Positions 1 through 64,000 of a stretch of DNA of 64,000 nt are shown piece after piece. Source of the stretch: Thermocrinis albus DSM 14484 (GTDB lineage Bacteria > Aquificota > Aquificia > Aquificales > Aquificaceae); assembly GCF_000025605.1 (NCBI RefSeq), contig NC_013894.1, positions 233,529 to 297,528 of the forward strand, given 5' to 3'. The position numbers were made by a program, and so were the translations under genes. The notes under the pieces are model-generated. The model searched no databases, was not told where the DNA came from, and worked only from the letters and a program-made list of their open reading frames with translations. Numbering within the stretch: the first letter of the stretch is position 1; each line of letters begins with the position of its first letter.

Positions 1-1190
1 ACTTTATAAAAGAGGCCAACGAGAAGGATATCCAGTATGCCCAAGAGGCCGGACTCTCACCCGCACTGATAGATAGACTACTCCTTAACGATAAACGTAT
101 AGAGGGGATGGCAAAGGTTCTTAGGGATGTGGCATCTCTCCCAGATCCCGTAGGAGAGATCACTCGCATGTGGACCTTACCCAACGGTCTGAGAGTGGGC
201 AGGATGAGGGTACCTCTGGGTGTGGTTTTTATCGTCTACGAAGCACGCCCCAACGTCACTGTGGAGGCCGCATCCCTGTGTATGAAATCTTCCAACGCCA
301 TAGTTCTACGTGGTGGTAAGGAGGCTATAAACTCCAACAGGGCCTTGGTGGAAATTTTGAAGGAAGCCTGCAGAGAAGAAGGTTTCCCGGAAGATGCCAT
401 TCAGTTTATAGATATTCCTGACAGGGAGATAGTCTGGCACATCCTTCAGATGGAGGGTAAGATAGACGTAGCTATCCCGAGAGGAGGGGAGAGCCTTATA
501 AGAGCTGTTGCCGAAAGAGCCCGTGTACCCGTCATAAAACACTACAAAGGTGTATGTAACATCTACGTGGACGACGAAGCTGATCTGGAAAAAGCCTATC
601 ACATCGTCTACAACGCTAAGGTTCAAAGGCCATCTGTCTGTAACGCTGTTGAAAATCTCATCATAAACAGAAAGATACTGCACAAATTCTTCCCTAAGAT
701 GGCCTACATACTGGGGAAAGCGGGAGTGGAGTTACGATGTGATGAGGAGAGTTTAGAGGTTATAAACTCGGACCCACGCCTTTCCTTTGTGAAGGCCAAA
801 CCAGCCGTGGAAGAAGATTACTACGAAGAGTTTCTAGATCTTATCCTGGCCGTCAAGGTGGTGGAGGATATAGATGAAGCCATAGCCTTTATAGAGAAAT
901 ACGGGTCCAAACACTCGGATGCCATCGTAACAGAGAACTACAGCAAGGCCCTCAAATTTATCAGGGAGGTGGATTCTGCAGCCGTTTACGTGAACGCTTC
1001 CACACGGTTTACAGACGGCAACGAGTTCGGTCTAGGAGCAGAGATGGGTATATCCACCGACAAGATCCACGCCAGAGGCCCTATGGGTCTTGAAGAACTC
1101 ACCATTCAAAAGTTTGTGATTTTGGGAGAAGGACAGGTAAGGGACAACTTCCGTGTTCCTTCCCATATCCTCAAAGAGTGGGACGGCTGA
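1..1190 (+). CDS. proA: Gamma-glutamyl phosphate reductase (partial, 5' end outside window)
   Basis: Second step of proline synthesis: NADPH-dependent reduction of gamma-glutamyl phosphate to glutamate-5-semialdehyde. The reading frame is open from base 3 and already carries family sequence before the first ATG at 108 (N-E-K-D, then RLLLNDKRIEGM), so the gene starts upstream of the window; about 395 residues of an expected 415-435 are present. The signature PVGEI, the segment VIYEARPNVT-like (FIVYEARPNVTVEAA) and the catalytic cysteine in RPSVCNAVENL near base 640 are visible, as is the C-terminal GLGAEMGISTDKIHARGPMG. It ends 18 bases before infB, which has its own -10 box. Identity is secure; the true start cannot be seen. 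Confidence 0.95.
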   Translation, partial: FIKEANEKDIQYAQEAGLSPALIDRLLLNDKRIEGMAKVLRDVASLPDPVGEITRMWTLPNGLRVGRMRVPLGVVFIVYEARPNVTVEAASLCMKSSNAIVLRGGKEAINSNRALVEILKEACREEGFPEDAIQFIDIPDREIVWHILQMEGKIDVAIPRGGESLIRAVAERARVPVIKHYKGVCNIYVDDEADLEKAYHIVYNAKVQRPSVCNAVENLIINRKILHKFFPKMAYILGKAGVELRCDEESLEVINSDPRLSFVKAKPAVEEDYYEEFLDLILAVKVVEDIDEAIAFIEKYGSKHSDAIVTENYSKALKFIREVDSAAVYVNASTRFTDGNEFGLGAEMGISTDKIHARGPMGLEELTIQKFVILGEGQVRDNFRVPSHILKEWDG

Positions 1191-1194
1191 GGCT

Positions 1195-1200
1195 TATAAT
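1195..1200 (+). promoter_or_regulatory. -10 box of a probable leaderless infB promoter
   Basis: TATAAT lies 8 bases before the infB ATG, just after the proA stop. There is no Shine-Dalgarno sequence in between and no convincing -35. The spacing would put the transcription start at or next to the start codon. This is inference from position; the same arrangement recurs across the window. Confidence 0.5.
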
Positions 1201-1208
1201 TAATACCT

Positions 1209-3275
1209 ATGAACAAAGTAAGACTTCAGGATTTGGCAAAAGAGCTGGGTGTCAAGGTAAAGGAGGTAAAAGAGGTCCTTAAAGAGTGGGGCATAGAGAA
1301 AAGTAACTTTTCCTATCTTGACGAAGAGGAGATCCAGATAGTACTGGATCACTTTAAGGGTGGCACCGGTACGGAGTTGGCGGTGGCTACCGCAGTGGCC
1401 GTACAGGAGGAAGGCCAAGAAGAGAGGACTGCTGTTACCTCCACGCAGGTGGAGGAGAAGGAAAAGCCTAAAAAACACGAAAGGAAGGAGAAGGTAGAAA
1501 AGGTTGAGAAGAAAGAAGAGGAGGAGATAAAGATCCTTCAGATCCCGGAGATAATCACGGTGAGGGAGCTGGCGGAACTTATGAAGATACCACCTAACCA
1601 GGTTATGGCCGAACTTCTCAAGAGGGGTATACTGGCCACTATAAACCAGACCATACCACCTGAAGTGGCCCTACAAGTAGCTGAGGCTTTCGGTTTCTTG
1701 GCCGAGATAAAAGGGGAAGAGGAGCAGATACAAGAGGAGGAAGAAGAACTTAGGGGAGAGGTAGGTGAGCCGAGGCCTCCCGTTGTGGTAGTTATGGGGC
1801 ACGTGGACCATGGTAAGACCACCCTGCTGGACACCATACGCAAGACCAACGTGGCAGCAAGAGAGAAGGGTGGCATAACCCAGCACATAGGTGCTTCTGT
1901 CGTGCAACTTCCCGACGGGAGGAAGATAACCTTCTTGGACACACCGGGACACGAGGCTTTCACCTCTCTGAGAGCGAGAGGTGCTCAGGTAGGAGATATA
2001 GCTGTTCTGGTGGTGGCTGCCGACGACGGAGTTATGCCCCAAACGGTGGAGGCCATAAACCACGCAAAGGCCTTCAACATTCCCATCATAGTGGCTGTCA
2101 ACAAAATTGATAAACCTGGTGCTGATCCTCAGAAAGTACGTAGGGAGCTCTCTGAGTACGGTCTAATTCCCGAAGAGTGGGGAGGAGACACCATCTTTGT
2201 GGATGTTTCTGCCAAAACAGGCCAGAATGTGGACCAGCTGTTGGAATACATACTCCTTCTGGCAGAGATCATGGAGCTGAAGGCAGATCCTCATGTTCCT
2301 GCCAGAGGTACCATTCTTGAGTCTAAGCTAGACAAACAGAGGGGTCCAGTGGCTACAGTGCTGGTTCAGGAAGGCACTCTCAGGGTGGGAGATGTGTTTG
2401 TAGCGGGTACCACCTACGGAAAAGTGAGGGCTATGCTGGATGACAAAGGCAGGAAGGTACAGGAGGCCGGACCTTCCACTCCTGTGGAAGTCTTAGGTTT
2501 TGAGGAACTCCCTATGGCAGGCGATACCTTCAAGGTGGTAAAGGACGAAAAGAAGGCAAGACAGTTGGCAGAGCTCAGAAAGGCTCGTAAAGAACAGATG
2601 GAAAAAGTATCCAAAGGTCTTACTTTGGAAGAGGTCTTCAAGAAGATACAGGCAGGTGAACTTACGGAGCTACGCCTCATACTGAAGACGGATACCATAG
2701 GTTCTTTAGAGGCCCTTAAGAAAGCCCTCACCGAACTCTCCACCCAGGAGGTGGCGGTGAGGATCATACACGGAGCGGTAGGTGGTATTACAGAAAACGA
2801 TGTTATGTTGGCGAAAGCCAGCGGAGCCATAGTTATAGGCTTCAACACACGCCCTGATCCCAAGGCACGTGAGGTAGCGGAAAGGGAGAAGGTGGATATA
2901 AAACTGTACAGTATCATCTACGAGGCTGTGGAGGATGTTAAGAAGGCTCTCCGTGGTCTTCTCAAACCTATAGAGAAAGAGGTGGTACTTGGCTCTGCGG
3001 AGGTGAGAGCCACCTTCAAGATAAAAGGTGTGGGTACTGTAGCTGGTTGCTATGTGCTGGAAGGCAAGCTGGTGCGTAACGCGAGGGCACGGCTTGTGAG
3101 GGATGGTGTAGTTATATACGATGGCAAGATAGAGAGCCTCAAACGGTATAAGGAGGATGTACAGGAGGTAGCCAGAGGATTTGAGTGTGGTGTGAAGCTT
3201 AAGGACTTTAACGACGTGAAGGTAGGTGATATTATAGAATGCTACGAGGTGAGGTTAGAAGAAAGACAGCTTTAA
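1209..3275 (+). CDS. infB: Translation initiation factor IF-2
   Basis: GTPase that delivers initiator tRNA to the 30S subunit. The 688-residue protein has an IF2_N-type helical domain at about 1-45, a highly charged K/E linker at about 60-105, a second IF2_N domain at about 108-155, the G domain from about 187 (G1 [10 protein letters not shown]3 DTPGHEAF, G4 NKIDKP, G5 SAKTGQ), then the beta-barrel and C-terminal domains. Length is at the short end of the bacterial range, as in thermophiles with a short linker. It probably starts its own transcript (TATAAT box 8 bases upstream). Its last 37 bases overlap queE, which implies coupled translation. The nusA/rbfA genes often found beside infB are not here. 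Confidence 0.97.
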
Positions 3276-3898
3276 AAGTCTCGGAGATATATCCTTCCCT
3301 CCAGGGAGAAGGTCTACTGGTGGGTACACCCTCAGTGTTCGTAAGGTTACAGGGGTGTAATCTGCGTTGTCCTTGGTGTGATCAGCCTGAGTCCCTTCAT
3401 CCCGGTGGAGGAGCTTTGATGTCGGTGGAGGATGTTATAGGAAAGGTGAGAGAGTACCCACATCGCCATGTGGTCATCACGGGCGGGGAACCTTTCACTC
3501 AAAGTTTTCTAACTCTCTTGGTGGAGGAACTTCTGAAGGAAGGCTTTAGCGTTCAGATAGAGACCAACGGTACACTGTGGCAGAAGGGGATGGATACACT
3601 GGCATCCCACATTCACATAACTCTGTCTCCCAAAGGGGTGGCCAGTTGGTTTGTCCATCCTAAAGTACTTCTGTATGCTCGTGAGTTAAAGTGGGTGGTG
3701 GATCACCTTTTGACACTGGACATCATTCTCATGCCCTCCTTCAGAAGGTTCCTGGAGGAAGAGAGGGTAGTACTACAACCGGAAGGCAACAAAGAGATAT
3801 TTTTACAGAAGGCTCTCTCCTTACAGGAAGAGCTTCTATCTCTCGGCTACAGGGTTAGGGTTTTGCCTCAGCTTCATAAGCTTCTTGGACTGAAGTAA
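3239..3898 (+). CDS. queE: 7-carboxy-7-deazaguanine synthase (radical SAM)
   Basis: Radical-SAM ring-contraction enzyme of queuosine/7-deazaguanine synthesis (CPH4 to CDG). The cluster motif CNLRCPWC (C-x3-C-x2-C) lies at about residues 40-47, preceded by [11 protein letters not shown], the usual QueE start, and followed by the GGEP SAM motif ([10 protein letters not shown]). 219 residues fits the family. The ATG at 3239 lies inside infB (37-base overlap); no better in-frame start exists before the conserved SEIYPS. The 3' end overlaps the convergent amidase gene by 44 bases. Other queuosine genes are not in the window. Confidence 0.88.
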
Positions 3899-5093
3899 CC
3901 TTCTGGGAGGAGGGGAAGAAGTATTCCACAATCGCCCCATAGATGGCTTTTGCCATCTTTTCCTGAAAATCCTCCTGGGTCATAAGTCTTGCTTCGGTAG
4001 GGTTGGTTATAAAGCCCACCTCCACCAACACTGATGGTATTCCAGGTGTCTTGAGAACCGCAAAACCTGCCCTCTGAACACCCTTAAACTCCACATTTCT
4101 TCCTAACTCTGTGTTTATAGCTTTTGCCAGTTTCTGAGCAAAGGCCACACTTTCGTAAAGGGTAACGTCCATGGCTAGATCAGCCAGGACCTTTCTGGCA
4201 CTTATGGGAAGGTCCGCAACCCCCAGAGCCAACTTCGCGTAAGAGTCGTTTCTCACTATCTGTTCTTTCTTCTTCTGTGCAGCCTCTGAAGATATAGCAA
4301 ATATGTAAGTTCCTCTGGCATGTTCTGAAACACCTTTGGGAGAAGCGTTGGCGTGGATACTTACCAAAAGGTCCGCTCTGTTACGTAGAGCTATGTGAGC
4401 CCTCTCCTGTAGGGTGACGAAGGTATCGTCCTTACGAGTCATCACCACCCGGAAACGTCCATCCTCTGCAAGCAGTTTAGCCAACTTTTTGGCTATCGCC
4501 AAGTTTACATCCTTCTCCTTGATACCATCCACTCCTATAGCTCCGGGATCATGACCTCCGTGTCCCGGATCGATCACCACTGTCTTAAGTTGGGATATCA
4601 CTCTTGTTTTTACCCGCTCACTGATGACGCGTTCCTTTTTCTGGTGCTCGTGGGTATATCCCAACACCTTTAGAACCGTAGGGTCCAGTATGGCGATGAG
4701 AGAATCATCATCAGCTTTCTCCTTCTCTGAGGGAGCGTATATATCCAACACTATACGGAAGGGATCCTCCAAAGAGAAGGCCTTGACAGTGCCGTAATTT
4801 CTTTCCAACACCAAGCGCGTACCCCACTGATGTTTCCCCACACGGGTAGCTATACCCTGAGGTAGTTTTACGCTTACTCCTATGATGTCCACCACTATCC
4901 TTTTGGGATTCTCCAGAAGAAGTACCCTGTAATCAACTCGCTCACCCAACACAAGGACTATCCTCTCTTTGTCGGGGTATAATGCCCTTCTGAAGCCCAC
5001 TTCTATAGAGGCTTCTCCCCTTGCCCAGCATACTCCCAACAGTAGAGAAAACAGTGTTAGTAAACTAAAAGTTGCCAAACTCCTCCGGAACAC
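3855..5093 (-). CDS. amiC: N-acetylmuramoyl-L-alanine amidase with AMIN domain
   Basis: Secreted zinc amidase that cleaves the amide bond between MurNAc and the stem peptide, for daughter-cell separation. A signal peptide (about 1-26, hydrophobic SLLTLFSLLLGV) leads to an AMIN domain (about 28-120) and an Amidase_3 domain (about 170-395). Zinc/catalytic motifs are visible: VIDPGHGGHDPGA (His), an E in KEKDVNLA, SIHANAS (His) and VLVEVGFITN (Glu). The start is GTG at 5093, supported by an AGGAGGAG site six bases upstream; it overlaps the end of the HerA-like gene by 29 bases. 412 residues is normal. The amiC symbol is by domain order (AMIN plus Amidase_3); no EnvC/NlpD partner is visible. Confidence 0.88.
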   Translation of the reverse strand: MFRRSLATFSLLTLFSLLLGVCWARGEASIEVGFRRALYPDKERIVLVLGERVDYRVLLLENPKRIVVDIIGVSVKLPQGIATRVGKHQWGTRLVLERNYGTVKAFSLEDPFRIVLDIYAPSEKEKADDDSLIAILDPTVLKVLGYTHEHQKKERVISERVKTRVISQLKTVVIDPGHGGHDPGAIGVDGIKEKDVNLAIAKKLAKLLAEDGRFRVVMTRKDDTFVTLQERAHIALRNRADLLVSIHANASPKGVSEHARGTYIFAISSEAAQKKKEQIVRNDSYAKLALGVADLPISARKVLADLAMDVTLYESVAFAQKLAKAINTELGRNVEFKGVQRAGFAVLKTPGIPSVLVEVGFITNPTEARLMTQEDFQEKMAKAIYGAIVEYFFPSSQKVTSVQEAYEAEAKP

Positions 5094-6714
5094 TTATCTC
5101 CTCCTTTACTTCCTCTCTGCGGGTAGCCCACGGAGGTTTAGGAAACCTTACCATGAGAGGTGTAGGTATGTCGGGTTGATGCAGTATCATACTACCCTTC
5201 TTAAGGAGAAGAGCTCTCTGCCGGAAGTTACCCATCAAAAACTCGTACTCTTTACTTAGAACCTCGCTACTGTCCAGTCTACCTACCACCTTTATGGCAG
5301 AGTTGGCCAGGACCCTTTTCTCTATCTCGCTGGCAGTCTGCTGGGCACCTATCAGTATAACACCCAAGCTCCTACCCCTCTCCGCTATGTCCAGTATAAC
5401 ATCCTTTATGGGACTCCATCCGTCCCTTGGCGCATATTTATTAAGCTCGTCCAAAACTACAAACACCTTAGGCTCGGGTGTGGATCTGCTTTCTTTCTCC
5501 TCAAAGAGTCTCTTGAGGACCGCACCCACTACGAACATCTGGGCTATGTGATGGAGGCCACTTATGTCAATGACACTCACCTTGGAGGACTCCCAGTCTA
5601 TGGGACTAGATACCGTTCCCCTTACGAACCGCCCTATGTGCATGCTGGCTCTTGAAAAACGCCTTAGGAAAGCTCTGGCCGTCTGTAAAGAGGAATCACC
5701 GAACCATTCTCTGTAAATATCTTTGTTGCCCTTCTCAGATTCCTCTATGGCTTCTTTGAGAAGCTCCTCCAGTTTCTGGAGGGAGTCTATTTCTCTACCG
5801 TAAGAATCCGTAAGAACACCTAAACTTTTGGACCTTTGGGCCCGAATGTGAAGTTGGGTAGCTATCTTCTCCACCACATAAGGGACTTGAGATTTACCTT
5901 CCTCTTCCTCTGCAAACATGAAGCGGATAAGACCGTTTTCGGCAAAATCCAGCATACTCCAGTAGAAAGGTGTTACCCTATCATCGTAGCGTTCACAGTC
6001 AGGTTTGTAGGGATCGTTTTTGTGGGGAGGAACATAGAACCTCACGTCTGAGAAAGGTTCAGGCTCGAATCCCATCTTTCTGAGGGCATCTTCGTCTTCC
6101 GGTGATAGGTTCTTGTTCCTCTTATCTATCCACAGCAGGTCTTTACCTTTCACGTTAAAGATAATACCGTGCTTTCTTATATCACTTCCCTTCTTGAGAA
6201 CAGAGTAGAGAAGAAAGAGGGCATAAGAGGTCTTGGTAGCAACACCTGACATACCCGATATACTCACATGAGCTCCTTCAACACCGTTTAAAAAGTGATA
6301 GTTGAGGTACACTATCTGTCCATTACGCGTAAGCCCAGCGGGTATGCGTACCTTCATCTGGTCATAGTAGAGGGCTCTCTCCAGTTCTTCGCCTTCTGCC
6401 AGATAAACGGGATCACCTGGCTGTGGGGGTACAAAGAACTCGGGTTCTACACGCGTCACACTCACCTTGGCCACGTAAGCCACGTTGGCAGGACAAGCTC
6501 CCTCCCGAAAAAGTCTGTCCTCGTAAACCATGCTGGGTCCTTCCAAAAACTTCTGCACTTCCTGTATAATCCCGTAGAACTTAACCTCTTTATCACCAAG
6601 ATCTGTTACCGCGTACACCACTTGGTCCAACTCTATGACTCTTCCCTCGTCCACCCCTATCCAGAACTCCAGAGGTGAGATAGGTCTTGTCCCCAGTACC
6701 AGTCCTATCTGCAT
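5065..6714 (-). CDS. HerA-like ATPase with HAS-barrel domain
   Basis: Hexameric FtsK/HerA-class ATPase, probably a DNA translocase. The N-terminal 130 residues look like a HAS barrel (starts MQIGLVLGTRPISPLEFW). The P-loop is non-standard: GMSGVATKTS, with T in place of the usual G before the lysine; I recall the same variant in other DUF87-type proteins. Walker B is FVVLDELNKY. An ATG at 6750 exists, but the one at 6714 is preferred: it lies four bases past the hemC stop, has TATACT 8 bases upstream, and begins with the domain's conserved residues (549 aa). No NurA nuclease is adjacent, so a role in end resection is not supported by context; hemC and amiC are its neighbours. Confidence 0.75.
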   Translation of the reverse strand: MQIGLVLGTRPISPLEFWIGVDEGRVIELDQVVYAVTDLGDKEVKFYGIIQEVQKFLEGPSMVYEDRLFREGACPANVAYVAKVSVTRVEPEFFVPPQPGDPVYLAEGEELERALYYDQMKVRIPAGLTRNGQIVYLNYHFLNGVEGAHVSISGMSGVATKTSYALFLLYSVLKKGSDIRKHGIIFNVKGKDLLWIDKRNKNLSPEDEDALRKMGFEPEPFSDVRFYVPPHKNDPYKPDCERYDDRVTPFYWSMLDFAENGLIRFMFAEEEEGKSQVPYVVEKIATQLHIRAQRSKSLGVLTDSYGREIDSLQKLEELLKEAIEESEKGNKDIYREWFGDSSLQTARAFLRRFSRASMHIGRFVRGTVSSPIDWESSKVSVIDISGLHHIAQMFVVGAVLKRLFEEKESRSTPEPKVFVVLDELNKYAPRDGWSPIKDVILDIAERGRSLGVILIGAQQTASEIEKRVLANSAIKVVGRLDSSEVLSKEYEFLMGNFRQRALLLKKGSMILHQPDIPTPLMVRFPKPPWATRREEVKEEISVPEEFGNF

Positions 6715-6718
6715 AGTA

Positions 6719-7621
6719 TTAAAGTATACTCTCCAAAATGCTACGACCACCCTGCGACAGTATTTTCTCGGCCAGTTCTCTCCCCAAAAGTTGTGCTTTT
6801 TCTACATTTCCCTCTACGTAAGCCTCCACAAAATTCTCTCCCTCTAAGTCTGAAAGAAAACCCTTCATAAAGAGCCTGCTTCCATCAAGCCACGCTATGG
6901 CACCCATAGGTACCTGACAACCTCCCTCCATAACCTCCAAAAAGGCCCTCTCTGCCTCCACCCTTATTCTACTCTCCCTATGATCCAGTAGAGAGATCAC
7001 TTCCCTTATCTTCTCGTCATCCTCTCTTATCTCTACAGCCATACTCCCTTGCCCTACCGCCGGTATGAAATCTTCCAAAATCTGAACTATTCTGTTCTCC
7101 CACCCCATGCGTCTTATCCCTGCGTAGGCCAGCACTATGGCATCGTACTGCCCCTCGTCCAGTTTTCTTATACGAGTGTCCACGTTCCCCCTCAGATCTT
7201 TTATCACCAGATCTCTCCTCATCCTCTTTATCTGTACCTTCCTTCTGAGTGAGGATGTCCCTACCACGGCGCCGGTAGGTAGGTTCTCCAGCCTCTGACC
7301 ATCCCTTGAGATAAGAACATCGTAGGGCAGTTCCCTCTCCGTTATAGCACCCAGTGTGAGGCCATCGGGCAGTTTGGTGGGCACATCCTTCAGAGAGTGA
7401 ACAGCCACATCTATATCTCCTCTTAGAAGAGCCTCTTCTATCTCTTTAACGAAGAGTCCCTTTCCACCTATCTTGGCCAAAGGTGCGTCGGTAATCTTAT
7501 CTCCCGTGGTGGTAATGGGAACAAGCTCTACAGTGTGTCCCATATCCTCCAGTTTTCTCTTAACGTAGTTGGCCTGCCATAGAGCCAGTTGGCTCCTTCT
7601 CGTACCTATCCTTATGTGCAT
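6719..7621 (-). CDS. hemC: Porphobilinogen deaminase (hydroxymethylbilane synthase)
   Basis: Condenses four porphobilinogens into hydroxymethylbilane in heme/siroheme synthesis. Starts [17 protein letters not shown], the family's N-terminus; a longer frame reaching 7723 adds 34 unrelated residues over the divergent acpS and is rejected. Motifs: [29 protein letters not shown], and the dipyrromethane-cofactor cysteine in [11 protein letters not shown]. 300 residues is typical. A TAAAAT box sits 7 bases before the ATG with no Shine-Dalgarno, and it overlaps the acpS -10 box on the other strand. The HerA-like gene follows four bases after the stop. Confidence 0.95.
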
Positions 7622-7624
7622 CTC

Positions 7625-7634
7625 TATAATTTTA
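7625..7634. promoter_or_regulatory. Shared divergent -10 region of hemC and acpS
   Basis: Plus-strand TATAAT (7625-7630) is followed by 7 bases and the acpS GTG at 7638. Minus-strand TAAAAT (complement of 7629-7634) is followed by 7 bases and the hemC ATG at 7621. The two boxes overlap by two bases and only 16 bases separate the start codons. Convincing -35 hexamers are not seen. The same 7-7 geometry recurs at kup/lig. Confidence 0.5.
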
Positions 7635-7637
7635 AGG

Positions 7638-8018
7638 GTGTTGGGAGTAGATATAGTGAGCAACAGAAGAATAAAGGAAGCTGTAGAGAAGTTCGGAGAG
7701 CGCTTTCTGAGGAGAGTGTACACGCAGAGGGAGATAGAGTACTGTTTCTCCCAGAGGGATCCCTACCCTTGTCTGGCAGCACGGTGGGCTTGTAAGGAAG
7801 CCGTCATGAAGGCGGTGTATGCAGAGTTAAAGACTATGTTGACGTGGAAGGATATAGAGGTGAACGGTGTAAGGTTTCATCCACCTGACGTAAAGATACT
7901 GCGCCAGGACCTTCGGGAAAGGCTCAAACTCTACAAACTGGTGGTATCTATATCTCATGAAAGGGATTATTCGGTAGCTGTGGCTCAGTTAATGAGGGTA
8001 GGGGCCACATGTGATTAA
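7638..8018 (+). CDS. acpS: Holo-[acyl-carrier-protein] synthase
   Basis: Transfers 4'-phosphopantetheine from CoA to acyl carrier protein. Motifs: GVDIV near the N-terminus (the Asp binds Mg2+), [11 protein letters not shown], and [12 protein letters not shown] with the catalytic Glu; C-terminal [14 protein letters not shown] is typical. I chose GTG 7638 (126 aa, the family norm) because a TATAAT box lies exactly 7 bases upstream and the protein then begins right before GVDIV; an ATG at 7614 in the same frame would add eight residues and overlap hemC's start. The 3' end overlaps convergent thiD by 71 bases, the longest such overlap here. Confidence 0.88.
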
Positions 8019-8781
8019 GGGGGCCGTGCCCTTTCCCTAAGGAGGGAGCTGTACTTATGGCTCGTAGAAGATAACTTACACCCATCCTCACCGCTTTTTC
8101 CAAAGGCAGACCCTTTGCTAAAAAGGCAGTGATGGCAGCGGAAAGGGTACATCCTGTACCGTGCGTGTTTTTAGTGGTCACCTTTTCGTGTTGGATGTAT
8201 TCAAAACTCTTGCCGTCATAGAAAACATCCGTAACCTTATCACCCTCCATATGTCCTCCCTTCAGGAGAACAGCCTTACAGCCGTACTCCATGAGTCTAA
8301 GACAGGCCTTCTCCATATCTTCCACACTCCTTATTCTCATACCTGTAAGATCTTCCGCCTCTGGTATGTTGGGTGTGATGAGGGTAGCTAGAGGGATGAG
8401 ATGTTCCACAAGAGCCTCTACCGCCTCAGGTTTTAGAAGAGGATCTCCCGACTTGGCCCTCATCACAGGATCCACTACCAAGTTGTTGAGTTTTAACTCT
8501 TTTACCGCCTTGGCAACAGCCTCCACTGTCTGTTGACTGTAGAGCATACCCGTCTTGAGGGCATCCACTCCTATATCCTCAGCCACCACCTTTATCTGCT
8601 GATATACCACCTCTGGTGGGATTTCCACAACACCAAAGACTCCCACAGTGTTTTGGACAGTCACACAAGTAATGGCCGTCATACCATACACACCCAATAC
8701 GGTAAAAGTCTTCAGATCAGCTTGTATACCCGCACCTCCACCACTGTCAGAGCCGGCTATAGTTAAAGCCCGTGGCAACAT
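7948..8781 (-). CDS. thiD: Hydroxymethylpyrimidine/phosphomethylpyrimidine kinase
   Basis: Phosphorylates HMP and HMP-P for thiamine synthesis (ribokinase fold). Motifs: [20 protein letters not shown] at the N-terminus, [20 protein letters not shown], and the anion-hole [10 protein letters not shown]. 277 residues is slightly long; the last 17 or so, beyond the conserved GHGPLNH, fall in the overlap with acpS. The ATG shares one base with the bamA stop (TGATG), so translation is probably coupled to bamA. It is the last gene of the thpR-purM-bamA-thiD run. A thiamine oxidase gene (thiO) sits far away at 48.5 kb. Confidence 0.93.
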
Positions 8782-11105
8782 CAGAAAAACACACCCAAAA
8801 CGAAGTGTAGCTTGGTTCGGGAGGTGTCCCCCGGAACCTTTTTGGTCTTAAAGGCCAGGTCCAGTTTAATGGGTGCAAAGGGTGTTATGAACCTTACACC
8901 TACACCAAAACCACCCCTGAGATTCTGGGTCTTCAACTCTTTCCAGTCATTGAAACCAAGACCTGTGTCATAAAAGACAGCTCCGTAGAGGACATTTTTG
9001 TAGATAGGATAGTTGGCCTCAAAGGATAAAATGAGTTCTTTCTTTGCTCCCACAGGTTCGTGGACATTAGGATCCAGTGGACCCGCATATCCGTACTTGT
9101 AACCCCTTATGGTAAAGTCCCCACCTACAAAGAAGCGCTCGTCCAGAGGTACAGTCTTTCCTCCGTATGGCTCCACAACACCCAGCACTCCCTTAAAGCT
9201 GAATATAAGACCTGTGTCCAGCCACGTGTCCTTTATAAACCGCTGGTGAGACAGCACCACCTTGTTGAACCTCTCCGTACCGCCCAGTACAGGTACAGCC
9301 ACCGAGTAACTAATATCGGTGATGGAACCTTTAGTGGGAAAGAGGTAGTTGTCTCTGGTGTCTCTTGTTATACCCAAGAAGAGTTTTCTGGACTGTCTTG
9401 TTCCTTCTTCCTGACGCAGAACCACAGAGGCAGAAGGTGATATGTTAGAGTAGCGTACCCTCTGTATGCTGGTGCCTACCGTAAAGCGCCAATATTCCTT
9501 TATCTCTCTGGAAAGAGAAAGGTCAAGACCTGTACGGCTGACCGTGTAGGTGGTATAGTCTATCCTTCTGTCATACACAGATCCCGTTAAGTCTATAGGT
9601 TTGTTGAGGAACCACTTGCGTGTGTAGGAGAAAGAGTTATCCTTATAATGGCTGCCGTAAGACACCGATATACCCGCAATATCACCTGTTCCCAAAAAGT
9701 TACCCTTGCGCAAGGCCACAAAACCCGACACTTTAGTGATCTGGTTGTATCCTAAACCTACCGAGAACTGACCGGTAAACCTCTCTCTCACCTTTGCCAC
9801 AAAGTCCCACTTGTTTCTGTCAGCAGGAAAAGGTTCTATATCTACATCCTGATAGTAACCGAGGTTAAAGATCCTGGTTCTGGACCTATCTATCTCCTTT
9901 TGGTTGACGAGATCTCCTTCCTGAAACCTCAGCTCTCTTCTTATGACGTAGTCCCTCGTCTCATAGTTACCCCTTACTTCTATTCTATCGGCATACACAG
10001 GTTCGCCCTCCTCTATACGCATCAGAACACTGACCTCTTTCTTCTCGGGATCTACCTGAGGCTCCTCTTGAACGTTCACCATGAGAAATCCCAGTTGGGA
10101 GTACTTGTCCTTTATGTTCTGTATTATCTTCTGGATAACTTCTTCCCTGAAGTAACCACCTTTATTCTTCTTCAGTGTGTTTCCCACAAGCTCTGTGGTA
10201 CTAAAGTAAGTGTTCCCTTCCAGTTTCAGCTCCTTAAGTTTGTAACGTGGCCCTTCCTTCACCTTTATGGTGATGCTGTACCTGTTGCCTTCCTTTTTGA
10301 TACTGTAACTCACGTCCGCTTCCAGAAAGCCCTCTGATTTGTAAAACTCCTTTATTTTTTGTACGTCATCTTTAAGGATCTCCTCACTGAAAGGAGGACG
10401 AAAACGGAAAGCCAGTAAGCTGGGTTCCTTTGTCTCCATAAGATCTTTTAGTCTACCGCTTCTGAAACTCTTGTTACCCTCAAAAGTAATACTTCCTACG
10501 TACTCAGGCTCACCCTCTTTGATGATGTAGACCAGTTTAGAAGCACCTTTCTTAGGGACAAGCTGGTAATAAACCTCCACGTTAGGATAACCTTCGCGAG
10601 CGTACGCCTGTATTATGCGCCTTTTAATAATCTCCATCTCCTCTTTACTGAGAACGCGCCCCAGCGTGAGTCTTCTTTGGATCTCTACCTTTTCCTCCAC
10701 AGCGGGTGAGGAGGTATAACCTTTGGTTAACTCCTCTATGTTTATCTTACCTACCTCAGTCTCTATACCTATCTTTTTCTCCAGGTCTTCGGACTTTATC
10801 TTTTTGTTACCTACGAACTCTATCCTGTATATGACAGGAAGATCCTCTACTCTGTAGTAGAGATTTATCTTGTCGCCCACCTTCTCACCGTAAACCTCTA
10901 CCTTATCGAAGAACCCTGTTCTGTAGAGCCTCCTTATGTCCTCTCTCACCAGATCCGGTGTATAGGTAACACCTTCCCTCGCTCTTATTATGGAGAGGAT
11001 GAGTTCATCAGGAACATAACGATTACCGCTCACCTCCACACGGCCTATCACCTGTGAAAAGGCAAACCATACGGATATTAGGATTAGGCTAAAGGATCTC
11101 CACAC
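8781..11105 (-). CDS. bamA: Outer membrane protein assembly factor BamA (Omp85)
   Basis: Inserts beta-barrel proteins into the outer membrane. A signal peptide (about 1-18) precedes successive POTRA repeats (glycine-containing strands such as [48 protein letters not shown], which suggests five), then a C-terminal barrel from about 450 that ends in aromatic VLGVFF. The conserved [15 protein letters not shown] lid motif is visible. 774 residues is the usual size. Start is GTG at 11105 with a GGGGAG site six bases before; it overlaps purM by 17 bases. Together with lpxI and msbA it shows a diderm envelope. Confidence 0.93.
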
Positions 11106-12096
11106 TTCTTTCTCCCCTCAATACCTCACCTATTATAAATGCATCGGGTAAGGTTTCAGTTACTTTATCCAAATGATCTTTGTCTACCACCAAGATGAAA
11201 CCTACACCCATGTTGAAGACTCTAAACATCTCCTCCTCTTCTATCTCACCCAGTTTCTTTATCCAAGAGAAAGGGAACCTCTCACCTATAACGGATCTAT
11301 CTACACGCGCCTTTATGCCCTCAGGTAACACCCTTATCAAATTACCAGGGATGCCTCCCCCCGTTACGTGCACCATAGCCTTTGGCATCAGCTTTGCGGT
11401 CCGTAGTTTCTTTATGTCTTCCCAGTATATGCGAGTAGGTTCTAAAAGCACCTCTGCCACAGTTTTGCCCCACTCTTGTAGATAGTGATGATAGTCCACC
11501 TTCTTCACCTCAAGAACCTTTCTGATGAGAGAGTAACCGTTACTGTGAAAACCGGAGGATGGAATTGCTAAAAGGAGATCACCCTCTCTTATGGAGCTTC
11601 CTGTTATAAGCTCATCTTCCTCACAGATACCAACACAAAAGCCCACAAGATCGTACACACCGAGCGGATAAAAGTCCGGCATCTGAGCGGTTTCACCCCC
11701 CACAAGGGGAACCTCGGCCCTCCTGCAACCTTCCAGTATACCCTCCATGACAGACCTAAGCACCTCTTCAGTTACATCTCCAAAAGCTATGTAATCCAGG
11801 AAAGCTATGGGAATAGCACCTGAGGTTATAACATCGTTGACATTCATGGCAACAAGATCTATACCCACCGTGCTGTGTATACCTACCTTTTGAGCCACTA
11901 AAAGCTTTGTTCCCACACCGTCGGTGGACATCATCACCACCGGCCTCTTCATGGGAGGAATTTTCACACCACTGGCAAAGCTCCCCAGCAACTTTACCTC
12001 AAAGGGCATACTGCTGACCCTTTCCTTTATGAAGTTCACGAACCTCTGAGCTTTCTCCTCATCCACACCTGCCTGTTTGTAAGTTAACTTACCCAT
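11089..12096 (-). CDS. purM: Phosphoribosylformylglycinamidine cyclo-ligase
   Basis: AIR synthetase, step five of purine synthesis: ATP-dependent closure of FGAM to AIR. Begins MGKLTYKQAGVD, with GSFASG, MMSTDGVGTKLL, MNVNDVITSGA, GGETAQMPDFY, GLIPSSGFHSNGYSL-like (IPSSGFHSNGYSLIRK) and HVTGGGIPGN. 335 residues, normal. The ATG lies 8 bases inside thpR. A second purine gene (purK) is at 55 kb; the pathway is scattered, as is usual in this lineage. Confidence 0.96.
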   Translation of the reverse strand: MGKLTYKQAGVDEEKAQRFVNFIKERVSSMPFEVKLLGSFASGVKIPPMKRPVVMMSTDGVGTKLLVAQKVGIHSTVGIDLVAMNVNDVITSGAIPIAFLDYIAFGDVTEEVLRSVMEGILEGCRRAEVPLVGGETAQMPDFYPLGVYDLVGFCVGICEEDELITGSSIREGDLLLAIPSSGFHSNGYSLIRKVLEVKKVDYHHYLQEWGKTVAEVLLEPTRIYWEDIKKLRTAKLMPKAMVHVTGGGIPGNLIRVLPEGIKARVDRSVIGERFPFSWIKKLGEIEEEEMFRVFNMGVGFILVVDKDHLDKVTETLPDAFIIGEVLRGERSVEIL

Positions 12097-12652
12097 GGAA
12101 ATAAAACTCCTCCAGTACCGTGTATATTGGACCTACAGAAGTAAGACTGCTCTTAACGAGAGCTATGCTCTCTATGGTATCCTCTCCAAAAAAAGTGTTC
12201 TGGTGTTGGCGGAGGAAGTTCTTTAACCACCTCTTATCGTACTCCTTTATACGACACACAGTCACGTGGGGATAGAACGGCTTACCATCTGTCTTTATGC
12301 CCACACGCCTTGTGGCGTTGATAACGTCCCTTGCCAGGTTCTTAAGCTGGTTATGACCCTCCGCTACACCTATCCACAACACCCTTGCCCTTTCAACATC
12401 AGGGAAAACACCCAAAGACCTATACTTTACCTTCACCGGTTTTTGCTTTTGAACCACTTCCTGAAGAGCCTTCACTATATCCAAAAGTTTACTTTCCTCC
12501 ACCTCACCTATAAACTGATAGGTAATGTGGTAGTTTTGAGGTTCCACCCACTTACCTTTTATGTGACGTTCAGCTTTCTCCTTTATCAACTCCACCTGCT
12601 CCTGAATCCTTTTAGTGGTGAAGGACCCAACAAAAACTCTTACCATAGACAT
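12089..12652 (-). CDS. thpR: RNA 2',3'-cyclic phosphodiesterase (2H family)
   Basis: Two-histidine phosphoesterase that opens RNA 2',3'-cyclic phosphates (formerly 2'-5' RNA ligase). Both HxTx motifs are present: NYHITYQF around residue 42 and FYPHVTVCR around residue 128, with the RVFVGSF start typical of the family. 187 residues fits. Start at 12652 (MSM) or 12646 (second Met) cannot be separated. A minus-strand GATAAT lies 4 bases upstream. First gene of a tightly overlapping run into purM, bamA and thiD. The biological substrate of ThpR in bacteria is poorly known. Confidence 0.88.
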   Translation of the reverse strand: MSMVRVFVGSFTTKRIQEQVELIKEKAERHIKGKWVEPQNYHITYQFIGEVEESKLLDIVKALQEVVQKQKPVKVKYRSLGVFPDVERARVLWIGVAEGHNQLKNLARDVINATRRVGIKTDGKPFYPHVTVCRIKEYDKRWLKNFLRQHQNTFFGEDTIESIALVKSSLTSVGPIYTVLEEFYFHG

Positions 12653-12701
12653 GAGTATTATCTTACAGTTACTTTCCTAATGCAAGGGGTCAAGAAGAAC
12701 C

Positions 12702-12730
12702 TTGTCATAATCCTCCTTTTGGTATATAAT
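12702..12730 (+). promoter_or_regulatory. Sigma-70 type promoter upstream of the structured region
   Basis: TTGTCA (12702-12707), 17-base spacer, TATAAT (12725-12730). Predicted start is close to 12737, which is the first base of the nested hairpin described below. It reads towards the CRISPR array, away from thpR. No protein gene lies downstream before the array, so the product should be an RNA: either a separate small RNA or a long array leader. Confidence 0.5.
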
Positions 12731-12735
12731 ATCCA

Positions 12736-12970
12736 CCAAGACGGAGGGTCCACATAGGACCCTTGTTATCTTGGCAACTGAATAGAGGGTTGGTATTTCT
12801 TTGCAAGAGTGACTTTTAGGCATCTAGACATTTTTTAGTATTGATGTCTTGATGCAGAAATTTCTAATGCTTGAGAGAGTAAGCTCAGAGAGGGGTACTT
12901 TTGGATGCTCTCCGAGACACCTGGAGTTTCCGAAAATAAACTTCATTTTGCGAAGGGTACCCCCTCTCTA
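12736..12970 (+). ncRNA. Candidate structured non-coding RNA / CRISPR leader transcript
   Basis: About 235 bases with several strong inverted repeats right after a promoter and with no credible coding frame. Seen: (1) CCAAGA 12736-12741 with TCTTGG 12769-12774 enclosing AGGGTCC 12745-12751 and GGACCCT 12757-12763 (5-base loop); (2) CATCTAGACAT 12821-12831 with ATGTCTTGATG 12844-12854 (one T-T mismatch); (3) AGAGAGGGGTAC 12887-12898 with GTACCCCCTCTCT 12957-12969, enclosing smaller stems such as CTTC/GAAG. I do not recognise it as tmRNA, SRP RNA or RNase P RNA, and the series of hairpins does not look like the single rod of 6S RNA. Strand is inferred from the promoter. Confidence 0.4.
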
Positions 12971-13013
12971 AAGTTGTTGATTTTGTAGGATAAGATTAAT
13001 ATGATGAGTTGGG
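12971..13013 (+). promoter_or_regulatory. CRISPR-proximal leader with promoter
   Basis: A/T-rich 43 bases directly before the first repeat. TTGATT (12977-12982), 17-base spacer, TATGAT (13000-13005) would start transcription at about 13011-13014, exactly at the first repeat. Placing the leader on this side agrees with the degenerate repeats at the far end of the array and with the repeat's 3' GTTGAAAG, which matches the usual crRNA 5' handle form. Confidence 0.45.
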
Positions 13014-16000
13014 GTTTCTAATGTACCGTGTGGAGTTGAAAGTTTACTAAATGGGCACTCTGCACAATACTGTGCAGGGGTTTCTAATGTACCGTGTGGA
13101 GTTGAAAGAGCTGTCAGGTCTTGTATAAAGGTATTCACGCATTTTTGTTTCTAATGTACCGTGTGGAGTTGAAAGGTGATGTTTTTACTTGCAAGGTTTA
13201 TCGTGTGTGGCGTGTTTCTAATGTACCGTGTGGAGTTGAAAGTTTCTTTATCGTAAGGATACTTATTGACAAACTTAAGCACGTTTCTAATGTACCGTGT
13301 GGAGTTGAAAGCTTCCGTCCTTGCATTATAAATTGCAACTTTGAACCTGTTTCTAATGTACCGTGTGGAGTTGAAAGTGATCTTGGATACAATCATGAGA
13401 ACGCTGTAATACTGTTTCTAATGTACCGTGTGGAGTTGAAAGTCAACTGTTAACTCATCAATAAAGATAGGTTCTGTACTACCATCGTTTCTAATGTACC
13501 GTGTGGAGTTGAAAGAATCTGAAAGCTTCACACCTACCACCGTAGTAGCTCGTTTCTAATGTACCGTGTGGAGTTGAAAGTATACTTGGTGAAACTTCCA
13601 CCACCAGCTTCAAAGCTAGTTTCTAATGTACCGTGTGGAGTTGAAAGCCTAAAAAGAAGGTGGGAATACGTTCAGGAAGGTGCTTCGTTTCTAATGTACC
13701 GTGTGGAGTTGAAAGTGAAAATGTACTGCGTGGTTCTTGGAATCCTTCTGGAGGTTTCTAATGTACCGTGTGGAGTTGAAAGAACTGTGCAACAAATTGC
13801 GTTGCTTTTTCTTGCGATAGTTTCTAATGTACCGTGTGGAGTTGAAAGAAGGTCTTGACTTCTACGTCCTCACCGCCCACTCCCACCGGTTTCTAATGTA
13901 CCGTGTGGAGTTGAAAGGATAAAGGTGGAGAGAATGTTTAACCTGCTGTCTATGTCGGTTTCTAATGTACCGTGTGGAGTTGAAAGGTGGATGTTGCAAT
14001 TGAGGTGGGTAGAAGGTTTGTAGTTTCTAATGTACCGTGTGGAGTTGAAAGCGCTTACGCATGGCTAATGCGAATTTGTCCGCTTACGCGTTTCTAATGT
14101 ACCGTGTGGAGTTGAAAGTCAGGTGCGGTTGTACTGTCTGGTGAATTGGATGGTGTGGTTTCTAATGTACCGTGTGGAGTTGAAAGGTTGAAAGGTTGGC
14201 ATCTATAAGAGTAAATGCTTCTTTTCTTATGGTTTCTAATGTACCGTGTGGAGTTGAAAGGTAAAAGCGTTAAGGCTACTATTCTTGCCATAGTCCGTTT
14301 CTAATGTACCGTGTGGAGTTGAAAGTGAAGGAAAAACTTCTGAGCCACTTTCTAAGAAGCATGTTTCTAATGTACCGTGTGGAGTTGAAAGGAGGGAGCA
14401 AAGATGAGGAAGTTGATGGTAGCTATCTTGTTTCTAATGTACCGTGTGGAGTTGAAAGTTCACAGTGAGCATTCCTAAGGAGAGACAGGACAGGAGTTTC
14501 TAATGTACCGTGTGGAGTTGAAAGGAAGGTGTGGTAAATGAAGTCTGTCCAGCGTTGAAGAGTTTCTAATGTACCGTGTGGAGTTGAAAGGATAGAACAT
14601 TAGAGGATAGGATCAACAGAATGGTGAGTTTCTAATGTACCGTGTGGAGTTGAAAGGTGATCTTTCCACCCAAGAGCTTTAAGAACATCAATCCTGTTTC
14701 TAATGTACCGTGTGGAGTTGAAAGGTAGAGAGCTACGAGGAGCTTCTCAATGCAGTGGTAAGTTTCTAATGTACCGTGTGGAGTTGAAAGTACAGTGAAT
14801 TCATAAAGATTTTGTAAAAGTACGCATAGTTTCTAATGTACCGTGTGGAGTTGAAAGCAAGACCCTACCATTTTAGCAAAGAAGGGCTCTCTCTTGAGTA
14901 ATGGTTTCTAATGTACCGTGTGGAGTTGAAAGAGTAATAGAACCGAGAAATCAAGGAAGGATAAAAGCTTGTTTCTAATGTACCGTGTGGAGTTGAAAGT
15001 TCTGAACATCCAGAGCTTGCCAAACATCAAAACGATGTTTCTAATGTACCGTGTGGAGTTGAAAGCATTAACAGAACCAACGAGATAACCCGCCAGACTC
15101 TGTTTCTAATGTACCGTGTGGAGTTGAAAGGATAGAACATTAGAGGATAGGATCAACAGAATGGTGAGTTTCTAATGTACCGTGTGGAGTTGAAAGGATT
15201 ATAAAAAATCCTCTTCAACTCCTTGCGCAAAAGTTTCTAATGTACCGTGTGGAGTTGAAAGAAAAGAAAGGGTTAAACTTAATACTCATGGCAGGTGTAG
15301 GGTTTCTAATGTACCGTGTGGAGTTGAAAGTTGATTGTTCTACATGATGGTCCATCAGTCTTCACCTGTTTCTAATGTACCGTGTGGAGTTGAAAGCTAC
15401 TATCGCGTCTACTTTTGCAGATACTTCGCAAGATGCTTGTTTCTAATGTACCGTGTGGAGTTGAAAGTTTGAGTTACAGAGAAAATCAGAACTTGCAAGA
15501 GCTATGTTTCTAATGTACCGTGTGGAGTTGAAAGATCTGGTTAAAAGATCATGTGCTTCTTGTTCTGTGATATTTCTAATGTACCGTGTGGAGTTGAAAG
15601 CAAAGGCTCTGTGGAAGTCTTCCATCCGCTCCCAATTGTTTCTAATGTACCGTGTGGAGTTGAAAGCTACCTAAACGGTGCGGTTTCGTGCCGTGCCGCG
15701 CTTTTTGTTTCTAATGTACCGTGTGGAGTTGAAAGAGCTTGTCAAGGCTTGGCAAAACTACGGTAGGAGGTGCGGTTTCTAATGTACCGTGTGGAGTTGA
15801 AAGGTGTACTCAATTGGTAGTCTCCTGAATACATTCACTGCAAATGGTTTCTAATGTACCGTGTGGAGTTGAAAGGATATAGAGAAAGTATGATCTAAAT
15901 CATAATCAACCGTTTCTAATGTACCGTGTGGAGTTGAAAGATATGGTTCTTACGGTGTTGGTGTTGCTATACAGACATTGTTTCTAATGTACCGTGTGGA

Positions 16001-16807
16001 GTTGAAAGGTATCTGTTTTCTGTATAGCTCTACTATGTTCTCTGCTGGTTTCTAATGTACCGTGTGGAGTTGAAAGTCTTCAGTAACAAACAAGCTATCA
16101 GTGTCAACATATGTTTCTAATGTACCGTGTGGAGTTGAAAGGTTTGTTATCTGCACCTTCCCTACCGCCTGCCCATTAAGGTTTCTAATGTACCGTGTGG
16201 AGTTGAAAGTCATGTGGCTCGCTCCCGACTTAAGAGGCTTACAAAGGTGTTTCTAATGTACCGTGTGGAGTTGAAAGAGCAACAAATCCGCACACCAGAC
16301 CAAACACTACAAATGTTTCTAATGTACCGTGTGGAGTTGAAAGAGCAAGTAAATCATGTGCTTCTTGTTCTGTGATGTCGTTTCTAATGTACCGTGTGGA
16401 GTTGAAAGGATCTACTTAGGCAATGCTTTCTCACTATCCATGCTACGTTTCTAATGTACCGTGTGGAGTTGAAAGGATCCTAAGATACTCCAAAACATCC
16501 TCGCAAAAGCAGTGAGTTTCTAATGTACCGTGTGGAGTTGAAAGAAAGAGCATCAGAGACAGATATGTGAAGAAGTTTGTGTTTCTAATGTACCGTGTGA
16601 AGTTGAAAGCAGAGCACACTCCGTCAAAGCACAGGAAACTTCCCTGAGTTTCTAATGTACCGTGTGGAGTTGAAAGGTGGGACCCTACAGGTGGAACTTC
16701 TTCAGGATGGGAGTTTCTAATGTACCGTGTGGAGTTGAAAGCACCGTACCGTTAGGTTAGGAGGAGGAAGGATGGGAGGTTTCTAATGTACCGTGTGGAG
16801 TTGAAAA
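13014..16807 (+). CRISPR. CRISPR array: 57 repeats of 29 bases, 56 spacers
   Basis: Counted by eye: 57 copies of a 29-base repeat starting GTTTCTAATG and ending GGAGTTGAAAG, with spacers mostly 36-40 bases (one of 45) and a mean period of about 67. Nearly all repeats are identical. Variants: repeat 39 (15572, first base A), repeat 54 (16581, base 20 G to A), repeat 57 (16779, last base A). Degeneration at the right end marks the old, leader-distal end, so the array is read left to right. Spacers 24 and 32 are identical; spacers 38 and 50 share 24 bases; spacer 18 begins with a second copy of the handle. No cas genes lie in the window, so type cannot be set; the GTTGAAAG end fits type I-A/B or III systems. 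Confidence 0.98.
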
Positions 16808-16842
16808 GAGAAATAGAAAACGTGGAGGTTTAAGTCCCTCCA
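16808..16842 (-). terminator. Intrinsic terminator of the dab operon
   Basis: On the minus strand a perfect 6-base stem TGGAGG/CCTCCA (16837-16842 with 16823-16828, 8-base loop) overlaps the stop codon of the PII-like gene and is followed by a T-rich tail (16808-16821). It would stop dab transcripts before they run antisense into the array. Read from the array side the same hairpin is followed by a short T run, so it may act in both directions. Confidence 0.6.
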
Positions 16843-17183
16843 TCTGCTTTTGTTGGTACATCACCAAACTTTCCTACCCTGCTAACCATAACACTACTTA
16901 CAAACACAACACCTGAATGCTTATTAAGGAAAGGAGTAATACCTTCAAGCACAGCTTCAACAAGATTCTCTGGCATTACTGAAATGACCATTACAAGAGT
17001 GTCCTCTTCATTAAACAGAAGGTGGCCTTCGTGAAAACCGTGACTTCCTTTTCCAGACAGGTTATGTATTATGGTGTAGCCAGTGGCACCAGCTCTGTCC
17101 AATAGATCCAAAACAAAGTCTAAGTCCTCACCTCTAACGATTATTTCCACCTTCTTCATCTCATAGAGTTTTACACTTTTCAT
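16830..17183 (-). CDS. PII-like regulatory protein of the dab operon
   Basis: 117 residues with a ferredoxin-like PII fold pattern: KKVEIIVRGEDLDFVLDLLD, then GATGYTIIHNLSGKGSHG, then a core strand VMVISVMPENLVEAVL and a C-terminal VVFVSSVMVSR. The T-loop region is short compared with GlnB/GlnK and lacks the uridylylated tyrosine context, so it belongs with the PII-like proteins linked to carbon uptake (CPII/SbtB type) rather than nitrogen PII. The ATG overlaps the dabA stop by four bases (ATGA) after a GAGGTGAAAG site. Likely role: gating DabAB in response to a nucleotide or bicarbonate signal; this is inferred from the neighbours and known relatives. Confidence 0.75.
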   Translation of the reverse strand: MKSVKLYEMKKVEIIVRGEDLDFVLDLLDRAGATGYTIIHNLSGKGSHGFHEGHLLFNEEDTLVMVISVMPENLVEAVLEGITPFLNKHSGVVFVSSVMVSRVGKFGDVPTKADGGT

Positions 17184-20179
17184 GCTTTCACCTCCTCTTT
17201 TTTGAAGTATTCAACCCAAACACCTTCTAAGTACCTATAAAAGATTTCCTTCTCCGGATCAAAGATAAGGAGATTTATCCAGCCGTTTTGCATAAGATCC
17301 CTTATCTTTCTTATTTTGTTGATGGCATTCCTTGCTAACTCAAAGGGGGCTTCTACGATGAGGGTGTATCTTATGGGTATGTGGAAAGGTTTACCCTCTT
17401 TTAGTACTGTTTGGGCAGGTAAACCTGTTCTCAAGTCACTGTAATTACCTGTCATTACGCCTATCCTTCCCACCACGTTATGGTAGACCTTGCTTCCACT
17501 ACCGTAGACTTCGTTGTCCACTGTGGAGAAGTAGTATTCCGAATTTATCCACTGACCTACTACCGCAGGACCTGCGAGTATATTTTCCAGCAGAAACCCT
17601 TTTTTATCAACACGGTAGTCGTAAGAGTGTAAGAACACTCTACCGTCTAAATTGGCCAGTTTTGTTATGCTTCTCCTCCCTATGATGAAGGCGTAGTTTC
17701 CAGAAAGACCCCATTCGGGTCTGACCTCTGACCAATCGTAAGCCTTCTTGTACACATCCTGAGTGTTCTTTGTATCCAAAGTTTTAGCTCTTTCCTGAAG
17801 GGTAAGGTCCTTAGCTACTTGAAGGTCTTGGATTATTTTGTCAATCAGCGGAATGTATTCTGCAGGTAAAAACTCAAGATCATAGAGGAATACTTCATCT
17901 GTAGTAGTGTTATGAACTCCTGGTATGAATACTGTATATGGCGGTATCTCCAATCCGTACCTTTGAGCCATTATCTGCCTTACCACGTGATCATTGGCCA
18001 TAATGCAGAATATCCTTGCGTTATAGATGCCAGAAGCACCACCACAAGCGCCACAGTCTAAAGCAGACTCATAGGGGTTGTTTTCGGACCTACTTTCGTG
18101 CCCTAGCACCAACACTATTGGGGCGAACTCTTTGGTTAAACCTATGCTTTTAAGAGCTGTGGATATAAGGAAGGCCTGCTCTTCCTTTGTGAAACCTACA
18201 CTTTTTAACCTTTCTCTGAAAAGTTCTACATAACCACGCTCCACTTTGTATTTCTCTCTCAAAAGTTCAACTACTTCCTTAAGGTTTTCGGAAAGAGTGT
18301 TTCCACCATTCAAGCAGGCTTCGTACACCTGATTCACCATCTCATCGTTGATAGTTTGCATTCCAAAGCGTTCTCGTAATACGGTTCTTATGAGGGTAGA
18401 ATAGTAGGATTGTATTATCTGCTGTATTTCTTCATCAGAAAGCTTGTTCACTATCAGGGACGTTTTTGTGTAATCTTTAAAAGCTAAATCCTTAAACCTA
18501 AGATACTTCTCCGGCAGAAAGGTCTTTCCCAAGAAATCAAAGCCAAAGGCAAATCCCAACATTTCTACCGCCACAAAGGGTGCCAATACGTGATCTTTCA
18601 CGCTATGGAAGATATGACTTGCTACTCTTTCCTTTTCTACTCCTCTTTTGTTGTAGGGTACTTCAAAAACCACATTCCTGGGAGTTACTATTACGGGACA
18701 AAGGAACTCTTCGTGTCCCTTTTGCAGATTCACCATAGCAACAGGCACACCGAAGAAACCGGCTATACCGTAAGTTTGATATCTACCTAAGCTTTCGAGA
18801 TGTCTCCTGAAACGCTCGGAGCGTACATCTATACAGAAAAACGCCTGAGCTAGTGGTCTTTCTTGTGTCTCCTCTTGGGGTGCTCTTATGAGCTTTACAA
18901 GCTTATCTATGTGTGTATCCTCAAGAGCTCTGAGGTATATGTATCCCTCCTCTTCTTTGAACTTTTCGTATACTTTCATGAGCTCAAGAAGGTGATCTGC
19001 GGTGAGACTGTTTATGTCTATACCTACTTTTCTCGTCCAGTTGGTTAAAAACAGGTAGTAGCTCAAGGCTAAAATTTCTGCCTTTGCTCTTACATATTCC
19101 TCTACTTTTTCGTGAGGCTTTTTGAGGTAATCCTTCATACGGTCCCAAAGCTGTGGTGGGCACCTTTTGGTGCCAAGTTCGTACAAAAGATAAGCTCTGG
19201 CACGCTCTTTGTTTAAAAACTCCTCTAACGCTCTGTAGGTGGGTTCAAAAGGAAGACCCTTTTTGTGGGCATCTATTACCGCCTTTGCTATCAAAAGTCT
19301 TATGGCTGTGTAATCTACCATGTCAACAGGGTGAACTTTTTGCCAGTAATAGAACTTGTTGTGAGAGCGCCACTTTATAAAACCTGCTATACCTTTCAGG
19401 CGTGCAAGTTCAAGACTTATGTATCCTTCCCAAAGGGCTTGGGGTAGTTCAAAAGACGTCAGCACATACTCTATAGCAGGTTCAGGCTCTTGGAAAGCCT
19501 CTACCATATCTTTTAGGCTCTTTCCTGCCCATAAGAAAAATCTTAGATTCCTTTTGGCTAACTCTCTCCAAGCCTTGTAAAAACCAGCACCTCTGCCAGG
19601 CATATCTATAGTAGACTGTCCCTCGTCCAGGAAATCAAAAGCTGTCTTTATGGTAAGTTCATCTATGGTTTGAGAAAGGTTTTTACCTGTCAAAAGTTCT
19701 ATAATGTCCTGTAGAGTATGCTTCAGACCTATGGAAAGTAAAATATCTCTGCAAACTTGAGCAGGGTCTTCTGTAAAGTGTTCCATAAGGGCGTTTAGAA
19801 TTTTCTCGTCAACTTTCCCTTTGTACAGATCATTTAAAGCAGGCTCTTTTATGTTATCGACAAAAAGAGTAAAAAGTAGTTCTTCGTAAGGAAGCTCCAG
19901 TTTGAGCTCCATAGAAGAAAGAAATTTTCTTATACCCTCCCTTAGAAATTCATCCTTCATGTAGCCTTTGGAGTAGAGGTACCTGTAGTCTTCTCTTCTA
20001 AGATAACCTCTGCCACCAAACAAAAGCTCACCCTCTTTGAGGGCATCCTTAAAGGGTTTGTCTTCCAATCCTCTTAGGGGATTGCGGGTTATGAAAGTCC
20101 TCATAGGCCAGAAGTAAGCTATGGGTTCAGCGGCCATATTTACAAGGGACCTTATGTATAGCTTTCTTCCTTTCTCCAT
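17180..20179 (-). CDS. dabA: Inorganic carbon transporter subunit DabA (DUF2309)
   Basis: Cytoplasmic zinc subunit of the DAB complex, which with DabB uses an ion gradient to drive one-way hydration of CO2 to bicarbonate (beta-carbonic-anhydrase-like site). Expected ligands are visible: CIDVRSE (Cys and Asp, about residue 446), LGHESRSENN (His, about 693) and LDCGACGG (Cys, about 707); also AYFWPMRTFITRNPL at the start, typical of the family. Start at ATG 20179 is set by a GGAGG site and a 4-base gap after dabB; a frame running to 20269 overlaps dabB and is rejected. 999 residues, normal for DabA. Middle gene of dabB-dabA-PII. Confidence 0.92.
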   Translation of the reverse strand: MEKGRKLYIRSLVNMAAEPIAYFWPMRTFITRNPLRGLEDKPFKDALKEGELLFGGRGYLRREDYRYLYSKGYMKDEFLREGIRKFLSSMELKLELPYEELLFTLFVDNIKEPALNDLYKGKVDEKILNALMEHFTEDPAQVCRDILLSIGLKHTLQDIIELLTGKNLSQTIDELTIKTAFDFLDEGQSTIDMPGRGAGFYKAWRELAKRNLRFFLWAGKSLKDMVEAFQEPEPAIEYVLTSFELPQALWEGYISLELARLKGIAGFIKWRSHNKFYYWQKVHPVDMVDYTAIRLLIAKAVIDAHKKGLPFEPTYRALEEFLNKERARAYLLYELGTKRCPPQLWDRMKDYLKKPHEKVEEYVRAKAEILALSYYLFLTNWTRKVGIDINSLTADHLLELMKVYEKFKEEEGYIYLRALEDTHIDKLVKLIRAPQEETQERPLAQAFFCIDVRSERFRRHLESLGRYQTYGIAGFFGVPVAMVNLQKGHEEFLCPVIVTPRNVVFEVPYNKRGVEKERVASHIFHSVKDHVLAPFVAVEMLGFAFGFDFLGKTFLPEKYLRFKDLAFKDYTKTSLIVNKLSDEEIQQIIQSYYSTLIRTVLRERFGMQTINDEMVNQVYEACLNGGNTLSENLKEVVELLREKYKVERGYVELFRERLKSVGFTKEEQAFLISTALKSIGLTKEFAPIVLVLGHESRSENNPYESALDCGACGGASGIYNARIFCIMANDHVVRQIMAQRYGLEIPPYTVFIPGVHNTTTDEVFLYDLEFLPAEYIPLIDKIIQDLQVAKDLTLQERAKTLDTKNTQDVYKKAYDWSEVRPEWGLSGNYAFIIGRRSITKLANLDGRVFLHSYDYRVDKKGFLLENILAGPAVVGQWINSEYYFSTVDNEVYGSGSKVYHNVVGRIGVMTGNYSDLRTGLPAQTVLKEGKPFHIPIRYTLIVEAPFELARNAINKIRKIRDLMQNGWINLLIFDPEKEIFYRYLEGVWVEYFKKEEVKA

Positions 20180-20183
20180 AGGG

Positions 20184-22463
20184 TTACCTCCGTAGAATGT
20201 CTGCATAACGTATATCGTCTCGTGGTTTTCCGTGTAATAATCTCCATACAGAAAGCGCCACCGCCACACCTAGCGTAAACCATCCCATCACCAGAAGGAT
20301 TATTTGCAAGGTGTTTGATCTTAGGAGAGCTTCAAAGAAGGAGTAAAAACTGGGCATAACAGGTGTTAAGCAAGCTTGCAAAGATACAATTACCAGTAAA
20401 AGAGAATAAATGGGCATCTTTTCCATCAATCCACCGGCGTAATAAAAACTGTCCGTTTGTAGCACCTTTTTGATATAAACACCAAGAAGATAGAGAAGAA
20501 GAGAAGGTAAAAGTAGTAAGACAAAATGATCATCTCCAGATATCCAGGTGATGCTAAGTAGCGCTGGATACAGTTCTGAAACGCTTTCTTTGAAGTTTTC
20601 ACTCAATGTGGCTCTTACCGAATGAAAGATTAGCGTAAGGGCTGCAAGATAATGAAGGGGCTCATAAGCAGGTAGATGTGTCAACTTAAGGGTTATAAAA
20701 CCCAGTAGGGCTATTGTGGGATAGGAGTATATCCAGAACCTCTTTATAAGGTAGGAGGTTATCAGGCTTATGGGGAACAGAGGAATAAAGAGTGAGAGTA
20801 AAAACACTTTCAGGAGAAAACTGCCTGAGGATCCTCCCTGATAAAAGAAGCCGTAAACGGGCACGACAGAGGAAGAAGTTATTGACAAAACACGCGCCAA
20901 CCTTAAAAAGAGCTTTCCCGTGAGTTTATAAAGATCCGGAAAGTAAAGTTCCCTAGAAAGGTGGGCGTAAAGGCTCAGATGCAGTTTCAGGGGTTTTTCT
21001 TCGTTGGCAAAGTATATAAGCACCCATCCTGCCAAGACAAGGATGAGGCTTAAGATCATACTGAGAAAGAAAAGAGGAGCATTAGAAAAGGCTCTCCTGT
21101 AGATTTCTTCCTGAAGGCCTTCGTAAGTAAATACAAAGACCTGAAGGATGTGGGACATAAAAGTGTATACACTCAAAAGAAGGAAGAGAGAGAAACCTCC
21201 TAAGAAAATGGTAAGCAAAGGTTTTTCTTTACCCATTTTGAAAAGGTTAAAAAGTATCTGAGCGGATGTGACCCAACCAAAGAAGAGAAGGATAAGGGGA
21301 GCTTTGTACCTAAAGACATCTTGCTCAAAGAAAAGGTGTGTAACCAAAACTAATACAAAAGGTACTATCAAAGTGACAGCGCCGTAAAAGACAGTTGGTA
21401 TTTCTTTAAAGGACATTTCCCTTTTAACCAAAGCGTCGTAGACTTCGTCTCTTGGTATGTTGGTGTCCCTTCTAGCTTCGTGTATAACACCTCCTGAGGA
21501 AAGGAATAGAGTAGCCTTGAATATGCCGTGAGCCATCATGTGGTAGAGGGCGAGGGCAAAAGCACCTACACCTATCTCCATCATCATATAACCCATCTGA
21601 CCTACGGTGGAGTATCCTAATGCCTTTTTCACATCGTTCTGCATAAGCATGAGAGTAGAGCCTACTATCGCAGTTATTAAGCCTATTAAGAAGGAAAGAC
21701 TAAGTCCGTAAAGGTCGTGAGGAAACATAAAGGCAAACCTGTTTGCTATAAAAGCACCTGCGTTGACTATTCCCGCGTGCATGAGAGCAGAAACAGGAGT
21801 GGGACCTTCCATACTGTAAACGAGCCACACGTGAAAAGGTATCTGAGCAGATTTTATTATGCCACTTAGTATTACCAAAAGGGTTACTATCCATAAAGTA
21901 TCTGAAGGTCCCGTAGTGATCATCTGGGCCAATTTGCTTATTTCAAAGGTGCCATACTGTTGGTAAAGCAAAAGGATAGCTACTAAAAGTGGAACATCCG
22001 CAATTCTATGAGTAAAGAGGGCGGTTCTTCCTGACTGAACTGCTTGCTCTCTTCTGTTATTGAAAGTCAGTAAAAAGTAAAGAATTACACCCATTAAGTG
22101 CCACGAAGCAAAGAGGATGATTAGGTGATTAGAAAGCACAAGCAGTAATAAATTCCAAGTCATCAGATCCAGGAGAAGGAAGTATCTTTTAAAGCCTTGT
22201 TCGTCTTTCATGTAATTTTCTGAATATTTATGAATCACTGTACTCACAAGAAGTATGTAGGAAGCTAAAAGGGTTCCCAGTCCGTCAAATCTAAGGAAGA
22301 GCAAGGAACTTTCTTTGTTAGTAAATATGAGCACGTATAGACTAAGCAAAAAGGCCATACCCGTGAAAAGGGTGCTTACCTTTGCGTAGGTCCTCTTTTC
22401 TGTAAATAGTGAGGTTATCATGGATAGTAAAGGGATAATCACAATGGCTACCTCAGGAAACAT
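20184..22463 (-). CDS. dabB: Proton-conducting membrane subunit DabB (NuoL/MrpA-like)
   Basis: 759-residue polytopic membrane protein of the NuoL/MrpA antiporter superfamily, the energy-coupling partner of DabA. Family motifs: MEGPTPVSALMHAGIVNAGAF, GYSTVGQMGYM and MMAHGIFKATLFLSSG (His and Lys of the ion channel). About 14-16 hydrophobic segments. No other nuo or mrp genes are nearby; direct linkage to dabA fixes the role. The ATG at 22463 has GGAGGG five bases upstream; a TTG at 22478 is less likely. Preceded by a near-consensus promoter. Confidence 0.9.
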   Translation of the reverse strand: MFPEVAIVIIPLLSMITSLFTEKRTYAKVSTLFTGMAFLLSLYVLIFTNKESSLLFLRFDGLGTLLASYILLVSTVIHKYSENYMKDEQGFKRYFLLLDLMTWNLLLLVLSNHLIILFASWHLMGVILYFLLTFNNRREQAVQSGRTALFTHRIADVPLLVAILLLYQQYGTFEISKLAQMITTGPSDTLWIVTLLVILSGIIKSAQIPFHVWLVYSMEGPTPVSALMHAGIVNAGAFIANRFAFMFPHDLYGLSLSFLIGLITAIVGSTLMLMQNDVKKALGYSTVGQMGYMMMEIGVGAFALALYHMMAHGIFKATLFLSSGGVIHEARRDTNIPRDEVYDALVKREMSFKEIPTVFYGAVTLIVPFVLVLVTHLFFEQDVFRYKAPLILLFFGWVTSAQILFNLFKMGKEKPLLTIFLGGFSLFLLLSVYTFMSHILQVFVFTYEGLQEEIYRRAFSNAPLFFLSMILSLILVLAGWVLIYFANEEKPLKLHLSLYAHLSRELYFPDLYKLTGKLFLRLARVLSITSSSVVPVYGFFYQGGSSGSFLLKVFLLSLFIPLFPISLITSYLIKRFWIYSYPTIALLGFITLKLTHLPAYEPLHYLAALTLIFHSVRATLSENFKESVSELYPALLSITWISGDDHFVLLLLPSLLLYLLGVYIKKVLQTDSFYYAGGLMEKMPIYSLLLVIVSLQACLTPVMPSFYSFFEALLRSNTLQIILLVMGWFTLGVAVALSVWRLLHGKPRDDIRYADILRR

Positions 22464-22502
22464 ATCGCCCTCCTGCAAAGGTATTCCTCTAGGCTTACAA
22501 AA

Positions 22503-22530
22503 ATTATACTAAGCATCAAAGGACTGTCAA
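22503..22530 (-). promoter_or_regulatory. Promoter of the dabB-dabA-PII operon
   Basis: Minus strand: TTGACA (complement of 22525-22530), 16-base spacer, TATAAT (complement of 22503-22508). Both hexamers are perfect. Predicted start near 22496 gives an untranslated leader of about 33 bases that ends in a GGAGGG site. No operator palindrome was seen. Confidence 0.75.
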
Positions 22531-22549
22531 GGATAACGAGAGGCTTTGT

Positions 22550-23251
22550 TTAAATCCCCATCTTCTTCAGCTTTTCTAAAACTTCCACCATTCCTTCGGA
22601 GGCAGGCTTTCTTACTGTGATATGGGCTAATGAGGAGATGGGTGTGGGTTCCGGGTTTACTTCTATGACGGTGGCTCCTCTTTGGGCAGCAAGGTAGGGA
22701 AGGTGTGCTGCCGGATACACCACGCCTGAGGTACCAACCACCACCATAACATCACAACTCTGGGACCAATCTATGGCGGTCCTTAGGGCATCCTCGGGAA
22801 GGGCTTCTCCGAACCACACCACATTGGGCCTGACAAGACCTTTACACCTACGACAGTGGGGTGGTATTTCCGGTAATGGCACTCTCCTGTCTTCGTAGAG
22901 ATCTCCGCAGGAAAGACATCTCACCATCCATATGTTGCCATGAAGCTCCACTACCTTCCGAGAACCAGCTTTCTGATGTAGACCATCTACGTTTTGGGTT
23001 ATGAGGATAAAGTCCTTAAAGAGCTCCTCCATCTGAGCTATAATCAGGTGGGCTTTGTTGGGTTCTGCTTTGGCTATGATGCTTCTTCTCCAGTCATACC
23101 ACTCCCATACCAGCTTTGGGTTCTCTTGGAAAGCTTGAGGTGTTGCCAACTTAGAAGGGTCAAACCCTCTCCAAAGGCCGGAAGGCCCACGAAAGGTGGG
23201 AACTCCACTCTCCGCTGACACACCTGCTCCGGTAAGGATCACTACACGCAT
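22550..23251 (-). CDS. cobB: NAD-dependent protein deacylase (sirtuin)
   Basis: Sir2-family enzyme that removes acetyl/acyl groups from protein lysines using NAD+. Motifs: GAGVSAESGVPTFRG (NAD binding), TQNVDGLHQKAG with catalytic His in ELHGNIW, a zinc ribbon CLSCGD and CRRCKG, and VVGTSGVVYPAA. 233 residues, short bacterial class. The ATG lies 10 bases inside the upstream DegT-type gene. The likely target might be acetyl-CoA synthetase in other bacteria; nothing in this context shows it here. Confidence 0.93.
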   Translation of the reverse strand: MRVVILTGAGVSAESGVPTFRGPSGLWRGFDPSKLATPQAFQENPKLVWEWYDWRRSIIAKAEPNKAHLIIAQMEELFKDFILITQNVDGLHQKAGSRKVVELHGNIWMVRCLSCGDLYEDRRVPLPEIPPHCRRCKGLVRPNVVWFGEALPEDALRTAIDWSQSCDVMVVVGTSGVVYPAAHLPYLAAQRGATVIEVNPEPTPISSLAHITVRKPASEGMVEVLEKLKKMGI

Positions 23252-24291
23252 GCTACCACGCTGGCCAGACTTTCCACTATGTAGTCTACTTCCCTATCGG
23301 TGAGATAAGGATGGACGGGGATGGAGAAAAGCTCTCTCTTGAAACGTTCCGCTCTAGGAAGTGGTAAATGTTCCGCTTTTCTAAGCTCACTGAGCAGGTA
23401 AGGGTAATAAACACGGGCGTCTATCTCCCTCTCTTTTAGAACTTCTATTATCTTGTCTCTCATGGGATGGCGAAGGGTGTAGAGGTGAAAGACATGATAA
23501 GCTCCCTCCCTTTCAGAAGGATGTATCAGATGGCCGTTGATGTCAAGGGCTGAGGCGTACTTTCTGGCTATCTCTCTTCTTCTCCTGTTTCTTTCATCGA
23601 GATGCTTAAGCTGGACTGTTCCTATGGCTGCCTGAAACTCCGTTATTCTTACGTTAAAGGCTGGGTGATCTCCAAAGTCAATCCACTTTCTTACTTCTCT
23701 TGCCAGATTGGAGTCGTTGGTTACTACAGCACCTCCCTCACCCATGGGCACGTTCTTAGAGGCGTAAAAACTGAAAGCGGCTATGTGGCCCCATGCCCCT
23801 GCCTTCTTACCTTTGAAGGAAGCACCATGAGCCTGAGCGGCATCTTCCAGAACATAAAAACCATACTTCTCCGAAAGAAACATAATGCTTTCCATATCTG
23901 CCATCTGGCCATATAGATGTACCGGTATGACCACCTTGGGTCTGTACTTTTTGACGGCATCCTCCAGCTGTTGAACATCCATAGTGTAGTAATCGTCCAC
24001 GTCCACCACTACCGGGATTCCTCCTGCAAGATAAACGGCATCTATGGTGGCCATAAAGCTCAGGGCAGGTACCACAACTCTCTGGCCTTCCACTCCTATA
24101 GCTTTGAGGGCTATAAAGAGGGCTACCGTACCGGAACACACAGTAAAGACGTACTCCACACCCAGATAATGGGCAAATTCCTCTTGAAACCTCTTGGTGA
24201 ACTCACCACGGGTTATCTGCTGACTTTCCAATACCCGGAGAATGGCTTCCTTCTCTTCTTCCGAAAATCTAGGTTCTATAATGCGTATCAT
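23242..24291 (-). CDS. DegT/DnrJ/EryC1 family PLP aminotransferase
   Basis: PLP-dependent sugar aminotransferase type (fold I). Visible: FTVCSGTVALFIALKA (phosphate binding), VVPALSFMATIDAV, VVIPVHLYGQMADM, LEDAAQAHGASFKG, and the PLP lysine in FYASKNVPMGEGG. 349 residues fits. Probably makes an amino sugar for surface polysaccharide, but no sugar-nucleotide genes lie nearby to name the substrate. Minus-strand TAAAAT lies 9 bases before the ATG; nth ends 12 bases upstream, so it could also be read through from nth. Overlaps sir2 by 10 bases. Confidence 0.85.
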   Translation of the reverse strand: MIRIIEPRFSEEEKEAILRVLESQQITRGEFTKRFQEEFAHYLGVEYVFTVCSGTVALFIALKAIGVEGQRVVVPALSFMATIDAVYLAGGIPVVVDVDDYYTMDVQQLEDAVKKYRPKVVIPVHLYGQMADMESIMFLSEKYGFYVLEDAAQAHGASFKGKKAGAWGHIAAFSFYASKNVPMGEGGAVVTNDSNLAREVRKWIDFGDHPAFNVRITEFQAAIGTVQLKHLDERNRRRREIARKYASALDINGHLIHPSEREGAYHVFHLYTLRHPMRDKIIEVLKEREIDARVYYPYLLSELRKAEHLPLPRAERFKRELFSIPVHPYLTDREVDYIVESLASVVACV

Positions 24292-24303
24292 CCCACATCT
24301 ATT

Positions 24304-24921
24304 TTAAACTGCAGAGGGACAGATATCTCTAAGAACACATTTATGGTGTTGGGGGTTTTTGGCGGTACATACGTACCTTCCCAACAGTATGAGGAGATTA
24401 GAGAGCTTACCCCAATCCTCTTTGGGAGTTATCTGCATAAGATCCTTCTCTATCTTTTGGGGATCTGTGTGGGACGTGAGCCCGAGCCTCTGGCTTACGC
24501 GTGCCACATGGGTATCCACCGCTATCCCTTCGTTGATGCCGTAAGCGTTGTAAAGAATCATAGATGCAGACTTCCTGCCTATGCCTGGGAGGGCCACCAA
24601 CTCATCTATGGTCTTTGGCACCTCCCCTCCATACTTCTCTACCAGTATCCTGCTGGCTTCTTTCAGAAACTTGGCTTTGTTTCTGTAGTAGTTGACGGAT
24701 CTTATGTACTCTTCTATCTCCTCCAAAGGTGCTTCTGCTAGATCCTTAGGTGTGGGAAATCTCTCAAAGAGTTTTGGGGTTATCTGGTTCACCTTAGCGT
24801 CTGTAGTCTGAGCTGAGAGTATAACCGCTACCAGAAGCTGGAATGGGTTTGAAAAGTTAAGTTCCAACTTGTTGGGAAACACCTTCTCCAGTCTTTCTAT
24901 TATTTCCTTGACATGGCTCAT
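24304..24921 (-). CDS. nth: Endonuclease III, with a His in place of one cluster cysteine
   Basis: DNA glycosylase/AP lyase for oxidised pyrimidines. Helix-hairpin-helix LPGIGRKSASMI contains the catalytic Lys, and VDTHVARVSQRL the catalytic Asp. 205 residues from ATG 24921; a longer frame to 25071 runs over mrp and is rejected. The C-terminal [4Fe-4S] motif, normally C-x6-C-x2-C-x5-C, here reads C185-x6-H192-x2-C195-x5-C201, so the second cysteine is a histidine (codon CAC). Divergent from mrp with a 52-base gap. Confidence 0.93.
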   Translation of the reverse strand: MSHVKEIIERLEKVFPNKLELNFSNPFQLLVAVILSAQTTDAKVNQITPKLFERFPTPKDLAEAPLEEIEEYIRSVNYYRNKAKFLKEASRILVEKYGGEVPKTIDELVALPGIGRKSASMILYNAYGINEGIAVDTHVARVSQRLGLTSHTDPQKIEKDLMQITPKEDWGKLSNLLILLGRYVCTAKNPQHHKCVLRDICPSAV

Positions 24922-24973
24922 AGTACCGTACTCCACAGGATATATTTTAAAAGGATAAAAGGAGGAGTTTTCT

Positions 24974-26005
24974 ATGGCGGTTAAAGATATAATGGATGCT
25001 CTCAGAAAGGAGCATGTGGATAACACCCCACTATCCGAGTTGGTGAAAGACATAAAACTGGTGGGAAGCACCTTAGAAATAGTTTTTCGTTTGCCTCAGA
25101 AACACTTGGAGGAAGAGATAAGAAGGAAGACGGTACAAGCCTTGGAATCGGTACCTGATGTGGAAAAGGTGAACGTGAGGTTCGTGGAGGGGCCACCCGC
25201 TCAGTTCTTACAGGCACCAGTCTTTCAGCGTAGAAAAGTGCAAGGGGTTAAGCATCTCATAGCGGTAGGTAGTGGTAAAGGTGGTGTGGGTAAGTCCACC
25301 GTGGCTGTGAACTTGGCGCTGGCTCTGTCACGTTTGGGGGCCAGAACGGGTCTTTTGGATGCGGACATATACGGTCCCAGTGTACCTACCATGTTGGGTC
25401 TGAAGGGTCAGAGGGTTTACGTAAACGATCAGAACAAGATAATACCTCTGGAGAAGTTTGGCCTGAAGACCCTCTCCATAGGTTTCCTCCTTCCTTCGGA
25501 GGACACACCCGTCATATGGCGTGGTCCTATGCTTATGAAGGCCCTCACCCAGTTCCTCTTTGATGTGGAGTGGGGAGAACTGGACGTTCTTGTACTGGAT
25601 CTTCCACCCGGCACAGGTGACGTACAGCTTACGCTGGCTCAGAACGTGGATATGTCGGGTGCCATCATCGTTACCACACCCCAGGACGTGGCTCTGGCAG
25701 ACGTAAGGAAGGCCACTTCCATGTTCAAAGAGGTAGGCATTCCCGTACTGGGAGTCATAGAAAACATGGCCTACTTTGTGTGCCCTGAATCCGGTAAGAA
25801 GTACTACATATTCGGTAAAGGGAAGGTTCTGGAGTTCGCTCAGGCTTACGGTCTTAAAATACTGGGGTCCATACCCATAGATCCTCAGGTGGCGGAAGGT
25901 TCCGATCTGGGACTTCCCATAGTGGAAGCGTATCCCCATTCAGAGGTGGCTCAGGCTTTCTTAGGCATAGCCAGGTTAGTTTTGGAAGAACTAAATAGGA
26001 GGTAG
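24974..26005 (+). CDS. apbC: Mrp/ApbC family Fe-S cluster carrier ATPase
   Basis: P-loop ATPase that carries and inserts [4Fe-4S] clusters. An N-terminal MIP18-type domain (about 1-75) precedes a deviant Walker A GSGKGGVGKST (about 98-108) and VLDLPPGTGDVQLTLAQ. The cluster-binding CPxC motif reads CPES (C270, S273), so the second cysteine is missing. Start has a GGAGGAG site six bases upstream. 343 residues, normal. Followed five bases later by the NifS-like gene, which suggests a shared Fe-S role. Confidence 0.9.
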   Translation: MAVKDIMDALRKEHVDNTPLSELVKDIKLVGSTLEIVFRLPQKHLEEEIRRKTVQALESVPDVEKVNVRFVEGPPAQFLQAPVFQRRKVQGVKHLIAVGSGKGGVGKSTVAVNLALALSRLGARTGLLDADIYGPSVPTMLGLKGQRVYVNDQNKIIPLEKFGLKTLSIGFLLPSEDTPVIWRGPMLMKALTQFLFDVEWGELDVLVLDLPPGTGDVQLTLAQNVDMSGAIIVTTPQDVALADVRKATSMFKEVGIPVLGVIENMAYFVCPESGKKYYIFGKGKVLEFAQAYGLKILGSIPIDPQVAEGSDLGLPIVEAYPHSEVAQAFLGIARLVLEELNRR

Positions 26006-26009
26006 TAGC

Positions 26010-27233
26010 ATGTTTTTGCAGAAGGCAGGTAAAAGAGTCGTTTATCTGGATCACATAGCCACCACGCCGGTGGCTCAGGAAGTTATAGAGGCTATGTTAC
26101 CCTACTTTAGGGAACGCTTTGGAAACCCCACATCTCTTCACAGCTTTGGACAGGTGGCCAAGAAGGCTATCAACGAAGCGAGGGAGAAGATAGCCTCCCT
26201 CATAAAAGCAGGATCTCCTGAAGAGATCATCTTCACCTCCGGTGGTATAGAGGCCAACAACTTAGCCATAAAAGGTATATCCAAAGCTTACGAGAAAAGG
26301 GGAAGGCACATAGTATCCACCGAGATAGAACACCACTCCATACTACATCCTCTGAAGACGTTAGAGCGTGAAGGTTGGGAAGTCACCTACCTTAAACCCG
26401 ACAAGTATGGTCTTATTGACCCTGATCAGGTAAGGGAGGCGGTAAGAGAAGACACGGTGCTGGTAAGTATAGGACACTCCAACAGGGAGATAGGAACCAT
26501 TCAAAACATAAAGGAGCTGGTGAAAGCTGCTAAAGAGAAGAACCCCCGTGTCATATTCCACACGGACGCGTGTCCTACTCTCGGACATTACCCGGTGGAT
26601 CTTCAGGAATGGGGCGTGGACGCAGCTTCCTTTACCGCTCACCTTATGTACGGTCCCAAAGGTGTGGGAGCTCTATGGACCAGAAAGGGTGTTAAGATAA
26701 GACCCTTGATAGAGGGGGGAACTCAGGAGAGGGGTGTGAGGGCAGGTACAGAAAACGTGCCGGGTATAGTGGGTTTTGGTGCCGCGGCAGAGCTCACCAT
26801 GAAGGAACTGGATGACAGAATGAAGCGCCTTTCTTACTACAGAGACAAACTAAAAAAGGCTTTGGAAGAAAAACTGGACTACATCGAGTTTACAGGACAC
26901 CCCACCCAGCGACTGCCCCACCATCTTTCTCTTATCGTGCATCTCATAGAAGGTGAGGCCATGCTGCTGAGACTGGATCTCATGGGTATAGAAACCGCTT
27001 CGGGTTCAGCCTGCGTATCTTTGGCCCTCAAACAGTCACACGTTCTCTTTGCCATAGGTGTTCCCAAAGAGGTAGCCAACGGATCTTTGGTGTTCAGCTT
27101 CGGTAGAGACAACACGGAGGAAGACGTAGACTATGTGATAGAGGAGTTTCCCAAAACGGTGAAACTCTTGAGGGAGCTCTCACCCTTCACACCGGAAAAC
27201 TGGGAGCAGTACGTTAAGGGCAAAAAAGGTTAA
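26010..27233 (+). CDS. Cysteine desulfurase homologue lacking the PLP lysine
   Basis: NifS/IscS-type fold I protein (407 aa): YLDHIATTPV start, TEIEHHSIL with the PLP-stacking His, FHTDA (D186), and the mobile sulfur-carrying cysteine C335 in SGSACVSLALKQSHVL. But the lysine that binds PLP is replaced: family SAHK-x-YGPKG reads TAHLMYGPKG, Leu at 212 (codon CTT). DA-V-Q after D186 reads DACP, so the Gln that contacts PLP is also lost. It probably cannot act as a normal desulfurase. It could be a cluster scaffold or binding partner, as reported for an Archaeoglobus IscS without this lysine. An AGGAGGT site overlaps the mrp stop, so the two are co-translated. Confidence 0.85.
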   Translation: MFLQKAGKRVVYLDHIATTPVAQEVIEAMLPYFRERFGNPTSLHSFGQVAKKAINEAREKIASLIKAGSPEEIIFTSGGIEANNLAIKGISKAYEKRGRHIVSTEIEHHSILHPLKTLEREGWEVTYLKPDKYGLIDPDQVREAVREDTVLVSIGHSNREIGTIQNIKELVKAAKEKNPRVIFHTDACPTLGHYPVDLQEWGVDAASFTAHLMYGPKGVGALWTRKGVKIRPLIEGGTQERGVRAGTENVPGIVGFGAAAELTMKELDDRMKRLSYYRDKLKKALEEKLDYIEFTGHPTQRLPHHLSLIVHLIEGEAMLLRLDLMGIETASGSACVSLALKQSHVLFAIGVPKEVANGSLVFSFGRDNTEEDVDYVIEEFPKTVKLLRELSPFTPENWEQYVKGKKG

Positions 27234-27234
27234 G

Positions 27235-27657
27235 ATGGCGTTAGGCAGAGTTCACGAGGTGGTTAACCTTCTGGCTCTGCCGGCCTTTCTTTACTTCATC
27301 CCTAAGGAGCATTACCTAACCTTCGTGGCTGGTTACCTCATAGGAACCTTTTTACTATCCCCGGACCTGGACTTGAAAGTATCAAAACCCACCAAAAGGT
27401 GGGGCCCCTTCCGTTATCTGTGGAGACCCTACCAGAAAAAGTCCAGACACAGGGGCCTGTCCCACGTTCCCTTCTTCGGTACCTTCCTAAGGCTATCCTA
27501 TATAACCGCCGTCCTACTCTTTATTAGCTGGCTTTTGGGCTTTCGGGAGCCTTTCCGTATACTGTCAGAGGCCAGTCTGTGGGAGGGCAGCTTTTACTTC
27601 CTGATAGGGATCCTTTTATCGGAGATAATGCATCTTATCATGGATGTTCTAAGATGA
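27235..27657 (+). CDS. DUF2227-type predicted metal-binding membrane protein
   Basis: 140 residues with three or four hydrophobic segments and spaced His/Asp motifs: RVHEVVNLL near the start, LLSPDLDL, SRHRGLSHVP and EIMHLIMDVL at the end. This pattern matches DUF2227 and the related YdjM-type membrane metal-binding hydrolase-like proteins. No function is established. Starts one base after the NifS-like stop, so it belongs to the mrp-led operon. Confidence 0.65.
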   Translation: MALGRVHEVVNLLALPAFLYFIPKEHYLTFVAGYLIGTFLLSPDLDLKVSKPTKRWGPFRYLWRPYQKKSRHRGLSHVPFFGTFLRLSYITAVLLFISWLLGFREPFRILSEASLWEGSFYFLIGILLSEIMHLIMDVLR

Positions 27658-28070
27658 TGAAGGATCTGTCTCATCTGATAAAGGACTCAAGGCCGGACCT
27701 AAGAGAGCACCTGGTAAAGTACCTTCTTAGCATCATCAACATAGAAGTAACATCACTACCACCCGATTCTTGGGAAAAAACTCTACAGACGTGGAAGAAG
27801 ATTCTCCTCTTGGCGGACCAACTTAGACAGACAGAACCCTCTAAAAGGCAAGAGCTTTACGGAAAATGGAAGATGGACGGAATGATGGTAAGCTTACTGG
27901 AAAACTTGATAGATACCATAAACAGGGCAAGGCAGGAAGGTCTTCTGAAAGAGAAGGAGAGAGCCTACCATCTACTAAGGCTTGCTGCTCAGTATGCTTT
28001 AGAGAGAGAGGATCTCCTTCGGGCAGAGGGCATAAGCCACCAACTTTTGGACTTGATTCTAAAAACTTGA
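27654..28070 (+). CDS. Uncharacterised helical protein
   Basis: 138 residues, strongly helical and charged, no signal or membrane segment and no motif I recognise. The ATG at 27654 overlaps the upstream stop as ATGA (a second ATG follows at 27657); the frame runs back to 27579 but that part lies inside DUF2227. Heptad-like stretches (LLRLAAQYALEREDLL) suggest helical repeats or a bundle. It lies between the DUF2227 gene and the Fur-family gene; this may be an Aquificales-specific protein, but that is not tested. Confidence 0.6.
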   Translation: MMKDLSHLIKDSRPDLREHLVKYLLSIINIEVTSLPPDSWEKTLQTWKKILLLADQLRQTEPSKRQELYGKWKMDGMMVSLLENLIDTINRARQEGLLKEKERAYHLLRLAAQYALEREDLLRAEGISHQLLDLILKT

Positions 28071-28101
28071 AAATGAAACTCAACGGTAGTATATTATACC
28101 C

Positions 28102-28542
28102 ATGCATCTGGAAGAGCTAAAAAAACAGTTCGAGAACTTCCTGCGGCAGAAAGGTTACAAAGTAACCAAAGAAAGAACAGAGTTGGTGGATAAAATAGCC
28201 AGATACGGCAACCACTTTGAGATAGAAGAACTGGTGCGGTGGATATCTTCGCAAGATAAAAGGGTGGCATCTCGTTCCACCATCTACAGAACAGTGCGCC
28301 TACTACAGGAGTTCGGTGCCATAAGGGAGGTTATCAAGCTGGGTAACAGAACTATATACGAGTTCGTGGCAGGAAAACCCCATCACGAACACTTAGTGTG
28401 CGTAAAATGCGGTACAGTCTTTGAATTTTACAAGGAGGAGATAGAGGAGATCCAGGACAAGGTGTGTGAAGAGTTTGACTTTAAGCCTCTGCATCACAGA
28501 CTGGAGATATTCGGTGTATGCTCAAAATGTAGGGAGAGCTGA
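28102..28542 (+). CDS. Fur-family metalloregulator
   Basis: 146-residue Fur/PerR/Zur-type repressor: winged helix (VTKERTELVDKIAR, then VASRSTIYRTVRLL recognition helix), then the HHEHLVCVKCG metal site and a second CxxC near the C-terminus (CSKCRES), giving the structural Zn site with both pairs of cysteines. The metal sensed cannot be told from sequence. TATTAT lies four bases before the ATG, with TTGAAA further up, so the mRNA may lack a leader. Downstream is a transglycosylase; a metal-uptake locus is at 62 kb. Confidence 0.88.
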   Translation: MHLEELKKQFENFLRQKGYKVTKERTELVDKIARYGNHFEIEELVRWISSQDKRVASRSTIYRTVRLLQEFGAIREVIKLGNRTIYEFVAGKPHHEHLVCVKCGTVFEFYKEEIEEIQDKVCEEFDFKPLHHRLEIFGVCSKCRES

Positions 28543-28543
28543 C

Positions 28544-29044
28544 ATGAGAGTGGAGGGATTCTCCCTTCCGTTAAAGATCACGAGAGACAAACATATACAG
28601 ATACAGAGACAGGAGGCCTTTGAGGAAACGCTACAGAGGGTCGTTCTCTCATCACCTGCTCAAGATATCAAGGAAAACATAAAGGAGATTGTCAAAAAGG
28701 TTTCCGCTAAGTACGGTGTACCAGAAGGTCTCCTCTGGGCTGTTATGGAGGTGGAAAGCGGTTTTAAACCAAACGCCTACAACAGAAACAGGGATGGCAC
28801 AGAGGATATAGGGATCATGCAGATAAATTATCAACATAATAAAAGGCTCATGAAGGAATACGGAATAACGGATCCAAAACAACTCTATCAAATAGATCTT
28901 AACATAGAGCTAGGTGCACGTATCCTCTACGAAAACTACAGACGCTACGGTGACTGGGTTATGGCTGTGAAGGCTTATAACGGTATAAGGGCCGATAACT
29001 GGGATTATGTGAGGCGCGTTATAAGTAAGGCCACCGGGAGATAG
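28544..29044 (+). CDS. Lytic transglycosylase (SLT/GH23 domain)
   Basis: Cleaves the MurNAc-GlcNAc bond of peptidoglycan. SLT domain from about residue 60: YGVPEGLLWAVMEVESGF (catalytic Glu), PNAYNRN, DIGIMQIN, and AYNGIR near the end. 166 residues from ATG 28544, one base after the fur stop; an upstream ATG at 28466 lies inside fur and is rejected. No signal peptide is obvious, so export may be through a dedicated apparatus such as a type IV pilus or flagellum, or it is cytoplasmic-facing; undecided. Confidence 0.85.
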   Translation: MRVEGFSLPLKITRDKHIQIQRQEAFEETLQRVVLSSPAQDIKENIKEIVKKVSAKYGVPEGLLWAVMEVESGFKPNAYNRNRDGTEDIGIMQINYQHNKRLMKEYGITDPKQLYQIDLNIELGARILYENYRRYGDWVMAVKAYNGIRADNWDYVRRVISKATGR

Positions 29045-29051
29045 GTGTTCC

Positions 29052-29462
29052 TCACTGAAGCCACTCTATGAAGGCGTATATGAGCCACCCTGTCACCGCC
29101 ACATAAAGCCATACGAGGGCCGTTATTGGAGCCACCTTTCTGTGTTGCTGGAAGGCCTCTCTGAAGGCATATCTGATGGTGATGATGGCGAGGGGAAAGT
29201 TGACGATAGCCAGGAAAGTATGAGACCACAGGATGAAGGAGAAGAGTTCACGATAAGGTCCTTGATAGGAACGGTGCGGGAAAAGGGCGGTTCTCACAAG
29301 GTACAGCATTACGAAAAGGATGGCGAAGACAGAAGCGGTAAGCATGGCTCTTTTGTGGAGGTCCCTCTTTCCCAGTTTTATGAAAACCAATCCTGTTAGA
29401 AGAGAGATCCCACTTATACCTATGGTAAGAAGACTGAGCCAGTTGAGAAGATGTTCTCCCAT
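29052..29462 (-). CDS. DUF420 family membrane protein
   Basis: 136 residues with four hydrophobic segments and the DUF420 (COG2322) pattern: KRDLHKRAML with HK motif after helix one, YLVRTALF, and WSHTFLAIVNFPLAI with a histidine in the third helix. Members are near cytochrome oxidase genes in some bacteria (CtaM-type role suggested), but no oxidase genes are here. Start ATG 29462 with TAAAAT 7 bases upstream; a GTG one codon earlier is possible. Divergent from birA with 20 bases between starts. Confidence 0.75.
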   Translation of the reverse strand: MGEHLLNWLSLLTIGISGISLLTGLVFIKLGKRDLHKRAMLTASVFAILFVMLYLVRTALFPHRSYQGPYRELFSFILWSHTFLAIVNFPLAIITIRYAFREAFQQHRKVAPITALVWLYVAVTGWLIYAFIEWLQ

Positions 29463-29469
29463 CACAGTT

Positions 29470-29479
29470 ATTTTAGTAT
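29470..29479. promoter_or_regulatory. Divergent -10 region, DUF420 gene and birA
   Basis: Minus-strand TAAAAT (complement of 29470-29475) is 7 bases before the DUF420 ATG. On the plus strand TAGTAT (29474-29479) is only 3 bases before the birA ATG, closer than usual, so the birA box is less sure. No -35 was found for either. Confidence 0.35.
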
Positions 29480-29482
29480 ATC

Positions 29483-30184
29483 ATGGATATAATAACCTGT
29501 GTCCTGTGGCTGGAGGAAGTAAGCTCAACCCAAGATGTAGCCAAAGAGAAGGAGCTGCCTTCAGGTTGTGTGGTAGTAGCCAACCGTCAGCTCTCAGGAA
29601 GGGGCAGAAGAGGGAGACGTTGGTTCTCACAGGAGGGTGGTCTCTACTTCTCCCTCCTTTTGAGGACAGCACCCATCAGAGACGAACAGACAATAACTCT
29701 GGTGGCAGCCCATGCGGTGTGTAGGTTCCTCCAGAAGGAAGGAGTACATGCCTCCATCAAGTGGGTCAACGACGTGTATGTAAAAGGTAAGAAGATATCC
29801 GGCGCTCTTGCAGAGCGCAGCAAGGACAAACTCATACTGGGTATAGGTATAAACGTAAATCAGGGGAGCTTTCCGGAAGACGTTCCTGCCATATCTATGC
29901 GTATGGTCACCGGCAAAGAGTACGACAAAAAAAGGATCTTACTGGAGCTTTTAGGATTTTTGGAAGAGGACATTAGGCTTTTGATGAACAAAGGTTTTTC
30001 ACCTTTCAGAGATGTCATAGAGGAGCGCCTCCTCTTTTTGGGGGAGGAAGTTATAGTGGAAGATGCCGGGGATATTACTGTAGGCCTACTTCACCATCTT
30101 GGAGAGGACGGGAGTCTTGTTATCCTCACCGCTGATGGATATAAGAGAATTTTGGCAGGGGATGTAAGTCTCAAAAGTTTATGA
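29483..30184 (+). CDS. birA: Biotin--protein ligase
   Basis: Activates biotin to biotinyl-AMP and attaches it to the lysine of carboxylase carrier domains. Motifs: GRGRRGRRWFS, GLYFSLLLR, KWVNDVYVKGKKISGAL and LGIGINVN. 233 residues: catalytic domain plus small C-terminal SH3-like domain, without the DNA-binding repressor domain of E. coli BirA. It stands just ahead of cfiB-cfiA, whose CfiA has a biotinyl domain, so CfiA is its evident substrate. Confidence 0.93.
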   Translation: MDIITCVLWLEEVSSTQDVAKEKELPSGCVVVANRQLSGRGRRGRRWFSQEGGLYFSLLLRTAPIRDEQTITLVAAHAVCRFLQKEGVHASIKWVNDVYVKGKKISGALAERSKDKLILGIGINVNQGSFPEDVPAISMRMVTGKEYDKKRILLELLGFLEEDIRLLMNKGFSPFRDVIEERLLFLGEEVIVEDAGDITVGLLHHLGEDGSLVILTADGYKRILAGDVSLKSL

Positions 30185-30186
30185 TC

Positions 30187-30214
30187 TTGACTACCATTTT
30201 TTGGAATGTATAAT
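30187..30214 (+). promoter_or_regulatory. Promoter of osmC (and probably cfiBA)
   Basis: TTGACT (30187-30192), 16-base spacer, TATAAT (30209-30214), between the birA stop and osmC. Predicted start is near 30221, leaving a short leader with an AGGAGG site at 30234-30239. This would be the nearest good promoter for cfiB and cfiA too. Confidence 0.65.
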
Positions 30215-30247
30215 TATTAGTCCCATAACTTAAAGGAGGCATGCCTT

Positions 30248-30667
30248 ATGAAGGTGAAGGTGACCCAGAAGGAAGACTTTCACTTTGTAGGTATAGGGGA
30301 AGCAGGGAGAGAAGTGCCGATAGATGCTGCAGGGTACGTAGGTGGAAAGGGAAGAGGCATAAGGCCTCCGGAGCTACTCTTTCACTCTATAGCTGGCTGT
30401 GTAGGAATACACCTCTACGAGGCTCTCCACCACGAAGGCAAACAAGTGGACCACATAGAGATAGAGACTGACGCGGACAGGAAAACGGAAGGTTATCCCA
30501 AGGTCTTCCTGAAGATATACCTCACCGTGAAGGTAAGAGGCAAAGTAACAGAGGAGGATGTGAAAAAGGCCCTTGACAAAGCCATATACAATCCAGGAAC
30601 GTGTTCCATAGCCTACATGATCCATCAGGTGGCCCCTATAGAGTACAGGGTGGAACTCATCCAGTAA
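30248..30667 (+). CDS. OsmC/Ohr family protein
   Basis: 139 residues; OsmC fold, in which members reduce organic peroxides with paired cysteines. Here HSIAGCVGIHLYEAL holds the central-helix cysteine and GTCSIAYMIHQ a second one, as in the OsmC subgroup. Begins MKVKVTQKEDFHFVG. It has a good Shine-Dalgarno (AGGAGG, 8 bases before ATG) and its own promoter. It ends 16 bases before cfiB. Why a peroxide-type protein leads a carboxylase operon is unclear; protection of an oxygen-sensitive pathway is one guess. Confidence 0.8.
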   Translation: MKVKVTQKEDFHFVGIGEAGREVPIDAAGYVGGKGRGIRPPELLFHSIAGCVGIHLYEALHHEGKQVDHIEIETDADRKTEGYPKVFLKIYLTVKVRGKVTEEDVKKALDKAIYNPGTCSIAYMIHQVAPIEYRVELIQ

Positions 30668-30683
30668 AGAGCGGAGGCCTGGC

Positions 30684-32102
30684 ATGTTTAAAAAGGTTCT
30701 CGTGGCCAACAGAGGTGAGATAGCTTGTAGGATAATAAGAGCGTGTAAGGAGCTGGGTATAAGGACCGTGGCCATCTACAACGAGATAGAGTCCACGGCA
30801 AGGCACGTTAAGATGGCGGACGAAGCCTACATGATAGGGGTTAATCCTCTTGACACGTACCTCAACGCTGAGAGGATAGTGGATCTGGCGTTGGAAGTGG
30901 GAGCGGATGCTATACATCCGGGCTACGGTTTTCTGGCGGAGAACGAACACTTTGCCCGTCTGTGTGAGGAGAGAGGTATCACCTTCATAGGTCCTCACTG
31001 GAAGGTCATAGAGCTTATGGGAGATAAGGCCAGGTCCAAAGAAGTGGTCAAAAAGGCGGGACTACCTACGGTACCGGGTAGCGACGGTGTTCTTAAGGAT
31101 GAACAGGAAGCCAAACAGATAGCGCGGGAGGTAGGTTACCCCGTTCTCCTTAAGGCTTCCGCGGGTGGTGGTGGCAGAGGTATCAGAATATGTAGGAATG
31201 AAGAGGAGCTCCTCAGAAACTACGAGAACGCTTACAACGAAGCCCTCAAAGCTTTCGGTAGAGGAGACCTCCTTCTGGAAAAGTACATAGAGAACCCAAA
31301 ACACATAGAGTTTCAGGTATTAGGTGACAAGTACGGCCACGTTATACACCTCGGTGAGAGAGACTGTTCTATACAGAGGCGTAACCAAAAACTGGTGGAG
31401 ATAGCACCCTCCCTCCTACTCACACCCGAAAAGAGGGAGTACTACGGTGAGCTGGTGGTCAAAGCTGCTAAAGAGATAGGTTATTACAACGCCGGTACTA
31501 TGGAGTTCATCGCAGACGAAGAGGGGAACCTCTACTTTATAGAGATGAACACCAGGATACAGGTGGAGCACCCCGTTACTGAGATGGTAACAGGCATAGA
31601 CATCGTAAAGTGGCAGATAAGGATAGCGGCCGGAGAACCCCTGCGTTACAAACAGGAAGATATAAAGTTTAACGGCTACGCCATAGAGTGTAGGATAAAT
31701 GCAGAGGATCCTAAGAAGAACTTCGCACCCAGCATAGGCACCATAGAGCGCTACTACGTGCCCGGAGGCTTTGGTATAAGGGTGGAACACGCCGCCTCAA
31801 GAGGCTACGAAGTGACACCTTATTACGACTCCATGATAGCCAAACTCATCGTGTGGGGTCCTACATGGGAAGTAGCTGTGGACAGAATGAGGGCAGCACT
31901 GGAGACCTACGAAATAACGGGAGTTAAGACCACCATCCCTCTTCTCATCAACATTATGAAGGACCCCGACTTCAGAGCGGGTAAGTTTACCACCCGTTAC
32001 CTAGAGGAGCACCCTCACCTCTTTGATTATCCCGAGCACAGGGATAAGGAAGATTTTGTAGCCTTTATATCTGCGGCTATAACCGCCTATCATGGACTTT
32101 AA
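30684..32102 (+). CDS. cfiB: 2-oxoglutarate carboxylase small subunit (biotin carboxylase)
   Basis: Carboxylates the biotin of CfiA with bicarbonate and ATP. 472 residues with the biotin carboxylase fold: FKKVLVANRGEIACRIIRAC, IHPGYGFLAEN, ATP-grasp KASAGGGGRGIR, MEFIADEEGNLYFIEMN, RIQVEHPVTEM. Length and the sequence as I recall it match Hydrogenobacter thermophilus CfiB closely, including the C-terminal EHRDKEDFVAFIS. By domain alone it could equally be the A subunit of a two-subunit pyruvate carboxylase; pairing with a CfiA-type partner decides. GGAGG site before the ATG; cfiA follows after 21 bases. Confidence 0.85.
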   Translation: MFKKVLVANRGEIACRIIRACKELGIRTVAIYNEIESTARHVKMADEAYMIGVNPLDTYLNAERIVDLALEVGADAIHPGYGFLAENEHFARLCEERGITFIGPHWKVIELMGDKARSKEVVKKAGLPTVPGSDGVLKDEQEAKQIAREVGYPVLLKASAGGGGRGIRICRNEEELLRNYENAYNEALKAFGRGDLLLEKYIENPKHIEFQVLGDKYGHVIHLGERDCSIQRRNQKLVEIAPSLLLTPEKREYYGELVVKAAKEIGYYNAGTMEFIADEEGNLYFIEMNTRIQVEHPVTEMVTGIDIVKWQIRIAAGEPLRYKQEDIKFNGYAIECRINAEDPKKNFAPSIGTIERYYVPGGFGIRVEHAASRGYEVTPYYDSMIAKLIVWGPTWEVAVDRMRAALETYEITGVKTTIPLLINIMKDPDFRAGKFTTRYLEEHPHLFDYPEHRDKEDFVAFISAAITAYHGL

Positions 32103-32123
32103 CAAAACGGTAGGAGGTTTAAC

Positions 32124-34085
32124 ATGCACGTGATGGAGATAGTTGAGGACATCCAGGAGAAACTCAAAGAAGTGGAGAAGAAGGGGTTCAGAAAGAAGAT
32201 CCTCATCACCGACCTGACACCCAGAGACGGGCAACAGTGCAAACTGGCCACCCGCGTAAGAACCGATGACCTTCTCCCCCTGTGCGAGAAGATGGATAAA
32301 GTAGGCTTTTATGCCGTTGAGGTGTGGGGAGGAGCCACTTATGACGTGTGTTTGAGATATCTCAAAGAAGATCCGTGGGAGCGTCTCAGACGGATAAAGG
32401 AGGTGATGCCCAACACCAAACTCCAGATGCTTTTCAGAGGCCAAAACATAGTGGGGTACAGGCCCAAGTCAGATAAACTGGTTTACAAGTTCGTAGAGAG
32501 AGCCATAGCCAACGGTATAACGGTCTTCAGGGTGTTTGACGCCCTTAACGATAACAGGAACATAAAAACCGCTGTAAAGGCTATAAAAGAGTTGGGTGGT
32601 GAGGTTCACGCCGAGATATCCTACACGCGGAGCCCCATACACACTTACCAGAAGTGGATAGAGTACGCCCTTGAGATAGCGGAGATGGGTGCAGACTGGC
32701 TGTCCTTCAAGGACGCCACCGGTATCATCATGCCCTTTGAGGTATACGCCATCATAAAAGGTATAAAGGAAGCCACAGGTGGAAAACTCCCGGTTCTGCT
32801 CCACAACCACGATATGAGTGGTACCGCCATAGTGAACCACATGATGGCTGTTTTGGCAGGGGTAGATATGCTGGACACCGTTCTATCTCCTCTGGCCTTC
32901 GGTTCCTCTCACCCCGCCACCGAGTCTGTGGTAGCTATGCTGGAGGGAACACCCTTTGACACGGGACTGGACATGCGCCTCATAGACGAATGCGCTGAGA
33001 TAGCAAGACAGATCAAGAAGAAGTATAAGAAGTACGAGACAGAGTATGCAGGCGTCAACGCCAAGGTCCTCATCCATAAGATACCGGGCGGTATGATCTC
33101 CAACATGGTGGCTCAACTGATAGAGGCCAACGCTCTCGATAAGATAGAGGAAGTTCTTAAGGAGGTTCCCAACGTAGAAAGGGACTTGGGTTATCCTCCT
33201 CTCCTCACACCCTCCTCCCAGATAGTGGGTGTTCAGGCTGTTTTGAACGTCCTTTCGGGAGAGCGTTATAAGGTGATCACCAAAGAGGTGCGTGATTACG
33301 TGGAGGGCAAATACGGAAAACCTCCAGGTCCTATATCCAAAGAGCTGGCTGAAAAGATACTTGGTCCGGGTAAAGAACCTGACTTCTCCATAAGGGCTGC
33401 TGATCTGGCAGATCCCGATGACTGGGACAAGGCTTACGAAGAGACAAAGGCCCTTTTAGGAAGGGAACCTACCGACGAAGAGGTTCTCCTGTACGCTCTG
33501 TTCCCCATGCAGGCAAAGGACTTCTTCATAGCGAGGGAGAAAGGAGAACTTCATCCGGAACCTGTGGAAGAGATGGAGGCTGTTACAGAAGTGAAAGGTG
33601 GTACTGTGCCGGGTGCGGCACCTGTAGAGTTTGAAATCATTTACCATGGAGAGAAGTTCAAGGTGAAGGTGGAGGGTGTAAGCGCCCATCAAGAACCAGG
33701 AAAACCGCGCAAGTACTACATAAGAGTTGATGGAAGGTTAGAAGAGGTTCAGCTAACACCGATGAGGGAAGCTATACCTTCCGGTGGAGCCTCCGCAACG
33801 GCTGTTTCAACGGAGGAGAAGGGTATTCCCAAGGCTACTCAGCCAGGTGATGTCACACCTCCTATGCCGGGTAGGGTGGTGAAGATCTTGGTTAATGAAG
33901 GTGATGCGGTTCAAGAGGGACAGACGGTGGCTATAGTGGAGGCCATGAAGATGGAAAACGAGATCCACGCTCCTGTAAGCGGTGTGGTTAAGAAGATATA
34001 CGCAAAACCTGGGGACAACGTAACACCCGATGATGCTATAATGAGGATAGAACCTGTGAAGATGGAAGGTGACAACTATGGCTAA
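32124..34085 (+). CDS. cfiA: 2-oxoglutarate carboxylase large subunit (carboxyltransferase + biotinyl domain)
   Basis: Moves CO2 from carboxybiotin to 2-oxoglutarate, giving oxalosuccinate, which is then reduced to isocitrate in the reductive TCA cycle. 653 residues: carboxyltransferase barrel (about 20-300), middle domain, then a biotinyl domain with the target lysine in VEAMKMENEI near residue 608. Active-site motifs differ from pyruvate carboxylases: TPRDGQQCKLATRVRT instead of a DAHQS form, FKDATG with the carbamylated-lysine position kept, and LLHNHDMSG. These fit the 2-oxoglutarate enzyme known from Hydrogenobacter. A TAGGAGG site precedes the ATG; the stop overlaps the peroxiredoxin start. 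Confidence 0.85.
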   Translation: MHVMEIVEDIQEKLKEVEKKGFRKKILITDLTPRDGQQCKLATRVRTDDLLPLCEKMDKVGFYAVEVWGGATYDVCLRYLKEDPWERLRRIKEVMPNTKLQMLFRGQNIVGYRPKSDKLVYKFVERAIANGITVFRVFDALNDNRNIKTAVKAIKELGGEVHAEISYTRSPIHTYQKWIEYALEIAEMGADWLSFKDATGIIMPFEVYAIIKGIKEATGGKLPVLLHNHDMSGTAIVNHMMAVLAGVDMLDTVLSPLAFGSSHPATESVVAMLEGTPFDTGLDMRLIDECAEIARQIKKKYKKYETEYAGVNAKVLIHKIPGGMISNMVAQLIEANALDKIEEVLKEVPNVERDLGYPPLLTPSSQIVGVQAVLNVLSGERYKVITKEVRDYVEGKYGKPPGPISKELAEKILGPGKEPDFSIRAADLADPDDWDKAYEETKALLGREPTDEEVLLYALFPMQAKDFFIAREKGELHPEPVEEMEAVTEVKGGTVPGAAPVEFEIIYHGEKFKVKVEGVSAHQEPGKPRKYYIRVDGRLEEVQLTPMREAIPSGGASATAVSTEEKGIPKATQPGDVTPPMPGRVVKILVNEGDAVQEGQTVAIVEAMKMENEIHAPVSGVVKKIYAKPGDNVTPDDAIMRIEPVKMEGDNYG

Positions 34086-34551
34086 GTTGAAGGAAGGCGA
34101 CAGAGCTCCTGACTTTTGCCTGAAAGGTTTGGATGAGAGAGGTGAAGAGAAGGAGATATGCTTAGGGGATCTCCTGAAGAGGGGTCCCCTCGTCCTCTAC
34201 TTTTATCCTAAGGACGACACACCAGGTTGTACACAGGAAGCGTGTGACTTTAGAGATAACCTTGAAAGACTTGTTTCTAAGGGTTACCAGGTGGTGGGTG
34301 TAAGTCCGGACTCTTTAGAGTCTCATAGAAAGTTCCGGCAGAAGTACAATCTGAACTTTCCCCTTTTAAGTGATCCGGAGAACAAGGTGTCTTCTATGTA
34401 CGGAGCTTACGGCAAGAAGAAAATGTACGGTAAAGAGGTGGAAGGTATCATAAGGAGTACCTTTGTGATAGACACCGGTGGTGTTATAAAGAAGGCATAC
34501 TACAACGTAAAGGCAAAGGGACACGTAGAAAAACTCTTATCGGAGATATGA
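34078..34551 (+). CDS. bcp: Thioredoxin-dependent peroxiredoxin, BCP type
   Basis: Reduces hydroperoxides with a peroxidatic cysteine. DDTPGCTQEACDFRDN gives C-x4-C, the atypical 2-Cys BCP arrangement with the resolving cysteine on helix 2. 157 residues from ATG 34078 (the in-frame GTG at 34069 is less likely); the start overlaps the cfiA stop by 8 bases. apbE-like follows with an ATGA overlap. Likely protects the oxygen-sensitive carbon-fixation enzymes encoded beside it. Confidence 0.92.
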   Translation: MAKLKEGDRAPDFCLKGLDERGEEKEICLGDLLKRGPLVLYFYPKDDTPGCTQEACDFRDNLERLVSKGYQVVGVSPDSLESHRKFRQKYNLNFPLLSDPENKVSSMYGAYGKKKMYGKEVEGIIRSTFVIDTGGVIKKAYYNVKAKGHVEKLLSEI

Positions 34552-35414
34552 TCCTTCTCCTGCTTCTCTTTCTTTCTTCCGCCTTTGCGGAACTTCACGT
34601 TTTTCATTTAATGGGCACCTACGCCTTTGTGGAGCTACCCGAAGGGAAAGCTTACGAAGCTTACAGGTACATGAAGAGTTTGGAGGAGAAACTCTCCGAC
34701 TATATAGAGAGTTCGGAAGTGAGTGCCATAAACAGGGAGGCTGGTAAGAACTACGTACGGGTCTCAGAGGAAACGCTGGAGGTCATAGAAAAGGCCTTAG
34801 AGGTTTCTCGAAAGACTTACGGAGTGTTTGATATAACGGCGGGCGCTCTCACCATAAGAAGCTGGAGACTTAAGGAGATCTCTGAGGAGGAAGCTAAGAA
34901 GCTTATCAACTACAAGGACGTGGTGGTAAAGGGAAGAGATGTTCTCCTCAGGAAAAAGGGTATGGCTATAGATCTGGGTGGTATAGGTAAAGGTTTCGCT
35001 GTGCAGAAGGCTTACCAACATCTTAAAACAGCGTGGGGTTTCATAGCCATAGCGGGAGATATGAAGGTATGGGGTCACAGCAGACTTCTGGCGGTGGAAG
35101 ATCCTATAAAGGGCGGAGTTCTCCTTGAAGGTTACAACAAAAAAGATCTGTGTCTTTCCACCTCCAGCAACAAAGACAGGAGACACATATGGGGTACAGA
35201 AACTTACGTGGTGCAGGTTACGGTGGCTTACGATGACTGTACCTTTGCAGACGCTTTTGCTACCGCTCTGTATGCCATGACAGATCAACAGAGGGAACGC
35301 TTCCTTCGGGAGAACCCTCATGTGGGTGTGTTGATACTCTATCAGGACGGTAGCCTTTATATGAACTCCTCCTTCAGAAGATACTTCCAAGATCTTCGGC
35401 TTTACAATTATTAG
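34548..35414 (+). CDS. apbE: FAD:protein FMN transferase (ApbE family)
   Basis: Exported flavin transferase that links FMN to threonine of target proteins. A signal peptide (about 1-14, LLLLLFLSSAFA) leads into LMGTYAFVEL (the MGT region), AIDLGGIGKGFAVQKA and TFADAFATALYAM (Mg2+ site). 288 residues, short for the family but with all motifs. ATGA overlap with bcp; folC follows after four bases. No Rnf or Nqr genes, the usual targets, are in the window. Confidence 0.85.
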   Translation: MILLLLLFLSSAFAELHVFHLMGTYAFVELPEGKAYEAYRYMKSLEEKLSDYIESSEVSAINREAGKNYVRVSEETLEVIEKALEVSRKTYGVFDITAGALTIRSWRLKEISEEEAKKLINYKDVVVKGRDVLLRKKGMAIDLGGIGKGFAVQKAYQHLKTAWGFIAIAGDMKVWGHSRLLAVEDPIKGGVLLEGYNKKDLCLSTSSNKDRRHIWGTETYVVQVTVAYDDCTFADAFATALYAMTDQQRERFLRENPHVGVLILYQDGSLYMNSSFRRYFQDLRLYNY

Positions 35415-35418
35415 AACC

Positions 35419-36651
35419 ATGGAACTTTATAGGTTGTTTCAAGGAAGAGACTACAAGATAGTTCCCACCCTTGATAGAATCATGAAGGCGGCAAAGTACG
35501 CAGGCCTCTCTCCACCCTCTTACCCTTCCATCCAGATAGGTGGTACCAACGGTAAAGGCTCCACCTGTGCCTTTGTGGAGAGGATCCTTAGGGAACACGG
35601 CCTCAAGACGGGCTGGTTTGTATCTCCTCATCTGGTGGAAGAGAGGGAACGGTGGCGCGTGAACGGTCAGTACATGCCTCAGGAGAGACTCAGAGAGTAC
35701 GTAAAGGAACTATCTGGGATAATAGAACGTTTTGAGCTTACTTACTTTGAAGCGTGCACCCTCTTAGCCTTAAGATACTTTGAGGACGAAAAGGTAGATG
35801 TGGCCGTCTTTGAGGTAGGTATGGGGGGAAGGTGGGATGCCACTAAGGTGTGTATGCCTGTGGTTTGTGCCATAACCAACGTGGAGAGAGATCACGTTAG
35901 GTGGCTTGGGACTAACCCCGAAAGTAGGGCAGAGGAAAAACTGGGTATATACAGGGAAGGGTTTCCTCTCGTATTGGGTAGTATGAGATATCCCCTATAC
36001 CCTAAAGCGTTGGAGCTGTGCCGACAGGAAGACCTGGTGGTGGCCGGTGTGGACTTTCAGGCTTACGGAAAGGTGGAGGGTGATACTACCCTTCTGGAGA
36101 GTTTTGTGGGTGAGAGGTTGAAGATAAGTAATACACCCCTTGGACTTTGGGGAAAGTGGCAGATAGGCAACGCAGGGATAGCTCTGGCAGTGGTGGAGAG
36201 GTTCATACAGCCTGAGGAAGAAAAGGTGAAGAGAGCTCTAACCTCCACCAGGTGGGAAGGTAGGATGGAGATACTACGGCGCAAACCCTTGCTGATGGTG
36301 GATGGTGCCCATAACGTGGATAGCATAAAGAAGGTGGTGCAAGAGGTAAAGAAACACATAAAGGGAGTTGTACCCGTCTTCTCTGCCCTCAGAGATAAAG
36401 AATGGGAGGAGAGCATCACCTTTCTGAGAACAGTGTGGGATCGCATATATCTGGTGCCCATAAAACACCACAGGGGTGAGGACATATCCCGACTGCTGCA
36501 GAAGGCAAAAGAACTGAACTTTAAGGAGATTGTGCTTTTGGAGAGTGCGATGGATGTGGTTTCCTTAAAGGAGGATCTTCTGGTGATAGGTTCTCTCTAC
36601 CTGGTAGGTGAGGTCAAAGAAGCCTTCAGTTCTGTGTACAGAGAAGCGTAG
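35419..36651 (+). CDS. folC: Folylpolyglutamate / dihydrofolate synthase
   Basis: Adds glutamate to dihydropteroate and folates. Mur-ligase fold: IQIGGTNGKGSTCAF P-loop, FVSPHLVEERERW-like segment after it, EVGMGGRWDATKV, ITNVERDHVRWLG and VDGAHNVDS. 410 residues. Last gene of the osmC-cfi-bcp-apbE-folC run. Its 3' 55 bases overlap the convergent TudS/DUF1722 gene. Other folate-linked genes here are folE and a pteridine-reductase-like SDR. Confidence 0.93.
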   Translation: MELYRLFQGRDYKIVPTLDRIMKAAKYAGLSPPSYPSIQIGGTNGKGSTCAFVERILREHGLKTGWFVSPHLVEERERWRVNGQYMPQERLREYVKELSGIIERFELTYFEACTLLALRYFEDEKVDVAVFEVGMGGRWDATKVCMPVVCAITNVERDHVRWLGTNPESRAEEKLGIYREGFPLVLGSMRYPLYPKALELCRQEDLVVAGVDFQAYGKVEGDTTLLESFVGERLKISNTPLGLWGKWQIGNAGIALAVVERFIQPEEEKVKRALTSTRWEGRMEILRRKPLLMVDGAHNVDSIKKVVQEVKKHIKGVVPVFSALRDKEWEESITFLRTVWDRIYLVPIKHHRGEDISRLLQKAKELNFKEIVLLESAMDVVSLKEDLLVIGSLYLVGEVKEAFSSVYREA

Positions 36652-37565
36652 TTAAGAAGGCTCTGTTCCAAAAGGTAGTTGTTGTCAAACCTGTAAGCCC
36701 AGTTCCTTAGGAGTTCTAAAAGAACTTCTTGGCCTATCTTCCTCTGACGAAAGTGGTCTAACAGTTTCATAAAATGCTCCTTTTCCTTAGGCTTTAGAAA
36801 GGTGGATATGTGGCCAAAGATGTGAAGGAAAACGTTGGTCCACTGGCCCAAGGAAGGTCTGCGGTGGGTAGCGGAGAGAAAAGCTGCTCTGTAGAAATCC
36901 TTTACCTCCTGAAGAGGTCTACCTTTTGCCTCCGCCAAAAATCTACCCATCTTCTTTAGGGCCACCTGGGAATGGAGCATAAGAAAGTACTTATGTCTTC
37001 TGTGAAGTTCCATAATGTGGTTTAAATTTTGAGCCTTTTCAAGGGATATCCTCACGTCGGCCAAGGCAAACACTCTCAACACAAAATGTTGTCTTATCTC
37101 CGGATTCTTGAGGAGCTTCTCATCCACTATAGGTAAAAGAGGGTAAGCCTCCAAGAGAGCAGAGGCAAAGATACCTTTACTTTTGTAGAGAAACTTGGTA
37201 CCCATAGGATCCTGGTACAGGATGGCAGAGGAGGACACACTACAGGAAGGAGATTTCCCCTTCAGTATAAAACCGTCTGGTTCAGGACATCTCTCTATGA
37301 AATCTCGGGAGAAGGTAAGGAGCTTGTCCGTCACGTCCACACCTTTTCCAGGCTGAAAAGCCCTTATATGACCTTCCTTTCTGAAAAGTATTATTCTTGC
37401 CCTCGGCACACCAAGTCCTGCTCCTACCTCGGGACATACCTTTATCACGTCGCACAAGCTTGCCAAAGAACGAACGAAGGGATCATCTACCGTACCACCG
37501 TCGTACCTCACCGGATCCCCCAAAAGGCAAGCACTTACCACAAGGAGTGGCCTGACGTGGCTCAT
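36597..37565 (-). CDS. DUF523 (TudS-type) + DUF1722 fusion protein
   Basis: Two domains in 322 residues. The N-terminal half is DUF523, whose members include the 2-thiouracil desulfurase TudS, a [4Fe-4S] enzyme with three conserved cysteines; here C13 in VVSACLLGDPVRYDG, C44 in KVCPEVGAGLG and a third in KGKSPSCSV. The C-terminal half (from about 195, HRRHKYFLMLHSQ) is DUF1722, of unknown role. The same fusion occurs in YbgA-type proteins. Starts one base after kup ends. Possible role in clearing damaged thiolated bases; inferred from the family. Confidence 0.8.
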   Translation of the reverse strand: MSHVRPLLVVSACLLGDPVRYDGGTVDDPFVRSLASLCDVIKVCPEVGAGLGVPRARIILFRKEGHIRAFQPGKGVDVTDKLLTFSRDFIERCPEPDGFILKGKSPSCSVSSSAILYQDPMGTKFLYKSKGIFASALLEAYPLLPIVDEKLLKNPEIRQHFVLRVFALADVRISLEKAQNLNHIMELHRRHKYFLMLHSQVALKKMGRFLAEAKGRPLQEVKDFYRAAFLSATHRRPSLGQWTNVFLHIFGHISTFLKPKEKEHFMKLLDHFRQRKIGQEVLLELLRNWAYRFDNNYLLEQSLLNYASLYTELKASLTSPTR

Positions 37566-37566
37566 C

Positions 37567-39393
37567 TCAAAACTCTACCCTAACAGTGACACCGTGCAGC
37601 TTATGGGGAGGAAATTGGTAAAACTCCACAAAGCTAGGCGTACTACGTTTTATCCATCCGAAGATCTTCCACAGGATCTTTTCAGTGTACACCTGCTCCA
37701 CACCATAAAATATAACTCTCTCCTCTATACCTGCCTTTCTGAGTTCTTTTTCTATGTCCAGTATCTCCATGTAGCCGTACTTTATCTCCACCAACCTCAA
37801 GCCAGTGGCTATACTTCCCTTCAGAAGGGTTTCCACGCCAAAAGGCTCGTCTTTTTTGACGAGAGACAGGAATACGTTATCCTCGTAGAGGATACCTTGC
37901 TGAAATATGGTCTGAACCACGTAGGGAGGGACAAACCTGAGATCTCTCACCAGAAAGATAGCCGAACCCTTTATTTTAGGATTCTGCTGATAGAATTTTT
38001 CAAAGGTCAGGAGGAAGTCCTTGAAGGGCATAAAACTCATCTTCCTATAGAGTTTTCGCTGGCCTGCCGTGTAGAGAAGCATTACAGAGAGGGGAAGGCT
38101 GGCAAAAGCCAGGGACCAGTAAGCACCGTGGGGAATTTTGTAAGAGTTAGATAAGAAGAAGGCCAGATCCACCAGCAAAAGAAAGAGGGAGCCTACCGCG
38201 TAGAATATGTGTCTTTGCATTATGTGTATAAAGAGCAGGAAAAAACCCGTTATTACCATCACTGTGCTGACGGCAAAGCCGTAAGCCGCCGCCATGCTAT
38301 CGGAGGTCCAGAAGGTGAAGTACATAAAAATGACACCCAGCATCAGCATCCAGTTTACGGTGGGTATGTATATCTGGGTGCTGAGCTCAGTGGAGGTGTG
38401 TTTTACATGTAGTAAGGGGAATATGCGGATGTTGATGGCTTGAAACACTATGGAGAAGACACCGCTTATGAGGGCCTGAGAAGCTATAACACCGGCCATT
38501 ATGACGAGGAGTATGAAGGGCACATACAGAACGTCACCCAAGAGAGAATGGGCCGACTCATAAAACACTCCTCTCTCCGCTGCGTTGGGATTCTTCATAA
38601 CGTACACAGCTTGACCAAGGTAGTTGAGCACCAACATGGGAAATACGAACATCCACGCGCGTCTTATAGCCACTCTTCCTAAGTGTCCCATATCTGCGTA
38701 CATAGCCTCTCCACCTGTAGCTGCCAGGAAAACCTCCGACAGTGCCACGAAAGCTTTGAAAGGATCACGAAGTAGAAACTCTAAGGCGTAGTGGGGGCTC
38801 AAAGCACGCAGTACAGAAGGTTCCTGCATCACGTAGTAAAGACCTATGAGACCTATGGAGCTGAACCACAAAAGCATTATGGGACCAAACATGTCCCCTA
38901 TCTTTCCTGTCCCTCTAGGCTGAAGGGCAAAGAGAAAAACCGTTATGGCTATAGCTATGAGAACCACCTCACCCTGAGATAGGTGTTCAAGACCAGGTAC
39001 CAGTCTTAGACCTTCCGAGGAGCTCAGTATGGTGATGGCCGGTGTTATGACGCCATCACCCATCAAGAAACTGAGACCCACAAAGACGAGAAAGGTGTAG
39101 AAAGCCTTCAATCTGTTACTCTTTGTGAGGCTCTTGGCTATCTCTCCCAGAACCACCGTACCTCCCTCACCCTTTATACTGAGGTTCATGGCAAACCAAG
39201 AGTACTGAACAGTTACCAGAATCACCAGCGTCCAGAAGATAAGGGATACCACTCCCAGAATCTCGTGAGGTGAAGGTTTGGTGAGGAGAACCACTACCGT
39301 GAGAGTGTAGAGGGGGCTCGTACCGATATCACCAAACACGGCCCCCATAGCCCTTACTGCATCTCTCACATCCTTAAGCACGGCATGGCCCAT
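37567..39393 (-). CDS. kup: Low-affinity potassium uptake protein Kup
   Basis: K+/H+ symporter of the KUP/HAK/KT family: 12 or so hydrophobic helices over about 440 residues, then a soluble C-terminal domain. AMGAVFGDIGTSPLYTL near the N-terminus and GDGVITPAITILSSSEGL are signatures. The frame extends to 39483 but its first 30 residues overlap lig; ATG 39393 is chosen because it lies 7 bases after a perfect minus-strand TATAAT and just before the conserved start. 608 residues, normal. Divergent from lig by 16 bases. Confidence 0.92.
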   Translation of the reverse strand: MGHAVLKDVRDAVRAMGAVFGDIGTSPLYTLTVVVLLTKPSPHEILGVVSLIFWTLVILVTVQYSWFAMNLSIKGEGGTVVLGEIAKSLTKSNRLKAFYTFLVFVGLSFLMGDGVITPAITILSSSEGLRLVPGLEHLSQGEVVLIAIAITVFLFALQPRGTGKIGDMFGPIMLLWFSSIGLIGLYYVMQEPSVLRALSPHYALEFLLRDPFKAFVALSEVFLAATGGEAMYADMGHLGRVAIRRAWMFVFPMLVLNYLGQAVYVMKNPNAAERGVFYESAHSLLGDVLYVPFILLVIMAGVIASQALISGVFSIVFQAINIRIFPLLHVKHTSTELSTQIYIPTVNWMLMLGVIFMYFTFWTSDSMAAAYGFAVSTVMVITGFFLLFIHIMQRHIFYAVGSLFLLLVDLAFFLSNSYKIPHGAYWSLAFASLPLSVMLLYTAGQRKLYRKMSFMPFKDFLLTFEKFYQQNPKIKGSAIFLVRDLRFVPPYVVQTIFQQGILYEDNVFLSLVKKDEPFGVETLLKGSIATGLRLVEIKYGYMEILDIEKELRKAGIEERVIFYGVEQVYTEKILWKIFGWIKRSTPSFVEFYQFPPHKLHGVTVRVEF

Positions 39394-39396
39394 CGC

Positions 39397-39406
39397 TAAA
39401 ATTATA
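39397..39406. promoter_or_regulatory. Shared divergent -10 region of kup and lig
   Basis: Plus TAAAAT (39397-39402) then 7 bases then the lig ATG; minus TATAAT (complement of 39401-39406) then 7 bases then the kup ATG. Sixteen bases separate the two start codons, the same as at hemC/acpS. For lig a weak TTAAGC lies 17 bases above the -10. Both mRNAs should begin at or next to the start codon. Confidence 0.55.
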
Positions 39407-39409
39407 CCT

Positions 39410-41143
39410 ATGAAGTTTATAGAACTTGCCCAGTACTTTAAAGAGCTGGAGAACACCACCAGCAGACTGCATATGGCTGACATCCTCTACAGACTTCTCA
39501 AGTCTTGCAGCGGAGAAGAGGTAGATAAGGTGATTTATCTCACGCTGGGGGAACTTCTCCCACCCTTCACAGGAGTGGAGATGGGTATATCGGAGAAACT
39601 CTCCTTGGAAGCCATCTCCAAGGCGACGGGAACTAAGTTGTCGCAGGTGGAGAGTATCTACAGACAGACGGGAGATATAGGAGAAACAGCCGCCACCTTG
39701 ATAAAGTGGGAGGGGAAAGGTCTTTCTGTGGTACAGGTTTACGATGAGCTTCTCAAAATAGCCAAAACGAGGGGAACTTTGGACAAGCTGATGGCCCTAA
39801 TAAGTTTGCTGAGGGGTCTCTCTCCTCTGTGTGCCAAGTACGTTATGCGTATCGTGGTAGGAAGACTGAGGTTAGGCGTGGGAGAGGCCACCTTACTGGA
39901 CGCTTTGGCCATGCTGGCGGGGAACAGAAACTGGCGCCAGGATATAGAAAGGGCCTACAATCTGTGTTCCGATCTGGGATTGGTGGCCAGAACCCTTTTG
40001 GAGAAGGGGATAGAGGGAGTGAAAGGTATGAAGCTACAGGTAGGTTATCCCGTGAGGATGGCCCTGGCAGAGAGGGTATCTTCTGCGGAGGAGATCATAA
40101 AGAGGCTGGGAAAATGTGCTGTGGAAGCCAAGTATGACGGCCTACGTCTCCAGATTCACAAAAGTAAGGACAGGGTGGAGATATACTCCAGAAATCTGGA
40201 ACGGATGACGGAGATGTTTCCTGACATAACCTCCGCTGTTCTTTCCGCACTGGCTCATGTGGAGGACATAATCTTTGAAGGAGAAGCGATAAGTTACGAC
40301 GAAGAGACGGGAGAGTTTCATCCCTTTCAGATAACCATCCAGAGAAAGAGAAAGTACGGTGTTTATCAGTACTCTAAGGAGTATCCCCTCAAGCTTTTCT
40401 CCTTTGATCTCCTTTACGTGAACGGTAACGACATGACGGAGGAACCTTTCATAGAGAGAAGGCGCACCTTAGAGAACCTCCTTTCAGGAAAACAGGACAC
40501 TATCCTTTTGTCAGAGATGAGGATAGTGGAAACAGCCAAAGAGATAGAAGAGTTCTTTCAGGACGCTGTTTCACGGGGTCTTGAGGGTATAATGGCCAAG
40601 AGGCTGGATGCTCCCTACACCGCCGGCTCAAGAAACTTCAACTGGATAAAGCTAAAGCGCAGCTACAGGGGTGCGCTGACAGACACGGTGGATGTGGTAA
40701 TAGTGGGGTACTTTTACGGTAAGGGGGCACGTGCCAAGCTTGGGATAGGAGCTCTTCTCACCGCTGTCTACGATCCTAGCACTGACACTTTTAAAACCAT
40801 CAGCAAAGTGGGATCCGGTTTCACCGAAGATGAGTGGATAAGGCTCAAGAACCTTCTGGACGAGATAAAACTTCCCCACCGACACGCACGGGTGGACTCT
40901 ATACTGGAGGCGGACGTATGGGTAGAACCCAAGTACGTGGTTACCGTCACAGCGGACGAAATTACGCGTTCTCCCTTACACACCGCAGGCAGGACCATTA
41001 CAGAACCCGGCTATGCCCTTCGCTTCCCGAGGGCTGTGGGATTCATCAGGATAGACAAGAAACCTGAAGATGCTACAACGGTAGAGGAAATCCTGAGACT
41101 GTACCAGCTTCAGAGGAAAGTGAGTACGGAAGGAGAAACATAA
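39410..41143 (+). CDS. lig: ATP-dependent DNA ligase, archaeal/eukaryal type
   Basis: Seals nicks through an enzyme-AMP intermediate. 577 residues: N-terminal DNA-binding domain (about 1-205), adenylation domain with K241 in VEAKYDGLRLQIH, motifs IFEGEAISYD, LFSFDLLYVNG and EGIMAKRLDAPY, WIKLKRSY, then the OB domain. Length and DNA-binding domain match archaeal replicative ligases, not the short bacterial repair LigD/LigC forms; ligases of this class are known in Aquificales, presumably by transfer from archaea. Ends one base before the tRNA gene on the other strand. Confidence 0.93.
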   Translation: MKFIELAQYFKELENTTSRLHMADILYRLLKSCSGEEVDKVIYLTLGELLPPFTGVEMGISEKLSLEAISKATGTKLSQVESIYRQTGDIGETAATLIKWEGKGLSVVQVYDELLKIAKTRGTLDKLMALISLLRGLSPLCAKYVMRIVVGRLRLGVGEATLLDALAMLAGNRNWRQDIERAYNLCSDLGLVARTLLEKGIEGVKGMKLQVGYPVRMALAERVSSAEEIIKRLGKCAVEAKYDGLRLQIHKSKDRVEIYSRNLERMTEMFPDITSAVLSALAHVEDIIFEGEAISYDEETGEFHPFQITIQRKRKYGVYQYSKEYPLKLFSFDLLYVNGNDMTEEPFIERRRTLENLLSGKQDTILLSEMRIVETAKEIEEFFQDAVSRGLEGIMAKRLDAPYTAGSRNFNWIKLKRSYRGALTDTVDVVIVGYFYGKGARAKLGIGALLTAVYDPSTDTFKTISKVGSGFTEDEWIRLKNLLDEIKLPHRHARVDSILEADVWVEPKYVVTVTADEITRSPLHTAGRTITEPGYALRFPRAVGFIRIDKKPEDATTVEEILRLYQLQRKVSTEGET

Positions 41144-41144
41144 C

Positions 41145-41218
41145 TGGCGGCGGGAGGACTCGAACCTCCGACCTGGGACTTATGAGATCCCCGCTCTAAC
41201 CAGCTGAGCTACGCCGCC
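41145..41218 (-). tRNA. tRNA with CAU anticodon (elongator Met; Ile2 possible)
   Basis: A 74-base cloverleaf folds fully: acceptor GGCGGCG/CGCCGCC, D arm GCTC-9-GAGC, anticodon stem GGGAT/GTCCC with loop CTCATAA (anticodon CAT), variable AGGTC, T arm GGAGG-TTCGAGT-CCTCC, discriminator A. CCA is not encoded. It is not the initiator: it has a G1-C72 pair and no three G-C pairs next to the anticodon loop. A CAU tRNA can be elongator Met or lysidine-modified Ile2; without identity elements tested I lean to Met. Confidence 0.95.
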
Positions 41219-41225
41219 TATATAG

Positions 41226-41235
41226 CATAATTATA
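41226..41235. promoter_or_regulatory. Divergent -10 region of the tRNA and murF
   Basis: An ATAATTAT palindrome gives a minus-strand TATAAT (complement of 41230-41235) 11 bases before the tRNA 5' end, and plus-strand CATAAT (41226-41231) 8 bases before the murF ATG. No clear -35 on either side, one of which would fall in the tRNA gene. Confidence 0.45.
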
Positions 41236-41239
41236 TACG

Positions 41240-42565
41240 ATGAAGGCCTACAGTATCAGTGTTATAACGGGTGGTAGACTTATAGGAGAAAACTGTGAGG
41301 TGAAGCGTTTTGTCACCGACAGCAGACAGGTGGAGGAAGGGGATGTCTTTGTAGCTTTGAAGGGACAAAAACACGACGGACACAGTTTCGTAGAAGAAGC
41401 TTTCAGACGAGGAGCGGTAGGAGTGGTGGTGGAGAGGGAAGTTCCCGTAAAGGAGGGTAAGTTTGCGCTGGTGGTGGAAGACAGTCTGAAGGCACTGCGC
41501 AGTATCGCTCTCTTTAAAAGAAACAACTTTAAGGGAAAAGTGGTGGGTATAGCAGGCTCCGCTGGTAAAACCACCACCAAGGAGCTGGTGGCCCACCTTC
41601 TGTCGGCAGTAGGTAAGGTGTGCAAAACACCTAAAAATTACAACTCTCAGATAGGAGTGCCCCTATCGGTGGCCAACTTTCCCGAAGACTGTGACTTTTG
41701 GGTTATAGAGATGGGTGCCAGTGCCAAAGGGGATGTAGCTAAACTCACCCAGTTGGTGATACCTCACGTGAGGGTTATAACCTCCATAGGTGAGGAACAT
41801 CTTGAAACCTTTGGATGTCTTGACGACGTGATACTGGGTAACGGTGAGATACTGGAGGGTATGCGGGAGGATCACGTGGCTGTTCTGCCTTCTTACGTGG
41901 CTCACTGTTACAGAGTGGAAAGAGCGGTTCTTTTCGGAGAAGGGACGCCTCTGTCTGCGCAAGATCTGAAACTGACGGTGGAAGGTGTGCGTTTCGTGGT
42001 GAAGGGAAAGGAGATCTTCCTGCCAGTGCCCAGTTTAGCTCTTGTGGAGAACATCCTGTGTTCCTTGGGAGTTATGGAAGCCTTAGGTGTAGACTGGACT
42101 ACTCTCCTGGATAAACTGACCACTTTCAGACCTGTTGAGGGACGTTTCCGTACCCTGTCGGTAATGGGTGCTACCATCATAGATGATTCCTACAACGCCA
42201 ACCCTCTCTCTGTCAAAAAGGCTATAGAAAGCCTGTCTCTCATGGAGGGACACAGAATAGCGGTACTGGGTGATATGTTGGAGTTGGGGGAGAAGGCGGA
42301 AGAGCTCCACAGGGATGTGGGTAGATGGTGTGCAGAAAAGAGGATAGACGAGTGTATCTTTTACGGCTACTGGATGCGCTATGCCTTCCACGAAGCGAAG
42401 AGATTGGGAGTATCCACCATCTATCTGGAAGATAAGGGAGAGGTGGTCCAGCATCTGAGAAAAAAGCTGAGGGAGGGCACCATCATCCTGGTGAAGGGTT
42501 CAAGGGGAATGAAGATGGAAGAGGTCATCACCCAACTTCTTCAAGAACACGGCGTAGTATTCTGA
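41240..42565 (+). CDS. murF: UDP-MurNAc-tripeptide--D-Ala-D-Ala ligase
   Basis: Adds D-Ala-D-Ala to the peptidoglycan precursor. N-terminal domain with VTDSRQVEEGDVFVAL, P-loop GIAGSAGKTTTKELV, FWVIEMGASAKGDV, ITSIGEEHLETFG, and DDSYNANPLSVKKAI. 441 residues. No other mur genes adjoin. Its 3' 38 bases overlap convergent argD. Confidence 0.95.
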   Translation: MKAYSISVITGGRLIGENCEVKRFVTDSRQVEEGDVFVALKGQKHDGHSFVEEAFRRGAVGVVVEREVPVKEGKFALVVEDSLKALRSIALFKRNNFKGKVVGIAGSAGKTTTKELVAHLLSAVGKVCKTPKNYNSQIGVPLSVANFPEDCDFWVIEMGASAKGDVAKLTQLVIPHVRVITSIGEEHLETFGCLDDVILGNGEILEGMREDHVAVLPSYVAHCYRVERAVLFGEGTPLSAQDLKLTVEGVRFVVKGKEIFLPVPSLALVENILCSLGVMEALGVDWTTLLDKLTTFRPVEGRFRTLSVMGATIIDDSYNANPLSVKKAIESLSLMEGHRIAVLGDMLELGEKAEELHRDVGRWCAEKRIDECIFYGYWMRYAFHEAKRLGVSTIYLEDKGEVVQHLRKKLREGTIILVKGSRGMKMEEVITQLLQEHGVVF

Positions 42566-43667
42566 CAGCGATGTCTACGTGTCTTTTCTGAAGTATCAAA
42601 GGTGGTACAAAACGGAGAACCTTCTTTGCAGTACAGTTGATGACCAGTCCTTTCTCCAACGCTTTTAGAACCACCTCTTTGCAGTTGCTTTCCAGCTCCA
42701 AAGCCAGCATAAGCCCCATACCTCTCACCTCTCCTCTCCCGAGAGCAGCAAGACGCTCCATAAAGTACTCTCCCACCTCTCTCACGTGATCCAAAAGCTC
42801 TGACACTTTCTCCACCACCACAAGGGCAGAGGCACATGCCAGTGGGTTGCCACCGAAAGTGGATCCATGAGAACCCGCATCAAAAGCCTTTGCCACTTCC
42901 TCACGTGCTAAGAGGGCTCCTATAGGAACACCTCCCCCCAGTCCCTTAGCCAGAGTGATGATGTCAGGTTCCAGTTGAAAATGTTGGTAAGCGTAAAACT
43001 TCCCTGTCCTTCCTATACCTGTTTGCACTTCGTCCAGAAGGAGGAGCAAACCTCTCTCCCTACACAACTTCTGAAGATCCTCAAGAAACTGTCTGTCTGC
43101 CACGCGCACACCACCTTCTCCCTGCACTATCTCCAACATGACGGCCGCTGTCTTATCAGTTATAAGTTTCTCTACCGAGGATATGTCGTTAAAGATGGCG
43201 TAATCAAAACCTTCCAGAAGAGGTTCAAAACCGGTCTGAATCTTTTTCTGAGCTGTGGCCGACATAGAACCAAAGGTTCTTCCGTGAAAAGAGTTCTGAA
43301 AGGTTATTATCCTGTATCTGTCCTCTCCTCTGAGCCTGAAGTATCTCCTCACCAGCTTTATGGCCGCTTCGTTGGCCTCTGTACCACTGTTACAGAAAAA
43401 CACCCTACCCTTTGTCCAGAACCTCTCCACAAGGAGCTTAGCCAGTTTCTCCTGCCAAGGGTTTTCAAAGAGGTTAGAGACATGTATCAGTTTCTTTGCC
43501 TGATGGCATATGGCTTTCACCTGATCCCTATCGCCGTATCCCAAAGCGTTGACCGCTATCCCGCTCACCAGATCCAGATATCTTTTACCCTTTTCATCGT
43601 AAAGATAAACACCTTTACCCTTCACGAACCTTACCGGAAGTCTCTGATAGGTTTCCATCAACCACAT
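42528..43667 (-). CDS. argD: Acetylornithine aminotransferase
   Basis: PLP aminotransferase of arginine (and lysine) synthesis. Class III motifs: FCNSGTEANEAAIKLVR, FHGRTFGSMSAT, LLLDEVQTGIGRTGKF, and the PLP lysine in ITLAKGLGGGVPIGALL. The start is ATG 43667 (379 aa) with GGAGGG five bases upstream; the frame reaches 43796 inside nadE, which is rejected, and ATG 43658 overlapping the nadE stop (TGATG) is an alternative. Follows nadE in one unit. Confidence 0.9.
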   Translation of the reverse strand: MWLMETYQRLPVRFVKGKGVYLYDEKGKRYLDLVSGIAVNALGYGDRDQVKAICHQAKKLIHVSNLFENPWQEKLAKLLVERFWTKGRVFFCNSGTEANEAAIKLVRRYFRLRGEDRYRIITFQNSFHGRTFGSMSATAQKKIQTGFEPLLEGFDYAIFNDISSVEKLITDKTAAVMLEIVQGEGGVRVADRQFLEDLQKLCRERGLLLLLDEVQTGIGRTGKFYAYQHFQLEPDIITLAKGLGGGVPIGALLAREEVAKAFDAGSHGSTFGGNPLACASALVVVEKVSELLDHVREVGEYFMERLAALGRGEVRGMGLMLALELESNCKEVVLKALEKGLVINCTAKKVLRFVPPLILQKRHVDIAVRILRRVLEEVG

Positions 43668-45355
43668 GAGTCCCTCCATCCGTTGGTTATAGGCACGCGC
43701 CAGTCTTTTCCAAAAGCCCGAGATGTAAGTTTTGGTCCCAGAGGACTTTGCTTCCTCTTGTACTCGGCAGATTTTATCATCTTCACCACCTTGCACACCA
43801 GCTCCCTCTCAAAACCTCTTCTTACTATCTCTTCCACCGAAAGCCCTTCCTCTATGTAGTGAAAGAGAATCTTATCTAGAACAGGATAAGGAGGGAGCGT
43901 GTCCTCGTCCTTTTGATGGGGACGAAGCTCCGCCGTTGGTGGTCTCGTCAAAACAAAGGACGGTATGTCCTCCTTCACACGGTTTCTGTAATAGGCTAAA
44001 CGGTACACGTAGGTTTTGTAAAGGTCTTTCAAGGGTGCAAATCCACCCGCCATGTCACCGTATATGGTGCCGTACCCTGTGGCCAGCTCACTCTTGTTGG
44101 AGGTAGAGAGAACCAGGTAACCGTAACGGTTGGAGAGATAAAAGAGTATGTTGGCCCTTATCCTAGACTGGAGGTTTTCCTCCGCCACAGTTATATCATC
44201 CCATCCCATCATGCTTTTGTAAGAGTTCATAATCCCCTCTATAGGAAACTCCAGCAACTGTATCCTCAAGTTTTTCACCAGTTGGTAGACAGCCTGTCTG
44301 CTCTCTTCAGAAGTGAAAACAGATGGCATGAAAACCCCCACCACCCTCTCCTCCCCTAAAGCGTCTACAGCCATACAGGCCACCAGAGAAGAGTCAATTC
44401 CCCCCGATAGACCTACTACCACTTTTCTGAACCCGTTCTTCTCCACATACTCCTTTATGGAAAGCACCACCGCCCGATACAGTTCTTCCTCACCCTCCAA
44501 AGAGTGTTCCACTGTGCCTTCCACATAAGGTAAAGTTCTCCCGTCGGTGTGAGTCAAAGGTTTCTCCCTTACAAAAGGCCTCTCTCTAAGGCGTACATCC
44601 ACCAGCCTTCTTCTTCTCCCTTTAAGCACGTCCAAACTGACTACCTTAAGATCCTCCTCGAAGGCTTTGCAACGGGCAATTACGTTTCCCTCAGGATCTA
44701 TAACCAGACTCCTGCCATCAAAGACCAGTTCATCCTGCCCACCCACGCTGTTAACGTAAACCACATAGCAGAGGTTATCCTCAGCACGTGCCTTAAGGAA
44801 AGCTTCCTTAAAGGCATACTTACCCATGTGATAAGGAGAAGCGTTTATGTTGATCAAGATATCAGCTCCTGCTGTGGCGTAATAGCGTTCCCATCCATCC
44901 GGATGCCATATATCTTCACATACCGAGAACCCCAGAACTACACCATCTATCTCCATAAGAAGAGGTTCTTCTCCTCCACGAAAGTAACGCTTTTCGTCAA
45001 AGACAGAGTAGTTGGGAAGATGCTTTTTTCTGTAAATCCCGAGAACTTTCCCACCCTGTAAAATTACTAAAGCGTTGTAAAGGTCACCGTTCCAGTAAGG
45101 AGTTCCCACCACACATACAGACTTCATACTTTTAGAAAACTCCACCAGCTTGTTGAGGGCCTTCTCACACCCTTTTACGAACTCCCATCTGAGTAGAAGA
45201 TCCTCTGGAGGGTATCCGCTGATGGAAAGCTCAGGAAAAACCACCAGGTGTGCCTTATCATCTACTTTCTGCCATCTTTCCATAATGAGCTGTGTGTTGT
45301 TTTCAGGATCTCCCACCAAAGGGTTTATCTGGGCTAAGGCAACGTTGATATACAT
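43658..45355 (-). CDS. nadE: Glutamine-dependent NAD+ synthetase
   Basis: Amidates nicotinate adenine dinucleotide to NAD+. Nitrilase-type glutaminase domain (about 1-260) with catalytic Glu in VFPELSISGYPPEDLL, Lys in YRKKHLPNYSVFDE and Cys in GFSVCEDIWHPDGW; then the synthetase domain with P-loop VVGLSGGIDSSLVA, STSNKSELATGYGT and ELRPHQKDED. 565 residues. Start ATG 45355 with TATAAT 9 bases upstream. argD follows. Confidence 0.95.
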   Translation of the reverse strand: MYINVALAQINPLVGDPENNTQLIMERWQKVDDKAHLVVFPELSISGYPPEDLLLRWEFVKGCEKALNKLVEFSKSMKSVCVVGTPYWNGDLYNALVILQGGKVLGIYRKKHLPNYSVFDEKRYFRGGEEPLLMEIDGVVLGFSVCEDIWHPDGWERYYATAGADILININASPYHMGKYAFKEAFLKARAEDNLCYVVYVNSVGGQDELVFDGRSLVIDPEGNVIARCKAFEEDLKVVSLDVLKGRRRRLVDVRLRERPFVREKPLTHTDGRTLPYVEGTVEHSLEGEEELYRAVVLSIKEYVEKNGFRKVVVGLSGGIDSSLVACMAVDALGEERVVGVFMPSVFTSEESRQAVYQLVKNLRIQLLEFPIEGIMNSYKSMMGWDDITVAEENLQSRIRANILFYLSNRYGYLVLSTSNKSELATGYGTIYGDMAGGFAPLKDLYKTYVYRLAYYRNRVKEDIPSFVLTRPPTAELRPHQKDEDTLPPYPVLDKILFHYIEEGLSVEEIVRRGFERELVCKVVKMIKSAEYKRKQSPLGPKLTSRAFGKDWRVPITNGWRDSCG

Positions 45356-45372
45356 AGAGGAAAGATTATAAT
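45345..45372. promoter_or_regulatory. Symmetric divergent promoter of nadE and the DUF503 gene
   Basis: The palindrome ATTATAAT (45365-45372) supplies a TATAAT on each strand, each exactly 9 bases from its start codon (45355 minus, 45382 plus). For the plus strand TTGATA (45345-45350) stands 16 bases above the -10, inside nadE. The nadE -35 is not evident. Confidence 0.55.
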
Positions 45373-45381
45373 GAGTTCTCT

Positions 45382-45675
45382 ATGGTGGTTGGGGTGCTGA
45401 TGGTGGAACTTTTTATGCCGGAGAACTCTTCCCTCAAAGAGAAACGCTACTATATGAGATCAATAAAGGACAGACTCAGGAACCAGTTTAACGTAAGTGT
45501 GGCAGAGATAGATCATCAGGACAAGTGGCAGAGATCCAGTATAGCGGTTGTGTGTGCAGGATCTGAGTACTCTTACGTTCAAGAAACTTTGGGAAAGGTG
45601 AGGAACTTTCTAGACAGGAACTTTCCAGAACTCATCATGAGTTTTAAGGATAAGTACCTTACACCCGATATGTGA
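45382..45675 (+). CDS. DUF503 family protein (YlxP-like)
   Basis: 97 residues: [33 protein letters not shown]-type start ([14 protein letters not shown]) and [14 protein letters not shown] are the DUF503/YlxP signatures. Family members often adjoin ribosome maturation genes such as rbfA or infB; here it stands alone between nadE and gyrA. Function unknown. Convergent overlap of 17 bases with gyrA. Confidence 0.85.
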
Positions 45676-47953
45676 TCACTTTGTGTATCCTGTCCTCTCC
45701 TATGTCCCATCTCTTTTTGGCAGGGCCGTCCACTCTACCGAGGGGTAGTTCCTTCTCCTCCAGCTTATCGTAAAACACCTTACCTGAAAGAGTAGCCACC
45801 ATTACGTTAACTACCTCTCCCATAGGTACTACATCCGCCAACCTCTCTCTGGAAGAGAAGAGCACGTTGATCCCCTTCGAACCACGGCTCCTTACCGGAA
45901 TCTCCTGAGAAGACACTTTCTTAACTTTTCCATCCTCAGTGATGACGAGTATATACTTAGCACCTAGTATCGCCTTCACACCCACCACACGATCCTTATC
46001 CTCCAGCTTTATACCCACCACACCCTTAGAGCCTACACCGGCGGGTGGAACATCCTTCACAGGAAATCTGAGGACCCTACCCCGGTGTGTGTAAAGAAGC
46101 AGGTCACCCTCTTCGGGTGATTGAAGGAGGCGAACTATCTCATCACCTTCCGCTAGTTTTATTATGGGCATCCCCTGAGCTCGGTACTCAAAGTCTACGA
46201 GGGGAATCTTCTTGATGTATCCCATGGCTGTAGCCAGTACCAACCTGTCACTGGCCTGGGATCTTACAAAGGCACCTACCACGTACTCTCCCTGTTCCTT
46301 TAGATCTATCCTACTACCCTGAAGGGCCTGAGAACCTCCTATCCAGTAAACTCTACCCTTGCTGGAAACCAGAAAGAGACCGTCGTCGTAGGGCACTTCC
46401 AGTATGTTTACCACTACTCCCTCTTCCATGGAGGTGACAGGTAGAATCCTGCCGTTTTGGTAGATGACCACCGTTATGGAACCTGTCTTATCTTCTCCCT
46501 CCAGACCCTCCACAAAAGTTCTGCGTACCGAAGGAAGGGTCCTTATCAGTTCCTCCATCTCCTCTATAAGTATCCTCACCCTTTCGTCCTCACTCCCTAT
46601 GACGCGCCTGTAGTATTCCACCTTCTGGCGTAACCCCCTCTCCTCCTCTTCCAGTTTGTTTCTCTCTAAGGAGGTCAATCTTTGGAGCCTCATGTCCAAA
46701 ACAGCTTCTGCCTGCAGTGGGGTAAGACCGTACTTTTTGGTGAGTTTCTCACGAGCCTGATGAACATCCTCCGAAGATCTTATATCTGCTATAACACCAT
46801 CCAGGTTAGCGAGGGCTTTCAGAAGACCTTCCACTAAGTGGAGTCTTTCCTCCGCTTTACGTAAGAGATAACGTGACCTTCTTAGGATCACCTCCAACCT
46901 GTGACGTATGAACTCCTGAAGAAGAGTCTTTATACCCACCTGTCTTGGTTCACCGTCTATGAGAACTACGAAGTTTATCGGAAAGTTCTTGCGAAGGGCT
47001 GTGAGTTTGTAGAGTTTCTCCAACACCTTCTCGCCGCTAGCATCCCTCTTGAGCTCTATCACTATCCTTATACCTTCCTTGTCAGACTCGTCCCTTATGT
47101 CGGAGATCTCCTTGAGACGCCCGTCCCTCACCAGCTCCGCTATCCTCTTTATAAGCTCAGCTTTGTTGACTTGGTAAGGTATTTCCGTCACCACTATCTG
47201 TTCCCTTCCCCCCGCTACTTTCTCCACGTGAGCCTTGGCCCTTATCCTAACCTGTCCTCTTCCCTTTTCGTAAAACTCCAAAAGTTCCTGGTAGTTCTCC
47301 ACTATACCCCCTGTAGGAAAGTCAGGTCCCTTTATGATGCGCATTATCTCTTGGGTGGTCATGTGGGGGTTTTTGGCCAACTCTATAACAGCTTTGCATA
47401 CCTCAGACAGGTTATGGGGAGGTATGGAAGTGGCCAGACCTACCGCTATACCCGCCGTACCGTTACAGAGTAAGTTGGGGAACTTGGAAGGTAAAACGGC
47501 TGGTTCTCTTGTGGAACCATCGAAGTTGGGAACGAAATCCACCGTTTCTTTGTCTATGTCCTCCAACAGGAGGAGAGCATACCGGGAAAGTTTTGCCTCC
47601 GTATATCTCATAGCGGCTGGTGGGTCTCCGTCCACCGATCCAAAGTTACCCTGTCCCACTATGAGGGGATAGTTCATGTTGAAGTCTTGAGCCATTCTGA
47701 CAAGAGCATCGTACACAGCTTGATCACCGTGAGGATGATAATAACCCAACACGGTACCCACTATACGGGCACTTTTTACAAAAGGTTTTTCAGGAAAGAG
47801 ACCCATATCGTACATGGCGTAAAGTATCCTTCTCTGAACGGGTTTAAGACCATCCCTCACGTCGGGGATGGCCCTACCCACTATGACGGACATAGCGTAG
47901 TCTATGTAGGACTGGCGTACTTCCTCTTCTATGGGTACCTCTATTATGTCCAT
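45659..47953 (-). CDS. gyrA: Type IIA topoisomerase A subunit (gyrase-like, atypical GyrA box)
   Basis: DNA cleavage subunit: [33 protein letters not shown], and catalytic Y117 in [10 protein letters not shown]; then a coiled-coil arm and a beta-pinwheel C-terminal domain. 764 residues, shorter than most GyrA. The GyrA box QRRGGKG needed for DNA wrapping is absent; only degenerate copies such as VRSRGSKG (near residue 690) and AGVGSKG remain. A chimaeric gyrase/topo IV-like enzyme has been described for Aquifex, so its main activity may be decatenation. Four bases downstream of pgsA. Confidence 0.9.
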
Positions 47954-47957
47954 AACA

Positions 47958-48446
47958 CTATTTTACAAAACGCCGTAGGTACTCTACGGCGGAAGCGTAG
48001 GCAAAAAAGATGGCTATCCAGAGGAGGAGATCAGAGACAGAAGGGTAAAGGACCAAGGACAGGAGGGTCAGAAACTCAAAGAGGGTCTTGGTCTTGCCCA
48101 GATAAGAGGGTGTCATGCTTACACCATACTGGGAAGCTATACCTCTGAGGAAGGACATGCTCAGTTCACGCAGCAGTAGCAGCAGATAAGCCCACAGAGA
48201 TACCTCCCCCATGTACAGAAAAGCTGACAGAACCATTAAAACAAAAACCTTATCTACGAAGGGATCCATGAGGGATCCGAGAGGGGTGTTTTGTCCTGTC
48301 TTGCGGGCCTTTTCACCGTCGTACCAATCGCTGACGGCAGCTAAAAGTATGCACAAACCTGCCAAAAGTCGGTGATCTTCCACCACCAAGTACACGGTAG
48401 GGAAGGTGAGAAAGAACCTGATACTGGTCACCAGGAGAGGAGACAT
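47958..48446 (-). CDS. pgsA: CDP-diacylglycerol--glycerol-3-phosphate 3-phosphatidyltransferase
   Basis: Makes phosphatidylglycerophosphate in the membrane. The CDP-alcohol phosphotransferase motif D-x2-DG-x2-AR-x8-G-x3-D-x3-D is complete: [10 protein letters not shown] then [10 protein letters not shown]. About four or five membrane helices in 162 residues, somewhat short. Other CDP-alcohol transferases share this motif, so the glycerol-phosphate specificity is by size and resemblance. Divergent from thiO by 14 bases. Confidence 0.85.
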
Positions 48447-48458
48447 ATATTAAATCTA
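48446..48458. promoter_or_regulatory. Divergent -10 region of pgsA and thiO
   Basis: Only 14 bases separate the two start codons. Plus TATATT (48446-48451) lies 9 bases before the thiO ATG; minus TAGATT (complement of 48453-48458) lies 6 bases before the pgsA ATG. Neither has a visible Shine-Dalgarno or -35, and the minus box is weak. Confidence 0.35.
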
Positions 48459-48460
48459 AC

Positions 48461-49501
48461 ATGAAAGTACTGATCGTAGGCGGAGGAATACTGGGTCTCA
48501 GCAGTGGTCTCCTCCTTTCCTTAGAGGGCCTGAGGGTGAGTGTAGTGACGAGAAATCCCCAAGAGGCCACCTCTTGGGTTGCAGGCGGCATGCTGGCACC
48601 TTTTTCAGAAGGTTTGGAAGGAGATCTCTTGGAGTTTTCTTACAGAAGCCTGAGAGAGTATCCTCAGTTCCTTCACTTAGTGGAGGATGTATCAGGACAG
48701 AAGGTATACGCTCAGATGGACGGCATCTTCAGAGTGGTGCTAGAAGATGAGGATCACCTTATAGTAAAGGCACAAGAGTATGCCAGCAGAGGCTACAGAA
48801 CCTATGTGATGGAACCTCACGGTGAGTTAAGCAAAAAGGTTAAAGCTCTGATCCTCTACCAAGAGGAAGGATGTGTAGATGCAGAGAACCTGATGGATGC
48901 CCTCCTTCTGTCTACCTATAGGACCGGTATACCCATACAGGTGGACGAGATAACCAGAGTGGAACTTCAGGACGGTGAGGTGAAGAAGGTGGATGGTATA
49001 AAAGGTTCTTACGAAGCGGACTTTTACGTGTTCTGCACAGGTGTATGGACCAAGGAACTCTTTCCCTTGCCCATTTTTCCCGTAAAGGGTCAGGCCATCA
49101 AGGTGAAGGAGGTTTCCGTAGAAAGGGTTCATTACTCTCGCTTGTCCTACATAATACCCAGAAACAGATACCTTTACATAGGAGCAACATCAGAGGTAGG
49201 AGTTTTGGATCACGGCAACACACTAGAAGGACTGCACCAGCTTACCGAAGGAGCCATCAGCATCCTTCCGGCCTTGGCTAAGGCCAAGTTGTTGTCTACT
49301 CTATACGGTTACAGACCGGCCACACCTGACGAAAAACCTGTATTTCTGTGGGGGAAAAACTTCTTGCTGGCAACAGGTCACCACAGGAACGGTATACTAC
49401 AGGCACCTATAACCGCCCAGATAGTGCGTAACTATATAACACGCGGAGAAGTGGATCCTTTTATGAAGGTCTTTGATGGTAATCGCTTTGAAGTAAAATA
49501 G
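48461..49501 (+). CDS. thiO: FAD-dependent glycine oxidase (ThiO-like)
   Basis: Oxidises glycine to iminoacetate for the thiazole part of thiamine. DAO-fold flavoprotein: VLIVGGGILGLSSGLLL dinucleotide motif, TSWVAGGMLAPFSE, FYVFCTGVWTKELFP, FPVKGQAIKVKE, and RPATPDEKPVF with GHHRNGILQAP at the end, the usual ThiO features. 346 residues. No thiG/thiS beside it; thiD is at 8 kb. Could act on another amine. folE starts just after. Confidence 0.82.
   Translation: MKVLIVGGGILGLSSGLLLSLEGLRVSVVTRNPQEATSWVAGGMLAPFSEGLEGDLLEFSYRSLREYPQFLHLVEDVSGQKVYAQMDGIFRVVLEDEDHLIVKAQEYASRGYRTYVMEPHGELSKKVKALILYQEEGCVDAENLMDALLLSTYRTGIPIQVDEITRVELQDGEVKKVDGIKGSYEADFYVFCTGVWTKELFPLPIFPVKGQAIKVKEVSVERVHYSRLSYIIPRNRYLYIGATSEVGVLDHGNTLEGLHQLTEGAISILPALAKAKLLSTLYGYRPATPDEKPVFLWGKNFLLATGHHRNGILQAPITAQIVRNYITRGEVDPFMKVFDGNRFEVK
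49494..49499 (+). promoter_or_regulatory. -10 box ahead of folE
   Basis: TAAAAT at the very end of thiO, 8 bases before the folE ATG, with no Shine-Dalgarno between. Fits the leaderless pattern seen at other starts, although folE could also be read through from thiO. Confidence 0.35.
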
Positions 49502-49507
49502 TTGCCT

Positions 49508-50065
49508 ATGGGTATAGATAGGGAAAAGATCAAGCAAGCTGTACGCCTCTTTCTGGAAGGTATAGGAGAAGATCCTGACCGAGAGGGACTGAAGGAGACA
49601 CCTGACCGCATAGCACGTATGTGGGAGGAGTTTGAAAGACAGAGAGAGTTCAACTTTAAGCTTTTTGAGGAGTTTGGCCAGTACAACGAGATGGTAGTGG
49701 TAAAAGACATAACCATATACAGCTTTTGCGAACATCACCTCCTTCCCTTCTTTGGGAAAGCTCACGTGGCTTACGTACCTGATAGGGTGGTGTGTGGACT
49801 TTCTAAATTGGTGAGGACAGTTAAGGCCTTTGCCCTAAGACCCCAGGTCCAGGAGAGGCTGACAGCTCAGATAGCTGACTTTCTGATGGAACAGCTAAAG
49901 CCCAAAGGTGTGGCTGTGGTTTTAGAATGTGAACACCTGTGTATGTCCATGAGGGGTGTAATGTCACCAGGACATATAACCACCACCTCCGCCCTCAGGG
50001 GTATATTCCTGTCCGATATCAGAACAAGGGAGGAGTTTCTTAAGCTGATAGGCAAGAAGCTATGA
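49508..50065 (+). CDS. folE: GTP cyclohydrolase I
   Basis: Converts GTP to dihydroneopterin triphosphate for folate (and, with QueD, for queuosine). [19 protein letters not shown] and [13 protein letters not shown] give the zinc Cys/His/Cys ligands; [23 protein letters not shown] is typical. 185 residues from ATG 49508 (a TTG two codons earlier is possible). Shares ATGA with lpxI. With queE and folC it documents pterin/deazapurine supply. Confidence 0.96.
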
Positions 50066-50844
50066 AAATATGCCTCATAGCTGGCAGTGGTTCTCTACCT
50101 TACATCTTCCTAAAGTCTGCTCAAGAGAAGGGGGAAGAGGTCTTCGTGGTGGGTGTCAGACATGTTACCGACATACAGGCCCACGAGACACTACCTCTCG
50201 GTAAGGTGGGGAGCCTGGTTAAAACTTTGGAAAGGAGAGGGATAAAACACATAGTGATGCTGGGAAAGTTTGAACATAAACTCCTCTTCTCACACCTCTT
50301 GACGTTGGATGAGCTGGCCGTAAGGATACTACGAAAATCTCCCGATAAAAGACCTCAGACCCTCATAAAGACCATGATGCAGGAACTGGAAAGTATGGGT
50401 TTTCAGTTCTTGGACCCACGCCCCTATCTGGAAGACATACTGGCGCCCTCCGGTGTCATTAACAGGGTAAGGCCTTCTGATTCCGCCATGGAAGACGGTC
50501 TCTTTGGTATGCCCATAGCCAAGGCACTGGCTGACATGGATGTAGGCCAAACAATAGTGGTGAAGGAAAAAAGTGTGGTGAGTGTAGAGGCCATGGAGGG
50601 CACTCAGGAAACTATCGAACGTGCCGGGAGAATAGGGGGAAAGGGGTGTAGGGTCATAAAGGTGGCCAGAAAAAACCAGGACTTTAGGATAGATGTGCCC
50701 ACGGTAGGACCTCAGACATTGGAGCTTATGAGAAAGATAAAGGCGGATGCCCTCTTTTTGGAAGCCAATAAGGTTTATATGGTAGATAAAGAGAAGATGC
50801 TACGACTTGCCGACAAGTGGGGTATAGCTATCTACGGCTTGTGA
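50062..50844 (+). CDS. lpxI: UDP-2,3-diacylglucosamine diphosphatase LpxI
   Basis: Hydrolyses UDP-2,3-diacylglucosamine to lipid X in lipid A synthesis; LpxI (DUF1009) replaces LpxH in some lineages. [14 protein letters not shown] start, [21 protein letters not shown], and the [19 protein letters not shown] stretch are family features; GPQTLELM and [11 protein letters not shown] close the protein. 260 residues. Faces the MsbA-like exporter with a 17-base 3' overlap, so both belong to lipid A handling. Confidence 0.9.
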
Positions 50845-52492
50845 AGAAGTTAAGAGCAGAAGTAACATCACCGTCAAAGACTATCTGACCATCTTCCATC
50901 ACCAGAACACGGTCACATATGCTGAGGCTGGAAGGTCTGTGAGCCACCATGAACACGGTGGCTTTGGGAAAGGCCATCAGTATGTTTTTCAACACCTGCT
51001 GTTCTGTCACAGTGTCCAGAGCGGAGGTAGGTTCATCCAAAAATATGATGCTGGGCTCTTTTAGGAACAGGCGTGCCAGAGCAAGCCTCTGTTTCTCACC
51101 TCCAGAAAGGTCCCTTCCTCCCTCACCTACCTTCTCATCTAGGTCTGTTACGAAATCGCACAGAGCCATACGGAGAGCTCTCCACATCTCCTCTTCGGTA
51201 GCATCTCTTTTGGCTATCAGCAGGTTATCCCTCACACTCCCTGAGAGGACAAAACTTTCCTGGGTGAGGAAACCTATATTACTTCTGAAGGAAGAAGGTT
51301 TGAAGAGGCTCAAATCTACACCGTCCAAGAGGATCTTTCCCATGTAAGGCACAAAGCCTGCCAAAGTGCGCAGGAAAGTGCTCTTTCCACTTCCTGTAGA
51401 TCCTATTATACCCACCTTCTGTCCTGCCTTTATCCTTAGAGTAATGTGGCGCAGTATGTCCTCATCTCCCAGCTTTACCCTCAGGTCCTCTATCCGTATC
51501 TCTTCCTTCAGGCCACGGAAGAGGTAACCTTCGTCCCTCTCCTGAGGTAAGTTTAGTACCTCCCTCAAGCGGGAAACGACAGATATACTTCCCCTCACTT
51601 CTGTAAAACCCTTTTGCACCTCCATAAGGGGTTTTTGAAGCATCACCAAAGCGGTTAGGTAAGAGATAAAATCACCGGGCGTCATGTAGCCTTTGACCAC
51701 CATGTAACCTCCGTAAAAGATAAGAAGGGACACCACCGTGTAACCAAAAAGGTAGTTGAAGACGGTGTTCCACGAAGAGTAAAGGACAAGCTTTATGCTC
51801 CTCTCGTAGAGTTTCCGGCTCTGTTGCTGAAACCACCCTATCATCACCTTCTCTGCCATGAAGGCCTTTATAGTCTCCACACCCCTCAGGCTTTCTTTTA
51901 TACCTGAGGCTGCATCTGCGGTGTCTTCCTGCAGTTTCTTGGTGTGCTTGTCCTTCTTTCCCCCAAAATAACGGATGGAGAAGAACATGACAGGTAGAAA
52001 AAGGGCCAAAAGTAAAGTGAGGCGCCAGTCCCTGTAAAAGAGCACCGCCAAGAGAAGGATCACTGTGAAAGGATCTCTGAACAGCTTGACTGCATAAGAT
52101 CCCACCAGATCTCTGTAGAGGCGCAGGTCCGACAAAAGTCTCGTCAGAACATCACCTATGGAGATGCCCTTCACGTAAAGGTAGTGAGAACCCATAAGTT
52201 TTTCAAAAGCTTGCTCTCTTATCTCTCTCACCTCCCTCTCTGCCATAAGGCCCGTAAAGTAGGAAACCATAAAGTTGCCCAACTGTCCCAGGAGAACCAG
52301 AAGATACAGGTAACCTACCGTCTGAACCAGTTTCCAAAAACTCTTCATAAGAAAAACGCCGTCCACAAGTCTTTTCACCAAAAGGCTCACACCTGCAACA
52401 CCCACAGACTCAAAAAGGGATCCCAATAGAGCTAGCAGTAAAAGTACCCAGTGCTTTTTAAAGCGGAAGAGGAGCCACTTGACATTACTCAT
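50828..52492 (-). CDS. msbA: ABC exporter, MsbA-like (TMD-NBD half transporter)
   Basis: 554 residues: six predicted membrane helices (about 10-285) then an ATPase domain with GSTGSGKSTFLRTLAG, RSNIGFLTQESFVL (Q loop), DLSGGEKQRLALARLF signature, FLDEPTSALDT and VAHRPSSL. Homodimeric exporter. Placement opposite lpxI supports lipid A-core flipping; a peptide or drug exporter cannot be excluded. Minus TAAAAT is 12 bases before the ATG. Confidence 0.8.
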   Translation of the reverse strand: MSNVKWLLFRFKKHWVLLLLALLGSLFESVGVAGVSLLVKRLVDGVFLMKSFWKLVQTVGYLYLLVLLGQLGNFMVSYFTGLMAEREVREIREQAFEKLMGSHYLYVKGISIGDVLTRLLSDLRLYRDLVGSYAVKLFRDPFTVILLLAVLFYRDWRLTLLLALFLPVMFFSIRYFGGKKDKHTKKLQEDTADAASGIKESLRGVETIKAFMAEKVMIGWFQQQSRKLYERSIKLVLYSSWNTVFNYLFGYTVVSLLIFYGGYMVVKGYMTPGDFISYLTALVMLQKPLMEVQKGFTEVRGSISVVSRLREVLNLPQERDEGYLFRGLKEEIRIEDLRVKLGDEDILRHITLRIKAGQKVGIIGSTGSGKSTFLRTLAGFVPYMGKILLDGVDLSLFKPSSFRSNIGFLTQESFVLSGSVRDNLLIAKRDATEEEMWRALRMALCDFVTDLDEKVGEGGRDLSGGEKQRLALARLFLKEPSIIFLDEPTSALDTVTEQQVLKNILMAFPKATVFMVAHRPSSLSICDRVLVMEDGQIVFDGDVTSALNFFTSRR

Positions 52493-52503
52493 ACTGGTGG
52501 GAA

Positions 52504-52510
52504 TATTTTA
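52504..52510. promoter_or_regulatory. Divergent -10 region of msbA and the small membrane gene
   Basis: Plus TATTTT (52504-52509) lies 8 bases before the ATG at 52518; minus TAAAAT (complement of 52505-52510) lies 12 bases before the msbA ATG. Twenty-five bases separate the starts. Confidence 0.3.
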
Positions 52511-52517
52511 AAACTGT

Positions 52518-52763
52518 ATGGTGAGGTGGCTTATAGGATTGTTGGTCATCTACCTGTTGATAGATCATCTGTGGGTACACTACGGAGCCTCTTTCTGGGA
52601 GAGATACAGAGAAGAGTATGCGGAGAGCCTCAAAAAATATAACCCCGACTACAACCCACCTCCCATACAGCAGACAGAGAAACAGAGCATAATAGATAAG
52701 TTGGTGGAAAAGGTGAGAAGTTTCATAAAGAAGGAGAAGGATGGAGGTGAAAAAAATGAGTGA
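52518..52763 (+). CDS. Small membrane-anchored protein of unknown function
   Basis: 81 residues: one N-terminal hydrophobic segment (about 4-20, [16 protein letters not shown]), then a charged, tyrosine-rich tail with a proline stretch ([12 protein letters not shown]) and a basic helix at the end. Not recognised. The 3' end overlaps the ribBA start by 8 bases, which argues it is real and co-translated with ribBA. A link to riboflavin synthesis is not implied by sequence. Confidence 0.6.
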
Positions 52764-53967
52764 ATTCAAGTTCAACACCATAGAGGAGGCCCTTGAGGAC
52801 ATAAGGGAAGGCAAGATGGTGATAGTGGTAGACGATCCTGATAGAGAAAACGAAGGCGATCTTGTTATGGCTGCTGAGAAGGTCACACCCGAAGCCATCA
52901 ACTTTATGGCCAAGTATGGTAGGGGCCTCATATGTTTGGCGCTTAACCCCCAAAGGTGTGACGAGCTGGACCTCCATCCCATGACAATGAGGAACACCGA
53001 TCCGAAAGGAACCTACTTCTGTGTGTCTATAGACGCTCACCCTAAGTACGGTACCACTACGGGAATATCCGCCTACGACCGGGCCATAACCATAAAGCTG
53101 GCTGTAAGCCCCGATGCCAAACCTTCCGACTTTATCAGACCAGGACATGTTTTCCCTCTCAGGGCAAGGCCGGGGGGTGTTCTGGAGAGAGCAGGGCATA
53201 CGGAAGCAGCTGTAGATTTAGCCAGACTGGCAGGCCTTTACCCGGCAGGAGTCATCTGTGAGATTATGAAGGATGACGGTACTATGGCCAGGTTAGAGGA
53301 CCTTATGGAGTTCGCTAAAAGGTTTGGGCTCAAAATCATCACCATAGCGGATCTTATAAGGTACAGACTGAAGAGAGAGAAGTTGGTGGTGCGTGAAGCC
53401 TCTGCCAATCTTCCCACACGCTACGGCCTCTTTAAGATACACGCTTACAGGCACGTACTCACGGGAGAGGAGCAGGTGGCTCTCACCATGGGAGAGTGGA
53501 GAGAGGACGAACCTGTGCTGGTGAGGGTACACTCCGAGTGTCTCACAGGAGATGTGTTCAGATCCCTGCGGTGTGACTGTAGGTCCCAACTGGAAGCAGC
53601 CCTCACCCAGATAGCGGAGGAAGGGAAGGGTGTTTTGGTTTACATAATGGGTCACGAGGGAAGGGGTATAGGCATCGTCAACAAGATAAAGGCTTACGCT
53701 CTTCAGGATCAGGGATACGACACTGTAGAAGCCAACGAAAAGCTGGGATACCCAGCCGATCTGAGGGATTACGGAGTGGGTGCCCAGATACTGCTGGATC
53801 TGGGTGTCCGTAAGATGAAACTCCTCACCAACAACCCCAGAAAGATAGTGGCGCTGGAGGGTTACGGCTTAGAGGTGGTGGAGAGGGTTCCGCTACGGGT
53901 GGAAGCTTGTCAGTACAATGTAAAATATCTACAGACAAAGAAGGAGAAGTTGGGTCATATACTCTGA
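52756..53967 (+). CDS. ribBA: Bifunctional DHBP synthase / GTP cyclohydrolase II
   Basis: Two first steps of riboflavin synthesis in one chain. RibB domain (about 1-200) with [17 protein letters not shown] and [22 protein letters not shown]-type motif ([14 protein letters not shown]); RibA domain (about 205-400) with the zinc motif [16 protein letters not shown] and [14 protein letters not shown]. 403 residues from ATG 52756, which has GGAGGTG upstream; an ATG at 52741 is that site itself. Convergent overlap of 13 bases with the histidine kinase. Confidence 0.95.
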
Positions 53968-54923
53968 GGGATGTAGATTCTGAAGGTGGATCCTTTTCCT
54001 ACTTCACTTTGGAGTTCTATACTACCACCGTGAAGGCGTACCGCGTTCCTCACGATGGATAGGCCTAACCCCGTACCACCCCTATCTCTTGATCTGCCTT
54101 TGTCCACCCTATAGAATCTATCAAAGATGAAGGGAATGTGTTCCTTAGGTATGCCTATTCCTGTGTCTGACACTTCCACAACAGCCATCTGGCCCTCCTT
54201 CCATCCCCTTACCCTTACGGATCCACCTTCCCTGTTGTATCTCACCGCGTTCTCCAGAAGGTTACGGAGTATAAGGTATAGTTTATTTTCGTCAGCTACC
54301 AGGACAAAGGATTCGTCCACCAAGTTTTCAAAGTTTACCTTGGCCTTCTCAAACTCCTCACGAAGTTGGTAGTAAACATCTTGTAGGAACTCCCTTAGGT
54401 GTATCTCGGTAAGATGGAGCCTCTCTACCCCCGACTCCAGACGAGCGAGGATAAGCATATCGTCTATCAGTTTCTCCATCTGCTGAAGGCGGTGTAAGGC
54501 CCTGTGGATGGCAAAGCTGGAGGGACATTCTTTTGCAGCCCTCTCCAGTAGTAGGGTGACTGCAGAGAGAGGAGTTTTCAGCTCGTGAGCTACGTTCTCC
54601 ACAAGATCCCTCTTTAGTTTTTCGTACTGCCACAGACTACTCACATCAGATACCAAAAACAGCCTCTTATCCCCTTCCATGATTTTTTTCTTGATGAGGT
54701 ACTTAGCATCTTCGTGCATCACGTAGAGACTTTCCCCACCTTCCAAAAGCTGTCCTATAGCAGATATCACGCTGAGGCTACGCAGTGCCTCGTAGTAGTA
54801 TTTACCCTCCCAGTCTTCCCTGGCCAGGTTCTTACTTATCCACCACCTGTTTATCAGTAGTATCCTCCCTTCCCTGTCCAAAAGCAACACACCTTCGTCA
54901 AGAAGATGGAGAATGTCCTTCAC
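53955..54923 (-). CDS. Soluble sensor histidine kinase (PAS-HisKA-HATPase)
   Basis: 322 residues with no membrane segment: a PAS-like domain (about 1-95, [19 protein letters not shown]), HisKA with H113 in [11 protein letters not shown], then HATPase with LLENAVRYN (N box), DTGIGIP (G1), [10 protein letters not shown] (F box) and [10 protein letters not shown] (G2). Closest in style to PhoR/PhoB-type kinases without the N-terminal helices. No response regulator is adjacent; upstream is purK (ATGA overlap). The signal is unknown. Confidence 0.88.
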
Positions 54924-55999
54924 TTTTCCTCTAGTACGTGATACATTTCAAGAAGGCGGTTTATCTTGTATTCCACCTCCTCCTCCGTTCTTCCCACCAC
55001 GTTTATGTGTCCCATCTTCCTCCTTGGTTTTTTAGACTTACTATACCAGTAAAGCTTAGCACCCTCTACGGAAAGTAGAAAATGAAGGTCCAGGTCCTCC
55101 AATCCCAGTCCCAGTATATTCACCATACCTGCAGGACACTTCAGGGAGGTGCTTCCTAGAGGAAGTCCTGTCACGGCTCTTACTAAATTCTCAAACTGAG
55201 AGGTGTAACAACCGTCCAGGGTGTAATGTCCTGTGTTGTGTACCCTCGGAGCCATCTCGTTTATGAGAACCTTTCCATCTTTAGTGTAAAAGAACTCCAC
55301 CGCCAGAACACCCACTATACCCAGATCCTCCATAAGGTGATGCAGTATGTCCTGAGCCTCCTTCACCTCCAGAGAGGTTGTTTTGTTGTAAAGAAGGATA
55401 CCCTGCTGGTGGAAGTTAACGGTAGGAGGATACAGGAGAACTCTCCCACTTTTGTCCCTCACACCTATGATGGAAAACTCCATAGCGAAGTCCACCCAAT
55501 CCTCTACTAGAAACCACTCATGAGGATAAGAGGTGGCTATAACTTGAGCATCCTGTGGATGGTTTACCACATACTGGCCTTTACCGTCATAACCCATAAC
55601 ATCCCTCTTTACCACCACCGGCAGGCAAACATCCCTCAGCAGAGAGGGTAATTCTTTGCCTTGGGCGATGCGAAAACTCGGCACAGGATATCCCATCCTT
55701 TTGTAAAAGCTCTTCTCCTTTATCCTGCTCTTTTTTAACTCCAACACCTCCACAGAAGGTAAAGCTACGGGATACACCTTCTCCAGTATGTAATCGGGTA
55801 TATGTTCAAACTCAAAAGTAACTACATGACACCATCTTAAAAACTCATCCACTTTGTCGTAACTGAAACAGGCATCTGCCACCTTGCAGGCCGGTGAGTC
55901 TGGCTTTTCCTCCAACACCAAGAACTCAAAACCTAACTTGCGCCCCTCCAGCACCGTCATCCAACCCAGTTGTCCTCCACCAACTATACCCACCCTCAT
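54920..55999 (-). CDS. purK: 5-(carboxyamino)imidazole ribonucleotide synthase
   Basis: ATP-grasp enzyme that carboxylates AIR at nitrogen with bicarbonate and ATP. VGIVGGGQLGWM start, VVTFEFEHIP, KRDVMGYDGKGQYVV, NEMAPRVHNTGHYTLDGC and SQFENLVRAVTGLPLGS are PurK signatures. 359 residues. purE is not adjacent. One base after the sdhA stop; the kinase gene follows with ATGA overlap. Confidence 0.93.
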   Translation of the reverse strand: MRVGIVGGGQLGWMTVLEGRKLGFEFLVLEEKPDSPACKVADACFSYDKVDEFLRWCHVVTFEFEHIPDYILEKVYPVALPSVEVLELKKSRIKEKSFYKRMGYPVPSFRIAQGKELPSLLRDVCLPVVVKRDVMGYDGKGQYVVNHPQDAQVIATSYPHEWFLVEDWVDFAMEFSIIGVRDKSGRVLLYPPTVNFHQQGILLYNKTTSLEVKEAQDILHHLMEDLGIVGVLAVEFFYTKDGKVLINEMAPRVHNTGHYTLDGCYTSQFENLVRAVTGLPLGSTSLKCPAGMVNILGLGLEDLDLHFLLSVEGAKLYWYSKSKKPRRKMGHINVVGRTEEEVEYKINRLLEMYHVLEEK

Positions 56000-56000
56000 C

Positions 56001-57707
56001 TCAGTACTTTCTCTCGGCAGGTTGGTACTTGATGATCTTTACTGGAATATACTCCAGCTTTAAATCCTGGCCATCCCACCACACGAGGGAGTGCTTTAAG
56101 AAGTTCTCGTCGTCTCTTTCAGGATAATCCTCCCTGTAGTGACCTCCCCTTGACTCTCGCCTATGAAGGGCACAGTAGGCCACCACTCTGGCCAGTTCCA
56201 GCATGTTCCTGAGTTCCATAACTTCCAAGAGGTTAGTGTTAAAAACTTTGGATTTATCCACCACAGGGACATGGTGCCATCTTTCCAGAAGTTCCGAAAG
56301 TTCCTCATAGGCCTCTCGCAGTGATCTTTCATCTCTGAAGATGCCCACCTTTTCCCACATGATCTGACCCATCTTCCTCCTCAGGAGAGCAAGACTCTCT
56401 TTACCTTCTCTCTCCATAAGGTTTGCCACGTACTCATAACCTTTTCTTTCTTCCCCTTCAGATATAGGTAAGAAGTCTACCTGTTTGGCGTACTCTCTGG
56501 CGGCTATGCCGCAGAACTTGCCGAAAACAAGAAGTTCTATGAGAGAGTTCCCTCCTAATCTGTTGGCACCGTGAACACCTGTACAGGCACACTCACCCAC
56601 CGCGTAAAGACCTTCAAGGGATGTGGAGGAGGTCTGGTAGTTCACCACATGAACACCACCCATACAGTAATGGGCTGTAGGTCTTATAGGCACAAGGTCC
56701 TTGACGGGATCAACACCTTCAAAGTCCATGGCCAGTTGTCTCACCTGAGGGAGTCTCTCCTTAATCTTTTCCTTACCCAGGTGTCTTAGGTCCAGATACA
56801 CATACGCCTCTACCCCGGCACCTACACCTCTACCTTCTCTTATCTCGTACTCTATAGCTCTGGACACTATGTCACGAGGTGCCAGCTCCATTTTGTCGGG
56901 TGCGTAACGCGCCATGAAACGCTCTCCTAACGCGTTGAGGAGATATCCTCCTTCACCTCTGCAGGCTTCTGAAAGCAAAATGCCTGTTCGTGCCAGGCCC
57001 GTAGGGTGAAACTGAATAAACTCCATATCTCTCAGAGGAACACCGTTCCTCAGCGCCACAGCCACACCGTCTCCTGTGTTACCCACCGCGTTGGTACTTC
57101 TCTGCCAGTATACGCGAGCAAAACCACCGGTGGCCAACACCACGCTTTTGGCTGCCAGCACTACCACCTCCCCGTTCTTTATGTCATAGAGGCTGACACC
57201 TTTGACCCTCTTCCCATCGTGGATTATGTCCAGTAAGAAAAACTCGTTGTAAAAGTCTATGTTGTCTCTGGAAAGAGCCTGTTCAAACAAGGTGTGGAGA
57301 AGCACGTGGCCTGTTCTGTCTGCCGAGTATACGGTACGGGGAAAGGAGGCACCTCCGAAGGGTCTCTGGGCTATGCGACCGTCCGGAAGCCGGGAGAAAG
57401 GAACACCCCATCTGTCCAGTTCGTAGACCACCTCAGGTGCCTCCTCACACATAAAGAAAACGGCATCCTGATCTGCTAAAAAATCAGACCCTTTTATAGT
57501 ATCGTAGGCGTGAGCCTCGGGACTGTCGTTGGGAACCACATGACCCAGTGCGGCGTTCAAACCACCCTGTGCAGCTCCCGTATGGGAACGGGTAGGATAA
57601 ACTTTTGAAACTACAGCCACCTTTACGGAAGGATCTCTGGCTGCCTCCAACGCTGTCCTGAGACCGGCACCACCTGCACCCACTATAACCACATCGTACC
57701 TGTTCAT
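56001..57707 (-). CDS. Succinate dehydrogenase / fumarate reductase flavoprotein subunit
   Basis: FAD subunit that interconverts fumarate and succinate; in a reductive TCA organism the reductive direction is expected. 568 residues: VVIVGAGGAGLRTALEAA (FAD), TRSHTGAAQGGLNAALGH (with the His that may bind FAD covalently), QFHPTGLARTGILLSEACRGEGG, PTAHYCMGGVHV, GANRLGGNSLIELLVFG. The iron-sulfur and membrane subunits are not next to it; purK and a kinase follow. Minus TAAAAT lies 8 bases before the ATG. Confidence 0.92.
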   Translation of the reverse strand: MNRYDVVIVGAGGAGLRTALEAARDPSVKVAVVSKVYPTRSHTGAAQGGLNAALGHVVPNDSPEAHAYDTIKGSDFLADQDAVFFMCEEAPEVVYELDRWGVPFSRLPDGRIAQRPFGGASFPRTVYSADRTGHVLLHTLFEQALSRDNIDFYNEFFLLDIIHDGKRVKGVSLYDIKNGEVVVLAAKSVVLATGGFARVYWQRSTNAVGNTGDGVAVALRNGVPLRDMEFIQFHPTGLARTGILLSEACRGEGGYLLNALGERFMARYAPDKMELAPRDIVSRAIEYEIREGRGVGAGVEAYVYLDLRHLGKEKIKERLPQVRQLAMDFEGVDPVKDLVPIRPTAHYCMGGVHVVNYQTSSTSLEGLYAVGECACTGVHGANRLGGNSLIELLVFGKFCGIAAREYAKQVDFLPISEGEERKGYEYVANLMEREGKESLALLRRKMGQIMWEKVGIFRDERSLREAYEELSELLERWHHVPVVDKSKVFNTNLLEVMELRNMLELARVVAYCALHRRESRGGHYREDYPERDDENFLKHSLVWWDGQDLKLEYIPVKIIKYQPAERKY

Positions 57708-57714
57708 GCTGTGA

Positions 57715-57721
57715 TATTTTA
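57715..57721. promoter_or_regulatory. Divergent -10 region of sdhA/frdA and the SDR gene
   Basis: Twenty bases separate the starts. Minus TAAAAT (complement of 57716-57721) is 8 bases before the flavoprotein ATG; plus TATTTT (57715-57720) is 7 bases before the SDR ATG. No Shine-Dalgarno on either side. Confidence 0.35.
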
Positions 57722-57727
57722 AGATAT

Positions 57728-58462
57728 ATGCAAAGGAAGGTGGCCCTCATCACAGGTATAAAGCGTATAGGTGGTTCGGTAGCAGAAGCCCTTTTGCGGG
57801 AAGGCTGGTGTGTCAGCGTGGTTTACAACACATCGGAAGATGTTTACAAAAAGCTGAAAGAAGGGTACGGTGACAGAGTATTAGGTATAAAGACCGATCT
57901 CACTCAAGACAACCACCAGCGTATAGTGGAGGAGACATACGGACATTTTGGTAGGCTGGACGCCTTTCTACATCTGGCATCACCCTATTTTCCTACACCC
58001 CTTGAAGAACTAAATCCTTCCCACCTTTACCTTCACTTCAAACCTATAGCAGAAGCCTTCATCTTTATAGCTAAACATGCTTTTTTCCACATGCTCAAGA
58101 ACGAAGGCACAGTGAAGGGTAGAATCATAGCTTACGGTGACTGGGCCACCAACCTAACACCCTACAGAAACTACGCTGCTTACTTCGTGGCAAAGGGAGC
58201 TCTCCACACCGCGGTGAAGGTCCTAGCCAGAGAGATGGCACCCCATGTACTGGTAAACGCCATAGCTCTAGGGCCGGTGCTGATACCGGATCATGTATCG
58301 GAGGAAAAGTGGAGGGATTACCTCCAAAAAACCCCCCTCAAAAGACCTGTGTCTGTGGAAGACATAGTGCTTCTCAGTCTCACTTTACTACGTATGGACA
58401 GTATGACGGGAGAGATACTGTACTTAGACAGCGGTAGAAACATTTCGGGATCTTGCAGTTAA
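57728..58462 (+). CDS. Short-chain dehydrogenase, pteridine-reductase-like
   Basis: 244-residue Rossmann SDR. ALITGIKRIGGSVAEALLREGW resembles the TG-x-x-x-R-[IL]-G of FolM/PTR1 pteridine reductases, and FLHLASPYFPTPL also recalls that group. Catalytic Tyr and Lys are in YAAYFVAKGALH. Such enzymes reduce dihydropterins or dihydrofolate; with folE and folC in the window it may supply tetrahydrofolate in place of a classical DHFR. FabG/FabI-type activity cannot be excluded from sequence. Confidence 0.7.
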   Translation: MQRKVALITGIKRIGGSVAEALLREGWCVSVVYNTSEDVYKKLKEGYGDRVLGIKTDLTQDNHQRIVEETYGHFGRLDAFLHLASPYFPTPLEELNPSHLYLHFKPIAEAFIFIAKHAFFHMLKNEGTVKGRIIAYGDWATNLTPYRNYAAYFVAKGALHTAVKVLAREMAPHVLVNAIALGPVLIPDHVSEEKWRDYLQKTPLKRPVSVEDIVLLSLTLLRMDSMTGEILYLDSGRNISGSCS

Positions 58463-58680
58463 CCGTTTCTGAGAAGTCTCTGAATCTTCTCTTCCATAAT
58501 ATCTTTGTGATACAGCTTTTCTTTCTTTAGTTGTTCTATCTGCATCTCCAGTTGGTGAGTCATAGGATGATGTTTCTCCAGTTTGGCTATCTCTTTATCC
58601 AGCTCCTCGTGTTTCTTGTAGTGGTGTCTGAACTCTGGATCTTCTTCCAACAGCTTCTTGATGGCTTCTTCCCTCGTCAT
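58459..58680 (-). CDS. DUF465 family protein (YdcH-like)
   Basis: 73 residues, two charged helices: EEDPEFRHHYKKHEELDKEIAKLE and QLKKEKLYHKDIMEEKI with the KLKKEKL-type C-terminal motif of DUF465. A frame reaching 58854 is open but its first part lies in the upstream gene; ATG 58680 overlaps that gene's stop as ATGA. Function unknown. Convergent overlap of 4 bases with the SDR gene. Confidence 0.75.
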   Translation of the reverse strand: MTREEAIKKLLEEDPEFRHHYKKHEELDKEIAKLEKHHPMTHQLEMQIEQLKKEKLYHKDIMEEKIQRLLRNG

Positions 58681-59087
58681 AACACGTCCTCCTCCTTGGG
58701 TCTTAGAAATATTAAACCAAAAATGGTGAGGATATATCCTACCGTAAGAAGGGTAAGGGAGGGAAAGATCAGGTAGAAGAGAAAGGAGAAAAAGAAGGGT
58801 AAAGAAACTAAGGAAAAGAGCCAGAAGTATCTGCGTGTAGCGGTGTAGTTCCACAGAGGGTCCTGCTGGTGCTCTACGGGAAAGACCCTACCCTTTATCC
58901 AGACAGCGGCCACAAAGGTGATAAAGAAGAGGACCACCACCAAAAAGGTGAGTCCCCACTTAGTGTTGGGATGGAGGGGAAGGCGGAAGAAGGGATAAGT
59001 GGGTAAAGATCCCAGGAACACTATACTAACAAAGCCTATCCAAGCTCGGTGAAACTTTTTTATCCTTCTGTGGTACTCTTTTATCAT
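58677..59087 (-). CDS. Four-helix membrane protein of unknown function
   Basis: 136 residues, four hydrophobic segments (about 17-32, 46-62, 88-104, 107-125) with basic N-terminal stretch EYHRRIKKFHRAW. Not recognised. ATG 59087 follows a perfect minus-strand TATAAT by 7 bases; a TTG one codon upstream is less likely. Co-translated with the DUF465 gene. Confidence 0.65.
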   Translation of the reverse strand: MIKEYHRRIKKFHRAWIGFVSIVFLGSLPTYPFFRLPLHPNTKWGLTFLVVVLFFITFVAAVWIKGRVFPVEHQQDPLWNYTATRRYFWLFSLVSLPFFFSFLFYLIFPSLTLLTVGYILTIFGLIFLRPKEEDVL

Positions 59088-59094
59088 CAAACAT

Positions 59095-59100
59095 ATTATA
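59095..59100 (-). promoter_or_regulatory. -10 box of the four-helix membrane gene
   Basis: TATAAT on the minus strand, 7 bases before the ATG at 59087, no Shine-Dalgarno. Probable leaderless transcript. Confidence 0.45.
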
Positions 59101-59112
59101 CAGGTGGTGTTA

Positions 59113-59141
59113 TTGACAAATGAGAAAAATTTGCATATAAT
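59113..59141 (+). promoter_or_regulatory. Consensus promoter of the HdrD/GlpC-like gene
   Basis: TTGACA (59113-59118), 17-base spacer, TATAAT (59136-59141): a perfect sigma-70 promoter. Predicted start near 59148 leaves a short leader with a GGAGGTGAAG site before the ATG at 59171. The strongest promoter in the window by consensus. Confidence 0.8.
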
Positions 59142-59170
59142 ACTTATTAAAACTTGGAGGTGAAGAAGAG

Positions 59171-60454
59171 ATGAGTGAGATGGCCATAGGTGGCACCAAG
59201 GACTTTGAGTTCAACGTGAAGGATCCTGACTTTCTGAAGGAGGAAAGTATATGGGAAGAAGCAAGGAGGGTGTACTCTAAGTGTAAGGACTGTAGGATGT
59301 GTGTTACCTACTGTCCTTCTTTCCCGGCCCTCTTTGATGCGGTGGATCGTCACGATGATGACGTCAGTAAACTCTCCAAAGAGGAACTGGCTTTACCTTT
59401 GGAGCTATGTTTCCACTGTAAACAGTGTTACTTTAAGTGTCCCTACACCCCACCCCACGAATGGAGAATAGACTTTCCACACCTCTCCTTAAGGTACAAG
59501 GTATGGAAGTTCAAAAACAAACGTGCCAAAATAACTGACAAGCTTATGCTCAACACCGATCTGGTGGGTAAGATGTCGGTACCTATAGCACCCCTGGTGA
59601 ACACTCTGAGCAGCGCCAAGCCTGTCAGAGTTCTGCTAGAGAACTTTATGGGCATAGACAGGAGAGCTAAGCTCCCCCCCTTCAACACTCAGACCTTGGC
59701 AAACTGGTACAAGAATAACCGGCAACCGGTGAAGGGTCAGAATGGTAGAGTAGTGTTCTTTACCACATGCCTCTTTAACTACAACTATCTGGACAAGGGA
59801 ATAGCTGCTCTGAGGGTTCTGGAAAAGAACGACGTGTGGGTAGAGATCCCTCAGCAGCAGTGCTGCGGTATTCCTTTCTTTGATATAGGAGACATAGACT
59901 CTGCCACCCAAAAGGCTCTCTTCAACGTCCAGCAACTGAAACCCTACGTGGAGGCAGGCTACGACATAGTGGTTCCAGTTCCCACCTGTGCTCTCCAGAT
60001 AAAGTACGAGTACCCTCTCCTGCTGCCGGACAATGAGGATGTTAAACTGGTATCCTCTAAGGTTTACGACCTTCACCAATATCTGTGGAAACTTCACGAG
60101 GAAGGTAGGTTCAACAGAGAGTTTAAAGTATCCATGGGAAACATCCTGTATCACATACCCTGCCACCTTAAGTCCCTCAACGTGGGTTACAGAGCCGCCG
60201 CTCTTATGAGGCTTATACCGGGTACGAAGGTGAGAATAGTGGAGCGTTGCTCAGGACACGATGGAACCTTTGGTGTGCGTAAAGAGACCTTTGATATGGC
60301 CTATAAAGTGGGTTCAAAACTTTTTGAAGAAATACAGGCAGCGGGAGCCGACCTTATAGTCTCCGACTGTCCTTTGGCCAGTAACCAGATAGAGATGGCT
60401 ACAGGGAAGAAACCTCTTCACCCTATAGAAGTTATCTACAGAGCTTACGGCTGA
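59171..60454 (+). CDS. Heterodisulfide-reductase-like Fe-S protein (two 4Fe-4S + two CCG-type domains)
   Basis: 427 residues. Two ferredoxin-type clusters: CKDCRMCVTYCP (about 38-50) and CFHCKQCYFKCP (about 85-97). Then two cysteine-rich CCG-type modules: TTCLFN..QQCCGIPFF..PTCALQ and HIPCHLKS..RCSGHDGTFG..SDCPLA, the second with an altered CC pair as in GlpC. No membrane helix. Family members pass electrons from quinones or thiols to partners such as GlpA, SdhA or HdrABC. Near, but not beside, the fumarate reductase flavoprotein; in Hydrogenobacter-type fumarate reductases a subunit of this kind is plausible. Strong promoter and Shine-Dalgarno. Confidence 0.82.
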   Translation: MSEMAIGGTKDFEFNVKDPDFLKEESIWEEARRVYSKCKDCRMCVTYCPSFPALFDAVDRHDDDVSKLSKEELALPLELCFHCKQCYFKCPYTPPHEWRIDFPHLSLRYKVWKFKNKRAKITDKLMLNTDLVGKMSVPIAPLVNTLSSAKPVRVLLENFMGIDRRAKLPPFNTQTLANWYKNNRQPVKGQNGRVVFFTTCLFNYNYLDKGIAALRVLEKNDVWVEIPQQQCCGIPFFDIGDIDSATQKALFNVQQLKPYVEAGYDIVVPVPTCALQIKYEYPLLLPDNEDVKLVSSKVYDLHQYLWKLHEEGRFNREFKVSMGNILYHIPCHLKSLNVGYRAAALMRLIPGTKVRIVERCSGHDGTFGVRKETFDMAYKVGSKLFEEIQAAGADLIVSDCPLASNQIEMATGKKPLHPIEVIYRAYG

Positions 60455-61656
60455 GGCTCCTGGGCCTCGGCCCTTTTAGGTATCTTTACAGAAGAAAACC
60501 AAACGTACACCACCAACAGCCATAGAACGCAGAGAACAGCACCCCCTACCACCAGGTAGGCCAGACCATGTTTGAGGGCGAATCCACCCCAAACACCTCC
60601 TAAAAAGGCACCCAAAAACTGGGTGGTGTTAAAGAATCCCAAAGCCAGGCCTCTCACGTCTCTGTGGGTCAACTTGGTGAGCAAAGAAGGTACTATCGGC
60701 TCCAAAAGGTGGAATCCCACAAAGAAGAGAAACACCAAAGCCACCGCTCCCCAGAAATTCCTGAAAAGATCGTATAAGGCAAAACCTACCAGTATGGACA
60801 GTATACCCGCTAAAAAGACCTCCTTAAACTTCCCCCTCTTCTCGGCAAAGATGGTGGAGGGTACCATGATGGCCAGAGATACCAGAACCGCCGGTAAGTA
60901 GATCTTGAAATGTTCAGGTTTAGGAAAATGGTAGTTGTAGACCAGCTGGTAGGGCACGAAGGTAAATATTCCTGTTAGGAAAGCGTGGGTGAGGGCTATG
61001 GAGAAGTTGAGAACAAGCTGATTGGGATCTTTCAAGAGTAATAGTATGTTGGAGAGGGAAGGTTTTATCTCCCTATCGGAGGCGTGAACCTTAGGTTCCG
61101 GTATGAAAAACATAACGTAGAAGGTGGCAACGAGGCTAAGAAGGGCTGTCATGTAAAAGAGGAAAGGAACACCCAGATAGCCGGCCAAGACGGGAGCAGC
61201 AGTGATACTGAAGGCAAAGACGAGCCCTATGGAGGCACCTATGTGAGCGAAGGCTCTGGTTCTGACCTCTTCACGCGTAAGATCCGCAGCGAGGGCCGTC
61301 ATGGCAGAGGAAACAGCTCCGAAACCTTGAATGAAACGTGCCAACACCATGGTCCATATGTTACTGGCAAGACCCCCCATCAGACTACCTATCGCGTAAG
61401 TCAGCATCCCCACAAAGATGACGGGTTTTCTTCCGATACGGTCAGAGAGGTAACCGAAAGGTATCTGAAGAAAAGCCTGAGCGAAGCCGTATATACCTAC
61501 GGCGAGTCCTATAAGCTGTGGGGATGCACCTTCCAGATTACGCAAGTAAGGAGAGAGAACAGGAAGTAGCAAAAACAGACCCAGCATCCGTACCGCTACC
61601 GCAAAGGTTATACCTAAAACAGCCTTGCGTTCCTCTGGTGTGAACTCCTTCAGCAT
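60445..61656 (-). CDS. Major facilitator superfamily transporter
   Basis: 403 residues, about 12 membrane helices in two halves. The A-type MFS motif is seen after helix 2: FGYLSDRIGRKPVIF; helix 4/5 holds RFIQGFGAVSSAMTALAADL. Looks like a drug or metabolite exporter of the DHA1 kind; substrate unknown. Minus TAAAAT lies 8 bases before the ATG. Its 3' end overlaps the HdrD-like gene by 10 bases. Confidence 0.85.
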   Translation of the reverse strand: MLKEFTPEERKAVLGITFAVAVRMLGLFLLLPVLSPYLRNLEGASPQLIGLAVGIYGFAQAFLQIPFGYLSDRIGRKPVIFVGMLTYAIGSLMGGLASNIWTMVLARFIQGFGAVSSAMTALAADLTREEVRTRAFAHIGASIGLVFAFSITAAPVLAGYLGVPFLFYMTALLSLVATFYVMFFIPEPKVHASDREIKPSLSNILLLLKDPNQLVLNFSIALTHAFLTGIFTFVPYQLVYNYHFPKPEHFKIYLPAVLVSLAIMVPSTIFAEKRGKFKEVFLAGILSILVGFALYDLFRNFWGAVALVFLFFVGFHLLEPIVPSLLTKLTHRDVRGLALGFFNTTQFLGAFLGGVWGGFALKHGLAYLVVGGAVLCVLWLLVVYVWFSSVKIPKRAEAQEPQP

Positions 61657-61664
61657 AGGTATCT

Positions 61665-61670
61665 ATTTTA
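61665..61670 (-). promoter_or_regulatory. -10 box of the MFS gene
   Basis: TAAAAT on the minus strand, 8 bases before the MFS ATG at 61656, no Shine-Dalgarno. Confidence 0.35.
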
Positions 61671-61708
61671 AGGTTGAGAACCACCCTCATCAAGCTGGGA
61701 AAAAAGGG

Positions 61709-61714
61709 TATAAT
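61709..61714 (+). promoter_or_regulatory. -10 box of the rrf2 gene
   Basis: GGGTATAAT, 10 bases before the ATG at 61725. No Shine-Dalgarno and no clear -35. Confidence 0.4.
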
Positions 61715-61724
61715 ATACTATCTT

Positions 61725-62156
61725 ATGATTTACTCAGAATCTGTTAAGTACGCTCTTCTGGCACTGGCCTACATGGCTCTCAACAGGGATAGGTTGGTAA
61801 AGTCCGAAGAGGTGTCCCAGGTTCAGAACATACCTCGCCCATTCCTCTCCAAGATATTTCATAAGCTGGTGAGGGAAAGGATACTGAAATCCTACAAGGG
61901 TCCCACAGGTGGTTTTACCTTTGCTATACCTCCAGAGGAGATAACAATACTGGACGTGATAAAAGCTTTGGACGAGGACTACAAACTGGATTACTGCGCT
62001 CTAAGACCTGGGCGATGTGAGGAGTGGCAAACCTCTCCCTGTAACGTCCACGACAAATGGGTGGCACTAAGGGAGCACGTACTGGAGTATCTCACCACTA
62101 CCACTATAGCGGAACTGGCAGGTGTAGAGGATAAACACAGGAAACCTGTAAAATAG
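61725..62156 (+). CDS. Rrf2-family transcriptional regulator, likely Fe-S
   Basis: 143 residues: winged helix (SESVKYALLALAYMAL, then NIPRPFLSKIFHKLVRERIL and the wing GPTGGFTFA) and an Rrf2 cysteine cluster C-x6-C-x7-C in YCALRPGRCEEWQTSPC, able to hold an iron-sulfur cluster as in IscR/NsrR. A frame from 61674 adds residues before MIYSES; the ATG 61725 is the family's start. Directly followed by fetB and metal-uptake genes, so it may control metal balance. Confidence 0.9.
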   Translation: MIYSESVKYALLALAYMALNRDRLVKSEEVSQVQNIPRPFLSKIFHKLVRERILKSYKGPTGGFTFAIPPEEITILDVIKALDEDYKLDYCALRPGRCEEWQTSPCNVHDKWVALREHVLEYLTTTTIAELAGVEDKHRKPVK

Positions 62157-62161
62157 TCAAC

Positions 62162-62899
62162 GTGGGAGAGTTTTCAAGAATAGCATTGGCATATATCCTG
62201 ATCTTCTTCTTGGTGTTTCTTTCTCGTCGCTACAGGTTGTCGGCGGAGAGGGATCTAATAGAATCCACCCTCAGAACCACCCTACAGTTACTCCTCCTAG
62301 GTTACTTCCTCGGATATCTGTTTCACTGGAGATCCACCACATCTCTCCTTGCGGTGATACTCCTTATGTCTTTGGCAGCATCCTTCATAGCGGCAGAGAG
62401 GTTCCCCTTAGGAGGCAGTAGGTGGAGAGGACTCTTGGTGGGAGGGTTTTCCCTCAATGTGTCCAGTGCTTTGGTATTTCTAAGTCTGTATCTTATGGGA
62501 GCCATAAAGCACAACTATGCGGAAACCATAACCCTGTGGGGTCTTGTTTTGGGAAACTCTCTCAGCAACGTAACATTGGCTTTTGAACGCTTGAGTGCAG
62601 AGGCCAAAAATAGAAGGAACGAAATAGAGGCCAAGGTGGCCCTAGGTGCTAGCCTCAGAACAGCCATGGAGGACTGTATAAAAGCAGCCATGAGGGCAGC
62701 TATGATGCCTAAGTACAATATGCTGAAGTCAGCGGGTATAGTGCATATACCAGGTGTGTCGGCGGGTATGGTGATAGCAGGTATGGATCCTATGGAGGCT
62801 ATGGTATACCAGATACTGGTCATGTACATGCTTCTTTCGGTGGGTTTCCTCACATCTTTACTGGTGCTACTGATGAGTTACAGACACGCCCTCCGTTGA
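62162..62899 (+). CDS. fetB: UPF0014/FetB-type ABC permease
   Basis: 245 residues with six to seven hydrophobic helices and the FetB/YbbM pattern: ESTLRTTLQLLLLGYFLGYLF, LGNSLSNVTLAFERL, EAKVALGASLRTAMEDC, MPKYNMLKSAGIVHIPGVSAGM and GMDPMEAMVYQI. E. coli FetAB exports iron. Start is GTG five bases after rrf2. Its usual ATPase FetA is not beside it; the next ATPase gene (63.7 kb) follows a ZnuA-type binding protein instead. Confidence 0.85.
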   Translation: MGEFSRIALAYILIFFLVFLSRRYRLSAERDLIESTLRTTLQLLLLGYFLGYLFHWRSTTSLLAVILLMSLAASFIAAERFPLGGSRWRGLLVGGFSLNVSSALVFLSLYLMGAIKHNYAETITLWGLVLGNSLSNVTLAFERLSAEAKNRRNEIEAKVALGASLRTAMEDCIKAAMRAAMMPKYNMLKSAGIVHIPGVSAGMVIAGMDPMEAMVYQILVMYMLLSVGFLTSLLVLLMSYRHALR

Positions 62900-62905
62900 T
62901 ATAAT
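62878..62905 (+). promoter_or_regulatory. Promoter of znuA
   Basis: TTACAG (62878-62883), 16-base spacer, TATAAT (62900-62905) across the fetB stop; 7 bases then the znuA ATG, no Shine-Dalgarno. Probable leaderless start independent of rrf2-fetB. Confidence 0.5.
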
Positions 62906-62912
62906 CAAAAAG

Positions 62913-63728
62913 ATGAGGTTCCTAATTCTTTTACTGTTTTCTTCCTTTCTCACCTTTGCAAAAGGTCTTCTACTGGCCACCACATATCCCATCTACTACC
63001 CTCTTAAGTTTATAGCCTACCCAGAAAGGAACGTGGACGTTCTTATAAACACACGAACGGATCCCCACCACTACGAGCTTAGACCCACAGAGGTGAAGAA
63101 GATGCTTTCTGCAGACTACGTGTTCACCTTAGGTCTAGAACCTTGGGAGAGATCTCTGAAGGGAAGGGTCGTAAAGGTGGGTAACGTGAGAGGTCTTATA
63201 TCTTACGGGCGCCAGCAGGATCCTCACCTGTGGCTATCGCCCAAAACTTACATCTATCTGGTGGAGAACCTCTGCAGACAGCTAAAGGAAACAGATCCTT
63301 CCAGGCAGGTGGTTTATGAAAAGAGATGCAAAACCTATCTACAAAAACTGGAAGAGCTGGACAAACTTTTTCAGAACACCTTATCCAGATGCAGGGTGAG
63401 GTACTTGGTGTCTACACATACCGCCTTTGCCTACCTTGCACGGGATTATCAACTTATCAACGTGGGTCTAAGAGGTGTACATGCTGAAGAAGAACCAAAA
63501 CCTTCCGAGCTCTTTAAGATAATACGCCTTATGAAGGAAAAGGGTGTCAGAGCCATTTATGTAGAAGAAGGTTATGATACCACCACGGCACGCTACATAG
63601 CAGAGCAAGTGGGAGCAAAGGTATACTTTCTAAACAGCTCTCTGTATCCATCATCACCCCAGGACGATTACTTTTCCATAATGAAAAGAAACCTACAACA
63701 GCTGAAGGAAGGTCTTGAATGCCAGTAG
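62913..63728 (+). CDS. znuA: Metal ABC transporter substrate-binding protein (ZnuA-like)
   Basis: Cluster 9 solute-binding protein for Zn2+ or Mn2+. A signal peptide (about 1-16, FLILLLFSSFLTFAKG) is followed by metal ligand motifs DPHHYELRPT, DPHLWLSPKTY and STHTAFAYLAR, plus a late acidic ligand in YVEEGYD. No histidine-rich loop is present. 271 residues. The ATPase gene starts within its last codons. Confidence 0.88.
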   Translation: MRFLILLLFSSFLTFAKGLLLATTYPIYYPLKFIAYPERNVDVLINTRTDPHHYELRPTEVKKMLSADYVFTLGLEPWERSLKGRVVKVGNVRGLISYGRQQDPHLWLSPKTYIYLVENLCRQLKETDPSRQVVYEKRCKTYLQKLEELDKLFQNTLSRCRVRYLVSTHTAFAYLARDYQLINVGLRGVHAEEEPKPSELFKIIRLMKEKGVRAIYVEEGYDTTTARYIAEQVGAKVYFLNSSLYPSSPQDDYFSIMKRNLQQLKEGLECQ

Positions 63729-64000
63729 AAGAAGTCATAAGGGTAGAGGATCTGTCCTTCGGCTATAGGAAGGGTGAGCTTCTCATACAAAACCTCAGTT
63801 TCCACGTTCGCAGGGGGGAGTTCTTCGGGATAATGGGTCCCAACGGTGCTGGCAAAACGACCCTCCTGAAGATACTGCTGGGTTTTTTAAAACCTACTCA
63901 TGGCAGGGTTTTCCTCATGGGAAAACCTTTGGAGAAGTTCCGTGAGTGGCACCGTATAGGCTACGTACCTCAGAGATGGACCACCGAAAGATCCTTTACA
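63719..64000 (+). CDS. znuC: Metal ABC transporter ATP-binding protein (partial, 3' end outside window)
   Basis: The first 94 codons read MPVEEVIRVEDLSFGYRKG, then Walker A GPNGAGKTTLLKILLGF and the Q loop GYVPQRW. The frame stays open to the window edge; the signature and Walker B lie beyond. ATG 63719 is inside the last codons of znuA (10-base overlap), preceded by GAAGGAAGG. Partner of znuA; the permease gene is expected downstream. Confidence 0.85.
   Translation, partial: MPVEEVIRVEDLSFGYRKGELLIQNLSFHVRRGEFFGIMGPNGAGKTTLLKILLGFLKPTHGRVFLMGKPLEKFREWHRIGYVPQRWTTERSFT

Follow-up and report, generated by a model that had tools for sequence, protein, structure and literature searches.

IscS is commonly presented as the supplier of sulfur to IscU. 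Escherichia coli IscS is an active PLP enzyme that touches IscU through residues Glu309 to Ala316, Glu347 and the C-terminal helix (PMC2854127), and its mutants at Q183 and K206 (Q183E, K206A) have no activity (PMC9978102). H2S feeds IscU in E. coli that lacks iscS (PMC13015791). The IscS of Archaeoglobus fulgidus works with IscU and has no desulfurase activity (PMC7585200). In the A. fulgidus complex, according to those parts of PMC7585200 that cite Marinoni 2012 and Pagnier 2014, the IscS cysteine ligates the cluster on IscU. The sequences of this protein (4EB5, 4EB7, 4HVK) have lost the equivalents of the PLP lysine (K to D), the PLP-contacting glutamine (Q to A) and Arg354 (R to L), while the cysteine is kept. 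Methanosarcina acetivorans IscS1 is also reported to be without the lysine and has an IscU1 partner gene (PMC7585200). The minimal SmsCB/SufBC system assembles Fe-S clusters from sulfide without a cysteine desulfurase (PMC12192291).

Here we describe a lysine-less IscS/NifS homologue ("pseudo-IscS") of Thermocrinis albus. The window, the whole stretch of 64,000 nucleotides that was analysed, comprises bases 233529-297528 of a complete genome of 1,500,577 bp. Positions below are those of the window:

24974..26005, + strand: mrp/apbC, P-loop Fe-S carrier ATPase (PF10609), separated from the pseudo-IscS gene by 4 nt
25997..26002, + strand: ribosome-binding site AGGAGG, just inside the end of mrp
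26010..27233, + strand: pseudo-IscS, 407 aa; NifS/IscS models match over the full length, below equivalog cut-offs

The protein is homologous to IscS/NifS from end to end, with scores of 478.6 bits for TIGR03402 and 386.7 bits for TIGR02006, both under the respective equivalog cut-offs of 530.75 and 643.2. Its PF00266 score is 275 bits. An earlier note on this DNA, made from sequence, had placed Mrp next to the gene, as is indeed the case; mrp immediately precedes the gene in 48 of 49 distinct loci. This kind of protein is already known from Archaeoglobus, and an Aquifex-type orthologue has already been studied structurally.

The cofactor pocket and the contact surfaces

The T. albus protein was aligned to E. 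coli IscS (PDB chain 1p3w), and L212, P189 and C335 correspond to K206, Q183 and C328. The positions that matter are as follows:

26247..26249, + strand: Ile80 for the PLP-site Thr (E. coli T76), by alignment
26484..26486, + strand: Arg159 for the pocket Asn (N155), by alignment
26574..26576, + strand: Pro189 (CCT) for the PLP-contacting Gln (Q183), by alignment and codon
26634..26636, + strand: Thr209 for the PLP-site Ser (S203), by alignment
26643..26645, + strand: Leu212 (CTT) for the PLP Schiff-base Lys (K206), by alignment and codon
26949..26972, + strand: EGEAMLLR, residues 314-321, the helix that matches the alpha-8 IscU contact of E. coli IscS, by alignment
26988..27053, + strand: Cys335 loop, residues 327-348, with conservation above the protein-wide average
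27012..27014, + strand: Cys335 (TGC), the sulfur-transfer or ligand cysteine (C328), invariant in 49/49 orthologues
27090..27092, + strand: Val361 for the pocket/substrate Arg (R354), by alignment

The earlier note had read Leu212 at the lysine, Pro189 at the glutamine and a retained Cys335 with its loop, and all of these readings hold. It understated how far the pocket has gone, since the Asn, both hydroxyl residues and the Arg listed above are replaced too. T76, N155, Q183, S203, K206 and R354 are 93-100% conserved in 44 lysine-bearing homologues, and the canonical residue stands at none of the six in any of the 49 aligned orthologues. All 49 have I, R, P/A, T and V at T76, N155, Q183, S203 and R354. 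The lysine position is Leu in 42/42 aligned Aquificaceae rows, which answers the call for an alignment of Aquificales homologues, and Tyr in 7/7 rows of a second, Hydrogenothermaceae-like family. One further, partial orthologue (L064) has Phe. A single-base error is ruled out because CTT is three changes away from AAA or AAG. With six pocket positions changed together, the proposal that the fold and the cysteine were preserved and cofactor chemistry was not is borne out, and members of this group are probably misannotated as "cysteine desulfurase".

H104, D180, H205 and C328 (E. coli numbering) are unchanged in 49/49 aligned orthologues. Retention of the first three is not required by a pure loss of the site and counts against a desulfurase-dead reading. 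It would suit a protein that is still a PLP enzyme, one that holds PLP non-covalently and uses another base for the chemistry, and E. coli IscS K206A still binds some PLP (PMC9978102). We consider such an enzyme highly improbable: the pocket Lys, Gln, Asn, Thr, Ser and Arg are all replaced, the Lys by Leu or Tyr, and the E. coli K206A and Q183E mutants are inactive (PMC9978102). The depositors of the structures described next, moreover, reverted up to nine positions of an orthologue.

Seven PDB sequences (9WFY, 9WFE, 9WFB, 9WF8, 9WEW, 9WER and 9WEP) are orthologues of the T. albus protein. 9WFY has the wild-type residues of an Aquifex-type orthologue, and an Aquificales-type IscU is also a chain of this entry. 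The Aquifex-type protein comes from another species; it is a full-length orthologue with the same Leu212, Pro189, Arg159, Ile80, Thr209, Val361 and Cys335. The substitutions of the other entries, read from alignments, are cumulative in the order given here. 9WFE has R159N and L212K, 9WFB adds V361R, 9WF8 adds P189Q, 9WEW adds I80T, 9WER adds I16A, and 9WEP adds G155M, a change of position 188 to Val, and T209S. From these variants and 9WFY it follows that others have seen that the pocket is degenerate, attempted its repair and obtained crystals of the wild type together with IscU. A search of a literature library found no publication on the 9WFY-series entries or on an Aquifex desulfurase.

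The surfaces around the pocket have fared differently from the E. coli pocket residues. In the orthologues, the fraction of invariant sites is 0.68 in the Cys335 loop vs 0.40 in the whole protein (hypergeometric P = 0.006). The IscU contacts E309-G310-E311, E347, L380, R381, S384, P385 and W387 are invariant in the orthologues that reach these positions. The residues with which E. coli IscS contacts TusA (W45, E49 and D52) have been lost. Pseudo-IscS thus shares with E. coli IscS the fold family, the Cys loop and the IscU-contact residues, and differs from it in the six pocket residues and the TusA contacts. Compared with A. fulgidus IscS, to which it is about 44% identical, it lacks the equivalents of Thr76 and Asn155, which the archaeal protein keeps, and has no Asp in place of the Lys. 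The earlier note was right to name an Archaeoglobus IscS without the lysine as a precedent, as 4EB5 has Asp there (PMC7585200). In a maximum-likelihood tree, a 100/100 branch sets all lysine-less proteins of Aquificota apart from the homologues that have the lysine. At the base of the latter stands A. fulgidus IscS, weakly supported (82/38) and with thin archaeal sampling, a placement compatible with a common lysine-less origin as well as with separate losses.

Pairwise dN/dS is about 0.03 where dS could be estimated; dS is saturated, so this value is an indication, and no more, of strong purifying selection on the gene. A decaying pseudogene or a sequencing error, to which the loss of catalytic residues could be attributed, was considered and ruled out, and we give it practically no chance. 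The frames are open over their full length, the mrp neighbour is conserved, and the same changes occur in 49 orthologues from independent assemblies at this low dN/dS.

Distribution with IscU and the search for another desulfurase

The distribution was examined in 92 genomes of the phylum that are at least 90% complete; 69 belong to the two gene-carrying families and 23 to others. The counts are of related genomes and not of independent events. Pseudo-IscS was found in 67 of the 69 Aquificaceae and Hydrogenothermaceae-like genomes (missed in G053 and G066), IscU was found in 67 (missed in G047 and G053, 91-92% complete), and SufB/D was found in none of them, T. albus included. The remaining 23 genomes, which are Hydrogenobaculum-like (f2) or class-level relatives (f4/f5), all have SufB/SmsB, and neither IscU nor pseudo-IscS was detected in any of the 23. 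Across the phylum, then, the lysine-less protein is present or absent together with IscU, and the pattern amounts to a single switch, or a few, between ISC and SmsB/SufB systems. SUF as the real system of T. albus was ruled out by the absence of SufBD from T. albus and from all 69 genomes. SmsCB/SufBC, which replaces ISC in other Aquificota, is like the ISC system proposed here in having no cysteine desulfurase, but its scaffold is unrelated to IscU. In the Hydrogenobaculum-like genomes the replacement is a SufC-SufB/SmsB pair (L126:2361-4087 (+)). Its SmsB-like protein scores far under the SmsB cut-off, and those genomes gave no TusA match. G066 is a 99% complete draft in which IscU is present and no pseudo-IscS was detected, through either a gap between contigs or a true loss.

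In T. albus, iscU lies remote from the pseudo-IscS gene, at 917621-918082 (-). In most genomes of the second family, iscU follows the pseudo-IscS gene directly or lies within about 3 kb of it. In Aquificales, IscU has one additional conserved cysteine ahead of its assembly site (GQCGNPxCGD, 14/14 sequences; L109:4922-5383 (-) and other iscU loci), and the next PDB relative shown has Val at this position.

The earlier note had asked for a second, normal IscS or SufS elsewhere in the genome. A PF00266 search found no lysine-bearing NifS/IscS/SufS in T. albus. Besides pseudo-IscS, the matches are a second lysine-less NifS-like protein in the nif cluster (L002, L110), an AGXT-like aminotransferase that has its lysine, and unrelated fold-type-I enzymes (aminotransferases, glycine dehydrogenase and a KBL/BioF-like synthase). 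The cysteine desulfidase CyuA is absent from 7/7 genomes tested, T. albus among them. A protein search, which elsewhere finds lysine-bearing copies at E ~1e-55 or better, shows the pseudo-IscS orthologue alone in about 30 near-complete relatives. M. acetivorans differs from T. albus in having an active IscS2 as well.

About half of the orthologue-bearing genomes hold a second desulfurase, mostly lysine-bearing, so these organisms can draw sulfur from cysteine. Nine of the closely examined genomes have such a lysine-bearing copy, and pseudo-IscS could in principle be its regulatory or heterodimer partner. This is very unlikely, as the lysine-bearing copies are only about 36% identical and none exists in T. 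albus or the roughly 30 near-complete relatives; for T. albus itself the absent partner refutes it. In G039 the lysine-bearing second desulfurase is split into two frames and pseudo-IscS is intact (L120, about 5290-6470 (+)).

Role of the protein and source of sulfur

Very probably, pseudo-IscS is an IscS that has lost its catalysis and is retained as a partner for IscU, in an ISC system that does not depend on cysteine. This reading draws on the loss of the pocket as a set, the retention of the Cys335 loop and the IscU contacts, and co-inheritance with IscU. A role as IscU partner is strongly indicated, also because the wild-type orthologue and IscU share the crystal entry 9WFY. The second desulfurases in about half of the genomes, and the presence of IscU without an orthologue in G066, count against the desulfurase-dead reading. 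The earlier note had favoured a cluster scaffold or a cysteine-ligand donor over sulfur release. An assembly role fits the tracking of IscU, the invariant contacts and 9WFY; the scaffold itself is IscU, which is encoded elsewhere, so pseudo-IscS is more likely a docking partner of IscU or a donor of a cysteine ligand. A part in sulfur transfer is possible too, as Cys335 could relay sulfane sulfur.

The mechanism that we propose runs as follows. Sequence shows that the PLP and substrate pocket was dismantled as a set, with the Cys335 loop and the IscU-contact residues conserved, and distribution shows that the gene is inherited with IscU and that SmsB/SufB takes the place of both elsewhere in the phylum. 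A pseudo-IscS dimer may dock two IscU molecules, and the docked Cys335 may swing over to the assembly site of IscU, to act there as a ligand (as in A. fulgidus) or to carry a persulfide. Sulfur would come from sulfide or from TusA-borne sulfane sulfur, and the finished cluster would pass on, perhaps through Mrp.

The source of the sulfur is split about evenly between sulfide and TusA-borne sulfur. It is quite possible that assembly is fed by sulfide and that Cys335 is purely a cluster ligand, as proposed for A. fulgidus, whose complex has the IscS cysteine in this role (PMC7585200, in the parts citing Marinoni 2012 and Pagnier 2014). Sulfide also supplies IscU in E. coli lacking iscS, as well as SmsCB (PMC13015791, PMC12192291), and neither a cysteine desulfurase nor CyuA was found in the T. 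albus genome. T. albus is microaerophilic, however, so free sulfide may be scarcer for it than for A. fulgidus, and the adjacency of tusA points to sulfane sulfur. The genes are ordered iscU, ThiI/MnmA-like, tusA. All 15 of the orthologue-bearing genomes that were tested have tusA some 1.6 kb after iscU, and the three Hydrogenobaculum-like genomes tested lack tusA. This adjacency, together with a sulfur-using lifestyle, makes sulfane sulfur an equal candidate to sulfide.

A persulfide relay is accordingly a possible form of the same best explanation, though we hold it tentatively. Cys335 would be charged by TusA, a rhodanese or polysulfide and would pass the sulfur to IscU, which would make the protein a PLP-free sulfurtransferase. 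Apart from the position of tusA, this fits the growth of T. albus, which is best with hydrogen and sulfur (PMC3035279), and the two rhodanese matches in its genome. Against it stand the lost E. coli-type TusA contacts, the ligand role of the A. fulgidus precedent, and the chance that TusA really serves the neighbouring ThiI/MnmA-like gene. The product of that gene has an NFACT-R_2 domain (L109:3885-4925 (-), L122:7136-8203 (+)) and falls short of the curated NCBIfam thresholds for ThiI and MnmA.

If pseudo-IscS is a dead partner of IscU, then at least two bacterial families retain an IscS that has given up its chemistry, and T. albus and some 30 relatives showed no other cysteine desulfurase. 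The docking or cysteine-ligand role of IscS would then be separable from sulfur supply, which bears on Fe-S assembly without cysteine desulfurases. The thermostable pseudo-IscS/IscU pair, with its deposited structures, offers a test system. Worth following are the mutual exclusion with SmsCB across the phylum, the missing alternative desulfurase and the lysine-less NifS of the nif cluster.

The NifS-like protein of the nif cluster

In T. albus, the second NifS-like protein is encoded at L110:8527-9648 (-), which is G000:C1:409526-410647, and nif-linked copies are also present in L119, L129, L130 and L131. The lysine position of these proteins is Phe or Ser (Tyr in L131), and the cysteine is kept. 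The order of the T. albus cluster is two P-II, NifB, NifW, NifZ, NifV-like, the lysine-less NifS-like protein, AOR, NifA-like, NifH, NifD and a split NifK, where the names of the second P-II and of the NifA-like protein were read from sequence only. NifH scores over its cut-off in five Aquificaceae genomes (G000, G023, G062, G063 and G064), and these same five, and no others, have a nif-linked copy without the lysine, placed between AOR and NifV.

There is close to an even chance that Aquificaceae run both ISC and a nitrogenase (NIF) cluster without a cysteine desulfurase. IscS and the nif-linked NifS would both be dead docking or relay proteins, with sulfur arriving as sulfide or as TusA-borne sulfane sulfur. 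If true, a microaerophilic bacterium could assemble Fe-S clusters and FeMo-cofactor without the cysteine-based route. Related Hydrogenobacter isolates have been shown to fix nitrogen; T. albus and H. thermophilus TK-6 have not (PMC6307999). The nifK of T. albus stands in two overlapping frames (L110:16229-16987 and 16980-17882 (+)) that match PF00148 positions 1-137 and 145-398; the split may be a frameshift, a sequencing error or recoding.
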